From positions 1-64,000 of the forward strand of contig NZ_FNAR01000005.1 in NCBI RefSeq assembly GCF_900101985.1: a stretch of 64,000 nt of DNA, given 5' to 3'. The stretch comes from Bhargavaea beijingensis. GTDB taxonomy: Bacteria; Bacillota; Bacilli; Bacillales_A; Planococcaceae. A program made the position numbers and the translations under genes. Below, piece after piece: positions 1 through 64,000 of the stretch (the first letter of the stretch is position 1; every line of letters begins with the position of its first letter). The notes below the pieces were generated by a model. It made no database searches and was not told the origin of the DNA. It was given only the letters and a program-made list of their open reading frames with translations.

Positions 1-133
1 CCCGGAAGTTTGTGTACGAAAAAAGGGGCGCCTCCCGTGTTTGCGTACGAATCCCAAAAGTTCGCGTACGAAAAATGGGGTGCGTCGCGTGTTTGCGTAC
101 GAAAGAGGCAGGCTACTCGTGTATGTCCACGGG
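1..133. repeat. Phased short-repeat array A (GTTTGCGTACGAA words)
   Basis: Four copies of a 13-base word, consensus GTTYGYGTACGAA, begin at 8, 39, 60 and 91; a decayed fifth copy begins near 121. Steps are 31, 21, 31 and 30 bases, close to whole multiples of a 10.5-bp helical turn. The word contains the palindrome CGTACG. Open reading frames across it have no ribosome binding site and only reflect the repeat. The array may continue left of the window. Function unknown. Confidence 0.75.
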
Positions 134-214
134 ATATACGCTGCTATTTAGGGCAATCACGAATACTGACGAGGATAGGTCCCCTCGCATCAATAAAAAA
201 GGAGCTCACTGACA

Positions 215-892
215 ATGACGATTCCGATACTCTATGAAGACAATCACCTGCTGGTCGTGGAAAAGCCGGTGAACATGCCTGTCCAGGAAGACCGGACGGG
301 CGACAAGGACCTGCTGACGGCCTTAAAGGAAATGATCAAGGAACGCGACAACAAGCCCGGCAATGTGTATCTCGGACTCGTCCACCGGTTGGACAGGCCA
401 GTCGGGGGAGCGATCGTGTTTGCAAAAACATCCAAGGCCGCTTCGCGGCTGTCTGATGCACTCCGCCGCCGCGACATGGACCGGGAATACATTGCGGTCG
501 TCCGCGGAAGGCTTCCGAAAGACAAGGGCCGCCTTGAGCATCAGCTGCTCAAGGATAAAAAAGAGAACAAGGTGTCCGTCGTGAAGCCGGGTGTGAAAGA
601 TGCGAAAAAAGCGGTGCTGGACTACGAAGTTCTCGGAAGGAAGGGGGACCTGACACTGGTCTCCGTACGTTTGGAGACCGGGCGTCCCCACCAGATCCGG
701 GTTCAGCTGTCGACGGTCGGCTGCCCGCTCTACGGCGACCAGAAATACGGGGCTTCCGTCAACCGCCCGGGCCAGCAGATTGCGCTTTGGTCAAAGGCAC
801 TTGCCTTTACCCATCCTGTAAAAAAGGAGCCGCTATTTTTCACGAGCCTGCCGCCGGAAGTCGAGCCGTGGAACCATTGGGGGCTTTCTTGA
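215..892 (+). CDS. RluA-family RNA pseudouridine synthase
   Basis: This 225-residue protein should convert specific uridines in rRNA or tRNA to pseudouridine in the cytoplasm. The family's catalytic aspartate lies in HRLDRPVGG (Asp60), and the C-terminal motif GRPHQIRVQL is present. It has no N-terminal S4 domain, so it resembles the short single-domain RluA/TruC types rather than RluD types of about 300 residues. The ATG at 215 follows AAAAAAGGAG by about ten bases. The exact RNA target cannot be told from sequence. It appears to be transcribed alone, with array A upstream. Confidence 0.88.
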   Translation: MTIPILYEDNHLLVVEKPVNMPVQEDRTGDKDLLTALKEMIKERDNKPGNVYLGLVHRLDRPVGGAIVFAKTSKAASRLSDALRRRDMDREYIAVVRGRLPKDKGRLEHQLLKDKKENKVSVVKPGVKDAKKAVLDYEVLGRKGDLTLVSVRLETGRPHQIRVQLSTVGCPLYGDQKYGASVNRPGQQIALWSKALAFTHPVKKEPLFFTSLPPEVEPWNHWGLS

Positions 893-1009
893 ATCAGAGG
901 AGAATACATCCGAGCTGTCAGTCTTTTTCCGAGCTGCGCCGTTAAAGTGGCATAGCCCTGTGGTGTCCGGCTATGATAGGGAGAACCGGATTCAAAGGGG
1001 AAATCTTCA

Positions 1010-2182
1010 ATGAAGAAAAACATCATGCTCACCACGGTTCTCATCAACCTGTTCATCGCCTTCATGGGCATCGGACTAGTCATCCCGGTACTGCCCGCCC
1101 TGATCAACGAACTGGGACTGAGCGGGTCTGCCGCAGCCAATCTCGTCGCAGCGTTTGCGCTCACTCAACTGCTCGTGTCACCGGTGGCCGGGAAATGGAC
1201 CGACAAGTACGGCCGCAAGCGAATGATCGTAATCGGGCTGATGTTGTTCAGCTTGTCCGAGCTCCTGTTCGGGCTGGCGCAGTCCATCTCGCTCTTGTTT
1301 GCTTCCCGTCTGCTCGGAGGGGTCAGCGCGGCATTCATCATGCCTGCCGTCACGGCGTTTATCGCCGATATCACGACGATCGAAGAACGGCCGAAAGCGC
1401 TTGGCTACATGTCTGCCGCCATCTCGACCGGATTTATCGTCGGTCCCGGATTCGGCGGATTCCTGGCCGAAATCGGAACACGCATCCCTTTCTTTGCCGC
1501 ATTCGGCCTGGCGTTTGTCGCAGCGATGTTTTCCTTGTTCGCTCTCCGTGAGCCGCACCGGCAGGAAACGGGAGCTGAAGAGATGGTGCCCGGGGCAACC
1601 GGCATCCGCAAAATCTTCGCACCTGTTTTTTTCATCGCGTTTATCATCATTTTCATCCTGTCGTTCGGGCTGGCGTCGTTCGAATCGCTGTTTGCGCTTT
1701 ATACCGACCATAAATACGGCTTCACACCCAAAGACATTGCAATCATGGTCACGGGCGGGGGCATTATCGGAGCGGTTGCGCAGATATTCCTGTTCGACCG
1801 GCTGAACAAATGGCTTGGCGAAATCCGCCTGATCCGGTGGTGCCTCATCGTCTCGGCTGTTCTTGTTTACTGTGTGACGCTGGTCAGCTCGTACTTCATG
1901 ATTCTGCTCGTGACGATGACCGTATTTGTCGGCTTCGACCTCGTGCGGCCGGCTGTCACAACCTATCTGTCGAAAGTGGCAGGAAATGAGCAGGGATTTG
2001 CCGGCGGCATGAACTCGATGTTCACCAGCCTTGGCAATGTGTTCGGCCCGGTGATCGGAGGGATCCTGTTTGATATTCAGCTGGACTATCCGTTTTACTT
2101 TGCGACCGCCACGCTCGCTGTGGGCGTGATCTTGTCTTATGTCTGGAAAAAACCGAAATTGCATGCAGCAGGCCCGTCTTGA
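1010..2182 (+). CDS. NorA/Bmr-like MFS multidrug efflux transporter
   Basis: This 390-residue major facilitator has twelve predicted membrane segments. The start (IGLVIPVLP in helix 1), motif A after helix 2 (GKWTDKYGRKR, residues 61-71) and an antiporter-type GPGFGG motif in helix 5 resemble Staphylococcus NorA, which is almost the same length. The family exports fluoroquinolones, dyes and other lipophilic cations in exchange for protons; substrates here are inferred. The ATG is preceded by AAAGGGG with eight-base spacing. A terminator follows directly, so it is probably monocistronic. No regulator gene is adjacent. Confidence 0.85.
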   Translation: MKKNIMLTTVLINLFIAFMGIGLVIPVLPALINELGLSGSAAANLVAAFALTQLLVSPVAGKWTDKYGRKRMIVIGLMLFSLSELLFGLAQSISLLFASRLLGGVSAAFIMPAVTAFIADITTIEERPKALGYMSAAISTGFIVGPGFGGFLAEIGTRIPFFAAFGLAFVAAMFSLFALREPHRQETGAEEMVPGATGIRKIFAPVFFIAFIIIFILSFGLASFESLFALYTDHKYGFTPKDIAIMVTGGGIIGAVAQIFLFDRLNKWLGEIRLIRWCLIVSAVLVYCVTLVSSYFMILLVTMTVFVGFDLVRPAVTTYLSKVAGNEQGFAGGMNSMFTSLGNVFGPVIGGILFDIQLDYPFYFATATLAVGVILSYVWKKPKLHAAGPS

Positions 2183-2197
2183 ACGGGTCTGTTTTTA
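2170..2197 (+). terminator. Intrinsic terminator of the NorA-like gene
   Basis: An AGGCCCGT/ACGGGTCT stem with a short loop overlaps the last codons of the transporter gene and is followed by GTTTTT. Confidence 0.75.
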
Positions 2198-2211
2198 TGT
2201 ATAAACATAGT

Positions 2212-2240
2212 TTGACATTTTAGGACTTTACAGATAATAT
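2212..2240 (+). promoter_or_regulatory. SigA-type promoter of the symporter gene
   Basis: A perfect TTGACA at 2212-2217 is followed by 17 bases and TAATAT at 2235-2240, a near-consensus vegetative promoter. The coding start is 62 bases further on. Confidence 0.85.
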
Positions 2241-2243
2241 TGT

Positions 2244-2257
2244 AGAAAGCGTTTTCA
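2244..2257 (+). promoter_or_regulatory. Probable cre (CcpA operator)
   Basis: The 14-mer AGAAAGCGTTTTCA matches the CcpA consensus TGAAANCGNTNNCA at all but the first fixed base. It lies at about +1, just after the -10 box, where CcpA binding normally represses. This would place the downstream dicarboxylate/amino-acid transporter under carbon catabolite repression. Confidence 0.65.
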
Positions 2258-2302
2258 TTAACGTTCTTAAATTCGAATAAACTGGATCAAGGAGGGATCA
2301 AT

Positions 2303-3556
2303 ATGAAACTGGCTCGGAATATCATCATCGCCCTGATTGCCGGTGTCATCGTCGGTCTTGCACTTAACTTGTTCGCTCCGAATGCGTTTGGTCCGGTAGA
2401 CACGTACTTGTTCGGTCCGCTTGGTACCATCTTCCTGAACTTGATGAAGATGCTTGTCGTTCCTGTCGTGTTTGTCGCAATCGCGCTCGGGACCGCGGGA
2501 ATCGGAGACCCGAAAAAACTGGGCCGGATCGGCGGAAAGACAATCGGATTCTTTTTGATCACAACTGCCCTGGCAATCACGATCGCCCTGGCACTGGCAC
2601 TTGTCCTGAAACCTGGAATGACGGGTGACTTCGATACGGCGGGCATCAGTTACGAGGCCCAGGAAGCACCGCCAGTCATGGATACGCTTCTCGGAATCAT
2701 TCCGACCAACCCGATTGCAGCGATGGCTGAAGGGAATATGCTCCAGCTCATCTTCTTCTCCGCATTGGTCGGCTTCGGTATTGCGATGCTCGGCAAAAAG
2801 GTGGAACGGGTCACGGAAGTGCTTGAACAGGCCAATGAGCTGATCATGTACCTCATCACGTTTGTCATGAAGTTTGCGCCTTACGGGGCATTTGGCCTGA
2901 TTGCATCCGCTGTCGGAAGCCAGGGCTTCGATGCCCTCCAGGCGATGGGGATGTATATGGGTGTGGTCCTCGGTGCATTGCTGATCCACACTTTGGTTGT
3001 GTACGGAGGCGCAGTTTCCCTGATGGGCAAGAGGAGCCCGATTTGGTTCTTCAAGAATTTCTTCCCGGCGCAGGTGGTGGCGTTCAGTACGGCAAGCTCC
3101 GCCGCCACGCTTCCTGTATCCATGAAGATGGCGCAGGAGCGGCTGAAAGTGCCTGAGTCGATCAGTTCCTTTACCCAGTCGCTCGGCGCCACGATCAACA
3201 TGGATGGCACGGCGATCATGCAAGGGGCTGCGGTGGTCTTTATCGCCCAGGCTTACGGCACTGACCTGTCGGTGGGGGCACTGCTGACCGTCGTCCTGAC
3301 TGCGGTGCTTGCGAGCATCGGGACGGCGGCAGTACCGGGGGCAGGACTCATCATGCTGGCGATGGTCCTGACGTCTGTCGGCCTTCCGGTAGAGGGGATC
3401 GCGCTTGTGCTCGGTGTCGACCGTCTGCTCGATATGGTGCGCACGGCCGTCAACATCACGGGAGACGCAGCCGCAGCGGTTGTTGTCGCCCAGTCGGAAG
3501 GCGTGCTCGGAGAGCCGGACGCTGAAGCGGTTCCGGCCGAAACTGAAACAGCCTGA
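2303..3556 (+). CDS. Dicarboxylate/amino acid:cation symporter (DAACS family)
   Basis: This 417-residue membrane protein belongs to the GltP/DctA/glutamate-transporter-homologue family, which imports glutamate, aspartate or C4-dicarboxylates with H+ or Na+. Visible hallmarks are the serine-rich re-entrant loop (STASSAATLP, around residue 265), the NMDGT motif in helix 7 (around 300), and the C-terminal GVDRLLDMVRTAVNITGD segment that carries substrate-binding Asp, Arg and Asn. AAGGAGG precedes the ATG. It has a strong promoter, a cre-like site and a downstream bidirectional terminator, so it is a single-gene unit. Which substrate is used cannot be decided from sequence. Confidence 0.9.
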   Translation: MKLARNIIIALIAGVIVGLALNLFAPNAFGPVDTYLFGPLGTIFLNLMKMLVVPVVFVAIALGTAGIGDPKKLGRIGGKTIGFFLITTALAITIALALALVLKPGMTGDFDTAGISYEAQEAPPVMDTLLGIIPTNPIAAMAEGNMLQLIFFSALVGFGIAMLGKKVERVTEVLEQANELIMYLITFVMKFAPYGAFGLIASAVGSQGFDALQAMGMYMGVVLGALLIHTLVVYGGAVSLMGKRSPIWFFKNFFPAQVVAFSTASSAATLPVSMKMAQERLKVPESISSFTQSLGATINMDGTAIMQGAAVVFIAQAYGTDLSVGALLTVVLTAVLASIGTAAVPGAGLIMLAMVLTSVGLPVEGIALVLGVDRLLDMVRTAVNITGDAAAAVVVAQSEGVLGEPDAEAVPAETETA

Positions 3557-3568
3557 TCATGAACATGC

Positions 3569-3610
3569 AAAAACCGCAGTAGCCTGCTTCATCAGGCCAC
3601 TGCGGTTTTT
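3569..3610. terminator. Bidirectional intrinsic terminator
   Basis: A long stem AAAAACCGCAGT...ACTGCGGTTTTT lies between two convergent genes, with an A-run on one side and a U-run on the other, so it can stop transcription from both. Confidence 0.9.
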
Positions 3611-4680
3611 CATTCGTTATCCCGGCGCTGCCGGTACAATTCGTCCACGGGTACGAACAAGCCGACGGTGCCTTCTACTTCATGGTTGAGTGTCGCAAAG
3701 ACGATGCCGGCAACCAGGCCCTCGGCGTCAAGGACAGGACTGCCGCTGTTTCCGCGATAGACAGGCGCTTCCATCATGATGACCGGCTCCTCCATGCCAC
3801 TGACCCGCACCGGTCCGATGACCTTGCCTTTATTCGCCACTCCCCGGAAGCTGAGCGGGTTGCCGATAAAGGTGACCGGTTCCCCTTCCTGGAGACGGTA
3901 GGCGTCTGCGAGCTCAAGGGAAGGGAGCCCGGATTCATCTTCGGCTTCCAGCACGGCCATATCTGACTCCGGGTAAGATTCCGTCACGTCGGCCATGAAG
4001 CGCCGGTCATCCGGGAGGACGACCGATACCCGGTCGTAGCCGTCGATCACATGATGGTTCGTCAGGATGGTCCCGTCTTCGGAAATGATAAAGCCTGTCC
4101 CTGAACCGTCCGGTGTGACAACAGAGACAACCGATTCCTTTTGCGCCTGCACGGTTTCCTGTTGGGATAGCTGCGCAGAGGTGCGCAGGAAATCGACAGC
4201 GGACAGCGGGAACAGTTCCAGGACGAAGGCGAATGTGCTGACGACCATCGTGAGCGAGATGATCCAGATCATCGCCTTCGTGCCGAACGACGGACCGCGG
4301 CGCGGGGCTGCCTCCGTCCGTTCCTTAAGCAAAGCCTCGCGCTGGGCCTCGAGTACGAGCCGGCGGATCTCCTCGTCCTCCGGGTCTGCCGGGTTTTCCG
4401 GGTCTCCGGGAGACAATTGCTGCTCATCAGGTTCATCATCACCATAAAAGCCGTCTTCTCCGGATTCCTCTTCCTCGAGGACATCGCCTTCCGCGATGGC
4501 ATCCCAAACGGCCCAATCATCGGGCTCCCAGATGTCTTCCTCATATGGATCGTCTCGATCTTCCAGTTCCCCAACAAAGGCCCTGTCCCGGGAATCGTCA
4601 TGTTCCGGGAGACGGGCGTCTTTCTTTCCTTCCGGCTCCTGTTCACCATGCCGTCCGTCCAATCGGTCCACTCCATCCAC
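3610..4680 (-). CDS. Membrane-anchored trypsin-like serine protease (S1C, HtrA-like, no PDZ)
   Basis: The 356-residue protein starts with about 125 very acidic residues, predicted cytoplasmic. One membrane helix follows (about 136-157), then an outward-facing protease domain. The catalytic triad is His210 (TNHHVIDG), Asp240 (ESDMAVL) and Ser312 (GNSGSPV). The chain ends soon after the protease domain, so it lacks the PDZ domain of HtrA/DegP. The start is the GTG at 4680; GAGGGT lies close upstream and a TATAAT hexamer sits further up. Its stop codon abuts the shared bidirectional terminator. Likely an envelope-stress or processing protease; the substrate is unknown. Confidence 0.8.
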   Translation of the reverse strand: MDGVDRLDGRHGEQEPEGKKDARLPEHDDSRDRAFVGELEDRDDPYEEDIWEPDDWAVWDAIAEGDVLEEEESGEDGFYGDDEPDEQQLSPGDPENPADPEDEEIRRLVLEAQREALLKERTEAAPRRGPSFGTKAMIWIISLTMVVSTFAFVLELFPLSAVDFLRTSAQLSQQETVQAQKESVVSVVTPDGSGTGFIISEDGTILTNHHVIDGYDRVSVVLPDDRRFMADVTESYPESDMAVLEAEDESGLPSLELADAYRLQEGEPVTFIGNPLSFRGVANKGKVIGPVRVSGMEEPVIMMEAPVYRGNSGSPVLDAEGLVAGIVFATLNHEVEGTVGLFVPVDELYRQRRDNE

Positions 4681-4790
4681 ACCCTCAAATTTCTGTTAGC
4701 CCCATTATACAGGAGAATGGGGGTGTTTGCGGAGTGTCCAAGACCGTGCCGAATAAAAAAGGCGGCTGCACAAGGCAGCCGCCTGGATGA

Positions 4791-5036
4791 TCAGGTCAGC
4801 CCTCTAAGTGTCCTGAACAGACAGAACAGCGCTTTTAAGAGGATGCCAAGCGCAAGCAGAACCACCAGAATCACCACAATAATCAGCAGGATCTCCCAGA
4901 TGCCCGCTATTGCCGGCAATCTCAACAGGGCAGGCACAGCCCAGAAAAGCGCGAGCAGGACGGCCCCTGCCAAGACGCCCGCCAGCAGGCACCAGATATT
5001 CGCGCAGTGTGAACATGTTTTCGGCCAGGTTGTCAT
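4791..5036 (-). CDS. Small two-helix membrane protein, unknown function
   Basis: An 81-residue protein with a cysteine-containing start (CSHCANIWC, residues 8-16), two strongly hydrophobic segments (about 17-38 and 45-75) and a basic C-terminus. The ATG at 5036 is chosen over an upstream in-frame GTG because GGAGGTGACATCC sits directly before it. It lies 110 bases upstream of the serine protease gene on the same strand and could be co-expressed with it. I do not recognise the family. Confidence 0.6.
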   Translation of the reverse strand: MTTWPKTCSHCANIWCLLAGVLAGAVLLALFWAVPALLRLPAIAGIWEILLIIVVILVVLLALGILLKALFCLFRTLRGLT

Positions 5037-5229
5037 GGATGTCACCTCCTCATCAACCACAGTCTATTCCGGTTTTTTGCCGGCACCGGGGCGATTGAGG
5101 GGGAGAGGCGCATATTGGCAATGGATTGTGTGAGATTGAAGTCTGTTTAGGGAGAGGAGATGCGAGATGCGACCAGGCAGGGAACAACGAGATTGTTCCG
5201 GATGTCCGGATTGTCCGGCGAAACACAGA

Positions 5230-5265
5230 AGCCCCCCAGTCCGCTGAAGCCGGAAGTCGGGGGCC
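5230..5265. terminator. Hairpin 3' of the catalase gene
   Basis: An imperfect stem (GCCCCC/GGGGGC with inner TCCG/CGGA) lies 17 bases after the catalase stop codon. The U-run is weak, so this is a tentative terminator. Confidence 0.45.
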
Positions 5266-5281
5266 TTGATCATTCAGGCAT

Positions 5282-7327
5282 TTAAACGGTCACTCTCTCC
5301 CAAAATCGGTGGGCAGCGATCGCTTCCAAAAATTCTTCGGTAAATTCCTCGATATCCGTGCCGGAAATGACGCCGGGCTTGCCGTCCAGGTGGTTGACTG
5401 TCAGCCAATCGATTCCTTCGCCGGTTGCACCGATCGGCTTATAGTGTGAAAACGCCTCATCGATAAAGTAGGCGGCATCTTTGTTGAATTTCTTGTTTTT
5501 GCGGCTTCCCCTGATCATATAAACCGCATCAAACAACACCGACTTCGCGGTAAGGAAGGTGTGCCGGGCTTTTAACTTAACCCCGTTTGTCCCCCGTACG
5601 GTACCGATCGTTTCGCTGATGATTTCGGGCATGAGGCCTTCGGCACTCAGTTTCTCCAATACATAGTTAACTTCCGGACCGTTGAATCCTTCAGTCAGGA
5701 TCACCGCGACTTTCCGTGTTTCTGCGGTTTTCGGTGTATTGTCCTGGCTGAGGGCAGGGGAAGATTTGGTGACGCCCGAGCCGCCCCCTTCGGGAGGTTT
5801 TGCACCGATGTTCACAGCAAATGCGGTTGCCAATTCCACACTGACATTTGCGAACATATCCACCACTTGCTGTTTGACCGACTGGCTATTGACTTTCCCG
5901 AGCTCGAAGCTGAATGCTTCGATGATATGCGCTTTTTCATGATTGGTCATGCTGTTCCAGAAAAGCGTGGCCTGTGAAAAGTGATCTCCGAAACTTTCGC
6001 TGCGCGCCCGGACTTTACGGCCTTCCACCTTTTCCTGATAGGTTGCATAGCCGCCTTGTTCAGGGGGAACAGGCGAAGGGGTGTTGCCGGCCAGGGAATT
6101 CCGGTGATAACTTACTTTCCCGAGATTGATCGTTTGGCGGTGATAGCCTTCCCGCTGGTTGTTATGGAACGGCACAACCGGCCGGTTGATCGGAATCTCA
6201 TGGAAGTTTGGTCCGCCCAGGCGGATTAATTGGGTGTCTGTGTATGAAAACAGGCGTCCCTGCAGCAATGGATCGTTCGTGAAGTCAATTCCGGGCACGA
6301 CATTGCCCACATGGAACGCCACCTGTTCCGTTTCGGCAAAGAAATTGTCCACATTCCGATTCAGGGTCATTTTGCCGATGAGGGTGACGGGAATGTCTTC
6401 TTCCGGCCAGAGCTTGGTCGGATCCAGGATATCGAACCCAAGGCTGAATTCGTCTTCTTCGGAAAGAATCTGGACGCCCAGTTCGTATTCCGGGTAAAAG
6501 CCTTGTTCGATCGCATTCCATAGGTCGTTGCGGTGGTAGTCGGGATCGATTCCCGCCAGCTTGTGGGCCTCATCCCAGACGAGGGAGTGGGTTCCGAGTG
6601 CAGGCTTCCAATGGAACTTCACAAAATGGGCTTTCCCCTCGTCATTGACAAGGCGGAAGGTATGGACCCCGAAACCTTCCATCATCCGGAAGCTCCGCGG
6701 AATGGCCCGGTCCGACATGATCCACATGATCATATGGGCGGATTCCTGGTTATTGGCGACGAAGTCCCAGAATGTGTCATGCGCTGTGGAGGCTTGCGGG
6801 ATATCGTTATCGGGTTCGGGCTTAAATGCATGGACGACATCCGGAAATTTGATGGCATCCTGAATGAAAAATACAGGGATATTGTTGGCGACGAGGTCAT
6901 AGTTGCCTTCTTCGGTATAAAACTTGGTTGCAAACCCCCGGGCATCCCGTACCGTGTCCGCAGAACCGCGTGCTCCGTTTACGGTTGAAAACCGGACAAA
7001 TACGGGTGTCTTCTTCGATGTGTCCTGCAGAAACTTTGCACTTGTGTAATTCCCGATGTTTTTGTAGAGCTGAAATTCTCCGTGTGCCGCAAAGCCTCGG
7101 GCATGGACGACCCGCTCCGGAATCCGTTCGTGGTCAAAGTGAGTGAGTTTTTCGCGGAAATGGAAATCCTCCATGAGCGTCGGGCCCCGGACACCCGCTT
7201 TCAGGGAAAATTCATCTTCCGACATCTTTAATCCCTGATTGGTCGTCAGTGCCTTGCCCTGATCGTCAACCCGGAAAGATTCTAATTGCTCATCTTTACT
7301 GTTTTTCTCATGATTGTGCTCATCCAT
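5282..7327 (-). CDS. Large-subunit (HPII-type) haem catalase
   Basis: This 681-residue enzyme disproportionates hydrogen peroxide to water and oxygen. Distal His75 lies in RVVHARGFAAHG, the Asn region is NNIPVFF, and the proximal haem tyrosine is in RLFSYTDTQ. After the catalase core, residues from about 530 onward form the DJ-1/PfpI-like domain typical of KatE/HPII catalases; B. subtilis KatE is nearly the same length. An in-frame ATG lies seven codons upstream, but GGAGGGATGATCGT directly precedes the ATG at 7327. I see no clear PerR or SigB site upstream. Confidence 0.93.
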   Translation of the reverse strand: MDEHNHEKNSKDEQLESFRVDDQGKALTTNQGLKMSEDEFSLKAGVRGPTLMEDFHFREKLTHFDHERIPERVVHARGFAAHGEFQLYKNIGNYTSAKFLQDTSKKTPVFVRFSTVNGARGSADTVRDARGFATKFYTEEGNYDLVANNIPVFFIQDAIKFPDVVHAFKPEPDNDIPQASTAHDTFWDFVANNQESAHMIMWIMSDRAIPRSFRMMEGFGVHTFRLVNDEGKAHFVKFHWKPALGTHSLVWDEAHKLAGIDPDYHRNDLWNAIEQGFYPEYELGVQILSEEDEFSLGFDILDPTKLWPEEDIPVTLIGKMTLNRNVDNFFAETEQVAFHVGNVVPGIDFTNDPLLQGRLFSYTDTQLIRLGGPNFHEIPINRPVVPFHNNQREGYHRQTINLGKVSYHRNSLAGNTPSPVPPEQGGYATYQEKVEGRKVRARSESFGDHFSQATLFWNSMTNHEKAHIIEAFSFELGKVNSQSVKQQVVDMFANVSVELATAFAVNIGAKPPEGGGSGVTKSSPALSQDNTPKTAETRKVAVILTEGFNGPEVNYVLEKLSAEGLMPEIISETIGTVRGTNGVKLKARHTFLTAKSVLFDAVYMIRGSRKNKKFNKDAAYFIDEAFSHYKPIGATGEGIDWLTVNHLDGKPGVISGTDIEEFTEEFLEAIAAHRFWERVTV

Positions 7328-7434
7328 ACGATCATCCCTCCTCATCATTTAAACGATATGCATCACCCTTAGGGATTATTGAGAATTTAGGATGATTTCA
7401 TAGGGATGAACCTTTGGTCTTTGAGCGCCAAAAC

Positions 7435-7462
7435 ACCCTCTCCGCTGTTTTGGGGAGAGGGC
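7435..7462 (-). terminator. Terminator of the ABC importer operon
   Basis: A CCCTCTCC/GGAGAGGG stem lies just after the stop codon of the ATPase gene, followed on the minus strand by TGTTTTGG. Confidence 0.65.
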
Positions 7463-7475
7463 GCATGGAATGGGG

Positions 7476-8231
7476 TCAGATCGAGTAGTTGTATTCCTCG
7501 GGCAGGACTCGGCGGAGGAACTGTTTGGTCCGTTCCTCTTTTGGGCGGCCAAAGATTTCATCGGGAGTGCCGGATTCCACGACAACTCCGCCGTCCATAA
7601 AGATCACTTTGTTCGCCACATCCCTCGCGAACTGCATCTCATGGGTGACGACGAGCATCGTCGTTCCTTCGGCGGCGATCTGGCGCATGACGCCGAGCAC
7701 TTCACCGACCAGTTCCGGGTCGAGCGCGGAGGTCGGCTCATCGAACAGGATGATTTCCGGATTGAGCGCGACCGCGCGGGCAATTCCTACGCGCTGCTGC
7801 TGGCCGCCGGAAAGCTGGGACGGGAAGGCGTCGTGTTTGTCGGACAGCCCGACCTTATCCAGTGCCTTCCTGGCCGTTTCCCGGGCTTTCTTTTTCGGGA
7901 TTTTGCGTCCGGTGATGAGGCCCTCCGCCACATTTTCGATCGCCGTTTTATTGTTGAACAGATTATAGTTCTGGAACACGAACGCCGTTTTCTGCCGGAC
8001 CGAATGGACTTCCTTTTTCGAAGCGGAGCGGAGGTCCACCTGCAGGCCGCCGATTTGGGCGTTGCCCTCATCTGCCCGCTCGAGGAAGTTGATGCACCGG
8101 AGCAGTGTCGTCTTTCCGGATCCGCTGGGGCCCAAAATGACGACGACGTCTCCCTTCCCGATTTCAAGATCGACCCCTTTCAGGATTTCCAGAGGACCGA
8201 ATGATTTTCGGAGGCCGGTGATTTCAAGCAT
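7476..8231 (-). CDS. Polar amino acid-type ABC transporter ATP-binding protein
   Basis: This 251-residue ATPase energises import through the two permeases encoded upstream. Walker A is GPSGSGKT (34-41), the signature is LSGGQQQR, Walker B is [12 protein letters not shown], and the switch histidine is in VVTHEM; all are intact. It is the last gene of a five-gene minus-strand operon, 17 bases after the second permease, and a terminator follows. The gene set (one binding protein, two permeases, one ATPase) matches the TcyKLMN-type cystine systems; the substrate is inferred from context. Confidence 0.9.
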
Positions 8232-8248
8232 GGGCGGAACTCCTTTCG

Positions 8249-8962
8249 TCAGGCATGATGGACTTTATAGCGGGAAGCCCGCCGTTCATACCACTTAAAT
8301 GCAAATTCAACAAGACTGCACAAAATCAGATAGACAAGGAAAATATCGATGTAAGCCTCGATATAGTGATAACCGGCGTTTGCAGCGACTTTAGCCTTTA
8401 GCGTGATTTCCTGCAGGCTCATCGCATACCCGAGTGAAGTCGCCTTGATCAAGTTGACCGTTGCTGTGGCGAGGTTCGGCAGCGCCGAAACAAGGGCCTG
8501 GGGGATGAGGATCCGGCGGAATGCCTGGAAGGAGGTAAGTCCGACCGACTGGGCGGCCTCCAGTTGTCCGCGGTCGACCGTACCGAGCGAGGAACGGAAC
8601 ACTTCCGACAGAATCGCCGTCGTGCTGAAGGAAAAGACGATAAACGCATACCAGATCGGGTGGATGTCATAAATGTTCGCCTGTATCCCATACTTCTCGA
8701 ACAGGGCTGTCAGGATCAGCGGCACGCTCGCATACGTGATGAAGATCTGGACGATGATCGGCGTGCCTCTGACAAAGGACACGTAGACCATGGTGATCTG
8801 GCGGATGACAGGGATTTCGTTAACCCGTGACAGGGCGAGCAGAAAGCCCGCCGGTATGGCGATGAGGAGCGCCACGGCCGTTACAAAAAGCGTGACCGGC
8901 ACACCGGACAAAGCGACAAAGAACGTGTCAATCATAAAGTGGATATTCAGTCCCTGCTGCAC
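8249..8962 (-). CDS. Amino acid ABC transporter permease (second)
   Basis: A 237-residue inner-membrane permease of the HisMQ type with about five membrane segments. The EAA-loop region that docks the ATPase is visible as [23 protein letters not shown]. The gene starts 12 bases after the first permease, showing translational coupling, and pairs with it as a heterodimeric channel. The position between the first permease and the ATPase is the standard order for polar amino acid importers. Confidence 0.88.
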
Positions 8963-8974
8963 GCGGGCTCCTCC

Positions 8975-9682
8975 TTACACAGTTTTGATGGAACGTTTGC
9001 CTTTGTTGAACAATCGCTCAAGCAGGCCGAAGAACTGCTCGATCATGATGGACAGCACCCAATAGATGAGAGCGAGGGCGATGAAAACCTCGAGTGCATG
9101 GGCATTGTAGTTGGCTGCAACGATCAGGTTCGCCTTGCCGACGATATCGATCAGGCCGATCGTATAGGCGAGCGCGCCTTCCTGGAGAAGGGCGAGCAGA
9201 CCGTTCGCGAAGTTCGGAAGGGCGACGACAACGGCCTGCGGGAAGATGATCCGCCGGTAGGCCTGCCCGGGCGTGAGGCCGACGCTGACTGCCGCCTCGA
9301 ACTGACCCCGCCCTACAGAAAGGTACGCCGAGCGGATCACTTCCGACATGATCGCCGCAAACTGCAAGGTGAACGTGATGACGACAAATACGGCGGTGTG
9401 AAGATCATGCAAGTACAGGCCGAACTGTCCGGCTAGAAACGGAACGCCGTAATAGACAAGAAACAGGAGGACGATCGAGGGCGTGCAGCGCATGATCGTC
9501 GTATATCCTTCCGCGAAAGCTTTTGCCGCCCGGTTCCTCCCGAGCTTCATCGACGAAAGCAGCAGCCCTGTGAGTGTGCCGAACAAAACCGACAGCCCGG
9601 CGACCAGAAAGGTCACCTTGAAAAAGGGCAGGAGCGCAGGAATCGAGCTCCAGATATAAGAGGCGTCAAAATACTTTTCCAT
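8975..9682 (-). CDS. Amino acid ABC transporter permease (first)
   Basis: A 235-residue HisMQ-type permease with about five membrane helices. Its EAA loop includes EAAVSVGLTPGQAYRRI. It lies 34 bases after the binding-protein gene and 12 bases before the partner permease. Having two different permeases, rather than one homodimer-forming permease, resembles the B. subtilis TcyL/TcyM pair. Substrate specificity cannot be read from the permease. Confidence 0.88.
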   Translation of the reverse strand: MEKYFDASYIWSSIPALLPFFKVTFLVAGLSVLFGTLTGLLLSSMKLGRNRAAKAFAEGYTTIMRCTPSIVLLFLVYYGVPFLAGQFGLYLHDLHTAVFVVITFTLQFAAIMSEVIRSAYLSVGRGQFEAAVSVGLTPGQAYRRIIFPQAVVVALPNFANGLLALLQEGALAYTIGLIDIVGKANLIVAANYNAHALEVFIALALIYWVLSIMIEQFFGLLERLFNKGKRSIKTV

Positions 9683-9716
9683 TCTTCCACTCCTTATTCA
9701 AAGGTGCCGTGTACGG

Positions 9717-10568
9717 TCAGCGCCCGACCTCTTCGAGCGCATCGAACAGATTGCGGCCGTAGAACTTCTCACTGAGTTCTTCACGCTTTTTCTCTTCTGC
9801 GAGCTTCGTGATGGCTTCGTCGTATGCATCCGCCAGTTCCTGCTCATTTTTGTTGAAGAGCGGCCAAGTCTTGATGACGGCGAATTCGTTATAGACGACT
9901 TCGTCTTTCAGGTGGTGGTACGGGCCGTCTTTTGCCGTGACCTGCTTTTCAAACGGGCCTTCGATCATGACGCCTCCGTCCACACGGCCTTCATTGACCC
10001 ACTGGACCACGTCCACCGTGAAGGAGTCGCCGGCTTCGAGCTTCACCGGGTTTTCCGGGTTCGCCGTATTGTATTCTTCGATGACTGTATACTGCGCATT
10101 GTTGGCCGCAATCGGGGCAAGTGAGTAGCCGGCTGATGCAAAGTCTTCGAGTGACTTGATGTTCTCATCTTCTTTCCGGAGGACGAGGCCGGCGCTGCTC
10201 AGGCCGAGAAACTCGTTCGGGTAGATGAACTCTTTCGTGCGTTCTTCCGTCCAGAAGGCGTTTTTTACGCCGGCCTGGAACTTGCCCTGCTCAACGCCGA
10301 TCAGAAGATCGTCACTTGTGGTTCCGACAAATTCGAATTCATAGTCCGGCAGCAGCTCGTCGACAAGTTTCATCACTTCCACGTCATATCCCGTCGCCTC
10401 GCCGTTTTCATCCAGCCAGGACATCGGCTTTGACTGCTGGTCGTATGCGATCTTCACTTTGCGGACTTCATGATCGCCGTCCGCCGCATTTCCCGGACCG
10501 CACGCCGCCAGCATCCATGCCGCGGCAGTCCCCAGTGCTGCAAGCTTTAAGCCTTTTCCGATGTTCAT
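9717..10568 (-). CDS. ABC transporter substrate-binding lipoprotein
   Basis: This 283-residue extracellular binding protein has a lipoprotein signal peptide with lipobox LAAC (Cys23) and the bilobal SBP_bac_3 fold used for polar amino acids (KVKIAYDQQSKPMSWLDE near the mature N-terminus). The second of two close ATGs (10568) is chosen because AAAGGGG lies eight bases before it. It starts two bases after the stop of the flavoprotein gene. With that neighbour and the adjacent methionine genes, a sulfur amino acid or organosulfur ligand is the best guess, not proven. Confidence 0.85.
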   Translation of the reverse strand: MNIGKGLKLAALGTAAAWMLAACGPGNAADGDHEVRKVKIAYDQQSKPMSWLDENGEATGYDVEVMKLVDELLPDYEFEFVGTTSDDLLIGVEQGKFQAGVKNAFWTEERTKEFIYPNEFLGLSSAGLVLRKEDENIKSLEDFASAGYSLAPIAANNAQYTVIEEYNTANPENPVKLEAGDSFTVDVVQWVNEGRVDGGVMIEGPFEKQVTAKDGPYHHLKDEVVYNEFAVIKTWPLFNKNEQELADAYDEAITKLAEEKKREELSEKFYGRNLFDALEEVGR

Positions 10569-10570
10569 TT

Positions 10571-11815
10571 TCATTTCCCCTTTGGTTTTGGTTTGCTGCT
10601 CAGTGAACATGAGTTATTCAGCAAGCTTGTCGATGAGCGGTTATTTGCCGATAGAGGTTGATGACTCCCGTGTCCGAGTGCCTCATCCGCGAGCACCCTG
10701 ATGGTCAGGTCGTCAGAGGGCGGGTTGTGGAGGCCTGCCCGGACGTTCCTGTATTGGCGCTGGAGCGGGTTGGTCCGCTGCAGGCTTTTCGCGCCGACCA
10801 CGCGCATCGCTTTGTCGACGATCGAGATGGCGGCATTTGTGACGGATGTTTTTGCAACCGGTACCGCATTGCCCAGATGCGGGCGGCGTGCCGGATCATC
10901 ATGCGCATCCGCCACGCTATACAGCACATGGCGTGCCCGCGAGAGTTCCAGGTCGATTTCTCCGATCAGCTGGCGCACGTTCGGAAGCTGGCTGATCGGG
11001 CCCTTTACGCTGTTGGGTGCATGCCTTCCGGCAAATTCCACCGCGTAATCCCTGGCCGCCTGCGCGATCCCGAGATAGGTGGCGGGAAGGTGGAGCAGCC
11101 AGCTATCAAATTTCGGTCCGCCGGAATTCTTCTCCGGAAGTTCGACCAGCGCGCCCTCGTCGACCCGTACGCCGTCTAAAACGAGATCATGGCTTCCGGT
11201 GCCGCGCATGGAGACAACATCCCAAGTGTCGTCAATCGAGAGCCCCTCAAGGTCTTTATGCAGGAGGAAGAATCCGATGCGTTCTTTTTCTTCGACCCAT
11301 GCGGATGTGAGGAAATAGGTCAGGGCGGGCGATCCGGTCGAGAACGACTTCCGCCCGCTGATGACGTAGGAATCGCCTTTCCGGATGGCGACGGTGCCAG
11401 GCCGTCCGCCGCGTGACGGGCTTCCCGTGGCCGCTTCGCTCACGGTCCGGTTGACGAGCGCACCCCCGAGAAGCTCGCCCGCGAAAAAGTGGAGCCTTTC
11501 TTCCTGCCAGCTGTGCTCTTCAAAAATGCCGCCGGGAACACCGAGGTTCCAGCCGATCGAGAGCGCAACGTTTTCATCGTATTTGGCAAGGGTCTCCTGA
11601 AAGAGGACCATGTCATGGACACCCGCGCCGGCTCCGCCGAATTCCTCCGGCACGGTAAGCGCCGTATACCCGGAATCGGCCAGCTCCCGGATCTGTTCTG
11701 CCGGATAAGTCCCGGCTTCGTCCCGTTCCTGCACGCTTTCCGCAAACTTCCGGCCCAGCGCATTTAACTGGCCGACCCATTTTCTCTGAAGCTCTGTCCT
11801 GATAAATAACTCCAT
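10571..11815 (-). CDS. Acyl-CoA dehydrogenase-fold flavoprotein (YdbM/SfnB/DszC-like)
   Basis: A 414-residue protein with the acyl-CoA dehydrogenase N-terminal, middle and C-terminal helical domains (VPEEFGGAG, ISGRKSFSTGSP, MRGTGSHDLVLDG). Near the C-terminus the segment RNVRAGLHNPP has no candidate catalytic glutamate. This suits FMN-dependent monooxygenases such as SfnB and DszC that release sulfur from organosulfur compounds. From memory, B. subtilis ydbM is in the CymR sulfur regulon. About 30 serine/asparagine-rich residues extend past the usual end and stop two bases before the next gene. GGAGGGTGAACG precedes the ATG. First gene of the importer operon. Confidence 0.8.
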   Translation of the reverse strand: MELFIRTELQRKWVGQLNALGRKFAESVQERDEAGTYPAEQIRELADSGYTALTVPEEFGGAGAGVHDMVLFQETLAKYDENVALSIGWNLGVPGGIFEEHSWQEERLHFFAGELLGGALVNRTVSEAATGSPSRGGRPGTVAIRKGDSYVISGRKSFSTGSPALTYFLTSAWVEEKERIGFFLLHKDLEGLSIDDTWDVVSMRGTGSHDLVLDGVRVDEGALVELPEKNSGGPKFDSWLLHLPATYLGIAQAARDYAVEFAGRHAPNSVKGPISQLPNVRQLIGEIDLELSRARHVLYSVADAHDDPARRPHLGNAVPVAKTSVTNAAISIVDKAMRVVGAKSLQRTNPLQRQYRNVRAGLHNPPSDDLTIRVLADEALGHGSHQPLSANNRSSTSLLNNSCSLSSKPKPKGK

Positions 11816-11844
11816 CGTTCACCCTCCTGTTGGTTGCCGATAAC

Positions 11845-11864
11845 CTAAACTATTCAAAGTTTAG
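11845..11864. promoter_or_regulatory. Inverted repeat in leader of the flavoprotein operon
   Basis: CTAAAC and GTTTAG are separated by eight bases, between the leader terminator and the ribosome binding site. It may be an operator or part of an RNA fold. I could not match it to a known binding site with certainty. Confidence 0.4.
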
Positions 11865-11886
11865 AGGTTTAGTCGGGATTTATGTG

Positions 11887-11917
11887 AAAAAGTTACCTCC
11901 GTCATAGGGAGGCAACC
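11887..11917 (-). promoter_or_regulatory. Leader attenuator of the flavoprotein/ABC operon
   Basis: On the minus strand, GTTGCCTCC and GGAGGTAAC form a nine-pair stem (one G-U) with a seven-base loop, followed by TTTTT: an intrinsic terminator inside the 5' leader, about 70 bases before the start codon. The 5' arm (GGTTGCC) can instead pair with GGCAACC at 11832-11838, next to the ribosome binding site. The two folds exclude each other, as in attenuation or riboswitch control. No known riboswitch class is recognised. Confidence 0.55.
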
Positions 11918-11946
11918 GGAAATGAAGGTTTCAGTAGTCGGAAAAT

Positions 11947-11975
11947 ACTTTATCCAATAAAACCTACAAAGTCAA
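11947..11975 (-). promoter_or_regulatory. Promoter of the flavoprotein/ABC operon
   Basis: TTGACT, 17 bases, then TAAAGT on the minus strand. It would give a 5' leader of about 125 bases containing the attenuator-like hairpin. Confidence 0.6.
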
Positions 11976-12010
11976 TAAGGATTATTGCTTTTATCTGTTG
12001 ATCGGCTTGG

Positions 12011-13465
12011 TCAGGCAATGGACGGGGCGGCCTTCCGGCTAGTTGAAGTCACCGCAAGGGCGCACAAAAAGGCGGCCGCCAGAAGGGCTCCGTCCAGCAG
12101 GAGCGGGACTCCCCAGTTTCCGGAAGCGTCACGGATGGCGCCTGAGACAACGGGGGAAAGAATGGCGCCAACTTCTGCGATCAGATTCAGCATCCCGAAC
12201 ATGGAACCGCGCTGTTTTTCCGGAGCGTGATCCGAAGCAAGCGCATGGGCCACCGGCTGCAGGGCGAAAAAGAACAGCCCGGACACGAACAGCAGCAAGG
12301 AAAGGACAACGGGATTGCTGTAGCCGGCCATCACGTATCCCGCAAAGACAAACGTCAGCACCGCGACGATGCCGGTCTGGACCGCGAGCACATTCCGGCG
12401 TCCGTTCGGGCGCGACGCTGCCCGGTCGGAAATCATCCCACCGAGCGGGAAGCCGATGATCCCGGCAAGCCCATTAAAAGAAGCGATCAGCGCCGCAGTG
12501 ACAAGGGCGTTCCCGCCAAAGTCCCGGACAATCGACACGGCCCAGAATCCGTAGAACCAGAGATGCCACATGACCGGGATGAAGAACAGATACATCAGGA
12601 GCAGATTCCGGTTTTTCAGGAGCGGGCCGATTTCCTCTTTCCGGCGGCGATAGACAAATACGATCAGCACCGGACAAAGAGCGGTCAGGAGAACGGCGAT
12701 TCCGACGTCCGATACCCCGAATCGGGCAGCCAGCAGGTATATGCCCATGACAACTGCCAGAAACACCGCGCTGTACCCGAAAAGGGGCGGGAGTGCCTTG
12801 CGGTATTCCGCTTTGGCGGCTGGGGACTGCGGGTCCAGGCCGGCGGGCAGCTGCTTGGGTTTGAGATGAATGGTGATCAGTACCGCCGAGAAAAGGGTGA
12901 TCGCTCCGAGGACGAAAAATGGCACCCGCCAGGCATGCTCGCCGAAACGCGGCTCCGCCCAGCTGAGCAGGAGCGGGACGCCGAGTGTCGCAACGGTCAG
13001 TCCGACCGAGACGCCGGTGAGCGCAATCCCCATCCCGAGTCCGACCTTGTCGGGAGGGGAGTGGAAGGAGATGTAGGAACGGTCGTTGGAGTAGAAGACC
13101 CCTTCCCCGAGCCCGAGCAGCACCCTCAGGATGATGAAGGTGATGAGCCCTCCGGCGATGCCAGTGAGGATCGTCGCGATGCCGGCCCAGAAAATGCTGA
13201 GAACAATGATCGTCCGGTAGCCGAAACGGTCTCCGAGCGCCCCGCCCGGAAACTGCATCAGCATGAATCCCGCGAAAAACAGGCTGCCGACCAGTCCGCC
13301 GATCGCATGCGGATTGTCCACGCCGGCAAAGAACGCAACTTCATGTTCAATCATATAAGTGATCAATGGCCCGGTGGCCGTCCGGTCGATATAGGATACG
13401 AACCAGCCGAGAAACAGCATCGACCAGATCGTGTGGTAAGGTTTCCAGTTTCCTTTTTTCCTCAA
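12011..13465 (-). CDS. MFS transporter under SAM riboswitch control
   Basis: A major facilitator of about 485 residues with 12 or more membrane helices; the N-terminal half (SYIDRTATGPLI, GGALGDRFGYR motif A) resembles the anion:cation symporter/ExuT-type group. The reading frame extends upstream to 13579, but that part is riboswitch and terminator RNA. The real start lies after the terminator, either TTG at 13465 (eight bases after GGATGGAG) or GTG at 13474. A SAM-responsive transporter beside methionine genes suggests uptake of methionine or a sulfur precursor; the substrate is unknown. An operon with its own promoter follows. Confidence 0.8.
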   Translation of the reverse strand: MRKKGNWKPYHTIWSMLFLGWFVSYIDRTATGPLITYMIEHEVAFFAGVDNPHAIGGLVGSLFFAGFMLMQFPGGALGDRFGYRTIIVLSIFWAGIATILTGIAGGLITFIILRVLLGLGEGVFYSNDRSYISFHSPPDKVGLGMGIALTGVSVGLTVATLGVPLLLSWAEPRFGEHAWRVPFFVLGAITLFSAVLITIHLKPKQLPAGLDPQSPAAKAEYRKALPPLFGYSAVFLAVVMGIYLLAARFGVSDVGIAVLLTALCPVLIVFVYRRRKEEIGPLLKNRNLLLMYLFFIPVMWHLWFYGFWAVSIVRDFGGNALVTAALIASFNGLAGIIGFPLGGMISDRAASRPNGRRNVLAVQTGIVAVLTFVFAGYVMAGYSNPVVLSLLLFVSGLFFFALQPVAHALASDHAPEKQRGSMFGMLNLIAEVGAILSPVVSGAIRDASGNWGVPLLLDGALLAAAFLCALAVTSTSRKAAPSIA

Positions 13466-13500
13466 CTCAATCACTCCATCCTTTAGTGGGTGGAGCGAAT

Positions 13501-13653
13501 GGAAAAGCCCTGCCTGGAGCAGGGCTTCGGTTCCCTTCGCTCTCATGTTCAGGCGGGTGTCCGCCTCCGGAATTGGCACCTTGCCCGGAGTGGTTTTCCG
13601 GGCGGTTGCCGGGCTTCATCGGGCCGGTCCCTCAGCCGCTCTTCATAAGAGAG
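13501..13653 (-). promoter_or_regulatory. SAM-I (S-box) riboswitch upstream of MFS transporter
   Basis: The minus strand shows the S-box order: P1 CTCTTATG...CATGAGAG, the conserved core GAGGGACCGGCCC, GATGAAGCCCGGCAACC, and GGTGCCAATTCC. A terminator stem AAGCCCTGC/GCAGGGCTT with trailing TTCC follows at 13501-13529. High SAM should form P1 and allow the terminator, switching the transporter off. Confidence 0.93.
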
Positions 13654-13692
13654 TTGCATGTTTCAATGATCACACTAGCGTTCAGCGGACGT

Positions 13693-14829
13693 TCAGTTGT
13701 TGCCGCCCCAGACGTCTTCCGCGATTTTCACGACGTGTCGGATTTTCGCCCATTGCTCCTCTTCGGTCAGGTTGTTTCCTTCTTCCGTCGAGGCGAATCC
13801 GCACTGCGGGCTGAGCGCAAGCTGTCCGAGCGGCAAGTACTCGGACGCCTCCCGGATGCGCGCCTTGATCGCCTCCTCATCTTCCAGTTCCGGGCGCTTC
13901 GACGTCACAAGGCCGAGCACGACGGTCAGGTCCGGCCGATTCACATGCCGGAGCGGTTCAAATCCGCCTGACCGGTCATCGTCGAACTCGAGGAACAGTC
14001 CGTCGACATCCAGGCCTCCGAAAATGATCTTGCCCGCGTCTTCGTAGCCCCCGCTGGTGAAGAAGGTCGAGCGGTAGTTGCCGCGGCAAATATGCATCGT
14101 GACCAGCAAGTCCTCCGGGCGGTCCGCAATCGTGCCGTTAATCGCATCCGCAAACTGAAGGATCAGCCGGTCCGGGTCGGAGCCTTCCTCGCGGATACGG
14201 TTCCGCTCTGTTTCCGTGAAGAACGACGTCCAGGCGGTGTCATCGATCTGCAGATACCTGCACCCGGCATCGTACAGGTCGCGGATCAGTGCATGGTAGG
14301 CGGGGATCACGTCCCGGTAAACGTCTTCTTTCTTTTCGTAAACGTCTGTAGCAAGTGCTGCGCGGCCAAAGACGAGGTTCGGGCTCGGAATCGTGAACTT
14401 CACGACCGTCTCGTCTCCTGCGATCTCCTTTAGCTTTTTGAAGTGGGCGATAAACGGGTGATCGCCGCTGTAGCCGATTTTACCCGTCACTTTGACGCCG
14501 GCCGGTCGCACTTCGGCACCGCTGAACTTCCGGGTGCCGTTCGGCGTTTTGTAGAATTCGATGCCGTCGAGCCCCGCGAGGAAGTCGAGGTGCCACCAGC
14601 TTCTGCGGAATTCGCCGTCCGTGACGCCTTGGAGGCCGTTTTCTTTCTGGGCCTCGACGAGCCGGCGGATTTCCCCGTCTTCGATTTTCGTCAGTTCATC
14701 GCGGGAGATGGTCCCTTCATGGAACTTGGCACGGGCTTCCTTCAGGGCAGCAGGGCGGAGAAAGCTGCCGACATGGTCGGCCCTGAACGGCGTGCGGACA
14801 ATTTGGGTTTCTGGAAGATTGGCGGTCAT
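13693..14829 (-). CDS. Cobalamin-independent methionine synthase-like methyltransferase (YxjG/YxjH type)
   Basis: This 378-residue protein corresponds to the C-terminal catalytic half of MetE and should transfer a methyl group to homocysteine or a related thiol, yielding methionine. The zinc ligands are visible as His246 and Cys248 (MHICRGN), Glu281 (LEFDDD) and Cys343 (SPQCGFAST). B. subtilis YxjG and YxjH have this length and are S-box controlled. AGAGGAATCCAT precedes the ATG. It lies 39 bases after metI on the same strand, so it is probably expressed from the metI SAM riboswitch. The methyl donor is uncertain, because the short paralogues lack the N-terminal folate domain. Confidence 0.87.
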   Translation of the reverse strand: MTANLPETQIVRTPFRADHVGSFLRPAALKEARAKFHEGTISRDELTKIEDGEIRRLVEAQKENGLQGVTDGEFRRSWWHLDFLAGLDGIEFYKTPNGTRKFSGAEVRPAGVKVTGKIGYSGDHPFIAHFKKLKEIAGDETVVKFTIPSPNLVFGRAALATDVYEKKEDVYRDVIPAYHALIRDLYDAGCRYLQIDDTAWTSFFTETERNRIREEGSDPDRLILQFADAINGTIADRPEDLLVTMHICRGNYRSTFFTSGGYEDAGKIIFGGLDVDGLFLEFDDDRSGGFEPLRHVNRPDLTVVLGLVTSKRPELEDEEAIKARIREASEYLPLGQLALSPQCGFASTEEGNNLTEEEQWAKIRHVVKIAEDVWGGNN

Positions 14830-14868
14830 ATGGATTCCTCTTTTCGTTTTAGTTGGTTGTGGTTCGGT

Positions 14869-15996
14869 TCATGCTGATGGCTGCCCGGCTTTTGCCGCGG
14901 CCAGCCGGAATGCGTGCTTCAGATCATCGATCAGGTCTTCCGCGTCCTCGATGCCGACGGACAGCCGCAGAAGCGTGCTGTCGATGCCGCGCCGCGTCCG
15001 TTCTTCCAGCGGGATGTCCGCGTGGGTCTGGGTGGACGGATAGGTGATGAAGCTTTCGACGCCTCCGAGGCTTTCCGCGAACGCGATCAGCCGGAGTTCT
15101 TCAAGCAGGGGGGAGACAATGGCGGGATCCGCCGTCCTGAATGACAGCATGCCGCCCTGTCCGGGATAAAGCACCTTTGACACCGCAGGCTCCCTTTCCA
15201 GGTAGGCGGCGATCTCCTTGGCGTTTGCCTCGTGCTGCTTCATGCGGAGCGGAAGTGTTTTCAGACCGCGGATGACGAGCCAGGAGTCGAACGGCGAGAG
15301 AACCGCACCTTCCGCATTGTGCTGTGCGGCAAGCCGTTCACAGAGCGTTTCCCCTTTTGCGACGACGAGCCCGGCCAGCACATCATTGTGGCCGCCGATG
15401 TATTTTGTCGCGCTGTGGATGACGATGTCCGCGCCCAGTGCGATCGGCTTTTGCAGAATCGGTGTGTAGAACGTATTATCGACGATCAGCAGGAGGCTGT
15501 GCTTTTTCGCCATTTCTGCATAGGCTTTGATATCGATTTCCTGCATCAGCGGGTTTGTGGGGGATTCGATGAAAAGCGCTTTTGTCGTGCCCGTGACGGC
15601 CCGTTCGACTTCATCAGGATTGCCGAACGTCAGGTAGTCGACCGGGATGCCGTATTGCTTCCGGTAATGCTCCAGAAGCCGGTAAGTCCCTCCGTACAAG
15701 TCCTCCGGCGCAAGGATGCCATCGCCGGGGCGGAAAAGAGACAGCACAAGGCCGATTGCCGCCATGCCGGAACTGCAGGCAAATGCCGCATCGCCTTCTT
15801 CCAGTTCCGCAAACCCTTCTTCAAGGAGGGCACGGGTCGGGTTTTTCGTACGGGTGTAGTCGAAGCCGGTGGATTGCCCGAGTCCGGGATGCTCGTAGGC
15901 GGTGGACAGGTGGATCGGCGGGTTCACTGCGCCCGTTCGCGGGTCGGTCCGGTTTCCCAGCTGTGCCAGGAGGGTGGCGGTCTTCTTGTTGGTCAT
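14869..15996 (-). CDS. metI: Cystathionine gamma-synthase / O-acetylhomoserine (thiol)-lyase
   Basis: A 375-residue PLP enzyme of the Cys/Met metabolism family, close in length and sequence pattern to B. subtilis MetI. It joins an activated homoserine with cysteine (or sulfide) in methionine synthesis. The PLP lysine is Lys198 in HSATKYIGGHND; YTRTKNPTR binds PLP phosphate from the neighbouring subunit. It is the first gene after a SAM riboswitch and is followed by the methionine synthase-like gene rather than metC. Related gamma- and beta-lyases look alike, so S-box control is what favours a biosynthetic role. Confidence 0.88.
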   Translation of the reverse strand: MTNKKTATLLAQLGNRTDPRTGAVNPPIHLSTAYEHPGLGQSTGFDYTRTKNPTRALLEEGFAELEEGDAAFACSSGMAAIGLVLSLFRPGDGILAPEDLYGGTYRLLEHYRKQYGIPVDYLTFGNPDEVERAVTGTTKALFIESPTNPLMQEIDIKAYAEMAKKHSLLLIVDNTFYTPILQKPIALGADIVIHSATKYIGGHNDVLAGLVVAKGETLCERLAAQHNAEGAVLSPFDSWLVIRGLKTLPLRMKQHEANAKEIAAYLEREPAVSKVLYPGQGGMLSFRTADPAIVSPLLEELRLIAFAESLGGVESFITYPSTQTHADIPLEERTRRGIDSTLLRLSVGIEDAEDLIDDLKHAFRLAAAKAGQPSA

Positions 15997-16035
15997 GGGG
16001 AGATCATCCTTTCATGAGTGGAGTGGGAAGGGAAT

Positions 16036-16196
16036 ATAAAAAGAGCCCTCCGAATAAGAAGAGGGCCCTGCGGATTCACAGATGGTCTTCTTATCTTCCG
16101 GAACCTTGCGGGATCCGCTGGAAGTAGCACCTTTGCCTTCCGGCTGGTTGCTGAGACATCATAGGGCCAGTCCCTCCGTCTCTCTGGATAAGAATT
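16036..16196 (-). promoter_or_regulatory. SAM-I (S-box) riboswitch upstream of metI
   Basis: The minus strand carries P1 TTCTTATC...GATAAGAA, GAGGGACTGGCCC, GATGTCTCAGCAACC and GGTGCTACTTCC in S-box order. A terminator stem GGGCCCTC/GAGGGCTC followed by TTTTT lies at 16038-16067. It should turn off metI and the next gene when SAM is plentiful. Confidence 0.96.
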
Positions 16197-16379
16197 GCTG
16201 GATTCAATTGTTTGAAAAAAATGATTGCTCTCACTTTAGCATCCTTTCAGGCGGCCGGCAAGCCTTTTTTGAAAATGGCGAATAATTTCCCGGTGAGCAG
16301 TTTTTCGGATAGATTGCACCTTTTCGTATATGATAACTGAGGACTGTAAAACAGAATGACCAAAAGGAGTTTTTGAACC

Positions 16380-16946
16380 ATGCCGATAAAAGTAAAAGCC
16401 ATCATCGGGAGCACCAGCTCCGCTTCCTATAACCTGAAAGTCGTCGAGTTCATGCGTCAACGATATGCGGACCGCCTGGAGATCATGCCGGTCTTCATCA
16501 ATGCGCTCGAGCCGTTTTCGATCGATAACGAAAACAATCCGCCCGAAAACGTCGTTGAATTCAAGAAAGACGTGGCTGATTCGGACGCGGTGCTTTTCGC
16601 CGTGCCGGAATACAACTTCTCCATCCCGGGCCAGCTGAAAAATGCGATCGACTGGATGAGCCGGGGCGAACTCGTACTGAACAATAAGCCGGCGTTCATC
16701 ATCGGGGCGTCGATGGGCGTGCTCGGATCCGTCCGTGCCCAGCAGCACCTGCGCGAAATCCTGTCGAACCCGAACCTCGCTCCCGCGATTCTGCCGCAGA
16801 ACGAAGTTTATATCGGGGCCGTCCATGAAAAACTGGACGAAGCGGGCAATCTGACAGACAAAGGGACCGTCGCGTTCCTTGACATTGTCGTCGACAACTT
16901 CATCAAGTTTTACGAGAAGGAAAAAGCGGCTTCTGCTGCTGACTGA
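16380..16946 (+). CDS. NADPH-dependent FMN reductase (flavodoxin-fold oxidoreductase)
   Basis: A 188-residue flavodoxin-like protein. The phosphate-binding loop GSTSSASYN (about residues 10-18) and the flavin-binding motif PEYNFSIPGQLKNAIDW are typical of NAD(P)H:FMN reductases, including azoreductase- and chromate-reductase-like proteins. It could supply reduced flavin to a monooxygenase such as the YdbM-like protein, though it is divergently placed from the met genes and that link is only an inference. AAAGGAG precedes the ATG and a strong terminator follows, so it is a single-gene unit. Confidence 0.87.
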   Translation: MPIKVKAIIGSTSSASYNLKVVEFMRQRYADRLEIMPVFINALEPFSIDNENNPPENVVEFKKDVADSDAVLFAVPEYNFSIPGQLKNAIDWMSRGELVLNNKPAFIIGASMGVLGSVRAQQHLREILSNPNLAPAILPQNEVYIGAVHEKLDEAGNLTDKGTVAFLDIVVDNFIKFYEKEKAASAAD

Positions 16947-16953
16947 CCGTACC

Positions 16954-16984
16954 GCCTATCCGGCTTTGCCGGATGGGCTTTTTT
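16954..16984 (+). terminator. Terminator after FMN reductase
   Basis: GCC.ATCCGGC pairs with GCCGGAT.GGC around a three-base loop and is followed by six or more U residues. Confidence 0.9.
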
Positions 16985-17063
16985 ATAAGCCGTCCATGGC
17001 TGATTGCTTCCGGACACATGGGGGTAAACTCCATTTGAGAGATCTACGGAAGGAGCGATTTTC

Positions 17064-17243
17064 ATGAACGGAAAAAAAGACCGTGCCGGCAAGGCGGAAG
17101 ACCAGGCGCTCGGACCGGACGACAACAACGACTTCACCGGCATGCCGGACAAGCAGATGCCGGACCTTGAGCCTGACCAGGACCCGGAAGGACAGGTCGA
17201 ACAGGCAGAACAAAGCCTCAAGCGGGACAAGGGCGGGGAATAA
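17064..17243 (+). CDS. Small acidic hydrophilic protein, unknown function
   Basis: A 59-residue protein rich in Asp, Glu, Gln and Pro (for example MPDLEPDQDPEGQ), with no hydrophobic segment and probably disordered. GGAG lies eight bases before the ATG, and terminators flank it on both sides, which supports a real single-gene unit. Such proteins in Bacillales are often stress-induced, but nothing in this sequence proves that. Confidence 0.6.
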   Translation: MNGKKDRAGKAEDQALGPDDNNDFTGMPDKQMPDLEPDQDPEGQVEQAEQSLKRDKGGE

Positions 17244-17282
17244 CCCATTCCGGTTTCCGAAATAGGGGATAAACTCCCATGG

Positions 17283-17313
17283 GCCGCACGGCGATTGACA
17301 CCGTGCGGCTTTT
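17283..17313 (+). terminator. Terminator after small acidic protein gene
   Basis: GCCGCACGG and CCGTGCGGC form a nine-pair stem with an eight-base loop followed by TTTTC. Confidence 0.85.
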
Positions 17314-17444
17314 CATATGCACAAAACGGGCGAAATCATCGCAGGGCACCGATAGATTCGCCCGAGCTGCTGCTGGCTCCCTGAATACAGTGATAGAGCA
17401 AGGTGGAAAGGCCTTGCGAGAAAAGAGCGGAGGAGGTGAGAAGC

Positions 17445-18161
17445 ATGCAAAAAAAACAACAACTGATGGCGATGATCCGGGATGAGATGCCCCACATTTT
17501 GCGCGGCATTGACGAACAAATGGTGGCTGCAAGAGCTGCAGGGGAGATGGAAGAAGTCCGGGAACTTCACGCACTCCGGTCAGAACTTGCCCAGGTCGAT
17601 ACGACCGGTATTTTCGACCGCCTGGTATTCGACTTGGCGACATTCACTCTGCCCGAAGCATCGATTGTAGATCAGCCCAATAACCGTCCGCCGTTCATCA
17701 TCCGGCCGAGAACGGATGCCCAATTGGAATGCTGCCTTGCAGAAGCAGACACGGCAAGCGGAGCAGCCCGGGAAAACGGAGGGTACTACGATCCATGCGG
17801 CTGTGGCCCGGGTCCGGTCCCGGCAGATCCATTCGACCTCAAAGCCTGCGGGTTCATTAACTGGTACCTGAGGTTCTTCCTGAACACGACACTGATCAGA
17901 AGAAACGAGACTTGCGGCAGTACGAACAGGCTGCCATTCACTGCAACCGGCACCACCTGTGTGGACAACGTCCTTTGCAGGAATGTGGAGGATCTGGCAA
18001 GGTGTCCCGAAGAAGATCTTTGCAAAGTCCGCTCCATCGCAATCCGCTGCAAAGATTGCCCGCTTGCCCAAGCCTTGGTCGACAACAAACAAATCGTCAC
18101 GTACCTGATCATCTTCCTTCTGCCGCGATGCGAATCCGCTGCAGCCAACGGAGCCCTGTGA
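17445..18161 (+). CDS. Cysteine-rich protein of unknown function
   Basis: A 238-residue protein with a helical, charged N-terminal third and a C-terminal two thirds holding all 13 cysteines, including CC, CGC and CKDC groupings and a run of six cysteines within about 40 residues (TTC to KDC). A hydrophobic stretch near the C-terminus (IVTYLIIFLLP) precedes a last PRCES. It has no signal peptide. GGAGGAGGTGAGAAGC directly before the ATG at 17445 fixes the start. A terminator follows. Metal binding or disulfide-linked assembly (as in coat-like proteins) is possible; I do not recognise the family. Confidence 0.7.
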   Translation: MQKKQQLMAMIRDEMPHILRGIDEQMVAARAAGEMEEVRELHALRSELAQVDTTGIFDRLVFDLATFTLPEASIVDQPNNRPPFIIRPRTDAQLECCLAEADTASGAARENGGYYDPCGCGPGPVPADPFDLKACGFINWYLRFFLNTTLIRRNETCGSTNRLPFTATGTTCVDNVLCRNVEDLARCPEEDLCKVRSIAIRCKDCPLAQALVDNKQIVTYLIIFLLPRCESAAANGAL

Positions 18162-18182
18162 CGCACCATCCGGTAAAACAGA

Positions 18183-18214
18183 GGAGCCTGCCCGAAAAGG
18201 GGGGCTCCTTTTCC
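18183..18214 (+). terminator. Terminator after the cysteine-rich gene
   Basis: GGAGCC..CCC pairs with GGGG.GGCTCC around GAAAA, followed by TTTTCC. Confidence 0.85.
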
Positions 18215-18358
18215 AGATTGGCGCAATCATTCGTCAAAATGATGCAAAGCCGGTCCTTCCGCGGCATCATCTGCCTCTGGTTGGGCCGGGTGGTGGAAGG
18301 GTATAGTCATGTTAATATATAGTTAGTGTAAATTCTGAACGTGGAAGAAGGGATTCTG

Positions 18359-19840
18359 ATGTCGATGAAATACGCAGACGACAGTCTGATGCTCCATACA
18401 GACTTGTATCAGATCAATATGGCCGAGACGTACTGGGCGGACGGCGTCCATGAGCGGCGCGCGGTTTTCGATCTGTATTTCCGCAAGTTGCCGTTCGGGA
18501 ACGGTTATGCCGTGTTTGCCGGGCTGGAACGGGTATTGGAATACTTGAAGGGGTTCCGCTTCACGGAAAGTGACCTGGCCTATCTTCGGGATGAAGTGGG
18601 CTACCGGGATGATTTCCTGTCGTATCTGGCAGACCTCCGTTTTACCGGAGATGTCTACTCCATGGTCGAGGGGGAGCTGGTTTTCAGCAATGAGCCGATC
18701 ATCCGGATCGAGGCGCCGCTGATCCAGGCACAGCTCGTCGAAACCGCGCTTCTGAATATCGTCAATTACCAGACACTCATCGCAACAAAGGCAAGCCGGA
18801 TCAAGCAGGTCGTGAAAGACGATGTCGTCATGGAGTTCGGATCGCGCCGCGCACAAGAGATGGACGCAGCGATCTGGGGCGCCCGCGCTGCCGTGATCGG
18901 CGGTGTCGAGGCGACGAGCAACGTCCGGGCGGGTAAGCTGTTCGACATTCCGGTCGCCGGAACGCACGCCCACTCGATGGTGCAGGCGTATGAGAGCGAG
19001 TATGAAGCGTTCCACGCGTACGCGCGCAGGCACAAGGATTGTGTGTTCCTGGTCGATACGTACGACACGATCAAGATCGGCGTGCCGACCGCCATCCGGG
19101 TGGCGAAGGAACTCGGTGACAAGATCAACTTTATCGGCATCCGGCTCGACAGCGGGGACATCGCCTACCTGTCGAAGGAATCCCGGCGAATGCTGGATGA
19201 GGCCGGTTTTCCGGATGCCAAGATCATCGTCTCGAACGACTTGGATGAGTACACGATCATGAACCTGCAGATGCAGGGGGCGAAGGTGGATCAGTGGGGG
19301 ATCGGAACAAAGCTGATCACCGCCTACGACCAGCCGGCGCTCGGCGCGGTGTACAAACTCGTCGCGATTGAGAATGACGCAGGCGTGATGGAGGACCGGA
19401 TCAAAATCTCTTCGACCGCCGAAAAAGTGACCACACCGGGCGTCAAGAAAGTGTACCGGATCATCGACCGGGAAAACGGACGGGCGGAAGGCGACTACAT
19501 CACCATGTGGGACGAGAAGCCGGAAGAGGAAGAACGCATCAAGATGTTCCACCCCGTCCACATATTCATCTCGAAGTTCGTGACCAACTTCGAAGCGGTG
19601 AATCTTCACCAGCACGTTGTCCGCGAAGGGGAGATCGTCTACGAGCTTCCGGAGCTTACGGAAATCGTGGAGTTTGCCCACGGACAGCTTGGCCTTCTTT
19701 GGGACGAGTACAAGCGCTCGCTCAATCCGGAGGAATATCCGGTCGACCTTAGCCAGAAGTGCTGGGACAACAAGATGCGGAACATCCACGAGGTCCAGGA
19801 TCGCATCCGTGAATTCCAGGCAAACGGAACGGAAGGCTGA
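18359..19840 (+). CDS. pncB: Nicotinate phosphoribosyltransferase
   Basis: This 493-residue enzyme converts nicotinate and PRPP to nicotinate mononucleotide, the entry step of the Preiss-Handler NAD salvage route. Visible family features are the N-terminal LHTDLYQINMAETYW, the EFGSRRAQ motif, GTHAHSMVQAY, and the phosphate-binding segment around IRLDSGDIAYL. The ATG at 18359 has AAGAAGGG six bases upstream; a GTG six codons earlier is less likely. Thirty-three bases separate it from nadE, so the two form a salvage operon: nicotinate to NaMN here, final amidation by NadE. Confidence 0.95.
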   Translation: MSMKYADDSLMLHTDLYQINMAETYWADGVHERRAVFDLYFRKLPFGNGYAVFAGLERVLEYLKGFRFTESDLAYLRDEVGYRDDFLSYLADLRFTGDVYSMVEGELVFSNEPIIRIEAPLIQAQLVETALLNIVNYQTLIATKASRIKQVVKDDVVMEFGSRRAQEMDAAIWGARAAVIGGVEATSNVRAGKLFDIPVAGTHAHSMVQAYESEYEAFHAYARRHKDCVFLVDTYDTIKIGVPTAIRVAKELGDKINFIGIRLDSGDIAYLSKESRRMLDEAGFPDAKIIVSNDLDEYTIMNLQMQGAKVDQWGIGTKLITAYDQPALGAVYKLVAIENDAGVMEDRIKISSTAEKVTTPGVKKVYRIIDRENGRAEGDYITMWDEKPEEEERIKMFHPVHIFISKFVTNFEAVNLHQHVVREGEIVYELPELTEIVEFAHGQLGLLWDEYKRSLNPEEYPVDLSQKCWDNKMRNIHEVQDRIREFQANGTEG

Positions 19841-19873
19841 CCCCCGGCTGAGTTTAAAGGAGGAAGAAGCACC

Positions 19874-20701
19874 ATGACATTGCAGGAAGAGATTATCCGA
19901 GAGCTGAAAGTAAAGCCCGAGATCGATCCGCAGGAAGAGATCCGCGTGTCGGTTGAGTTCATGAAAGACTACGCGCGTGCCCATCCGTTTCTGGAAGGGT
20001 TCGTGCTCGGCATCTCCGGAGGCCAGGACTCGACGCTCGCCGGCAAGCTTGCCCAGATGGCCGTGGACGAGCTGAACGAAGAGGAAAACACCGAACGGTA
20101 TCAGTTCCATGCAGTCCGTCTCCCATACGGCGAGCAATTTGACGAACAAGACGTCGATGACGCCATGGCGTTCATTTCGCCATCCGAATCGTACCGGGTC
20201 GACATCAGGCCGGCGGTCGATGCGAGTGCCGCAGCATTGGCAAAAGCGGGCGTCCCCCTCGTCGATTTCGTGAAGGGGAATGAGAAAGCGCGCGAGCGGA
20301 TGAAGGCACAGTTTGCCATCGCCGCAATGAAAAAGGCCGTTGTGATCGGCACCGACCACGCCGCGGAAGCGATCACCGGCTTCTATACAAAGTTCGGCGA
20401 CGGCGCAGCCGACATCATGCCGCTTTTCCGCCTGAACAAGCGGCAAGGCCGGGCGTTGCTGAAGGAGCTCGGATGCCCAGAGCACCTTTATAACAAGGTC
20501 CCGACCGCCGATCTCGAGGAAGACCGCCCGGCCATCCCGGACGAAGTCGCCCTCGGCCTGACCTATGATGACATCGACGATTACCTGGAAGGCAAGACAA
20601 TCTCTCCGGAAGCGCGGGAGAAACTGGAAGACTACTACCTCAAATCCCGCCACAAGCGCCACCTTCCGATTAACGTCTATGATGATTTCTGGAGAAACTG
20701 A
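19874..20701 (+). CDS. nadE: NH3-dependent NAD synthetase
   Basis: A 275-residue adenine-alpha-hydrolase-like enzyme that amidates nicotinic acid adenine dinucleotide to NAD using ammonia and ATP. The PP-loop SGGQDST starts at residue 48, and the ammonia-type enzyme length (no glutaminase domain) matches B. subtilis NadE. AAAGGAGGAAG precedes the ATG. It is the second gene of the pncB-nadE unit and is followed by a terminator. Confidence 0.95.
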
Positions 20702-20713
20702 TGAACGAGCCCC

Positions 20714-20744
20714 AACCCGCCTGGCTGCCTGCCGGCGGGTTTTA
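20714..20744 (+). terminator. Terminator after nadE
   Basis: AACCCGCC and GGCGGGTT form an eight-pair stem 12 bases after the nadE stop, followed by TTATT. Confidence 0.8.
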
Positions 20745-20795
20745 TTGATTGCCGTGGAGGAAGAAGACGGCCTGGCTTGTGCCCTGTGCCGGTTA

Positions 20796-21126
20796 GGTTT
20801 CGCCATTCAGGCTTCCGGTTTCGTCATTTGGGCTCCCAGTTTCGTCATTCGCCCGCGCAGTTTCGTCATTCCCGCTCCCGGCTTCACCATTCATCCGACC
20901 AGTCCCTTCGCTTGTTCCAATGTCGCCACCCGACCCATCCAACCCGCCACCTTTGTCTCCGATTCCGGCACCCAGGGCATCGTCCCCCCACCGAGCCCCC
21001 AACCTCCGCCACTTCGCTTGAAGTCTCATCATTCCTGCGCCCAGTTTCGTCATTCAGGCTTCCAGTTTCATCATTCGCCCGCCCGGTTTCATCATTCACT
21101 CCGCCAGCCGCGTCACTCGCGCGCCC
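20796..21126. repeat. Phased short-repeat array B (RGTTTCRTCATTC words)
   Basis: This is the main content of a 568-base gap between nadE and the MoxR gene. Ten units of exactly 21 bases carry the word RGTTTCRTCATTC plus eight variable, C-rich bases: five at 20796-20900 and five at 21022-21126. About 120 bases between them are C-rich and decayed. Because 21 is a multiple of three, the minus strand reads as a repeating NDETG-like peptide, but there is no start signal. Function unknown. Confidence 0.8.
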
Positions 21127-21269
21127 AGCCTCCTGCCCGAAACCATTTCATCCTCCTTTGGAACCTCCTCAGATTGACCCATGACGTGCCTTCCACTAAA
21201 CTGAAAACAGACTATATAATTTCCAGCAGACCGGCCGGGAAACCGGATAAAGACAGGGGGAACCCGATA

Positions 21270-22216
<947 letters not shown>

Positions 22217-22220
<4 letters not shown>

Positions 22221-23416
22221 AGCCGTTTCTCCGCAAGGCGGATCCGCTGTTCCGCCTCATCGGGATCATCGTCGTTCTGGCCGGGGCCTTTGCCTACGCC
22301 CGGTTCCAGGGCGGTGCCGTCAGCTGGACGGTGTTTTACATGGTGCTGCCGTTCGGCCTATATGGAATTTTTCTGTACATCTATCCGCTGCGGGCGGTCA
22401 CCGCGGAGCGGGAAGTGGGCCGGCGGGAAATCCCATACGGCAGTCCGCTCAGGTCGACAGTCCGGCTCCAGCGGCGATTCATGTTCCCGCTTCTCTACAT
22501 CTCCGTGAAAGAGGTCGCACAAAGCGCCACACAGATTCCGATGCCTTCGACGCTGTTTGTCTGGGGATTCCGCAGACGGAAGGAATGGACGTATGAGACC
22601 GCGCCGCTAAAGCGCGGGGAGCATGTGCTGGAAGGAATCGAAATCGAGGCGGCGGACTTTTTCGGGTGGATGCGGAAACGCCGCTTCATCCCCCTCCGCC
22701 AGACCGTCACCGTCCTGCCGAAGGTGACCGACATGCGGGAGGTCCCGTCCGCGGCATCCGAAGAACGGGGCAGCGCGGCAGCCTCATTTGCATCCGTAAA
22801 GGAATCATCAGTCGCGACAGGAATCCGCGACTATCAGCCGGGGGACCGGCTGTCGCGCATCCACTGGCCGGCGTTCGCCAGGACGGGGGAGCTCCACTCG
22901 AAAGAGCTTGAAGACAGGCGGGCACAGGACCTTCTGCTCGTCCTGGACGGCTCGCCGTCCCCGCAGTTTGAGGAACAGGTCGGCTTCGCGGCGTCCATCC
23001 TGAAAAAGTCGGTTGAAACGCACTCTGCCGCAGGCTTCCTGAGCCTCGGGGAGTCGGGAATGGCTATCCCCCGTGTGGAAGGGCCGGACAGCCTCCGGTC
23101 GGCGATGCTTCACCTGGCGCGGTTCAGCCCAACGCCTGCCGGAGGGCATCTGCCGCCGGCGGGCAGCCGTTCGCTTGCCGCGGCCCGTACGATGACCGTC
23201 ATCACGGGACCGCTCACGGAGGCTTGGGTGGCCGCATTTCTCCGGGAAGCCCGGCAGGTTTCCGGCGGCATCCTCTTTTCCGTACTCGGGAAAGGGGAGC
23301 ATCCGGGACGCGGTGCCCTGGAAGCCGCGCGGGCAGCCATTGCCGCCGGATTTGACGTCCGGTTCATCACGGAACGGGAATTCGGGGAACCGGAAAGGGG
23401 GGAGATGGGCAGATGA
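22217..23416 (+). CDS. yeaD: DUF58 domain membrane protein
   Basis: A 399-residue protein with two N-terminal membrane helices (about 12-32 and 40-58) and a C-terminal DUF58/von Willebrand-like domain. The conserved DUF58 motif is RDYQPGDRLSRIHWPA. Family members work with MoxR ATPases; the molecular role is not established. It overlaps both neighbours by four bases (ATGA at each end), so the three genes are translationally coupled. Confidence 0.88.
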
Positions 23417-25590
23417 GCCAGAAAACGGTTGACCGGTTGTTTTTGGGTCTCATATATATGCTGGTCGTCCTCCTCGTCAGGGAGTGGCTGCTGCCGATCA
23501 CCGAATTGACCGGGACAGGCCATATCACGCTGTTTGTCATCTTTGTCGCGCTTTGCTTTGCCTTCCCGCTTTTCGGTGCGCCCTGGTGGGTATCAGGCCC
23601 GGCCAAGCTGATTTATGCTGTCTGGTTTGTCGCCCATGCCCACATGGACGGTCCGGCGACGCCTGTCGCATCTGTGTCGTTTTTCCTCAGCGACCTTGTC
23701 CGGAATGCCGGGCTTCTTGTCACGGGCGAGCTCGGAAGGATCACCGACCCATTCCGGACGGTGCTGTTCCTCGCACTTCTCTGGATGGCGTCCTACCTGA
23801 TCCAGTATTGGATCAACCTCAAGATGTCCGTCCTCATTTTCTACGGAATGACGGTCATCTTTATCACGGTGCTGGACACATTCAGCCCATACAGTGCGGA
23901 TGCGGCGATTCTCCGCATCCTGGTGATCGGGTTTCTGCTGCTCGGGCTCACGTTCCTCGCGAAGCTGGCGGATAACCAAAGAAAGCGGCCGGGCCTGCCG
24001 GCATTTCTGCTCATGACGATTCCGCTGCTCGTGCTGGTCACGGCGGCGGGCGCGGTGAGCCAGTTCCTGCCGAAGTCCGATCCCGCCTGGCCGGACCCTG
24101 TCCCGTTCATCAAGTCGTTCGCCGAAGGGGCGGGTGACGGACTCGGGCGCGGTGCCGGGAAGATCGGCTACGGCGAGGACGACACGATGCTCGGAGGGCC
24201 GTTTGTCGGCGACGACACGGTCGTCTTCGAAGCGACGGCGGAGCGGGGCCAATACTGGAAAGTCGAGACGAAAGACACCTACACGTCGCGCGGCTGGATC
24301 CATTCCTCGGAAGAGCAGGAACTGCTCCCGGTCGGTGAAGAGAGGCCGATCGATGAGCCGCTGCTTGCGGGTACGACCCGGGGGGAGGACACGGCGACGC
24401 TTTCGATGCAACTGGACTTTGAGTTCATCGTGAGGCCGTATGGTTCGACGATTCCGGAAGGCCCCGAAGGCACCGATTTCCTGCAGGAAGCCGGCACGGG
24501 AAAGGTCATTCCGTTCGTGAACAATGCGCCTGCCGTGCTGGACGCGTACAGCGTGGCCTATGAGGAGCCGGCCTACAGCCTGACCGCCCTCCGGAACACG
24601 GCGCCGGATACGCTTCCGGAAGGGGAGTTTGCCCAGTACCTGCAGCTGCCGGACGGCCTGCCGCAGCGCGTCCATGACCTGTCCCTTGAAATCACGGGCA
24701 GGGAAGAGACGCTATACGGGAAAGCCCGCGCGGTCGAGCAGTACTTCAGGCAAAACGGTTTCGTCTATGACCAGGCCAACGTCGCTTCTCCGGGAGCCGG
24801 AGAAGATTTCGCCGACCATTTCCTGTTCGAGACAAAGCGCGGATACTGCGATCACTTCTCGACGTCGATGGTCGTCCTTCTCCGCTCGGCAGGCGTTCCG
24901 GCCCGCTGGGTAAAGGGCTTCAACGAAGGCGAGGAAATCGGCCGCAATGATGCCGGCCGCCAGTTCGAGGTCACGAACAACAACGCCCACTCCTGGGTGG
25001 AAGCGTACATGCCGGGTGTCGGCTGGATGCCGTTCGAGCCGACGATCGGTTTTGACGGAGCGGGCGGCATCGACTACGACCTGGATCTTGAAGAAATGAC
25101 GGAAGAAGAAACACAGGAGATGGACGAAGCGGCCAAGCCGGAACAGGCAGAAAAGGAAAAAACACCGGCCGCCTCCAAAGGGGAAGGCTTCTGGAAATCC
25201 CTCGGCGGCCGGATCGCGGAAAACAGCCGCGCCATCTACATCGGGCTTGCCGTGCTCGCGGCGGCGGCGCTTGCCGCTTTCCTTCTGCGGGACAAATGGC
25301 TGCCGAGAGTGATGGTCGCCCGGTTCCGGAAACGGGAGCTCGACCGCGAAGGATTCGAGCGGTCGTATGGCCGGCTGCTCGGAAGGCTCCGGCGCTACGG
25401 CCTTCCGAAGGAGGACGGAAAGACGCTGTCCGCCTATGCGCGCGAAGTGGACGCGCACTTTGGCGGGAGCGACATGAGGCGACTGACCGAAGCATACGAG
25501 TCGGTCGTTTATGGCGGCCGGGACACCGTCCTCCATGAACAGGCGGTACGGGAAAGTTGGGAAAATTTAATCAACAGGACCACCGGTTGA
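23413..25590 (+). CDS. yebA: Membrane transglutaminase-like cysteine protein (DUF3488/DUF4129)
   Basis: A 725-residue protein with about six N-terminal membrane helices, an extracytoplasmic transglutaminase-like domain, another membrane helix (around 614-634) and a cytoplasmic DUF4129-type tail. The catalytic Cys479 (RGYCDHFS) and His526 (NNNAHSWVE) are present, followed by GWMPFEPT. It may cleave or cross-link envelope peptides; the substrate is not known for the family. Third gene of the MoxR-DUF58 unit. Confidence 0.88.
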   Translation: MSQKTVDRLFLGLIYMLVVLLVREWLLPITELTGTGHITLFVIFVALCFAFPLFGAPWWVSGPAKLIYAVWFVAHAHMDGPATPVASVSFFLSDLVRNAGLLVTGELGRITDPFRTVLFLALLWMASYLIQYWINLKMSVLIFYGMTVIFITVLDTFSPYSADAAILRILVIGFLLLGLTFLAKLADNQRKRPGLPAFLLMTIPLLVLVTAAGAVSQFLPKSDPAWPDPVPFIKSFAEGAGDGLGRGAGKIGYGEDDTMLGGPFVGDDTVVFEATAERGQYWKVETKDTYTSRGWIHSSEEQELLPVGEERPIDEPLLAGTTRGEDTATLSMQLDFEFIVRPYGSTIPEGPEGTDFLQEAGTGKVIPFVNNAPAVLDAYSVAYEEPAYSLTALRNTAPDTLPEGEFAQYLQLPDGLPQRVHDLSLEITGREETLYGKARAVEQYFRQNGFVYDQANVASPGAGEDFADHFLFETKRGYCDHFSTSMVVLLRSAGVPARWVKGFNEGEEIGRNDAGRQFEVTNNNAHSWVEAYMPGVGWMPFEPTIGFDGAGGIDYDLDLEEMTEEETQEMDEAAKPEQAEKEKTPAASKGEGFWKSLGGRIAENSRAIYIGLAVLAAAALAAFLLRDKWLPRVMVARFRKRELDREGFERSYGRLLGRLRRYGLPKEDGKTLSAYAREVDAHFGGSDMRRLTEAYESVVYGGRDTVLHEQAVRESWENLINRTTG

Positions 25591-25615
25591 TTTTCGGGGC
25601 GGCAAGAGGTAAACT
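25587..25615 (+). promoter_or_regulatory. Promoter of guaA
   Basis: TTGATT, 17 bases, TAAACT. It overlaps the end of the transglutaminase gene and starts a leader that carries the guanine riboswitch. Confidence 0.65.
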
Positions 25616-25640
25616 GACTAAAAATCGGATAGACCGGGTC

Positions 25641-25750
25641 GCCCTCATATAAGTCCGGAAATATGGTCCGGATGTCTCTACCAGGCCGCCGTAAATGGCC
25701 TGTCTATGAAGGCGGATGCCATACGTGCGTGCACGGGGCATCCGCTTTTT
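25641..25750 (+). promoter_or_regulatory. Guanine riboswitch upstream of guaA
   Basis: A purine riboswitch aptamer at 25641-25713 has P1 GCCCTCATA/TATGAAGGC, P2 loop AAATATGG, the junction TCTCTACC, P3 CAGGCC/GGCCTG and J3/1 TCTAT. The specificity base in J3/1 is C, which indicates guanine. A terminator GCGGATGCC/GGGCATCCGC with TTTTT follows at 25712-25750. Guanine should stop guaA transcription. Confidence 0.93.
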
Positions 25751-25831
25751 GGATGGAGATGAGAACGCGCGGAAGCTTTTTTCTGCGCGTTTTTATATTG
25801 ACCCGGTCTGACAGGAAAAGGTGGAATACAC

Positions 25832-27385
25832 GTGTCTGCAGAATCCCTCTTGCTGGAACAGGAAAAAATCGTCGTCCTCGATTTCGGCAGCCAGTACAAC
25901 CAGCTCATCACCCGCCGCATCCGTGAGTTCGGCGTTTACTCCGAGCTTCACCCGCATACCGTCACCGCAGAAGACATCAAAGGGATGAACGCGGCCGGCA
26001 TCATCTTCTCCGGCGGCCCGAACTCGGTCTATGGCGAAACGGCCTTCACCGTCGATCCGGCCATCTTCGACCTCGGCATCCCGGTGCTCGGCATCTGCTA
26101 CGGCATGCAGCTCATGGCCCATCACTTCGGCGGCAAGGTGGAACGGTCGTCCCGCCGCGAGTATGGCAAGTCCGAGATGAACGTCGAGGAAGGCGCAAGC
26201 CTGTTCGAAGGCCAGCCATCCGACCAAGTCGTCTGGATGAGCCACGGCGACCATGTCACTTCGGTACCGGAAGGGTTTGTGACGGTCGCGACCAGCCCGA
26301 GCTGTGCCATTGCGGCGATGGAAGACCCGTCCCGCGGCATGTACGCGGTCCAGTACCACCCGGAAGTCCGCCATTCCGTCAACGGCAACGACCTGCTCCG
26401 CCACTTCGTTTTCGGGATCTGCAAGGCGGAAGGCGGCTGGACGATCGGCAACTTCATCGACCTCGAAATCGAAAAGATCCGCCAGGAAGTCGGCGACAAG
26501 CAGGTGCTCTGCGCGCTGAGCGGCGGCGTGGACTCCTCCGTTGTCGCAGCCCTCATCCACCGTGCGATCGGCGACCAGCTGACGTGCATGTTCGTGGACC
26601 ACGGCCTGCTGCGCAAAGGCGAGGCGGACAGCGTCATGGAGACGTTCGTCGGCAAGTTCGATATGAAAGTCATCAAGATCGACGCGCAGGAACGCTTCCT
26701 TTCGAAGCTGGCGGGCGTGTCGGATCCCGAGAAAAAGCGCAAGATCATCGGCAACGAGTTCATCTATGTGTTCGACGAGGAAGCGGCCAAGCTCAAGGAC
26801 ATGGACTTCCTTGCGCAGGGCACGCTTTACACGGACATCATCGAATCCGGTACGGCGACCGCCCAGACGATCAAGTCGCACCACAACGTCGGCGGCCTTC
26901 CGGAAGACATGACATTCAAGCTCATCGAACCGCTGAACACGCTTTTCAAGGACGAAGTGCGGGCACTCGGCTCGGAACTCGGCCTTCCGGATGAAATCGT
27001 CTGGCGCCAGCCGTTCCCGGGACCGGGCCTCGGCATCCGCGTCCTCGGCGAAATCACCGAAGAAAAGCTGGAGATCGTCCGTGAATCCGACTTTATCCTG
27101 CGCGAAGAAATCGCAAAAGCTGGCCTAGACCGCGATATCTGGCAGTACTTCACCGTGCTCCCCGACATCCGCAGCGTCGGTGTCATGGGCGACGAGCGCA
27201 CGTACGACTACGCGATCGGCATCCGCGCCGTCACCTCAATCGACGGCATGACATCCGACTGGGCGCGAATCCCTTGGGATGTGCTTGAAAAGATCAGCAC
27301 GCGACTCGTCAACGAAGTGGACCACATCAACCGCGTCCTCTACGACGTCACGAGCAAGCCGCCTGCAACGATTGAATGGGAATAA
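25832..27385 (+). CDS. guaA: GMP synthase (glutamine-hydrolysing)
   Basis: A 517-residue two-domain enzyme converting XMP to GMP. The class I glutaminase domain has Cys89 (GICYGMQ), His176 and Glu178 (QYHPEV). The ATP pyrophosphatase domain has the P-loop SGGVDSS (230-236), and the C-terminal dimerisation domain ends TIEWE. The GTG at 25832 has AAAGGTGG upstream. It is a single-gene unit under a guanine riboswitch; B. subtilis guaA is at the same place but, as far as I recall, has no such riboswitch. Confidence 0.96.
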
Positions 27386-27514
27386 CAAAAGCGGAGGGCG
27401 CCTGATCAGAGGCGACAAGCATAAGGCGGGACGCAGAGCGAAGCCAGCTTCGCGGCGCGGCACGACTTATGACCTCGAGCCTCTGGCGCCCGCAGCTGGA
27501 TGAAACAAAAGCGG
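27384..27514. repeat. Structured dispersed element after guaA with 11-bp flanking direct repeats
   Basis: The direct repeat AACAAAAGCGG occurs at 27384-27394 (overlapping the guaA stop) and at 27504-27514. Between them nested inverted repeats predict one long hairpin: GGGCGCC/GGCGCCC (27396/27485), AGAGGC/GCCTCT (27408/27479), CATAAG/CTTATG (27420/27466) and GCGAAG/CTTCGC (27438/27448). Similar elements are, from memory, scattered in intergenic DNA of many Bacillales. It could be a mobile miniature element or a processed RNA. Confidence 0.6.
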
Positions 27515-27548
27515 TCGACAAATCCAGCCTGATGATTTGAATTTATCC

Positions 27549-27592
27549 AAAAACGAACATTACCCTGTAAATATTGGGTAATGTTCGTTTTC
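27549..27592. promoter_or_regulatory. PurR operator (PurBox pair) upstream of pbuG
   Basis: Two inverted PurBoxes, CGAACATT at 27553-27560 and AATGTTCG at 27580-27587, are separated by 19 bases and flanked by A/T. They end seven bases before the -35 box of pbuG, like the PurR site of the pur operon below. The long inverted repeat ending in TTTT could also serve as a terminator for guaA transcripts. Confidence 0.8.
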
Positions 27593-27594
27593 TA

Positions 27595-27623
27595 TTGCGC
27601 TTCTATCGTTATTCCGCTATACT
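27595..27623 (+). promoter_or_regulatory. Promoter of pbuG
   Basis: TTGCGC, 17 bases, TATACT, directly after the PurR operator and about 30 bases before the riboswitch. Confidence 0.65.
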
Positions 27624-27648
27624 CTCTTTATCATCAAACATAATTTTA

Positions 27649-27801
27649 CCCGTCGTATAATACCGGAGATAGGGTCCGGAAGTTTCTACCGAGCCGCCGT
27701 AAATGGCTCGACTACGATCGGGGGCGTGCTTATTTGCATTTTCTGCATTTGGCGCGCCTCCTTTCCGGTAGGGCATGCGACAGATTGTTGCATGCCCTTT
27801 T
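27649..27801 (+). promoter_or_regulatory. Guanine riboswitch upstream of pbuG
   Basis: Aptamer at 27649-27723: P1 CCCGTCGTA/TACGATCGGG, P2 TCCGGA-type stem, junction GTTTCTACC, P3 CGAGCC/GGCTCG and J3/1 ACTAC with the guanine-specific C. A terminator GGGCATGC/GCATGCCC plus TTTT lies at 27771-27801. Confidence 0.95.
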
Positions 27802-27838
27802 CCTGTTTTCGGCAAGGCGGACAAAATAGGAGGCACTC

Positions 27839-29179
27839 ATGAAAAACTATTTCAACTTCGATGAACTCGGCACGAATTACCGCCGCGAGATCATCGGCGG
27901 CCTGACGACGTTCCTGTCGATGGCGTACATCCTCGTCGTCAACCCGCTCACGTTGTCGCTTGAGTCCGTACCGGACCTTCCGGCGGACATGCGCATGGAT
28001 GCGGGAGCGGTCTTTGTTGCCACTGCGCTCGCGGCTGCCGTCGGTTCCCTGTTCATGGGGCTCATCGCCAAATATCCGATCGGCCTGGCGCCGGGGATGG
28101 GCCTGAATGCGTTCTTCGCCTATACCGTCATCCTCACGTACGGCATTCCGTGGCAGACGGCGCTCACCGGCGTCCTGTTTTCGGGAATCATCTTTATCCT
28201 CCTGTCACTGTCGGGCCTGCGTGAAAAAATCATCAATGCCATCCCGTCTCAGCTGAAGTTTGCGGTCGGGGCGGGGATCGGGCTCTTTATCGCCTATCTC
28301 GGTTTCCAGAACGCGGGCATCATTGCGAACCATGATGCGACGCTTACTGGTCTTGGTGACCTGTCGCAGCCGGCGACGCTCCTTGCCATCTTCGGTCTGA
28401 TCCTGACCATCAGCCTCATGGTGCTGAATGTGAAGGGCGCCATTTTCTTCGGCATGCTGATCACTGCGGTCGTCGGCATGATCTTCAAAGTCGTCCCGCT
28501 TCCTGATGGCGTTGTCGGAGCCGTTCCGGATGTGAGCCCGACATTCGGCGCTGCGTTACAGCCGCTTATGAATGATCCGGCATCCCTGATGACGATCCAG
28601 TTTCTCGTAGTCGTCCTCACCTTCCTGTTCGTCGACTTTTTCGATACGGCGGGAACCCTGATTGCCGTCGCCCAGAAAGCGGGCCTCATGAAGGGCGACA
28701 AGTTGCCGCGTGCCGGAAAGGCGCTTCTGGCGGATTCCCTTGCAACGGTAACCGGCGCCATTTTCGGCACCTCGACGACAACGTCCTACGTCGAATCGAC
28801 CGCCGGGGTGGCGGCCGGTGCCCGGACCGGGTTTGCAGCCGTCGTCACCGGTGTCATGTTCCTTGTCTCGCTGCTGTTTTATCCGCTCTTGTCGGTCATT
28901 ACATCAGCTGTCACTGCACCGGCCCTCATCATCGTCGGCGTATTGATGGTGTCGGCGCTCGGCCATATCGAATGGAACCGGTTTGAGGTTGCCGTTCCGG
29001 CATTTCTCACGGTCATCATGATGCCGCTCGGCTACTCGATCGCCACGGGGATCGCAATCGGCTTCATCTTCTACCCGATCACGATGATCCTGGCGGGCCG
29101 GCGCAAGGAGATCCATCCGATCATGTACGGCCTGTTCCTGATCTTTGTTGCGTATTTCGTCTTTGTTCAGGGCAGATGA
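27839..29179 (+). CDS. pbuG: Hypoxanthine/guanine permease (NCS2, AzgA-like)
   Basis: A 446-residue NCS2 permease with 12-14 membrane helices. The AzgA/PbuG start (TNYRREIIGGLTTFLSMAYILVVNP), GLAPGMGLNAFFAYTV and FVDFFDTAGTLIAVA motifs are intact. It imports hypoxanthine and guanine for salvage. Control by both a PurR operator and a guanine riboswitch matches B. subtilis pbuG. AATAGGAGG precedes the ATG and a terminator follows. Confidence 0.93.
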   Translation: MKNYFNFDELGTNYRREIIGGLTTFLSMAYILVVNPLTLSLESVPDLPADMRMDAGAVFVATALAAAVGSLFMGLIAKYPIGLAPGMGLNAFFAYTVILTYGIPWQTALTGVLFSGIIFILLSLSGLREKIINAIPSQLKFAVGAGIGLFIAYLGFQNAGIIANHDATLTGLGDLSQPATLLAIFGLILTISLMVLNVKGAIFFGMLITAVVGMIFKVVPLPDGVVGAVPDVSPTFGAALQPLMNDPASLMTIQFLVVVLTFLFVDFFDTAGTLIAVAQKAGLMKGDKLPRAGKALLADSLATVTGAIFGTSTTTSYVESTAGVAAGARTGFAAVVTGVMFLVSLLFYPLLSVITSAVTAPALIIVGVLMVSALGHIEWNRFEVAVPAFLTVIMMPLGYSIATGIAIGFIFYPITMILAGRRKEIHPIMYGLFLIFVAYFVFVQGR

Positions 29180-29184
29180 TCCAT

Positions 29185-29223
29185 ACCGCTCCTTCCGTCA
29201 AACGGAGGGGAGCGGTTTTTTTG
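29185..29223 (+). terminator. Terminator after pbuG
   Basis: CCGCTCC/GGAGCGG with an inner TCCGT/ACGGA stem, followed by seven U residues. Confidence 0.92.
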
Positions 29224-29300
29224 ATTGATTCCCTTGTCCGGAAAGGGCAGTTCCGATAACATTGGGGGCAACGGCACAGAGCGGGAAAGGGGGATTCGAT

Positions 29301-29828
29301 ATGACGATGGTGCTGATCATCTTCGCGATCAACGTCGTGTACGTGACGTTCTTCACGGTACGGATGATCTTGACACTGAAAGGCTACCGTTATGCGGCCG
29401 CCGGGCTCAGCATGGTGGAGATCGTGATTTATGTCGTCGGGCTCGGGCTTGTTCTGGACAACCTGAATGAAATCCAGAACGTGATCGCCTACGCGGTCGG
29501 CTATGGGACAGGCGTCATTATCGGCTCGATGATTGAAGAAAAGCTGGCCCTGGGCTACGTGATGGTCAATGTCATCACCGAAGACATCGAGCGCAAGATG
29601 GTCCGGGTGATCCGCGAGAACGGTTATGGCATCACCGACTGGGAAGCGAACGGGCGCGACGGAGCGCGTCACGCGATGCAGATCCTGACCCCGAAACGCT
29701 ATGAACTCAAGCTTTACATGCTGATCAAGGAACTTGATCCGAAGGCATTCATCATTACATACGAAGCCCGGAACATCCATGGCGGCTTCTGGGTCAAGCA
29801 GGTCCGGAGAGGAAAATTATTCAGATGA
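29301..29828 (+). CDS. yebE: DUF2179 membrane protein (UPF0316, YebE-like)
   Basis: A 175-residue protein with three N-terminal membrane helices (about 3-20, 30-52 and 56-80) and a C-terminal DUF2179 domain, the small domain also found at the end of YitT proteins. Its function is not known. The ATG at 29301 has AAAGGGGGATTCGAT upstream. Its stop overlaps the yebG start by four bases. The position after pbuG and before purE equals that in B. subtilis. Confidence 0.85.
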
Positions 29829-30016
29829 GCAAAAAAACCGTATGGTTCGAAGTGCAGGAAGGCGAGACGATCGAACAGTGCCTGGAACGGATGCAAAAAG
29901 AAGGCTACATGGCCGCCGGCCGCAAAGAAGAACCGGTTTTCGAAGAGCGGAACGGAAAACCCGTCCCCATCCGCCAGCGGATCCGATTCAAAGGTGTGCG
30001 TATAGAAGAATCCTAA
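29825..30016 (+). CDS. yebG: NETI-motif small protein (YebG-like)
   Basis: A 63-residue charged protein with no membrane segment; conserved features include [22 protein letters not shown] and a lysine/arginine-rich end. It overlaps yebE by four bases, implying coupled translation. Its function is unknown. Confidence 0.85.
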
Positions 30017-30020
30017 GCTT

Positions 30021-30046
30021 ATCCCGGTGAAGCGCCGGGATTTTTT
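30021..30046 (+). terminator. Terminator after yebG
   Basis: ATCCCGG/CCGGGAT stem with a seven-base loop, followed by TTTTT. It isolates the pur promoter from upstream transcription. Confidence 0.88.
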
Positions 30047-30119
30047 GATTGAAATTCGAGAATTCCCTTTGCCGTCATATGAAGTAAGGGGACAGCGCTT
30101 TCATGCAGAATGCCGAATA

Positions 30120-30160
30120 AATACGAACGATCTATGACGTTCTAAAATTTATTGTTCGGT
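30120..30160. promoter_or_regulatory. PurR operator (PurBox pair) of the pur operon
   Basis: CGAACGAT (30124-30131) and ATTGTTCG (30151-30158) form inverted PurBoxes separated by 19 bases, the same spacing as upstream of pbuG. They end nine bases before the -35 box. PurR with low PRPP should repress here. Confidence 0.8.
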
Positions 30161-30167
30161 TATTGCG

Positions 30168-30196
30168 TTGACTTCAATAAAAACCACTGTTAAAAT
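30168..30196 (+). promoter_or_regulatory. Promoter of the pur operon
   Basis: TTGACT, 17 bases, TAAAAT: a near-consensus vegetative promoter right after the PurR operator. Confidence 0.88.
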
Positions 30197-30213
30197 AAAA
30201 CACGTTAAGAACA

Positions 30214-30424
30214 TTCCCCATATATCCCGAGGAATCGGCCTCGGAGTCTCTACCCCGGCACCGGAATGCCGGGACTATGCGGGAAAGCGGATTTCAGGAC
30301 TCGGAATGGAAGGTGTGCGACGCATGGAAATGATCATGACGCTACCGACTTATCTGAACATGTTCAGGTCCCGGATCGACTGCTTTCCTCCTATTGAATA
30401 GGAAGCAGTCTATTCGGGGCTTTT
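30214..30424 (+). promoter_or_regulatory. Guanine riboswitch and leader of the pur operon
   Basis: Aptamer at 30214-30285: P1 TTCCCCATA/TATGCGGGAA, P2 CCGAGG/CCTCGG, junction GTCTCTACC, P3 CCCGGCA/TGCCGGG and J3/1 ACTAT with the guanine-specific C. Downstream lie a perfect palindrome CTGAACATGTTCAG (30354-30367) and a hairpin GACTGCTT/AAGCAGTC (30378-30410), then GGGGCTTTTATTTAT. The last hairpin is the probable terminator, although its U-tract is offset. Confidence 0.9.
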
Positions 30425-30461
30425 ATTTATTGGCGGCAAACTGCCGGAAGGAGCGATTGCA

Positions 30462-30950
30462 ATGGACGTGAAAGTGGGCGTCATCATGGGAAGCAAAAGC
30501 GACTGGGAAACGATGAAGAAAGCATGCGATATCCTGGACGAACTGGGAGTCGGATACGAGAAGAAGGTCGTCTCCGCGCACCGAACGCCGGATGAAATGT
30601 TCACCTATGCGGAACGGGCACATGAGCGGGGAATCGAAGTAATCATCGCGGGGGCGGGGGGCGCAGCCCACCTGCCGGGAATGGTCGCCGCAAAAACGCT
30701 CGTGCCGGTCATCGGCGTTCCGGTCAAGTCGCGCGCGCTGAGCGGCATGGACTCGCTCCTGTCCATTGTCCAGATGCCGGGCGGCGTCCCGGTCGCGACA
30801 ATGGCGATCGGCGACTCCGGCGCTACAAACGCCGGCCTATTTGCGGCTCAGATGCTCGCAGTGCATGACGAAGCGCTCTTGGGACGCATCCAAGAGCGGC
30901 GCAGCCGGCTGGCGCACCAATCCATTGAAAGCACAGGTGATCTTGTATGA
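30462..30950 (+). CDS. purE: N5-carboxyaminoimidazole ribonucleotide mutase
   Basis: A 162-residue class I PurE, which converts N5-CAIR to CAIR in de novo IMP synthesis. GSKSDWE (10-16) and SAHRTP with the catalytic His40 are intact, as is the [11 protein letters not shown] loop. GGAAGGAG precedes the ATG. It is the first gene of the pur operon and overlaps purK by four bases. With PurK it forms the bacterial two-step route. Confidence 0.96.
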
Positions 30951-32065
30951 CGACCATTCTTCCGGGACAGACAATCGGCATCATCGGCGGGGGACAACTG
31001 GGCCGGATGATGGCCCTTTCCGCCAAGGAAGCCGGCTTCCGCATCGCAGTGCTTGACCCGGCGGAAGACTCTCCGACAGGCCAGGTGGCCGATGTGAAAA
31101 TCGTCGCCCCATACGACGACGAAGAAGCGCTCGACCGCCTGGCGGAAGTGAGCGACGTCATCACCTTTGAATTTGAGAATATCGACTACGAAGGCCTAAA
31201 GCGGCTCACCGGGAAAGCATACGTCCCGCAGGGCGCGGAAATCATCCGCATCACCCAGGACCGGATCGCGGAAAAAGCGGCGATCCACGATGCGGGCGCA
31301 CCGGTCGCGCCCTATGTGGAAGCCCGGACATTTGAAGAGCTGAAGGAACGCATCGGAGAGATCGGCTTCCCGTGCGTCGTAAAGACCGCACGTGGCGGTT
31401 ACGACGGCAAGGGGCAGGTCATCCTGAAAGAGGAATCCGAACTTGCCGGAGCGGAAGAACTGTTCACCCATTCAGCATGTGTGGCTGAGAAGTTCATCCC
31501 ATTCAAGATGGAAATCTCGGTCATCATCCAGCGCGGCACGAACGGCGAATCCCGCTGCCTGCCGGTTCAGGAGAACATCCACAAAAACCATATCCTGCAC
31601 GAGACGATCGTCCCGGCACGGATCGCGGATGCTACGGCTGAGGCCGCCATCACAGCGGCCGGGCAGATCGCCGACCACCTGGATCTGATCGGGACGCTGG
31701 CAGTCGAGATGTTCGTCCTCGAAGACGGCAGCATCCTCATCAATGAGCTTGCGCCGCGCCCGCACAACTCGGGCCACTATTCGATCGAGGCATGCACGAT
31801 TTCCCAGTTTGGCCAGCACATCCGCGCCATCTGCGGATGGCCGCTCCGCACGCCGGAGCTCCACCGCCCGGCAGTCATGGTGAACCTGCTCGGCCAGCAC
31901 GTCGCGCCTGTCCTCGATGCCATCCCGGACCAGCCGGACTGGTCGGTTCACCTGTACGGCAAGGCCGGGGCCAAGCACAACCGCAAGATGGGCCATGTGA
32001 CCATCCTTGCAGATGATAATGAAGAAACGCTTCGCCGGATCGACGAAAGCGGAATCTGGCGCTAA
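30947..32065 (+). CDS. purK: N5-carboxyaminoimidazole ribonucleotide synthase
   Basis: A 372-residue ATP-grasp enzyme that carboxylates AIR with bicarbonate and ATP. The N-terminal [11 protein letters not shown] (11-21), the ATP-lid RGGYDGKGQ and the C-terminal [14 protein letters not shown] motif are present. It overlaps purE by four bases, and purB follows after 16 bases. Confidence 0.95.
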
Positions 32066-32081
32066 TGGAGGAAAAAACCGA

Positions 32082-33380
32082 ATGATTGAACGCTATACAC
32101 GCCCCGAAATGGGCAATGTCTGGACAGAACAAAACAAATACAATGCGTGGCTGGAAGTCGAAATCCTCGCATGCGAAGCATGGGCGGAGCTTGGCGATAT
32201 CCCGAAGGAAGACGTGAAAAAACTCCGGGAAAACGCCTCGTTCGACGTAGCGCGAATCGAAGAAATCGAGAATGAAACCCGCCACGATGTCGTCGCCTTT
32301 ACACGCGCGGTATCCGAAACGCTTGGGGAAGAGCGCAAATGGGTCCATTACGGCCTCACGTCAACGGACGTCGTCGACACGGCGCTCTCGTATCTCATCA
32401 AGCAGGCAAACGAAATCATCCGGAAAGACCTGCACAACTTCAACGACATCCTCGCTGCGAAGGCGAAAGAGCATAAGTACACCGTCATGATGGGCCGCAC
32501 GCACGGCGTGCACGCGGAGCCGACGACGTTCGGACTGAAGATGGCCCTCTGGTACGAAGAAATGAAGCGGAACCTTGAGCGGTTCGAAGCGGCGGCTGCC
32601 GTGATTGAAACGGGCAAGATGTCCGGCGCGGTCGGCACATTCGCCAACATTCCGCCGTTCGTCGAAGAGTATGTGTGCGAGCGGCTCGGCCTCGCGCCGG
32701 CGCCAGTGTCCACACAGACCCTCCAGCGTGACCGCCACGCCCAGTACATCTCGACACTTGCACTGATCGCGACATCGATCGAGAAGTTCGCAGTTGAGAT
32801 CCGCGGACTTCAGAAATCGGAGACGCGCGAAGTCGAGGAATTCTTCGCGAAGGGCCAGAAAGGCTCGTCCGCAATGCCGCACAAGCGCAACCCGATCGGC
32901 TCCGAGAACATGACCGGCCTGTCCCGCCTGATGCGCGGCTACATGGTCACCGCCTTCGAAAACGTCGCCCTCTGGCATGAACGCGACATTTCGCACTCGA
33001 GCGCGGAGCGTGTCATCATCCCGGACGCCACGATCACGCTGAACTACATGCTGAACCGCTTCGGCACCATCGTGAAGAACCTCACCGTCTTCCCGGAAAA
33101 CATGAAGCGCAACATGGACCGCACGCTCGGGCTCATCTACTCCCAGCGCGTCCTTCTGTCGCTCATCGACAAAGGCATGGCACGAGAAGCAGCCTACGAC
33201 ACCGTCCAGCCGCTCGCGATGCAAGCCTGGGAAGAACAGGTTCCATTCCGGGACCTCGTCGAATCCGACCCGGTCATCTCCGAAAAACTGACCAAAGAAG
33301 AACTCGACGACGCCTTCGACTACAACCACCACCTCCAGCGCATCGACGACATCTTCGAACGCTGCGGGCTGAATGACTGA
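32082..33380 (+). CDS. purB: Adenylosuccinate lyase
   Basis: A 432-residue fumarase-superfamily enzyme that cleaves SAICAR to AICAR and adenylosuccinate to AMP. The signature [11 protein letters not shown] (261-271), [14 protein letters not shown] (138-151) and [15 protein letters not shown] are intact. The ATG at 32082 follows GGAGG, and the longer upstream frame is ignored. In B. subtilis purC, which makes SAICAR, comes next; here a non-coding element follows instead. Confidence 0.96.
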
Positions 33381-33430
33381 CAGAGAGTAACCCGATGGAC
33401 GGCAATACATTTTCTTGAAATTGATTAAAC

Positions 33431-33545
33431 GCAGCGCAGGGCTCGAAGACTCCTGCGGGAAAAGCGGGACAGCCGAGACCCCGCGGGCGGGACGCCGAGG
33501 AGGCTTGGCGCCCGCCCGCGGAAAGCGAAGAGCCCGGAGCGGAGT
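33431..33545. repeat. GC-rich dispersed hairpin element at the purC position
   Basis: Fills most of the 220-base purB-purS gap. The outer stem GGGCTC/GAGCCC (33439/33530) encloses a perfect 11-pair stem CCGCGGGCGGG/CCCGCCCGCGG (33481/33511) and an inner CGCC/GGCG hairpin. The text CTCCTGCGGGAAAAGCGGGA resembles, from memory, an intergenic element scattered in many Bacillales genomes. No purC coding sequence or fragment is recognisable here. Confidence 0.6.
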
Positions 33546-33600
33546 ATCTCCGCACTTCATCTAAACCACCACACACTCACCAATTGGGAGGCCAACCAAA

Positions 33601-33855
33601 ATGAAAAAAGCAAATGTGTACGTGACGCTCCGTGAAAGTGTAATCGATCCTCAGGGGACAGCAGCCATCAACGTCCTCCACGCCAAAGGCCATGACAACG
33701 TAAAAGACGTCCGCATCGGCAAATACATCGAACTGACCATCGAAGACACGGGGCAAGATCTCGACACGGCCGTCAGGGAAATGTGTGAAAAGCTCTTCGT
33801 GAACACCAACGTCGAAGACTACCGGTACGAAGTGCTGGAGGTTGAAGAGGCATGA
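33601..33855 (+). CDS. purS: FGAM synthase subunit PurS
   Basis: An 84-residue small subunit that bridges PurQ and PurL in the PurSQL formylglycinamidine ribonucleotide synthase. [17 protein letters not shown] and [11 protein letters not shown] are typical. AATTGGGAGG precedes the ATG. It overlaps purQ by four bases. Confidence 0.95.
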
Positions 33856-34538
33856 AATTCGCCGTCATTCAATTTCCCGGATCCAGCTGCGACCTCGACC
33901 TCTACCATGCCGTAACCGACGTTCTTGGAGAAAAGGCGGAATACGTCCCTCACCATGAAACGGACCTGTCCGCGTACGACGCCATCCTCCTGCCGGGCGG
34001 CGCTTCCTACGGCGACGCCGTGCGTGCGGGAGCCCTCGCGCGCACAGCGAGCATCATGGATGCCGTCATCGCTGCAGTGAAAGAAGGCAAGCCTGTCCTC
34101 GGGGTGGGCAACGGCTTCCAGATCCTGACGGAAGCGGGCCTGCTGCCGGGCGCATTCCTCAAGAACCGTGACCAGAAATTCATCTGCCGCAACGTCAAAG
34201 TCCAGGTCGTGAACAACCGCACCCTGTTCACAAGCGAGTACACCGAGGGCGAGGAGCTCAACATCCCGATCGCCCACGGCGAAGGCAATTTCTACTGCGA
34301 TGAAGAGACCTACGGCCGACTCAAAGAAAACAACCAGATTGTCTTTGTTTACTCGGACGGCAATCCGAACGGATCCGTCGGTGACATAGCGGGCCTCGTG
34401 AACGAAAAGGGTAATGTCCTCGGCATGATGCCCCACCCTGAGCGGGCTGCCGAGTCCATCCTGGGCTCCGAAGACGGACTGAACGTATTCAAATCGATTG
34501 TGAATGAGTGGAGGGAATCCCATGCCAACCAAGCTTGA
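33852..34538 (+). CDS. purQ: FGAM synthase glutaminase subunit PurQ, catalytic Cys replaced by Gly
   Basis: A 228-residue class I glutaminase that should supply ammonia to PurL. His and Glu of the triad are in MMPHPERA, but the nucleophile motif, normally GVCNGFQ, reads GVGNGFQ: codon 86 is GGC (34107-34109). The neighbouring PGGFSYGDYLRCGA motif of B. subtilis PurQ also differs, reading [14 protein letters not shown]. The rest aligns well and the frame is open and coupled to purS and purL. Glutaminase activity is therefore probably lost; ammonia-dependent FGAM synthesis by PurL could remain. The family assignment is certain, the activity is not. Confidence 0.93.
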
Positions 34539-36753
34539 GCCGACGGCGGAACAAATCCGCGATGAACAGATCTACGCACAGATGGGCATGACCACGGAAG
34601 AATTCGAAATGGCGGTCAAGCTTCTCGGACGCCTGCCGAACTATACGGAAACCGGCCTGTTCTCCAGCATGTGGTCGGAGCACTGCTCGTATAAGAGCTC
34701 CAAGCCCGTTCTCCGCAAGTTCCCGACCGAAGGCCCACAGGTTCTCATGGGACCCGGCGAAGGCGCGGGCATCGTCGACATCGGCGATAACCAGGCAGTC
34801 GTCTTCAAGATGGAGTCGCACAACAGCCCATCGGCGATCGAGCCGTACGAAGGGGCAGCAACCGGCGTGGGCGGGGTTCTCCGTGACGTCTTCTCGATGG
34901 GCGCCCAGCCGATTGCGGCAGTGAACTCGCTCCGGTTTGGTGAACTCGACAACGACCGTGACCGCTGGCTGTTCGAGGAAGCCGTCGCGGGAATCGCCGG
35001 CTACGGCAACCGTATCGGCATTCCGACAGTCGCCGGTGAAATCCAGTTCGACCCTTCCTATGCAGGAAAGCCGCTCGTCAACGCGATGGCAATCGGCCTT
35101 CTTAACCACGAAGACATCCAGCGCGGCTTGGCTGCCGGCGTCGGCAACACCGTCATGTATGTCGGCGCGAAAACTGGCCGCGACGGAATCCACGGCGCAA
35201 CTTCCTCGTCGGAAGAAATTTCGGATGACCCGGGCAAGGAACGCGCGCCGGTCCAGGCGGGCGATCCGTTTACTGAAAAACTCCTCATGGATGCATGCCT
35301 TGAACTCGTCAAATCCGACGCGCTCATCGGCATCCAGGACATGGGTGCGGCCGGCCTGACCTCTTCCTCCGCGGAAATGGCGTCAAAGGCAGGCTTCGGC
35401 ATCGAGATGAACCTTGACCTCGTTCCTCAGCGCGAGGAAGGCATGACTGCCTATGAAATGATGCTGTCCGAATCCCAGGAGCGGATGCTGATCGTCGTTC
35501 AGAAAGGCCGTGAGCAGGAAATCATCGACCTGTTCGCCAAGTACGATCTTGAAGCGGTATCGATCGGCCAAGTCACGGAAGACAAGATGCTCCGCCTTCT
35601 CCACCAAGGCGAAGTCGTCGCGGAAGTCCCGGCCGATGCGCTTGCAGAGGATGCACCGGTCTACCACAAGCCGTCCCGCGAGCCGGAATACTTCCGCGAG
35701 TTCCAAGGGATGGAGCAGCAGGAGCCGGAAGTGGCCGACTACACGCAAACGCTGGTCTCCCTCCTGAAACAGCCGACCATTGCATCGAAGGAATGGGTGT
35801 ACAGCCAGTTTGACCACCAGGCGCGCACCAACACGGTCGTAGCCCCCGGTTCGGATGCAGCGGTCGTGCGTGTCCGGGGCACGGAAAAGGGTCTGGCGAT
35901 CACCGCCGACTGCAACTCGCGCTATATTTATCTCGATCCTGAAACAGGCGGGAAAATCGCGGTCGCGGAAGCGGCCCGCAACATCATTTGCTCGGGCGGC
36001 AAACCGCTCGCCATCACCGACTGCCTGAACTACGGCAGCCCGGACAACCCGGAAATCTTCTGGCAGCTTGAAAAGTCGGCCGAGGGCATCAGTGCGGCCT
36101 GCCTGGCGCTCGACGCGCCTGTGATCAGCGGGAACGTCTCCCTTTACAACGAACGCGGCGGCAAGCCGGTCTACCCGACACCGACGATCGGCATGGTCGG
36201 CCTTGTCGAGAACCTGGAACATGCGACCACTCAAACTGCGAAAGCGGCAGGGGACTTCGTATACCTGATCGGCGAGACAAAAACCGAATTCGGCGGTTCG
36301 GAACTGCAGAAAATGCTGAACGGCGGCAGCATCTCGGGCAAGGCGCCGGCGATCGACCTCGATGTGGAAGCGGCCCGCCAGGAAGCCCTCCTCGCGGCAA
36401 TCCGTGAAGGCATCGTCCGCTCCGCGCATGATGTCGCGGAAGGCGGCGTCGCGGTTGCGCTTGCGGAAAAGGTGTTCGGCACCGGTCTCGGCGCAGAAGT
36501 GAAGCTCGACGGCCCCGCAGTCAGTGCGCTCTTCAGTGAAACGCAGTCCCGCTTTATCGTGACCGTCAAGCCGGAGCACGCGGCCCGCTTCGAAGAACTG
36601 GCTGCAGATGCACGGAAAATCGGTGAAATCACACAAGCGGATCGCCTGGCCATCCGCGACGCAGACGGCAATCTTCTGGTCGACCAGGACGTCACCCTGC
36701 TCGAATCCGCCTGGAAAGGGGCGATCCCGTGCTTAGTGAACTCAGAGGGCTAA
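34522..36753 (+). CDS. purL: FGAM synthase large subunit PurL
   Basis: The 743-residue ATP-dependent synthetase converts FGAR to [15 protein letters not shown] near residue 50, [22 protein letters not shown] and GRDGIHGAT are visible. GTGGAGGGAATCCC precedes the ATG at 34522, so the start lies within the last codons of purQ. It overlaps purF by 25 bases. It normally receives ammonia from PurQ through PurS. Confidence 0.96.
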
Positions 36754-38150
36754 ATGAAGAATGCGGCGTGTTCGGCATCTGGGGCCATGACAATGCGGCC
36801 CAGATGGCGTACTACGGTCTCCATGCCCTCCAGCACAGGGGGCAGGAAGCGGCCGGGATCTGCACGGTGCATGACGGCCATCTGCTCGTCGAAAAAGGGG
36901 AAGGTCTCGTCAACGACGTGTTCCATGGCGACCGGCTCGACAAGCTGCCGGGCCATGCGGCGATCGGTCATGTCCGCTACACGACGGATGGCGGGCGCGG
37001 CATCGAGAACGTCCAACCTCTCGTGTTCCGCTCGACAACAGGAAGCCTGGCGATCGCGCACAACGGCAACGTCACGAATGCGGGGGAGCTTAAACGCCAT
37101 CTTGAACGCCAGGGCAGCATCTTCCAGTCGACTTCCGACACGGAAGTCCTTGCCCATCTGATCAAGAAAAACATCAGCTATCCGCAAAATGAACGGTTTA
37201 AAAAGGCGCTTGCCCAACTGCAGGGCGCTTTCGCCTTCGTCCTCCTGACCGAGGATGCCCTTTATGTCGCCCAAGACCCGAACGGCATGCGCCCGCTGTC
37301 TCTCGGCTGCATCGGCGGGGAAACGTGGGTGGTCGCATCCGAGACGTCTGCATTCGACCTGATCGGCGCGGAGACCGTGCGCTCGGTCGAGCCGGGTGAA
37401 CTCGTCATCATCGACGATGACGGCATCCGGAGCGACCGGTTCGCCCCTAAGACGAGCCGTGCGATCTGCTCGATGGAATACATTTACTTTTCCCGTCCCG
37501 ACTCAGACATCGACGGCATCAACATCCACATGGCCAGGAAGCGCCTCGGCAAGCGGCTGGCCCAGGAAGTCACCATTGACGCGGATGTCGTCACGGGCGT
37601 GCCGGATTCCAGCATTTCCGCGGCCATCGGGTTTGCGGAGGAAAGCGGCATCCCGTACGAGATGGGACTGATCAAGAACCGGTATGTCGGCCGGACCTTC
37701 ATCCAGCCGTCCCAGGAACTGCGGGAGCGCGGCGTCAAGATGAAACTGTCGCCGGTCCGCCAGGTGGTCGAGGGCAAGCGGGTCGTCATGGTCGACGACT
37801 CGATCGTCCGGGGCACCACGTCGAAGCGGATCGTCAAAATGCTGCGCGATGCGGGGGCGAAGGAAGTCCACGTCGCCATCAGCGCACCGCCGCTGATCGC
37901 ACCGTGCTTCTACGGCGTCGACATCAGCACCGACTCCGAACTGATCGCGACAGGCCGCACGCCTGAGGAAATCTGTGAACTGATTGGGGCGGACTCGCTC
38001 CAGTTCCTGTCGGCGGAAGGGCTGATCGAAGCGGTCGGACGGAACGATGGCGATCCGAACCGGGGCCACTGCCTCGGATGTTTCACAGGCAACTACCCGA
38101 CGGACATTTTCGCGGACACGAAACTGCCGCATGAAAAGGAACGCGTTTAA
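36729..38150 (+). CDS. purF: Amidophosphoribosyltransferase
   Basis: A 473-residue enzyme catalysing the first committed purine step, PRPP plus glutamine to phosphoribosylamine. The Ntn nucleophile is Cys12 (NEECGVFG) after a short propeptide. The PRPP loop is [16 protein letters not shown]. Cysteines in AICSMEY and near the C-terminus ([11 protein letters not shown]) suit the 4Fe-4S cluster of the Bacillus-type enzyme. Unlike PurQ, its glutaminase site is intact. The GTG start at 36729 lies inside purL. Confidence 0.96.
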
Positions 38151-38165
38151 GAGGAGGCCACTGGC

Positions 38166-39236
38166 ATGTCAAAAGCATATGAACAGGCCGGCGTAAACAT
38201 CGAAGCCGGATATGAGTCGGTCGAGCGGATGAAATCCCACGTCGCCCGCACGGAGCGGAAGGGTGTCATGGGTGCGTTCGGCGGATTCGGCGGGATGTTC
38301 GACCTGTCCGGGCTCGGTTACAGCCAGCCGGTCCTCGTTTCGGGGACAGACGGCGTCGGCACGAAGCTGAAAGTCGCCTTTATGGCGGACAAGCACGACA
38401 CAATCGGCGTCGACTGCGTCGCGATGTGCGTGAACGATATCGTCGCACAGGGCGCTGAGCCGCTTTATTTCCTCGACTATGTCGCCCTCGGCAAGGCCGT
38501 CCCGGCACGGGTCGAAGCGATCGTCAAAGGCGTCGCGGACGGCTGCGTCCAGGCCGGAGCGGCGCTGATCGGCGGCGAGACCGCGGAGATGCCCGGACTG
38601 TATGACGAGGACGAATACGACCTCGCCGGATTCGCGGTGGGCGCTGTCGAGAAAAAGGACATCATCACCGGCAAAAAAGTCGCGGAAGGCGATGTTCTCG
38701 TCGGAATCGCGTCCAGCGGCATCCATTCGAATGGCTACTCGCTTGTCCGGAAAATCGTCTTTGAGCAGTTGGGTGTCAAGGCGGACGAGCCGGTTCCGGG
38801 ATACGGGGAGCTGGGGAATTCGGCGGAAGCGCTGCTGACGCCGACGAAAATCTATGCGAAGCCGGTTCTGGAGATGGCCCGGAGCCTGGACGTCCACGGC
38901 ATGGCGCACGTGACGGGCGGCGGTTTCTATGAAAACGTCCCGCGCATGCTGCCGGAAGGCCTGGCCGCCGAGATCGACCTCGGCTCGTGGGACGTGCTCC
39001 CGGTGTTCCGCATGCTGAAGGAAAAAGGCGGTCTTGCCGACCGCGATCTGTACTCCGTCTTCAACATGGGTATCGGATTCATCGTCGCCCTCCCGGAATC
39101 GGAAGCGGCGGAAGCGATCCGCATCGCGGAAGCCCATGGCGAGAAGGCATCGGTCATCGGCCGCGTCGTCGCGGGCGAAGGCGTCCGGTTCAACGGGGAA
39201 CATGACGGTACGCTTACCGGAGGTCCGGAAGCATGA
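38166..39236 (+). CDS. purM: Phosphoribosylformylglycinamidine cyclo-ligase (AIR synthetase)
   Basis: A 356-residue PurM/SelD-superfamily enzyme closing the imidazole ring of FGAM to give [26 protein letters not shown] and [11 protein letters not shown] are intact. AAGAGGAGG precedes the ATG. It overlaps purN by four bases. Confidence 0.96.
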
Positions 39237-39820
39237 GCCGGAAACCCCGCATCGCCGTTTTCGCATCGGGAAGCGGCTCGAACTTCGAAGCCATCGCCCG
39301 GGCGGCGGCAGACGGCGAACTGGAAGCGGAAGTCGTGCTTCTCGTCACCGACAAGCCGCTCGCGAAAGTGATGGAGCGGGCGGAGCGGTTCCGCATCCCG
39401 TCCGTCGCCTTTAATCCGAAAGCCTACCCGGACAAGGCCGCCTATGAGCAAACCGTCCTCGGGCGGCTCCGGGAAGAGGAAGTGGACTGGATCGCCCTGG
39501 CCGGCTACATGCGTCTCGTCGGCCCGACATTGCTCGAAGCCTATCCGAACCGCATCATCAACATCCACCCGTCGCTCCTCCCGGCGTTCCCGGGAAAGGA
39601 CGCGATCGGCCAGGCGATGGACGCCGGAGTGGATGTGACCGGTGTCACCGTCCATTATGTCGATGAAGGCATGGACACCGGCCCGGCGATTCTCCAGCGC
39701 GAAGTCCCCGTTGTGGCGGGTGACCGCGAAAAGACCGAAGCCGCCATCCACGCGGTCGAGCACGGTCTTTATAAGGAAGCTTTGCGGAAAGTGCTGGCAG
39801 AGAGTGCGGTAACGGAGTAG
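39233..39820 (+). CDS. purN: Glycinamide ribonucleotide transformylase
   Basis: A 195-residue folate-dependent enzyme formylating GAR. Asn110, His112 ([13 protein letters not shown]) and Asp148 (DEGMDTGP) form the catalytic set. It overlaps purM by four bases. A 135-base gap with a hairpin separates it from purH. Confidence 0.95.
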
Positions 39821-39904
39821 GGGTGTGTCTAGTGCGAGAGTGACGATTGTCCCTCTGAAAGTGACGGACCGCTCCGCTTCCGGATCTGAAGACTATACAA
39901 TAGG

Positions 39905-39927
39905 CGCCGGCACTTAAAAAGCCGGCG
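39905..39927 (+). promoter_or_regulatory. Hairpin between purN and purH
   Basis: CGCCGGC/GCCGGCG with a nine-base loop, followed by TTCTGATTT, 25 bases before the purH start. The U-run is weak, so it may be a partial terminator or a processing/stability element inside the operon. Confidence 0.45.
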
Positions 39928-39955
39928 TTCTGATTTACATAAGGAGGCCCCAACC

Positions 39956-41491
39956 GTGAAAAAACGAGCATTGCTCAGCGTATCGGATAAATCCGGCGTC
40001 CTCGAGTTCGCGAAAGAACTTGAAGGACTCGGCTATGAGATCCTGTCGACCGGCGGGACGATGAACCATCTGAAGGAAAACGGCGTCGCCGTCACCGCAG
40101 TCGGGGATGTGACCGGCTTCCCGGAAATCCTCGGGGGACGCGTCAAGACGCTCCATCCATATATCCATGGCGGCCTGCTCGCCAAGCATGACGACCCGGA
40201 ACACCAGGCCGAACTGGAGGAGCACGGCATCCTTCCGATTGACATCGTCTGTGTGAACCTGTATCCGTTCAAGTCGACGATTTCAAAGCCGGACGTGACG
40301 GTCGAAGATGCCATCGAGAACATCGACATCGGCGGCCCGACGATGTTGCGCGCATCCGCGAAAAACCATGCCTATCTGACGGTTCTCGTCGACTCCGCAG
40401 ATTACCCGGCGGTTCTGGAAGAGCTGAAGAAAGACGGGGCGACCGCGCTTGAAACCCGCCGTCGCCTTGCGGCAAAAGTGTTCCGCCACACAGCGGCATA
40501 CGACGCGCTCATCTCCGGCTACCTGACTGATCTGGTCGGCGAAGAATTCCCGGAAAGCGTCACGATGACCTACGAACTCACGCAGCCGCTCCGCTACGGT
40601 GAGAACCCGCACCAGAAAGCGGCCTTCTACAGCCGCCCGCTCGGCGGGAAGTTCTCGATCGCCCGTGCGGAACAGCTTCACGGGAAGGAGCTCTCCTACA
40701 ACAACATCCAGGACGCCAATGCCGCGATCGGCATCGTCCGCGAATTCAGCGAGCCTGCTGCTGTCGCGGTCAAGCACATGAACCCTTGCGGCGTGGGAAC
40801 GGCCTCCACCCTTTCCGATGCGTTCAAGGCAGCCTACGAAGCGGATCCTGTCTCGATTTTCGGCGGAATCATCGCGCTGAACCGTGAAGTCGATGCGGCG
40901 ACGGCCGAGCAACTGGCGGGCATCTTCCTCGAGATCATCATCGCGCCGGGCTACACCGACGAAGCGTTTGAGATTCTGACACAAAAGAAAAACATCCGCC
41001 TCCTGAAGCTGGACGGGGCGGAAGGCGAGCGCGACGAGTGGACGACCGTCTCCGTCGAGGGCGGCCTCCTCATGCAGAATCCGGACATCGCCTCTCTTGA
41101 TGATGCAGACATCAAAGTCGCCACGAAGCGTGAGCCGACCGAAGAAGAATGGGAAGCGCTGAAGCTTGGCTGGAAAGTCGTCAAACATGTGAAGTCGAAC
41201 GCCATTGTCGTCTCCGACGCCAACCGCACGCTCGGCGTCGGTGCCGGACAGATGAACCGTGTCGGCGCGGCCAAGATCGCACTCGAGCAGGCCGGCGACC
41301 GGGCGAAAGGCGCAGGCCTCGCGTCCGACGCCTTCTTCCCGATGGACGACACCGTCGAAGCGGCTGCCAAAGCCGGCATCACGGCGATCATCCAGCCGGG
41401 CGGCTCGAAAAAAGACGAAGACTCCATCAGGAAAGCCGACGAATACGGCATCGCGATGGTGTTCACCGGCATCCGCCATTTCAAGCACTGA
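39956..41491 (+). CDS. purH: Bifunctional AICAR transformylase / IMP cyclohydrolase
   Basis: A 511-residue fusion catalysing the last two steps to IMP. The N-terminal MGS-like cyclohydrolase domain has GGRVKTLHP (Lys64). The C-terminal transformylase has the catalytic Lys273-His274 pair ([10 protein letters not shown]). Here the start codon is GTG, preceded by AAGGAGG. Length matches the family. Confidence 0.96.
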
Positions 41492-41524
41492 TTCCCGGCG
41501 GGCCGAGTGTTAAGCAAACAAAGA

Positions 41525-41557
41525 AAAACAACCTGCCGGATGTGCAGGTTGTTTTCA
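41525..41557 (+). promoter_or_regulatory. Terminator-like hairpin between purH and purD
   Basis: AAAACAACCTGC/GCAGGTTGTTTT around a short loop, directly before the purD ribosome binding site. It has the form of an intrinsic terminator and may lower purD expression relative to upstream genes. Confidence 0.6.
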
Positions 41558-41573
41558 TAAGGAGTGAACGCAA

Positions 41574-42833
41574 ATGGATGTACTGGTCATCGGAAGCGGC
41601 GGCCGCGAGCACGCGCTCGTCCGCCAGTTCAAGAAATCCCCATCGGTCGGCAAGGTCTACGTCGCACCGGGCAATGATGGCATGCGTGAAGACGCCCAAA
41701 TGGTCCCGATCGGCGTCATGGAGTTCGGCAAGCTCGCCGATTTCGCGAAAGAAAACAACATCGGCCTGACATTTGTCGGTCCGGAGCAGCCGCTTGCCGG
41801 CGGCATCGTCGATCATTTCCGTGAGGCGGGCCTCCGCATCTTCGGACCCGACAAAGCAGCCGCCCGGCTGGAAGGCTCCAAGGCATTTGCTAAAGAGCTC
41901 ATGAAGACATACAACATCCCGACGGCGAAGTACGAGACGTTCACCGATGAGGAGCAGGCAAAAGAATACATCCGCGAACAGGGCGCGCCGATCGTCATCA
42001 AGGCGGACGGGCTTGCGGCAGGAAAGGGCGTCGTCGTCGCGATGACACCGGATGAAGCGCTGGAGGCAGTCGACGACATGATCGGCGGCCGCAAGTTCGG
42101 CGACTCCTCCTCCCGTGTGGTCATCGAGGAATTCCTTGAAGGGGAAGAGTTCAGCTACATGTCTTTCGTCCACGGCGGCAAGATTTTCCCGATGCCGATG
42201 TCACAGGACCATAAACGTGCGTTCGATCATGACGAAGGCCCGAACACGGGCGGCATGGGCGCCTATTCCCCGGTGCCTCATTTGCCGGAAGACGCCGTCC
42301 GCACGGCTCACGAACAGATTGTCGAAGCGACCGTCCGTGCGATGGATGCGGAAGGCACGCCGTTCACCGGCATCCTGTATGCCGGCCTGATCTTAACCGA
42401 AGACGGCCCGAAAACGATCGAATTCAACGCACGCTTCGGGGATCCGGAAACCCAGGTCGTCCTGCCGCAGCTAAAATCCGACCTTGCGGCATTCCTGGTG
42501 GCCCTCCTGGACGGCAAACCGATTGAACCCGAATGGGAAGAAGGCGCCCGCCTCGGCGTGGTCATCGCCGCGGACGGCTATCCGGGCGATGTTCAGAAAG
42601 GAGCACTGCTTCCAGACCTGAAACCTTTGGAAAAAGCCGGGCTCGATGTGTTCCATGCCGGAACAAAAGCGGATGGTGAACGCTATGCCGGAAACGGCGG
42701 CCGCGTCATCCTCGTCTCCGCGGAAGGCGAGAGCCTCGGGGAAGCAAGCAAAAAAGCATACGCCGCACTTGACTCGATGGAATGGAACGGATTCTTCTAC
42801 CGCTCCGACATCGGGAAACGCGCGATGAAATAA
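41574..42833 (+). CDS. purD: Phosphoribosylamine-glycine ligase (GAR synthetase)
   Basis: A 419-residue ATP-grasp enzyme making GAR from phosphoribosylamine, glycine and ATP. The start VIGSGGREHAL, GPEQPLAGGIVD, KADGLAAGKGVVVA and HDEGPNTGGMGAYSP motifs are intact. ATAAGGAG precedes the ATG. Last gene of the operon, with a strong terminator after it. Confidence 0.96.
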   Translation: MDVLVIGSGGREHALVRQFKKSPSVGKVYVAPGNDGMREDAQMVPIGVMEFGKLADFAKENNIGLTFVGPEQPLAGGIVDHFREAGLRIFGPDKAAARLEGSKAFAKELMKTYNIPTAKYETFTDEEQAKEYIREQGAPIVIKADGLAAGKGVVVAMTPDEALEAVDDMIGGRKFGDSSSRVVIEEFLEGEEFSYMSFVHGGKIFPMPMSQDHKRAFDHDEGPNTGGMGAYSPVPHLPEDAVRTAHEQIVEATVRAMDAEGTPFTGILYAGLILTEDGPKTIEFNARFGDPETQVVLPQLKSDLAAFLVALLDGKPIEPEWEEGARLGVVIAADGYPGDVQKGALLPDLKPLEKAGLDVFHAGTKADGERYAGNGGRVILVSAEGESLGEASKKAYAALDSMEWNGFFYRSDIGKRAMK

Positions 42834-42838
42834 GAAAA

Positions 42839-42866
42839 AAGCCGTCCCGTTTGGGGCGGCTTTTGG
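42839..42866. terminator. Terminator of the pur operon
   Basis: GCCGTCCC/GGGGCGGC around a short loop, with A-run and U-run flanks, usable from both strands; it also faces the convergent DUF2892 gene. Confidence 0.9.
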
Positions 42867-42966
42867 TTGAATGATGCTGGTCAACCCTTACAATATTCAG
42901 AAAAATACGATAGAATAGAGAGAAGGGGAGAACCAAAAACGGACGGGCAATGCCGTCCGCCGGTTT

Positions 42967-43404
42967 TCAGATGGATTGCATGGGGTCTTTTTTCTGGCCT
43001 TGCCCGGAGCTGCCGGTGTTTTTGTAAGCGGATTCATCCTGTCCGGATGGCACATTCTGTTCCGACCCGGCGCCGTCGAAACCGCCGTACGAGAACGCCT
43101 GGATCTTCTCGCCGGATTCACCGGACTCTGTACCGCCCCCGGACACGGCCGGCAGTGTGCCGCCGCTGACTTCCGGCTTCATCAGGGCGTCCATGCCGCC
43201 GCTCATCATTTCCTTCATCGGGCAATATCGGGTGATCCCTTCGGCAGTCTTGCAGGCGCCGGACAGGACAAGGATCGGGCCGGCCATGCTGCGGGGATCC
43301 CGGATCATGCGCGACGTGCCCCAGGCAAGCATCGCGAGTCCGGAGCTGATGCGGAGGTAGGCGCTTTTTGTACCGACGTTGATTGTCTGGTCAGTTGGTT
43401 TCAT
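42967..43404 (-). CDS. DUF2892 (YgaP transmembrane-like) protein
   Basis: A 145-residue protein. Residues 1-70 fit the DUF2892 inner-membrane domain, with two short hydrophobic segments around SSGLAMLAWGTS and SMAGPILVLSGACKTAEGITRYCP and conserved cysteines. The C-terminal 70 residues are polar and rich in Gly, Ser and Gln, likely disordered. GGGAGGAGAAG precedes the ATG. It is convergent to purD and divergent from yerA. Its function is unknown. Confidence 0.8.
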   Translation of the reverse strand: MKPTDQTINVGTKSAYLRISSGLAMLAWGTSRMIRDPRSMAGPILVLSGACKTAEGITRYCPMKEMMSGGMDALMKPEVSGGTLPAVSGGGTESGESGEKIQAFSYGGFDGAGSEQNVPSGQDESAYKNTGSSGQGQKKDPMQSI

Positions 43405-43423
43405 AGAAAACTTCTCCTCCCGA

Positions 43424-43453
43424 ACACACGGTTTCGGCCGCGTGTCTTTTTTT
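43424..43453 (+). terminator. Terminator-like hairpin upstream of yerA
   Basis: ACACACGG/CCGCGTGT (one mismatch) followed by C and seven U residues on the plus strand. It ends where the yerA -35 box begins, and could insulate that promoter. Confidence 0.6.
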
Positions 43454-43480
43454 AACTTTCACGCTGTGATAAGATAAAGT
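43452..43480 (+). promoter_or_regulatory. Promoter of yerA
   Basis: TTAACT, 17 bases, TAAAGT, about 30 bases before the coding start. Confidence 0.6.
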
Positions 43481-43509
43481 AACAGATAGACAGTCAGGGG
43501 GCAGCAACG

Positions 43510-45240
43510 ATGGCTCAAGCACCATGGAAAATCAGGGAGCTCCGTAACCACACTGCGATCATCGACGGCAGGCGGGCGCCGGATCTCCTGATTACAAATG
43601 CTACATACCTGCACGGAATCCTGAAGAAATGGATTTCCGGAAACATCTGGATCTCGGGCGACCGGATCGTTTACGCAGGCGCAGATATGCCGAAAAAAAC
43701 GGATGGCACGGAAGTGGTCGATGCTTCCGGCAAGATGATCGTGCCGGGTTATATCGAGCCGCATGTGCATCCATACCAATTATATAATCCCCTATCTTTT
43801 GCGGAATATGCATCCCGACGGGGAACAACGACCTTTATCTCGGACAATAGCGTTCTTTTTTTGACGATGGAGAATTGGAAAGCGTTTGCAATCCTTGACC
43901 AGCTCAAGGAATTGCCGTTTTCCTTCTACTGGTGGTCCCGGTTTGATTCGCAGACTGAGATGGATAAAGAAGAGGAACTGTACACGACGCAGTCGGTCGG
44001 CGAATGGATGGCGCGCCCAGACGTCCTCATGGGAGGGGAACTCACCGCCTGGCCGCGGCTTCTCGCGGGCGATGACCAGATGCTGTACTGGATGCAGAAC
44101 GCCAAGCAGGCCGGCATGAAAATGGAAGCCCATCTTCCGGGCGCTTCCGAGCGGACGCTCGCCCGGCTCCGCCTTCTGGGGGCGGACGGCGATCACGAGG
44201 CGATGACGGCGGAAGAAGTGGAACGGCGCATCCTGCAGGGCTACGCCGTGACACTCCGCTATTCATCCATCCGGCCGGATCTTCCGGAGATGCTGAAAGG
44301 CATCTTGGAAAAGGATCTCAACATCCTCGACCACCTCATGATGACAACCGATGGCTCGACGCCTTCGTTCCATGAAGATGGCGTCATGGACAAGTGCATC
44401 CAGGCCGCGCTGGACGTCGGCGTCAAGCCGGAAGATGCGTATGCGATGGCGACCTACAATATTGCGCGCTATTACGATATGGAAAACCTGCACGGCCTGA
44501 TCGCGACCGGGCGGTATGCGGACCTGAACTTCCTGGAGAATGCGGAAAATCCGGTGCCGACAGATGTCTTGTCCAAAGGTGTCTGGATGAAGCGGGACGG
44601 AGAAGATGCCTATGAATTCCCGGAAATCGACTGGTCGTGGCTGGAGCCTTATCATCCGCCGTACGAGCTGGATGAAAACGACTTCCAGTTCTCGTTCCCG
44701 TTCGGAATCGAGATGCTGAACGACGTCATCACGAAACCGTATAGCGTCAATGTCGACCCTTCCGATCAGAAGTTGCCGTCCGGCCAGGACCAGAGTTTCC
44801 TTCTCCTGATCGACCGTGAGGGCAATTGGCGGGTGAACACACTCATCAAGGGATTCGCGGACGATGTTCTCGGCTTTGCGACGTCCTACTCCAACACGGG
44901 GGACATCATCATGATCGGCAAGAACATGGCCGACATGAAGCTCGCATTCGACCGCCTGAAAGAAATCGGCGGAGGAATGGCGCTTGCCGGGAACGGTAAA
45001 ATCATTGCGGAGCTTCCGCTTAAGCTCGGCGGCCTGATGTCAGATCTTCCGATGGAGCAACTGATCACCCAGGAAAAGAAGCTGAAAGACGAACTGAAGG
45101 AGCGCGGATACAAGCACGGGGATGCGGTCTACACGCTCCTGTTCCTTCAGGCGACCCATCTGCCGTATGTCCGCATCACGCAAAAAGGCATTTATGATGT
45201 CATGAACGGCAAAGTGATGTTTCCCGCACTCATGCGGTAG
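43510..45240 (+). CDS. yerA: Adenine deaminase-like amidohydrolase (YerA)
   Basis: A 576-residue amidohydrolase of the adenine deaminase/YerA type. The metal-binding start of the barrel is VPGYIEPHVHPYQLY, with further family blocks MEAHLPGAS (metal His) and DLNFL near the end of the barrel. The C-terminal adenine deaminase domain follows from about residue 400. It probably deaminates adenine or a related base to feed salvage, in keeping with the pur neighbourhood; B. subtilis YerA activity is not firmly assigned. Order yerA-yerB-yerC is as in B. subtilis. Confidence 0.85.
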   Translation: MAQAPWKIRELRNHTAIIDGRRAPDLLITNATYLHGILKKWISGNIWISGDRIVYAGADMPKKTDGTEVVDASGKMIVPGYIEPHVHPYQLYNPLSFAEYASRRGTTTFISDNSVLFLTMENWKAFAILDQLKELPFSFYWWSRFDSQTEMDKEEELYTTQSVGEWMARPDVLMGGELTAWPRLLAGDDQMLYWMQNAKQAGMKMEAHLPGASERTLARLRLLGADGDHEAMTAEEVERRILQGYAVTLRYSSIRPDLPEMLKGILEKDLNILDHLMMTTDGSTPSFHEDGVMDKCIQAALDVGVKPEDAYAMATYNIARYYDMENLHGLIATGRYADLNFLENAENPVPTDVLSKGVWMKRDGEDAYEFPEIDWSWLEPYHPPYELDENDFQFSFPFGIEMLNDVITKPYSVNVDPSDQKLPSGQDQSFLLLIDREGNWRVNTLIKGFADDVLGFATSYSNTGDIIMIGKNMADMKLAFDRLKEIGGGMALAGNGKIIAELPLKLGGLMSDLPMEQLITQEKKLKDELKERGYKHGDAVYTLLFLQATHLPYVRITQKGIYDVMNGKVMFPALMR

Positions 45241-45293
45241 GACAAGGCCGGCATATACATGGATGACTGAGTTCACGCATAGGGGGAACTGAT

Positions 45294-46304
45294 TTGAAGA
45301 AAAGGAACTGGATCGCGGCGGCTGCCGTTGGGGCCCTGCTTGCCGGCTGTTCGGAAAACACAGATGATGCGCCCGGCTCCGGCAAACCGGATGAAGCCAT
45401 GGTAGACACCACTTATACAGAGCCGTTTACGGGGTTGGAGGCTGAAGAAGTTCCGGATATGCGCCCGGTGATCGCGACCATCAACAACCATCCGAAAGCG
45501 CGGCCGCAGTCGGGCCTTTCGGAAGCGGATGTCGTCTATGAAATGCTGGCTGAAGGAGACATTACCCGGCTCCTGGCGCTTTATCAGTCGGAACTTCCGG
45601 AATCGATCGGACCGGTGCGGAGCGCCCGCGATTATTTCGTGGAACTGGCCGCGGCCCACAATGCACTTTATCTGGCACACGGCTACAGCCCCGATGCGGA
45701 GACGCTGCTCGAAAAAGGCGCAGTCGACAACTTGAACGGCATGCGCTATGACGGGACGCTGTTCAAGCGCTCGCCTGACCGGGTCGCGCCGCACAATTCG
45801 TATATTACCGGCGACGCGGTGATGGAGGGCGCCCTGGACAGCGGTTTCCGGATGGACAAGCCGGATTCGCCGGACTGGACGTTTGATGCTTCGCCTCCTG
45901 CCGGCGGTGAACCGGCCGGTGAGGCAGAAGTGACCTATGGTGCCGATTCCAATTTCGTGAGCCGCTACGCATTTGATCCGGCGGAAAGTGTTTATTCACG
46001 GGAATCAGGCGGGGCGGAAACGGCGGACCTGGATGACGGCGAGGCGGTCCGCCTGTCGAATATTCTCGTCCTGCAAGTTCCTCACCGCACCGTTGACGGA
46101 AAGGGAAGACGGGCGCTTGATCTGGAGGCGGGCGGCAGCGCGCTCGTCTTCCGGGACGGAAACGTCTATGAGACGACATGGGAAAGCCGCGGCGGCATCC
46201 CGACTGCCATGGACGGAACCGAACCGTTCCCGCTCGCTCCGGGCAAGACATGGATCCACTTCGTGCCGGAAACACCGTCACAGCATGCGACCCACAAACC
46301 GTAA
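45294..46304 (+). CDS. yerB: DUF3048 lipoprotein (YerB-like)
   Basis: A 336-residue exported lipoprotein: signal peptide with lipobox LLAGC (Cys19), acidic linker, then DUF3048 domains (PVIATINNHPKARPQSGLSEAD; IGPVRSARDYFVELA). The start is TTG, with AGGGGG six bases upstream. It is probably anchored outside the membrane; the family's function is unknown. It lies 53 bases after yerA and 31 before yerC. Confidence 0.87.
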   Translation: MKKRNWIAAAAVGALLAGCSENTDDAPGSGKPDEAMVDTTYTEPFTGLEAEEVPDMRPVIATINNHPKARPQSGLSEADVVYEMLAEGDITRLLALYQSELPESIGPVRSARDYFVELAAAHNALYLAHGYSPDAETLLEKGAVDNLNGMRYDGTLFKRSPDRVAPHNSYITGDAVMEGALDSGFRMDKPDSPDWTFDASPPAGGEPAGEAEVTYGADSNFVSRYAFDPAESVYSRESGGAETADLDDGEAVRLSNILVLQVPHRTVDGKGRRALDLEAGGSALVFRDGNVYETTWESRGGIPTAMDGTEPFPLAPGKTWIHFVPETPSQHATHKP

Positions 46305-46335
46305 ATGTTTGAATAGAGACAAAGGAGGTGCCGAT

Positions 46336-46644
46336 ATGGCACTCGAAAAACTGCGCGGCCCACAGACCGACGCCCTGTTCGAGGCGATTCTCGAACTGCG
46401 CGACCTGGACGACTGCTACCGCTTCTTCGATGACCTCGCGACCATCAGCGAGGTCCAGTCGCTCTCGCAGCGGCTGAACGTCGCGCGGATGCTGAAAATG
46501 GGCTACACCTACGAAAACATCAAAAATGAAACCGGCGCCTCCACCGCCACCATTTCCCGCGTCCGGCGCTGCTTCGACTACGGCTCCGGCGGCTACGGCG
46601 AGATCCTGGCCCGCATGGAGAAGAAGGAAGAAGACGTCAAATAA
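46336..46644 (+). CDS. yerC: YerC/TrpR-like DNA-binding protein
   Basis: A 102-residue protein of the TrpR/YerC family with a helix-turn-helix (YTYENIKNETGASTATISRVRRC). It is likely a cytoplasmic transcription regulator, with targets unknown. AAAGGAGGTGCCGAT precedes the ATG. A longer in-frame ORF overlaps yerB but lacks a start signal. A strong terminator closes the yerA-yerB-yerC unit. Confidence 0.88.
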   Translation: MALEKLRGPQTDALFEAILELRDLDDCYRFFDDLATISEVQSLSQRLNVARMLKMGYTYENIKNETGASTATISRVRRCFDYGSGGYGEILARMEKKEEDVK

Positions 46645-46658
46645 CTACCGGACACCAA

Positions 46659-46693
46659 CAAGCTCAGAGCGGATGCTCTGAGCTTGAATTTTT
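46659..46693 (+). terminator. Terminator after yerC
   Basis: A perfect 12-pair stem CAAGCTCAGAGC/GCTCTGAGCTTG with a four-base loop, followed by AATTTTT. Confidence 0.95.
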
Positions 46694-46749
46694 GTGGAAC
46701 GCTATGTGGGAAACCCTTTCTGATGGTTTGCCGTTGAAGTCCCCTTTTG

Positions 46750-46758
46750 TGGTATGAT
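46750..46758 (+). promoter_or_regulatory. Extended -10 element of the RsbR-like gene
   Basis: TGGTATGAT fits a TGN-extended -10 box. I see no good -35 at the right distance, which is common for extended -10 promoters. Confidence 0.45.
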
Positions 46759-46840
46759 TTCCTGGACAACCGGTTCACCATAACTGAATCTCCAAAGATA
46801 TCGACGATACCGATTAACCACTTGGATGGAGGAAGCGGAA

Positions 46841-47701
46841 GTGAAGAAGTACCAAGAGCTCTATAACTTTCTCATGAGTCATGCTATGGAATTAACAGAG
46901 GAATGGTATGAAGGGTTGGATAAAGCCTCTTCAGGAGGCGTCTATACCACGCAGGATCCCCAAGAGCTTGCCGTCCTGAAAAGTCAGAACAACAAGTTCC
47001 ATCGCGGTTTTTTCAAGGTGTTCATCACCGAAGAAGTTTTTTTGAATGAGTTGGAAAACTGGATTGTGATGGTCGCTTCTGACCAAAAACACCTGGAGAC
47101 GCCTTCGACGTTGATCTTACGTGAATTTTACCGGACGCGAAATCAGTATCTCGAGTTAATCAATCAATTTTGGGCTTTGCATGAAGACCGGTATTCGCCT
47201 GCGGATAAAGAGACGTGGGAAAACCTGATGATCGAAACGATGGACAAAGTGACGGTATGGTTTTTCGAAGAGTATGACCGTCACGCTGCCAAGAAGTTGA
47301 ACGCTCATCGGGACCTGATCAACAAGTTAAGTTCACCTGTTATCACGATTACCAAAAAGACAGGATTGTTGCCGCTGATCGGAGATATTGACAGCGAGCG
47401 TGCCAAATATATTCTTGAACACGCGCTGGCACAAAGCAATGAAAGACGGCTTGAACGTCTGTATATCGACTTGTCGGGTGTCGTTACGGTCGATACGATG
47501 GTCGCCCAGCAAATCTTCCAATTGTCCGAGGCATTGACGTTATTGGGGGTTCAGACCATCCTGTGCGGTATACGGCCTGAGATCGCCCAAACGGCTGTTC
47601 ATCTGGGGCTTTCGTTTGAAAACATCCCCACCTATGCAACATTGGAAAATGCCTTGTCCTTGGATATTGAGAAGTACGGTCAAGAACAATACCACGATTA
47701 A
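46841..47701 (+). CDS. RsbR-family stressosome protein (STAS domain)
   Basis: A 286-residue protein with an N-terminal globin-like sensor domain (about 1-155) and a C-terminal STAS domain (about 165-280). The two RsbT phosphorylation sites of B. subtilis RsbRA (Thr171, Thr205) correspond to Ser185 (DIDSERA) and Thr219 (VVDTMVA). It should be part of the 1.8-MDa stressosome controlling SigB. The GTG at 46841 has GGAGGAAGCGGAA upstream. It is an orphan, away from any rsbS/rsbT/sigB genes in this window, and is visibly AT-richer than its neighbours, so it may be acquired. Confidence 0.87.
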   Translation: MKKYQELYNFLMSHAMELTEEWYEGLDKASSGGVYTTQDPQELAVLKSQNNKFHRGFFKVFITEEVFLNELENWIVMVASDQKHLETPSTLILREFYRTRNQYLELINQFWALHEDRYSPADKETWENLMIETMDKVTVWFFEEYDRHAAKKLNAHRDLINKLSSPVITITKKTGLLPLIGDIDSERAKYILEHALAQSNERRLERLYIDLSGVVTVDTMVAQQIFQLSEALTLLGVQTILCGIRPEIAQTAVHLGLSFENIPTYATLENALSLDIEKYGQEQYHD

Positions 47702-47721
47702 AGCTGCTTACTCACATAAAA

Positions 47722-47757
47722 GAACGTCCAGACTAAATCAGTCCGGGCGTCTTTTTC
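47722..47757. terminator. Bidirectional terminator
   Basis: ACGTCC.GACT/AGTC.GGGCGT hairpin between convergent genes; it overlaps the last codons of the metallo-hydrolase gene. AAAAGAA and CTTTTTC flank it. Confidence 0.85.
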
Positions 47758-48551
47758 TCGATGTCGTTGATGACTGAATCCACGATATGCAGCGAGTCCC
47801 ATTCTCCGCCTGAAACGCTGATGATCGGGTAGTCTTTCGGGTCCAGCGATTTTCGGATTTCTTCAGGCGGTAGCCCTTTTTTGTGGAGCGTTTCCACTTC
47901 GCTATAGATATACTCCAGATGGTCCAGCTTTTGCCGCAGTTTGGTTTGTCCGTCCGCCACATAGCCGGCATGGCAGCAGAACAGCGGCCCGAACTCGAGC
48001 GCGAGAAGTTTCCGGATGGACTCCATCCGCTCCGGAATCGATTCATCCGCCATGATGACCTTCGTCTTCGTGGCGACGAACAGGTCACCGGAAAACAGCG
48101 TGCCCGTCTGCGGGTAAAACAAGCTGACGTGATCCGCGGCATGCCCCGGCGTGTCCATCACTTGCCATTCGCGCGTGCGGGAACGGAGGGGCTCGGGAAT
48201 CGGCGCAGCCTGAAAGGGCTTGCGCTTGCCCCAGACCGCCTGCCGGTACGCCGGATAAGGCGTGTCCTCGGCGCAGATGCCGATCCCTTTGTGATGGATA
48301 TAGACAGGCACGTCCCTGTGCTCTAGGATGGCCGGAACATTCCCGGAGTGATCCTCATGGCTGTGGGTCAGGACGATCTGATCGAAGGATGCCTGTTCAA
48401 GATACGGCATGAGATCAGCTTCAAGTGATTGCGGCCCGGTATCGATCAGCATGCCATCCGTGAGAAAAGCAAAAACCTTTCCCATGACGGGGTGCGTCAA
48501 TTCAAGACAGGTCACGCCATCGTGTTCATACGAACGGAGCAAAACCTTCAC
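47733..48551 (-). CDS. MBL-fold metallo-hydrolase
   Basis: A 272-residue metallo-beta-lactamase-fold hydrolase. The metal site THSHEDHSG (HxHxDH), the third histidine in TPGHAADHVS, the bridging Asp in FSGDLF and the His in CCHAGY are intact. It is glyoxalase II-like in layout, but the substrate cannot be named. The ATG at 48551 has AAAAAGGAAG upstream. It stands alone, convergent with the RsbR-like gene and divergent from the alpha/beta-hydrolase. Confidence 0.85.
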   Translation of the reverse strand: MKVLLRSYEHDGVTCLELTHPVMGKVFAFLTDGMLIDTGPQSLEADLMPYLEQASFDQIVLTHSHEDHSGNVPAILEHRDVPVYIHHKGIGICAEDTPYPAYRQAVWGKRKPFQAAPIPEPLRSRTREWQVMDTPGHAADHVSLFYPQTGTLFSGDLFVATKTKVIMADESIPERMESIRKLLALEFGPLFCCHAGYVADGQTKLRQKLDHLEYIYSEVETLHKKGLPPEEIRKSLDPKDYPIISVSGGEWDSLHIVDSVINDIEKKTPGLI

Positions 48552-48647
48552 TTCCTTTTTGGTGAATAGTCATTCATTTTACATTATTCGAGAAAGATTG
48601 CGGGAATCCTGCTTTAATAGAGAGAGTAGATTGTGAGGGGGACACTC

Positions 48648-49493
48648 TTGAAAGCAAGGTCTTGGATCAGGCGTTTTGTCGATACCGCCAGAGGAACCTT
48701 CGAGTTTTTTGAATTTGGGGAGGGGCCGCCGTTAGCCGTCACCCATCTCTACAGTGAATTTGATGAAAGAGGCCATACTTTTGCCGCTCCTTTTTCTGAA
48801 CATTATCATGTTTACCTGATTAACCTGCGCGGTGCCGGAAATTCTTGCCACGCCGAAGATCCGGAGGAATATAGCATGGATGCATCTGTTCTGGATCTTG
48901 AGGCAATCCGCAAAGCGCTGGGATGCAGGAGCTGGTCATTTGCCGGTCACTCTACAGGAGGAATGCTTGCACTGAAATACGCCATTGCCGCTCCCGATTC
49001 TTTGGAAAAAATCATCGCCGGAGGAACGGCGGCAAGTTATGAATACTGTATGGACCCGGATAGCATTTATTGCAAAGAGAATCTGCACTTCAGCCGGATA
49101 GTAGAAATAATGGACTTGCTTAATGATCCAGCCACCAACACAGAAAAGCGAAGAGCACTAAGCTTCGAGTGGGCGCTGATGTCTTATCATTCTGAGGAAA
49201 AACTTCTGCAGGCCATGAAGAAAATAAATAGTGGCAAGACAGTTGGCCAGCGTTTGGATTATTTCAGACAGCATGACTGCGCTCGCTTTGATGTTCGTAA
49301 GGAATTAAGGAGTGTTCAGACTCCGGCTTTTATTTATTGCGGTAATTACGACGCCCAATGCCCGCCGAAGTTTGGAAAAGAAGTTGCAAATCTGTTGCCG
49401 AACGCTTCTTTTACACTTTTTAACCATAGCAATCATCATCCTTATGATGAAGAAGAAGAGGCTTTTCGGCGTTTCGTGGAAATGACAATTTAG
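48648..49493 (+). CDS. Alpha/beta-hydrolase (proline iminopeptidase-like)
   Basis: A 281-residue alpha/beta-hydrolase. The nucleophile elbow is GHSTGG; acid and base are likely Asp in CGNYDAQCP and His in NHSNHHP. The oxyanion loop has NLRGAGNS, as in prolyl iminopeptidases and related carboxylic ester hydrolases. A TTG at 48648, six bases after GAGGGGG, is the best start; a GTG five codons upstream overlaps the ribosome binding site. It is AT-richer than the core genes around it. D-serine dehydratase follows after 17 bases, perhaps co-transcribed. Confidence 0.8.
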
Positions 49494-49510
49494 TCTGGGG
49501 GAAAAGCACA

Positions 49511-50830
49511 ATGAAAAACATTGCAGGAAAGACCATTGATGAATGGACCGGTGCCCATCCGGTTATCGGCGAGATGATGAAGGCGGAAGAAGTGTTTTGG
49601 GTTAACCCGGCATATGGGCCAGTCGGGGAGGCGGAGACCGGATTGTCGATTGATGATATGAAGGACGCCGAAGCGCGCCTGCGGCGGTTCGCGCCGTATA
49701 TCGCGAAGGTGTTTCCCGAGACGGAGCCGGCGGGCGGGATCATCGAATCGCCTTTAAGGCTAATCCCTGAAATGGAGAAATGGCTGGAACGGGAAGCGGG
49801 CGTCCGGATTCCGGGACAGCTGATGCTCAAGTGTGACAGTCATCTGCCGATTTCCGGATCTGTAAAGGCGCGCGGCGGCATTTATGAGGTGCTGAAGCAT
49901 GCGGAGGACCTGGCATTGGGGCATGGCCTTCTAAACGAGTCGGATGATTATTCGGTGCTTGCCGAACCGCGTTTCCTCGAATTTTTCTCCAGGTATTCAA
50001 TCACGGTCGGCTCGACCGGGAACCTGGGGCTCAGCATCGGCATCATGAGCGCCAAGATGGGCTTCCGGGTGACGGTCCATATGTCGAGTGATGCGAAGGA
50101 ATGGAAAAAGAATATGCTCCGTGAAAAGGGCGTGAACGTCGTCGAGCATCCGGACGACTACAGCAAGGCGGTCGAAGAGGGGCGGCGCCAGTCGGAAGCG
50201 GACCCGGACGACCACTTCGTTGATGATGAAAACTCAAAGACCTTGTTCTTCGGCTATTCCGTTGCGGCGATGCGCCTGAAAAAGCAGCTTGAGGAGCAGG
50301 GGATTGAAATTGGTGAGGATCAGCCGTTGTTCGTTTATTTGCCGTGCGGGGTCGGGGGCGGGCCAGGAGGCATTGCGTTCGGGCTCAAGCAGGTGTTCGG
50401 CGATCATGTCCACTGCTTTTTCGCGGAACCGACCCATGCCCCGTGCATGCTGCTCGGCCTCGTCACCGGCAAGCATGACAAAGTGTCCGTACAGGATTTC
50501 GGCCTGGACAACAAAACGGATGCGGACGGCCTCGCGGTCGGCCGGCCGTCAGGCTTCGTCGGCAACGTGATGGAACGGCTGCTCGCCGGTTCGTTTACCG
50601 TGGGGGACGAAAGGTTGTACCGCCTTCTGGCGAAGATGAGCGAACTTGAAGGCATCCGGCTTGAGCCGTCCGCATTGGCTGGGGTTCCGGGTGCGGTGCA
50701 TGTTGCCGAGTCAGGATTCGAGGCAGCGTTCCGGCCCGGGATGCACGCAGTCCATATCGCCTGGGCGACCGGCGGGGGAATGGTGCCGGACGATGTGATG
50801 GAGTCGTATATTGAGCGTGGAAGAGAATAA
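49511..50830 (+). CDS. dsdA: D-serine dehydratase
   Basis: A 439-residue PLP enzyme converting D-serine to pyruvate and ammonia. The PLP lysine lies in [14 protein letters not shown], the phosphate cup is [11 protein letters not shown], and [16 protein letters not shown] follows, all typical of DsdA. It detoxifies or catabolises D-serine. No DsdC-like regulator or transporter is adjacent. A terminator follows, then repeat array C. Confidence 0.93.
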
Positions 50831-50837
50831 GAGGATG

Positions 50838-50864
50838 GAACGCCGGCCGGCTGCCGGCGTTTTT
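50838..50864 (+). terminator. Terminator after dsdA
   Basis: AACGCCGGC/GCCGGCGTT stem with a five-base loop and five U residues, eight bases after the stop. Confidence 0.92.
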
Positions 50865-50883
50865 ATGTCCGTCTTGGAGGAAG

Positions 50884-50968
50884 CGCGCATAGAAACCGGT
50901 TGAGCGCGCATAGAACTGCTTTAACCGCGCATAGAACCGTTCAAACCGCGCATAGAAACCTATGCGCG
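50884..50968. repeat. Phased short-repeat array C (GCGCATAGAA words) ending in a hairpin
   Basis: GCGCATAGAA begins at 50884, 50905, 50926 and 50947, exactly 21 bases apart. Right after the last copy comes an inverted copy: CCGCGCATAG (50945-50954) pairs with CTATGCGCGG (50959-50968) around AAAC, a ten-pair hairpin that closes the array. The spacers share little (ACCGGTT, ACTGCTT, CCGTTCA). It lies between dsdA and cwlJ; function unknown. Confidence 0.8.
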
Positions 50969-51051
50969 GTCACGCATTCTTAAATAAGAGGTAACCGCTT
51001 GGCATCTTTGTAGGCAGTTTTGAATACATTTCTTGATAGAGGTGATGTAAA

Positions 51052-51492
51052 GTGCCGAGAGTGAAATATAGGGATAAGGACATTGATTTAATTGCACGAA
51101 TGATGCGGGCAGAGGCTGAGGGTGAAGGGCAACTTGGGATGCTTATGGTTGGGAATGTCATTATAAATCGAGTAGTAGCTGATTGTTTAGATTTCAGGGA
51201 TGTAAGAACCATAGAGGATGTGATTTTTCAGGTTCAAGGTGGAAATTATTCCTTTGAAGCAGTACAAAAAGGTAATTTGTTTTATAGTCCAGCAAGAGAG
51301 GTAGAGAGAAGATTGGCACGACAAGTAGTAAATTATTGGGGGCAACATCCTTCTAAGTATGCTCTTTGGTATTTTAATCCGTATGCTCCGTGCCCGCCTA
51401 CATGGTATGGCCAACCATTTTCAGGACAATTTAAACAACACTGTTATTACGAGCCACAGGCTAATACATGCGAAAGTGTTTATAGTTACTAA
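51052..51492 (+). CDS. cwlJ: Spore cortex-lytic cell wall hydrolase CwlJ
   Basis: A 146-residue hydrolase_2 family protein. The start IDLIARMMRAEAEGEGQLGMLMVGNVIINR and end CPPTWYGQP...CYYEP..TCE.VY follow B. subtilis CwlJ (142 residues) closely. CwlJ degrades cortex peptidoglycan during Ca-dipicolinate-triggered germination. Start GTG, with GAGGTGAT upstream. It is strikingly AT-rich against the surrounding genome, suggesting transfer or a retained low-GC gene. Its usual partner gerQ is not nearby. Confidence 0.9.
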   Translation: MPRVKYRDKDIDLIARMMRAEAEGEGQLGMLMVGNVIINRVVADCLDFRDVRTIEDVIFQVQGGNYSFEAVQKGNLFYSPAREVERRLARQVVNYWGQHPSKYALWYFNPYAPCPPTWYGQPFSGQFKQHCYYEPQANTCESVYSY

Positions 51493-51814
51493 AAAAAGCT
51501 TGGTGAGGTTGTTACTTGTTCTTCGCATATGATTTTTGGCTGTATTCGTGATCTCGAAGTTCACCAAATCACCGGGCCTCTCTCATGGAGGAAGGCGGGC
51601 TGGGCGTGGGCATCGAACCCCCGCCATCCCGACATCAGGCGCTATGTCGCCTGATGTACGCTTTGCCTTCGGAGGAAAGGTCTCTCTCCCGTCTCACTCC
51701 ACAAGAATACCTCCACTGAAACACTCCTTTCGACGGCACCTCAAAACAGCCGCCGGGTGGAGTCTTTTTTGTTATAATGGGGGGACGCAAACTATAGACA
51801 GGTGGGACTGCATC
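51493..51814. other. Intergenic region with strong hairpin, cwlJ to pcrB
   Basis: A 322-base gap with no convincing gene. It has a perfect ten-pair hairpin ACATCAGGCG/CGCCTGATGT (51632-51657). It also has distant arms ACTCCAC (51696) and GTGGAGT (51757) enclosing smaller stems, the second arm followed by CTTTTTT, possibly a branched terminator. TGTTATAAT at 51770-51778 is an extended -10 for pcrB. Confidence 0.5.
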
Positions 51815-52513
51815 ATGGAATTTCTAGAATGGCGGCATGTGTTTAAACTGGACCCGGCCAAAGAGATCAGTGATGAGGCGCTGGAGCGGGTGTGTGAGTC
51901 GGGGACGGACGGGCTGATCGTCGGCGGAACGGACGGCGTCACGCTCGATAATGTGCTGGCGCTTCTCATGAGGATCCGCAGGTATTCGGTGCCGGTCGTC
52001 TTCGAGGTGTCGGACGCCGAGGCGATCACGCCGGGCTTCGACGGCTTCCTGATCCCGACTGTGCTGAACACGGAAGACGCTTCCTGGATCAATGGGCATC
52101 AGTTCGCCGCGATCCGCGAGTACGGCGAACTGATGGATTTCGGTGAGATCCTGGCGGAAGGCTATGTCATCCTGAATCCTGACTGCAAGGCGGCGCGGCT
52201 CACTGGTGCAAACGCGACCCTCGGGACGGAGGATGTCATCGCCTATGCCCGGCTCGCGGAGCATTTCTTCCGCCTGCCCGTCCTATACCTGGAGTACAGC
52301 GGCACCTACGGCGACCCGGAGACGGTGAGCCGCACAGCCCGCGTGCTGGAAAACACCCGCCTCGTCTATGGCGGAGGCATCCGCGGGGCGGAGCAGGCTG
52401 CCGAGATGGCCAGATACGCCGACACGGTCGTCGTCGGCAATATCATCTATGAAGACCTGAAAGCGGCTCTGAAAACCGTCCGTGCAGTGAAAGAAACGGA
52501 AAAGATTAGTTAA
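51815..52513 (+). CDS. pcrB: Heptaprenylglyceryl phosphate synthase
   Basis: A 232-residue TIM-barrel prenyltransferase that joins heptaprenyl diphosphate to glycerol-1-phosphate, an archaeal-type ether lipid step found in Bacillales. [21 protein letters not shown] and YGGGIRG are the conserved substrate-binding segments. The ATG at 51815 has GGTGG upstream and gives the family length; the longer open frame is ignored. The gene precedes pcrA as in B. subtilis. Confidence 0.94.
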
Positions 52514-52583
52514 TTTCTATAAAACCAGAGCAGACTGGAGCCGAACTCCGTCTGCTCGCACGCTTCATCAGAAAGGAGCCACC

Positions 52584-54833
52584 ATGGAAACAATTTCAAA
52601 CAACCTCCTCAATGGTATGAACCCCGAACAGGCGAAGGCGGTCCGCACGACAGAAGGACCGCTTCTCATCATGGCCGGGGCGGGGTCCGGCAAGACGCGG
52701 GTCCTGACCCACCGGATCGCCTACCTCATCGTCGAGAAACAGGTGTATCCTTCGAAAATTCTCGCGATCACATTCACGAATAAGGCCGCGCGCGAAATGC
52801 GCGAGCGGATCGACGGCCTCCTTGGGCCGGGGACAGGCGAGCGCATGTGGGTGTCGACATTCCACTCGATGTGCGTCCGCATCCTGCGCCGCGAAATCGA
52901 CCGGATCGGCTACTCAAAGAATTTCTCCATTCTCGACGGATCCGACCAGCTGACTGTCATCAAGAACATCCTGAAAGAGCAGAACCTCGACCCGAAACAA
53001 TACGAGCCCCGTTCGCTGCTCGGCACGATTTCGAACGCGAAAAACGAACTGATCGACGCAAAAACATTCCAGGAGCAGGCGAACCCGTTCAACCCGTTCG
53101 AGAAAACGGCGGGTGAAGTGTATGCCGCCTACGAAAAGCGCCTCAGGAAAAACCAGTCGCTCGACTTTGATGACCTGATCATGGTGACGATCAAGCTGTT
53201 CGAGCAGCTGCCGGAAGTGCTCGAGTTCTATCAGAATAAGTTCCAGTACATCCACGTGGACGAGTACCAGGATACGAACCACGCGCAGTACAAACTGGTC
53301 CGTATGCTTGCCGACAAGTTCAAGAACCTGTGTGTCGTCGGCGACTCCGACCAGTCGATCTACAAATGGCGGGGGGCCGACATCGGCAACATCCTGTCGT
53401 TCGAAAAGGACTATCCGGACGCCAGGGTGATCCTGCTCGAGCAGAACTACCGCTCGACCCAGCGGATCCTGAAGGCGGCCAACGACGTCATCAAGAACAA
53501 CGCAAGCCGCTACGAGAAGAATCTCCGGACCGAAAACGCCGAAGGGGAGCACATCTACGTCTATAAGGCGTCCGATGAAAAGGACGAGTCCCAGTTCGTC
53601 GTCTCGAAGATTCTCGAGCTGCAGGAAAAGGAGAACCGCAAACTCTCCGACTTCGCCGTCCTTTACCGGACAAACGCCCAGTCCCGGATGATCGAGGAAT
53701 ACCTTGTGAAGTCGAACCTGGAATACACAATCGTTGGCGGCACGAAGTTCTACGACCGCAAGGAGATCAAGGACCTGCTTGCCTATCTCCGGCTGATCGC
53801 GAACAACGACGACGACCTGTCGCTCGCACGGATCATCAACGAACCAAAGCGCAGCATCGGGGCGACGACGTTCGATAGAATTGCGACGTACGCAATCCAG
53901 AACGACCTGTCGATCTTTGACGCGCTCAAGGAAGTCGACTTTATCCCGGGCCTCCAGCCGCGGGCCATCAACCAGGCGGCCGAGTTCCGCGACCTGATCA
54001 TCGGATTCACTCAGATGCAGGAGTACCTGTCCGTCACCGAACTCGTCGAGGAAGTGCTCGAGAAGTCCGGCTACCGGGCGATGCTGCACAATGAAAAGAC
54101 GATCGAGTCGGAAAGCCGCCTCGAAAACATCAACGAATTCCTGTCCGTCACGGAGTCGTTCGAGAAGCGGGCGGACGAGGACGAAGGCGACAAGTCGCTC
54201 GTCGCGTTCCTGACCGACCTCGCGCTGATCGCGGACATCGATTCGCTCGATAAAGAAGAAAACGCATCGAACGAACAGATCGTCCTCATGACAATGCACT
54301 CGGCGAAGGGCCTCGAGTTCCCGGTCGTCTTCATCATCGGGATGGAAGAAAACGTCTTCCCGCACTCCCGCTCGATCGGTGACGATGAGGAAATGGAAGA
54401 AGAGCGGCGGCTGGCTTATGTCGGGATCACCCGGGCGGAGGAGAAGCTTTTCCTCACGGCCGCGCAGTATCGCACGCTCTACGGACGGACAAGCTATAAC
54501 AGCCCGTCCCGTTTCATCAGCGAAATCTCCCAGGACATCATCGAAACCGTCGGTGCCGGCGGCTCTCAGCCGGACTACAGCCGCACGCCGATTTCCGGCG
54601 GCTTTGGCGGCCGCCCCGCGGCACGCCCTGCCGTCCGGCGTCCGGCCGCCCGCAAAAACGGCGCATCCGTCGGCTGGAAAGCCGGCGATAAAGCCAAGCA
54701 CAAAAAGTGGGGCGAAGGCATGGTCGTCAGCGTCCGCGGCGAAGGCGAAAACCAGGAACTCGACATCGCGTTCCCGGAACCGGTCGGCATCAAGCGCCTC
54801 CTCGCCAAATTCGCCCCGATCGAGAAGGCATAA
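52584..54833 (+). CDS. pcrA: ATP-dependent DNA helicase PcrA
   Basis: A 749-residue UvrD/Rep superfamily 1 helicase acting 3'-5' in repair and replication-conflict resolution. Walker A is AGAGSGKT (31-38) and motif II is [26 protein letters not shown] and [12 protein letters not shown] follow. The C-terminal tail after about residue 655 is a flexible arginine/alanine-rich linker, then the Tudor-like RNA polymerase-binding segment ([18 protein letters not shown]). GAAAGGAG precedes the ATG. Confidence 0.97.
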
Positions 54834-54860
54834 GCGGGGCCTGGCTTCTCATACAGGGAG

Positions 54861-57376
<2,516 letters not shown>

Positions 57377-57395
57377 CCAAAGGGGATTTGCACCA

Positions 57396-58487
57396 TTGAA
57401 GATCAAGACAATCACCGCGGCCGCCCTCGCCGCGCTGCTGCTTTCGGGCTGTTTGCCGAAAAGCGAAGAGCCGGAGGAGGCCAAGGACAAAGCAAAAGAG
57501 GAACAGGAGACGCGGGTCATCATTCCGACCCATCAGCTTGAAGAAGAATACTACCGGATGCTCCTGCCCTATAAGAAAAGCGCCTCATACGGCCTAGTCG
57601 TCAGCATGCTGAACTCGCAGTACAACATCGCAGAAGTCGAGGGCGGTCTCATGCGCCTCTCGCAGCAGCACTTCCCGACGGATGAGTACTATTACCAGGA
57701 AGGCCAGCATCTCGACCAGGAAACGATCCTTTCCTGGCTCGGAGGCAAAGACAAAGAAAACAACCCCGAGGGGCTGAACCCGGCGGGACAGGATGCGCCC
57801 CGCTACATCGCTCATATTCTTGAACAGAACTACCTGAAGCGCACATCGGAGGACAAGATCCGCCTGGAAGGCGTCTCGGTCGGGGTCGCGCTGAATACGG
57901 TGAACACCATCACCGGAGACAAGCTGCCGGCTGCGCAGGTCGAGGAAAACGGCAAAAAAGCGGCCGCGGCAATTGTCAAGCGGATGCGGGGCATGGAAGG
58001 CCTGAAGGAAGTGCCGATCGTCGTCGGCCTGTTCAGGCAAAGCCCGAAAACCGAAATCGTTCCGGGGAACTACTTTGCCGTCGGAGTCGCGGAAAAAGGC
58101 AAGGATGTGCTGTCCGGCTGGGATCCCATCAATGAGGAGTATGTCCTGTTCCCGACCAGCTCCAGCAAGGACCGTTACCGGGACGTCGACACCAGCTTCC
58201 GGAACTTCAAGCAGGATGTCGAGAAGTACTTTTCATCCTTCGTGAACGTGATCGGCACCGGTTATTACAAGGACGGGGAGATTTACTCGCTGGATATCGA
58301 TGTCCCGATCGAATTCTACGGCAATGCGGAGATTATCGGATTCTCCCAATACCTGACCGGGCTGCTTGTGGACCATTTCCCGGACATCCAGATCGAGGTG
58401 AGCATCACTTCCACGAAAGGGCCGGAAGCGCTCATCGTGAAAAAGCGCGGGGAAGCCGAACCGTACACCCACATTTATCACAACTGA
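57396..58487 (+). CDS. camS: CamS/YerH sex-pheromone-type lipoprotein
   Basis: A 363-residue lipoprotein: lipobox LLSGC (Cys19), acidic linker, then the CamS domain. In staphylococci and enterococci the cleaved signal peptide of CamS/CAD1 proteins is a pheromone; here the signal peptide would be the source of any such peptide. The start is TTG at 57396, after AAAGGGG. It follows ligA by 19 bases, as in B. subtilis yerH. Confidence 0.88.
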   Translation: MKIKTITAAALAALLLSGCLPKSEEPEEAKDKAKEEQETRVIIPTHQLEEEYYRMLLPYKKSASYGLVVSMLNSQYNIAEVEGGLMRLSQQHFPTDEYYYQEGQHLDQETILSWLGGKDKENNPEGLNPAGQDAPRYIAHILEQNYLKRTSEDKIRLEGVSVGVALNTVNTITGDKLPAAQVEENGKKAAAAIVKRMRGMEGLKEVPIVVGLFRQSPKTEIVPGNYFAVGVAEKGKDVLSGWDPINEEYVLFPTSSSKDRYRDVDTSFRNFKQDVEKYFSSFVNVIGTGYYKDGEIYSLDIDVPIEFYGNAEIIGFSQYLTGLLVDHFPDIQIEVSITSTKGPEALIVKKRGEAEPYTHIYHN

Positions 58488-58555
58488 TTCAGGCTTTCGT
58501 GATATGATAGCGGAGGCAGACATACAGGACATTTGCACGATTGGAGGAGACACAA

Positions 58556-58846
58556 GTGGCAGCGATCACAAAGGATCAGGTGAAGCACGTCGCGAATCTT
58601 GCACGGCTCGCCATCACCGAAGAAGAAGCGGAATACTACACCGGCAAACTCGCGACGATCATCGAGTTTGCCGAGCAGCTGAACGAAGTGGACACGGCGG
58701 GTGTCGAACCGACGACACACCCGGTACCGCTCGTGAATGTGTTCCGGGAAGACAAGCCGGTCAAAGGGCTTGACCGCGACCTGATGCTGAAAAATGTACC
58801 CGAGCATGAAGATGGCATGGTCAAAGTGCCGTCCATCCTGGGCTGA
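58556..58846 (+). CDS. gatC: Glutamyl-tRNA(Gln) amidotransferase subunit C
   Basis: A 96-residue subunit that stabilises the GatCAB complex. [19 protein letters not shown] and the C-terminal [14 protein letters not shown] are family hallmarks. The GTG at 58556 has GGAGGAG six bases upstream; five codons upstream a weaker start exists. It is 24 bases before gatA. Confidence 0.94.
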
Positions 58847-58870
58847 CGGACAGAGGAGGAAACCAGAAAG

Positions 58871-60340
58871 ATGACGCTATTCAATCATTCCGCGAAAGAG
58901 CTCCAGCAGCTTCTACATAGCAAGGAAGTGTCCGTCGCCGAACTGACGGACGAGGCGTTCCGCCGCATCGGCAAGGTCGACGGCGACGTCAAGGCTTTCC
59001 TGGCGCTTAACGAAGAGCAGGCGAAGGCGCGCGCGGCTGAGCTCGACAACACGCCGGCGGACCAGCGCGGCCCGCTCCACGGACTGCCGGTCGGCGTAAA
59101 AGACAACATCGTGACCGAAGGCCTCGAGACAACATGCGCGAGCCGCATGCTCGGCGGCTTTGACCCGATCTACCACGCGACGGCCGCGAAAAAACTGGAC
59201 GACGCCGGCCTCATCACAGTCGGGAAAGTGAACATGGACGAGTTCGCAATGGGCGGCTCGACCGAGAACTCATACTACAAAAAAACGGCGAACCCGTGGA
59301 ACCTTGACTATGTCCCGGGCGGCTCGTCCGGCGGTTCCGCAGCTGCGGTCGCGGCAGGCGAAGTGCCGTTCACGCTTGGCTCCGACACGGGCGGCTCGAT
59401 CCGCCAGCCGGCGGCATACTGCGGCGTCGTCGGCATGAAGCCGACTTACGGCCGCGTCTCGCGCTACGGCCTCGTGGCATTTGCTTCGTCACTTGACCAG
59501 ATCGGCCCGATCACGCGCACGGTCGAGGATAACGCGTTCCTCATGTCCGCGATTTCCGGCCATGACCCGTACGACGCAACGTCGTTTGACATTGACGTGC
59601 CGGACTTTGCATCGGCACTGACAGGCGACATCAAGGGACTCAAGATCGGCATCGCGTCCGAATACCTCGGCGAAGGCGTCGGGGAAGCATCCCGCAATGC
59701 GGTCAAAGACGCCATCAAAGTACTCGAGTCGCTCGGGGCGGAAGTGGAGGAAGTATCGCTTCCGCACACGAAGTACGCGCTTCCTGCCTACTACCTGCTC
59801 AGTTCTTCCGAAGCGTCCTCGAACCTGGCCCGCTTTGACGGCATCCGATACGGCTACCGCGCGGAAGGCATCGGGAACCTGGAAGACCTCTACAAAAAGA
59901 CACGCTCCGAAGGCTTCGGGGACGAAGTCAAGACCCGGATCATGCTCGGCACATTCGCCCTCAGCTCCGGTTTCTATGACGCCTATTACAAAAAGGCGCA
60001 GAAGGTCCGCACGCTCGTGCGCGACGACTTCACGAACGCATTCGAGAAGTACGATGTCGTCATCGGCCCGACTTCGCCGACAGCTGCGTTCAAGATCGGC
60101 GAACAGATTGACGACCCGCTCACGATGTACGCAAACGACATCCTGACGATTCCGGTCAACCTTGCCGGCGTGCCTGCAATCTCGGTCCCTTGCGGATTTG
60201 ATAACGGCCTGCCGCTCGGCCTCCAGATCATCGGCCGCCACTTTGACGAATCGACCGTCTACCGTGTCGCCCACGCGTTCGAGCAGGCGACCGATTTCCA
60301 CAAGAAGATGCCGGAAATTCGGGAGGGACTGGAACAATGA
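58871..60340 (+). CDS. gatA: Glutamyl-tRNA(Gln) amidotransferase subunit A
   Basis: A 489-residue amidase-signature glutaminase providing ammonia for Glu-tRNA(Gln) amidation. The Ser-cisSer-Lys triad is Lys77 (VGVKDNI), Ser152 (PGGSSGGS) and Ser176 ([10 protein letters not shown]). GAGGAGG precedes the ATG. Overlaps gatB by four bases. Confidence 0.97.
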
Positions 60341-61767
60341 ACTTTGAAACCGTCATCGGACTTGAAGTCCACGTTGAACTGAAAACTGACTCGAAAATCT
60401 TCTCTCCTGCCCCGAACCATTTCGGCGCGGGACCGAATATGAATACACATGTGATCGACCTCGGCTACCCGGGCGTTCTTCCGGTGATCAACAAGCGCGC
60501 CGTTGAGTTTGGCATGAAGGCCGCGATGGCACTGAACTGCCAGATCAACCAGGAGACGAAGTTCGACCGGAAAAACTACTTTTATCCGGACAACCCGAAA
60601 GCCTACCAGATCTCCCAGTTCGACAAGCCGATCGGCGAGCACGGCTGGATCGAGATCGAAGTCGAAGGCAAGAAAAAGCGCATCGGCATCACCCGCCTTC
60701 ACCTCGAAGAAGATGCAGGCAAGCTGAATCACACCGATAAAGGCTATTCCCTCGTCGACTACAACCGTCAGGGAACGCCGCTGATCGAGATCGTGTCCGA
60801 GCCGGACATCCGCACGCCGGAAGAGGCGTACGCGTATCTTGAAAAGCTCAAGTCGATCATCCAGTACACGGGCGTTTCCGACGTGAAGATGGAAGAAGGC
60901 TCGCTCCGCTGCGACGCCAACATCTCGCTGCGCCCGTATGGCCAGGAAGAGTTCGGCACGAAAGCCGAGCTGAAGAACCTGAACTCCTTCAACTTTGTTC
61001 GAAGGGGACTCGAGCACGAACAAAAGCGCCAGGCGGAAGTGCTGCTTGCGGGAGGCATCATCGAGCAGGAGACCCGCCGCTTCGACGAGTCGACCGGCAA
61101 GACGATCCTGATGCGTGTCAAGGAAGGCTCCGATGACTACCGGTACTTCCCGGAACCGGATCTCACCGACCTGTCCATCGATGACGAATGGATGGAGCGT
61201 GTCCGTGCGGAAATCCCGGAACTCCCGGATGCCCGGAAAGAGCGCTATGTGAACGAGCTCGGCCTCCCGTCGTACGACGCCATGGTCCTGACGCTCACAA
61301 AAGACATGTCGGACTTCTTCGATGCGACGGTCCAGGCCGGAGCGGATGCGAAGCTTGCGTCGAACTGGCTCATGGGCGAAGTGTCCGCCTACATGAACAC
61401 GAACCAGAAAGAGCTTTCCGACACCGGCCTCACGCCGAATAATCTCGCCGGCATGATCAAGCTGATCGAGGAAGGCACGATCTCCTCGAAGATCGCGAAA
61501 AAAGTGTTCAAGGAACTCGCCGACAACGGCGGCGATCCGGAAAAGATCGTCAAGGAGAAGGGGCTCGTCCAGATTTCCGACGAAGGTGAACTTCTGAAAG
61601 TCGTCACCGAAGTGCTGGACAACAACCAGCAGTCGATCGACGACTTCAAGGAAGGGAAAGACCGCGCCATCGGCTTCCTTGTCGGCCAGGTCATGAAAGC
61701 GACAAAAGGGCAGGCCAACCCGCCGCTCGTCAACAAACTCATCAACCAGGAAATCCGCAAACGCTGA
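60337..61767 (+). CDS. gatB: Glutamyl-tRNA(Gln) amidotransferase subunit B
   Basis: The 476-residue kinase/transamidase subunit that binds Glu-tRNA(Gln) and completes amidation. The start [27 protein letters not shown] and [17 protein letters not shown] are typical, with the C-terminal YqeY-like tail domain. Organisms with GatCAB charge Gln-tRNA indirectly. Terminator follows. Confidence 0.97.
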
Positions 61768-61774
61768 TTCCGCA

Positions 61775-61800
61775 GACCGTCCTCCGGGGCGGTCTTTTTC
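61775..61800 (+). terminator. Terminator after gatB
   Basis: GACCG(T)CC/GG(G)CGGTC stem with a short loop followed by TTTTTC. Confidence 0.9.
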
Positions 61801-62022
61801 TGTAGCGAGAATGCGCTAACTCGCGACTGAACATTGAGCACAGTGGAGCCTTCCTATCCGGAACGGCCCTTCCTCATAGGGGCTCTTGGCCAAAAGAAGT
61901 GAAATCTTGGCCGTCAATCCACCCAATATCCTGAATCCGCAAGATGAAAAGGAGAGGGAATGCTCAGTTTACTTTTGCTCTGGACGTGAATAGTAGAGTT
62001 AGATTCATTGGAGGGGAGAGAT

Positions 62023-62685
62023 GTGAAGATGAGCAAATGGAAATGGCTCGCGGCAATCGGCTTTCTGATGGCTCTTCTTGCGGGTTGCGGAAACCAGAAT
62101 GCGGATCAGGAAGCGGAAAACGGTGAAACGCAAGACCAGGCGGACGAAGAAGCCACAGACACGGGTGAGGATGCCGGAGGTGCCGGCACCGATGAGGAGG
62201 CCGACACCGAAGAAGGCACGGTCCAGGACGGCCAGGAAGTCACCGTACAGCTTAAAGATGTGGAAGGCGCCGAGGTCGGAACCGCAGTCCTCACTGCAAA
62301 TGAAGACGGCGGCGTCCATGTGGATATGAAGGTGAGCAATCTGCCGGAAGGCACCCATGCATTCCATATCCATGAAAAAGCCGCCTGTGAAGCACCGGAC
62401 TTTGAGTCGGCCGGCGGGCATTATAATCCGGGAGACAAGGACCACGGCACGAAAAGCGAGAATGGGCCGCATGCCGGCGACTTCGAAAACATTGAAGTCG
62501 GTAAGGACGGCACCGCCCATGCCGAGTTTGATACGGACCAGGTATCGCTTGATGAAAATGCGGACAACACCCTGTTTACCGCCGAAGGCACGTCGCTTGT
62601 GATCCATGGCGGCGAAGACGACTACGAGTCACAGCCTGCGGGAGACGCGGGTCCGCGCATTGCGTGCGGTACCATTGAGAAATAA
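62023..62685 (+). CDS. sodC: Cu/Zn superoxide dismutase-like lipoprotein
   Basis: A 220-residue exported protein: lipobox LLAGC (Cys22), a long Glu/Asp/Gly-rich linker, then a Cu/Zn-SOD domain. All metal ligands can be placed: HIH, GGHYNP, KDHG, GPHAGD and VIHGG. The active-site arginine is in GPRIACG, and the two disulfide cysteines are present. From memory, B. subtilis SodC lacks two copper ligands, so this copy looks more active. The GTG at 62023 is eight bases after GGAGG; an ATG two codons later is the alternative. Confidence 0.9.
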   Translation: MKMSKWKWLAAIGFLMALLAGCGNQNADQEAENGETQDQADEEATDTGEDAGGAGTDEEADTEEGTVQDGQEVTVQLKDVEGAEVGTAVLTANEDGGVHVDMKVSNLPEGTHAFHIHEKAACEAPDFESAGGHYNPGDKDHGTKSENGPHAGDFENIEVGKDGTAHAEFDTDQVSLDENADNTLFTAEGTSLVIHGGEDDYESQPAGDAGPRIACGTIEK

Positions 62686-62697
62686 GGCAACTGGTGA

Positions 62698-62726
62698 ACT
62701 GCAGCTTATCCGGGCTGCAGTTTTTC
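62698..62726 (+). terminator. Terminator after sodC
   Basis: ACTGCAGC/GCTGCAGT stem with an eight-base loop and a U-run. Confidence 0.88.
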
Positions 62727-62821
62727 GGTTTTCGGCAAAGGACTGTGGGGAGGAGCACCGCTCTTCTTCCATTTGCCTAACGGTTTTCATTTTCGTACAA
62801 TTTGGATAGGAGGGGATACCG

Positions 62822-63391
62822 ATCAAAACAGAAGAGCAGTATTACCAAGAGGGGATTGCGCTCGCCGACTACATGGAAGGCATGGCGACCCATAAAGAGA
62901 ACAGCCGGAAAGTGTACGATGGCTTTAAACTGCCCCAGGATGATGAGTTTATTGCGCTTCTCAGGGAAAAGCAACCGCATATCCTTGTCATCACCGAGGA
63001 CTGGTGCGGGGATGCGATGATGAACAATCCGATTCTCCTGCACATCGTCGAGGCGGCCGGTGTCGGGGCGCGCGTCGCCTACCGGGATGCGGATACCGAA
63101 CTGATCGACCGCTGGCTGACGAACGGCGGGCGATCGATTCCGGTTTATCTTCTCCTGAACCAGTCCGGGGATGTCCTTGAAAAGTGGGGACCGCGCTCTC
63201 CGGAATTGCAGGAGTATGTGATGGAACAGAAAGAAGCACTCCCGCCGAAGGAGGCGCCTGACTTTGAAGAAAAGCAAAAGGCGCTGTTCAAGAAACTTTA
63301 CGGGGAGTATACATCCAACTTGGACTACTGGCTCTGGACGTATGAGGATATCCGAAAGACGTTTATGGCCGCTCTCCAAAAACAGAATTAA
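62822..63391 (+). CDS. Thioredoxin-family protein, probable AUC start
   Basis: A thioredoxin-fold protein with a single-cysteine WCGDAM motif in place of CxxC, and a cis-Pro in RSIPVYLLL. Family members, from memory, begin with about 17 more residues than the first ATG (62873) allows. The frame stays open upstream to KTEEQYYQEG and a stop at 62807. AGGAGG (62808-62813) lies eight bases before ATC at 62822, so an AUC (or AUA at 62816) start seems used. If so the protein has 190 residues; otherwise 173. Function unknown, perhaps redox or peroxidase-linked. Confidence 0.75.
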   Translation: MKTEEQYYQEGIALADYMEGMATHKENSRKVYDGFKLPQDDEFIALLREKQPHILVITEDWCGDAMMNNPILLHIVEAAGVGARVAYRDADTELIDRWLTNGGRSIPVYLLLNQSGDVLEKWGPRSPELQEYVMEQKEALPPKEAPDFEEKQKALFKKLYGEYTSNLDYWLWTYEDIRKTFMAALQKQN

Positions 63392-63442
63392 ACGCCAAGC
63401 TTGATTGTTTGCAACGCCAGGCATATGATGAAGAAAAGGGGA

Positions 63443-63466
63443 GTCGGCTGCAGCCGGCTTCTTTTT
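63443..63466 (+). terminator. Terminator before dgkB
   Basis: Palindrome GTCGGCTGCAGCCGGC followed by TTCTTTTT. Confidence 0.75.
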
Positions 63467-63539
63467 GGTGGATACCGCAACATCCGGCGGCACCCGCCGT
63501 CATATCTTATACAAGTACTCAAGAAGCGAGAGGACAACC

Positions 63540-64000
63540 ATGACGAAACGTGCACGCATTATTTATAATCCGACATCCGGCCGCGAAATCTTCCGGAAGC
63601 ATCTTCCTGAAGTGCTTGTCAGGATGGAAGAGGCCGGCTATGAGACGTCCTGCCACGCAACGACTTGCGAAGGTGACGCGACAGAGGCCGCCAAGACCGC
63701 TGTCGAGCGCGGATTTGATATCATCATCGCCGTCGGAGGCGACGGAACCCTGAACGAAGTCGTCGCAGGGGTAAGCGGCTATGAAAACCGGCCGAAGATC
63801 GGGCTGATCCCGATGGGCACGACCAACGACTTTGCCCGCGCCGTACACATCCCGCGCGATATCGACGCAGCAGTGGACATCATCCTCGCAGGTGACACGA
63901 TCCCGGTCGATGTCGGGATCGTGAATGATCGCCACTTCATCAACATTGCCGGCGGCGGCAAAATCACCGAGCTCACCTACGAGGTGCCGAGCAAGCTGAA
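63540..64000 (+). CDS. dgkB: Diacylglycerol kinase (partial, cut by window end)
   Basis: The first 153 residues of a DgkB/YegS-type lipid kinase, which phosphorylates diacylglycerol released in lipoteichoic acid synthesis. The nucleotide-binding motif VGGDGTLNEV and the GTTNDFARA motif are intact, as is the start RIIYNPTSG. CGAGAGGA precedes the ATG. The position after gatB agrees with B. subtilis, where yerQ lies a few genes downstream; yerO and swrC are absent here and sodC and the thioredoxin gene lie between. Confidence 0.93.
   Translation, partial: MTKRARIIYNPTSGREIFRKHLPEVLVRMEEAGYETSCHATTCEGDATEAAKTAVERGFDIIIAVGGDGTLNEVVAGVSGYENRPKIGLIPMGTTNDFARAVHIPRDIDAAVDIILAGDTIPVDVGIVNDRHFINIAGGGKITELTYEVPSKL

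Follow-up and report, generated by a model that had tools for sequence, protein, structure and literature searches.

The canonical purC gene for SAICAR synthetase is missing from the purine operon of Bhargavaea beijingensis, and it is close to certain that its product (PurC1) has been replaced in Bhargavaea by a divergent, unlinked PurC protein, here named PurC2. The textbook route of de novo purine synthesis is constant: two of its steps consume aspartate, with fumarate released by PurB, and FGAM takes its nitrogen from glutamine. Taken as a whole, the explanation that PurC1 was lost, that PurC2 took over, and that AICAR is made from CAIR with ammonia appears fairly likely.

The purine operon and the vacated purC site

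The window is a 64-kb stretch of contig C38 of genome G000, and its genes were named using NCBIfam profiles. The plus-strand purine operon has the order purE-K-B-[220 bp]-S-Q-L-F-M-N-H-D, and purC is absent; the named genes bear out the order read in a first-pass annotation of the sequence. The B. subtilis pur operon has the same gene order apart from purC. Compared with it, the window lacks purC and has lost the PurQ Cys, and the remaining order is alike. A purine riboswitch (30198-30297; Rfam RF00167, 65.4 bits) lies ahead of purE (30462-30950; TIGR01162, 220.9 bits), which is followed by purK (30947-32065; NF004675, 559.8 bits) and a retained purB (32085-33380; TIGR00928, 588.8 bits). The purB-purS junction (33381-33600) is the canonical purC site in relatives, as located by genome comparison. 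Downstream are purS (33601-33855; NF004630, 92.3 bits), purQ for the glutaminase subunit of FGAM synthetase (33852-34538; NF002957, 321.9 bits), purL for the synthetase subunit (34504-36753; NF002290, 1008.6 bits), purF (36729-38150; TIGR01134, 537 bits), the translation of which retains the glutaminase Cys (NEECGVFG), purM (38166-39236; TIGR00878, 448.1 bits), purN (39233-39820; TIGR00639, 218.4 bits), purH for the AICAR-using enzyme (39956-41491; NF002049, 765.3 bits), and purD (41574-42833; TIGR00877, 533.5 bits). All of these features are on the plus strand.

The window contains three purine riboswitches on the plus strand (25625-25726, 27633-27734, and 30198-30297) and two SAM riboswitches on the minus strand (13540-13651 and 16088-16194). 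One of the purine riboswitches is directly 5' of a permease-like 446-aa ORF, for which no NCBIfam family was found at 1e-30. An adenine-deaminase-like ORF lies 3' of purD (43510-45240, plus strand; TIGR01178, 209.7 bits against a cut-off of 472.5).

Thirty PurC1 protein queries gave no match in the window at E ≤ 0.01. Within the 220-bp gap only fragments 5-32 residues long aligned (E of 0.11 or worse), in agreement with the earlier statement that no purC remnant is present. An assembly gap as the cause of the missing gene was ruled out: the independent genome G007 has the same 220 bp with one letter different, and in 8/8 genomes of the genus purB and purS are separated by 220-413 bp without purC. 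In the 30 best-scoring canonical family loci out of 121, the purB-purS interval holds purC without exception, and the spacing between the purC and purS matches is 5-27 bases. The order is purK-purC-purS in a further canonical genome (G115). Since canonical purC occupies the purB-purS interval in relatives and is absent here, the gene was lost in this lineage.

PurC2, a divergent PurC encoded elsewhere

A single PF01259 protein, PurC2, was found in the same genome outside the window (G000:C33:324605-325240, 133.6 bits). Each of the eight genomes of the genus encodes one PF01259 protein, of the divergent form. The first-pass annotation had suggested that purine synthesis is broken, rerouted, or completed by genes elsewhere; completion from elsewhere and rerouting held up, and breakage did not. 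The pathway loss it had raised, for which purC was sought genome-wide, was ruled out by the unlinked PurC2 and by the presence of a PurC in all 151 family genomes. By hand count, canonical PurC alone is present in 54 of these genomes (E of about 1e-85 or lower), two matches in 67, and divergent PurC alone in 30 (about 1e-36 to 1e-45). The second match was of the divergent kind in at least 12 of the 67, among the matches listed. A class sample of 398 genomes contains five further PurC2-only genomes from outside the family (G182, G161, G486, G396, and G454). The PurC2-only class was assigned by E-value for most genomes, among them g6, G068, G075, G161, G182, G454, and G486; PurC2 was read or located in the genus, in eight g3 and g8 genomes, and in G396 (the only one of the five read as sequence).

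PurC2 of B. beijingensis is 79-95% identical to Bhargavaea proteins, 69-75% identical to PurC2 of the eight g3 and g8 genomes, and 58% identical to that of G396. Best-segment identities of 62-95% were obtained with proteins from Paenibacillus, Enterococcus, Lysinibacillus, Chitinophagaceae, and other taxa. Against 30 family PurC1 proteins the identity is 31-36%, and the TIGR00081 score (117.1 bits) is below the cut-off of 189.9. PurC2 is a separate PurC subfamily.

Functional residues were compared between 26 PurC2 (24 named loci, that of B. beijingensis, and G396) and 30 PurC1, using E. coli PurC numbering. All 13 residues of the ATP/Mg/CAIR set (Lys11, Lys13, Glu90, Arg94, Ser100, Lys123, Asp125, Asp129, Asp175, Lys177, Glu179, Asp191, and Arg199) are kept in 26/26 PurC2. 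Five other residues, kept in 30/30 PurC1, are changed. Gly takes the place of Asp196 in all 26 PurC2, Leu that of Lys211 in 24 (the other two are unaligned there), and a hydrophobic residue that of Arg215 in 23 (the other three are unaligned there); Pro195 and Ala34, the latter a neighbour of the ATP/Mg/CAIR sites, are Gly in all 26. Three of the 26 aligned stretches ended short of the stop codon. The complete tails lack K-x3-R in 24/24 named PurC2 and in G396, although in many of them a Lys or Arg is found one position away from the aligned Lys211 place. PurC2 also carries an extra FDPGxNxVG segment.

In human PAICS, Arg232, Lys228, Thr40, and Lys191 bind the aspartate carboxylates (PMC9376930). 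From the K-x3-R spacing, and not from an alignment, we infer that human Lys228 and Arg232 correspond to E. coli Lys211 and Arg215. The equivalents of Lys191 and Thr40, which are also aspartate ligands, are retained in PurC2. Arg215 has been described as contacting CAIR (PMC3261824). The residue comparison shows that PurC2 has lost aspartate-end residues and that those for ATP, Mg, and CAIR stay. An AF2 model of a Bhargavaea PurC2 that is 93% identical to the B. beijingensis protein (24 sequences, pLDDT 91.9) gave 38 PDB matches at E ≤ 0.001, all of them SAICAR synthetases or PAICS, and a PurC fold is predicted. PurC2 thus shares its predicted fold and ATP/Mg/CAIR residues with the known SAICAR synthetase PurC (PF01259, TIGR00081; E. 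coli 2GQR, S. pneumoniae 4FE2, human PAICS 6YB8), but differs from it in lacking Asp196, Lys211, and Arg215, in carrying FDPGxNxVG, and in scoring under the TIGR00081 cut-off.

No pur gene adjoins purC2 in 27 named loci or in nine stretches of 15-20 kb. Of the contexts mapped, only that of G396 has purC2 together with other pur genes: there it (L190:7501-8187) heads a purL-E-F-M-N-H-D cluster. The PurF of this cluster (L190:12387-13634) begins with MSGILGVY, a change of the catalytic Cys1 to Ser. Within 3.6 kb around purC2 of B. beijingensis no Rfam motif was found, and no convergent PurBox-like pair was found 5' of the gene. An inverted repeat, CTTTCGG-TTATAAT...CCGAAAG, with TATAAT inside, is just 5' of purC2 in 6/8 genus genomes (L001, upstream of 1483) and is a possible operator. 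In seven of the eight g3 and g8 stretches, a MoeB/ThiF-like gene and two putative thiG and thiS genes, identified by eye, are 5' of purC2 (L281:16153-17939 and like places in L282-L287); the thiG candidate gave no NCBIfam match at 1e-30. Thiamine synthesis uses AIR. The presence of these thi-like genes may be mere synteny.

Losses that accompany reliance on PurC2

PurQ codon 86 (34107-34109, plus strand) is GGC (Gly) in the window and TGY (Cys) in canonical relatives by sequence comparison. In an alignment of the eight genus genomes, the window and 6/7 others have Gly at residue 86, and G006 has Cys. The window PurQ does not match the catalytic-Cys pattern G-[VI]-C-N-G-F-Q. The His/Glu triad motif PHPE is intact in 8/8 Bhargavaea; none of the 21 dead PurQ from g3, g6, g8, and G068 gave a match to this motif. 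Among the other PurC2-only genomes of the family, PurQ has Gly in 20/20 of g3, g6, and g8 and Ser in G068; G075 keeps Cys. In total, the FGAM glutaminase is lost in 28/30 PurC2-only family genomes and in 0/111 PurC1-bearing ones, the codon having been seen in 111 of 121 genomes (G106 gave no match).

Similar losses were found outside the family. PurQ has Ser in G182, PurL is present and PurQ absent in G161 and G486, and the glutaminase part of the fused PurL of G396 reads GSGSAF, against GICNGF in G187; G454 keeps Cys. Loss was thus seen in 4/5 PurC2-only genomes versus 1/23 PurC1-bearing genomes (one-sided exact p 0.0012), the other 22 of which keep Cys (21 in PurQ, one in a fused PurL). The exception is G441, which has a PurQ Cys-to-Ser change beside a canonical purC that a contig break divides in two (L207 end, L193 start). 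This split gene led to the rejection of G441 as a PurC2-only genome; it is instead a counterexample, the single dead PurQ seen with canonical PurC. The earlier coupling of the purC gap with the PurQ change is upheld, as both co-occur across families. With Cys kept in G006, G075, and G454 and lost in G441, the link between the two losses is not strict. In a tree of PurL from 64 genomes, in which G441 was unlabelled and not counted and G396 was not included, the fewest changes were six for PurC1 and five for the glutaminase; three to four independent pairs agree and none is opposed (median p 0.125). PurC2 reliance therefore tends to be associated with glutaminase loss, with few independent losses and exceptions both ways.

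Dead glutaminase parts of amidotransferases are known from other systems. Carbamoyl phosphate synthetase I is ammonia-dependent and keeps a dead glutaminase part. PurF' of Crenarchaeota is described as lacking the N-terminal Cys (PMC3261824). Unlike in these systems, it is FGAM synthetase that is affected here, together with PurC1 replacement.

PurB was searched for in 30 genomes. It was found in 9/9 PurC1-bearing genomes and was absent from 15 of the 21 PurC2-only genomes, and all 15 carry divergent PurC alone. The PurC2-only genomes with PurB are G000, G006, G182, G396, and G161, that of G161 being of the E. coli type (NF006764, 701 bits). G068 is ambiguous: its sole candidate is a 443-aa lyase (TIGR00928, 369 against a cut-off of 326.2) that scores higher, under the cut-offs, with the NF006500 adenylosuccinate-lyase subfamily, XcbD, and PcaB-type models. 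In the PurB-less genomes the best matches are ArgH, FumC, or AspA (assigned by NCBIfam in 8/15 and from the N-terminal sequence in the remaining seven). An argG motif is beside argH in five PurB-less genomes and is absent in 5/5 loci of genus g3. The E-K-L-F-M-N-H-D genes are in place in 6/6 PurB-less genomes with the operon inspected; the order is E-K-S-Q-L-F-M-N-H-D in G014, G032, G027, G075, and G454, and E-K-L-F-M-N-H-D in G486. A pathway that makes CAIR (purE, purK) and uses AICAR (purH) in the absence of PurB needs another route from CAIR to AICAR. PurC2 is the only candidate seen for this conversion in PurB-less genomes.

purA is also missing between dnaB and walR in the PurB-less genomes G027 (L236:16148-19998) and G075 (L263-L265). 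It is present there in 4/5 PurC1-bearing genomes (G065, G117, G066, and G290) and not in G037, which has canonical PurC. No PurA match was found in the part of the G027 genome that was read, about 340 kb. purA may be elsewhere in G027 and G075, each of which was read in part.

A proposed ammonia route and the alternatives

The operon-borne PurC1 was lost in a Bhargavaea ancestor, and the unlinked PurC-fold ligase PurC2 took over its work. In the proposed mechanism, PurC2 would activate the CAIR carboxylate with ATP, and ammonia, not aspartate, would attack. PurC2 most likely turns CAIR directly into AICAR, bypassing SAICAR and PurB; this one step would replace the formation of SAICAR by PurC and then of AICAR by PurB. 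The amine donor, we infer, is probably ammonia. With enough free ammonia, the FGAM synthetase glutaminase would be dispensable (PurQ Cys86Gly in the window), and PurL would take free ammonia for FGAM. PurB would be dispensable where AMP is made without it. The common cause would be ample free ammonia, which would free the cell from PurC1, from the FGAM glutaminase, and, given another AMP source, from PurB. Bhargavaea keeps PurB, and therefore SAICAR could still be the product there; in that genus itself, an aspartate route could operate.

A broader version is an aspartate- and glutamine-sparing pathway in which PurL and PurC2 (and PurF in G396) run on ammonia, together with an ammonia-dependent enzyme from IMP to AMP in PurB-less genomes. 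No purine nitrogen would then need to pass through aspartate. We regard this version as tentative and lean against it. Genus g3 is possibly Sporosarcina, which is a guess; the reported failure of S. pasteurii to grow without urea (PMC6979283) is suggestive only.

It is unlikely, but clearly conceivable, that PurC2 is a divergent yet ordinary SAICAR synthetase that uses aspartate, that it took over by redundancy, and that the PurQ and PurB losses have separate causes, such as an ammonia-rich habitat and another, ArgH-like lyase doing the job of PurB. Two PurC occur in 67/151 family genomes, so simple redundancy could permit the loss of one. PurC2 keeps Lys177, Bhargavaea retains PurB, and the ArgH-like lyase of genus g3 has no argG motif nearby (5/5 loci). 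Short archaeal PurC-like proteins (TK0432, TGAM_1268, and Mlab_0676) are reported to end before Arg215; they are second copies in Thermococcus and the sole PurC in M. labreanum, the latter a point in favour of an ordinary enzyme (PMC3261824). The authors of that paper thought SAICAR synthesis possible, and the parts covered propose no new amine donor. Loss of the Arg215 end is alike in these proteins and PurC2, a likeness drawn from their description and not from a comparison of sequences. Against an ordinary enzyme, the Asp196, Lys211, and Arg215 shared by all 30 PurC1 have been lost from each of the 26 PurC2 that aligns at these sites. This explanation does not predict PurB loss in several lineages. 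Further points against it are that purA is missing between dnaB and walR in both PurB-less genomes inspected at that position, and that ArgH adjoins an argG motif in 5/5 other PurB-less genomes.

A salvage lifestyle, with de novo synthesis broken and PurC2 doing a different job, would fit purine uptake as suggested by the three riboswitches of the window, one of them 5' of the permease-like ORF, and the lack of PurB in many PurC2-only genomes. We consider it very improbable, as the remaining pur genes are intact here and present in far relatives, every one of the 151 family genomes has a PurC, and purC2 of G396 sits inside a pur cluster. Moreover, class genomes without any PurC lack PurL in 6/7 cases, and the seventh (84% complete) gave only a 4.8e-4 match.

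The GC-rich structured element that the first-pass annotation had placed in the gap, and had called dispersed, is real on both counts. It is a hairpin (33433-33543, plus strand) with an MFE of -67.3 kcal/mol (z -4.5; 0/200 shuffles equally good). It has 11 blastn matches in the genome including itself, four of which span only about 50 bases, and its 14-base core occurs at 16 genome sites including itself at ≤1 mismatch (reversed control, 0). The window contains a single copy of its 18-base core. No Rfam family scored above the gathering score, and no hit up to E 5 overlapped the element; a literature search with part of the core listed matches that were unrelated by title. Copies lie less than 300 bases from the start of contigs C6, C13, C20, C23, C29, C34, and C43 of G000, five of the seven scoring equally, and perhaps adjoin longer repeats that broke the assembly.

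Core motifs are at the purB-purS junction in 8/8 Bhargavaea genomes, with two copies in two of them, as would be expected if the element had caused the loss of purC by inserting into the gene or by recombining across it, with nothing else unusual. A motif search gave no copy of the element between purB and purS in any of 30 canonical operons. It is also absent from 22/22 stretches (~3.7 kb around purQ) of the other PurC2-only family genomes, so purC loss is independent of the element, and the hairpin as a general cause is ruled out. With no purC remnant flanking the element, and with PurQ, PurB, and PurC2 left unaccounted for, such an origin is scarcely credible. The element looks like a dispersed repeat occupying the vacated purC site, and the hairpin seems incidental.

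For an ammonia-fed shortcut from CAIR to AICAR, the literature search, with most subscription papers outside its scope, found no description. Several lineages of Bacilli keep the purine pathway without PurB, without a working FGAM glutaminase, or without both. If AICAR is indeed made from ammonia by PurC2, this would be an undescribed shortcut in a central pathway. The name purC may then be wrong for many of the genes that carry it, and an enzyme that forms AMP may await discovery.
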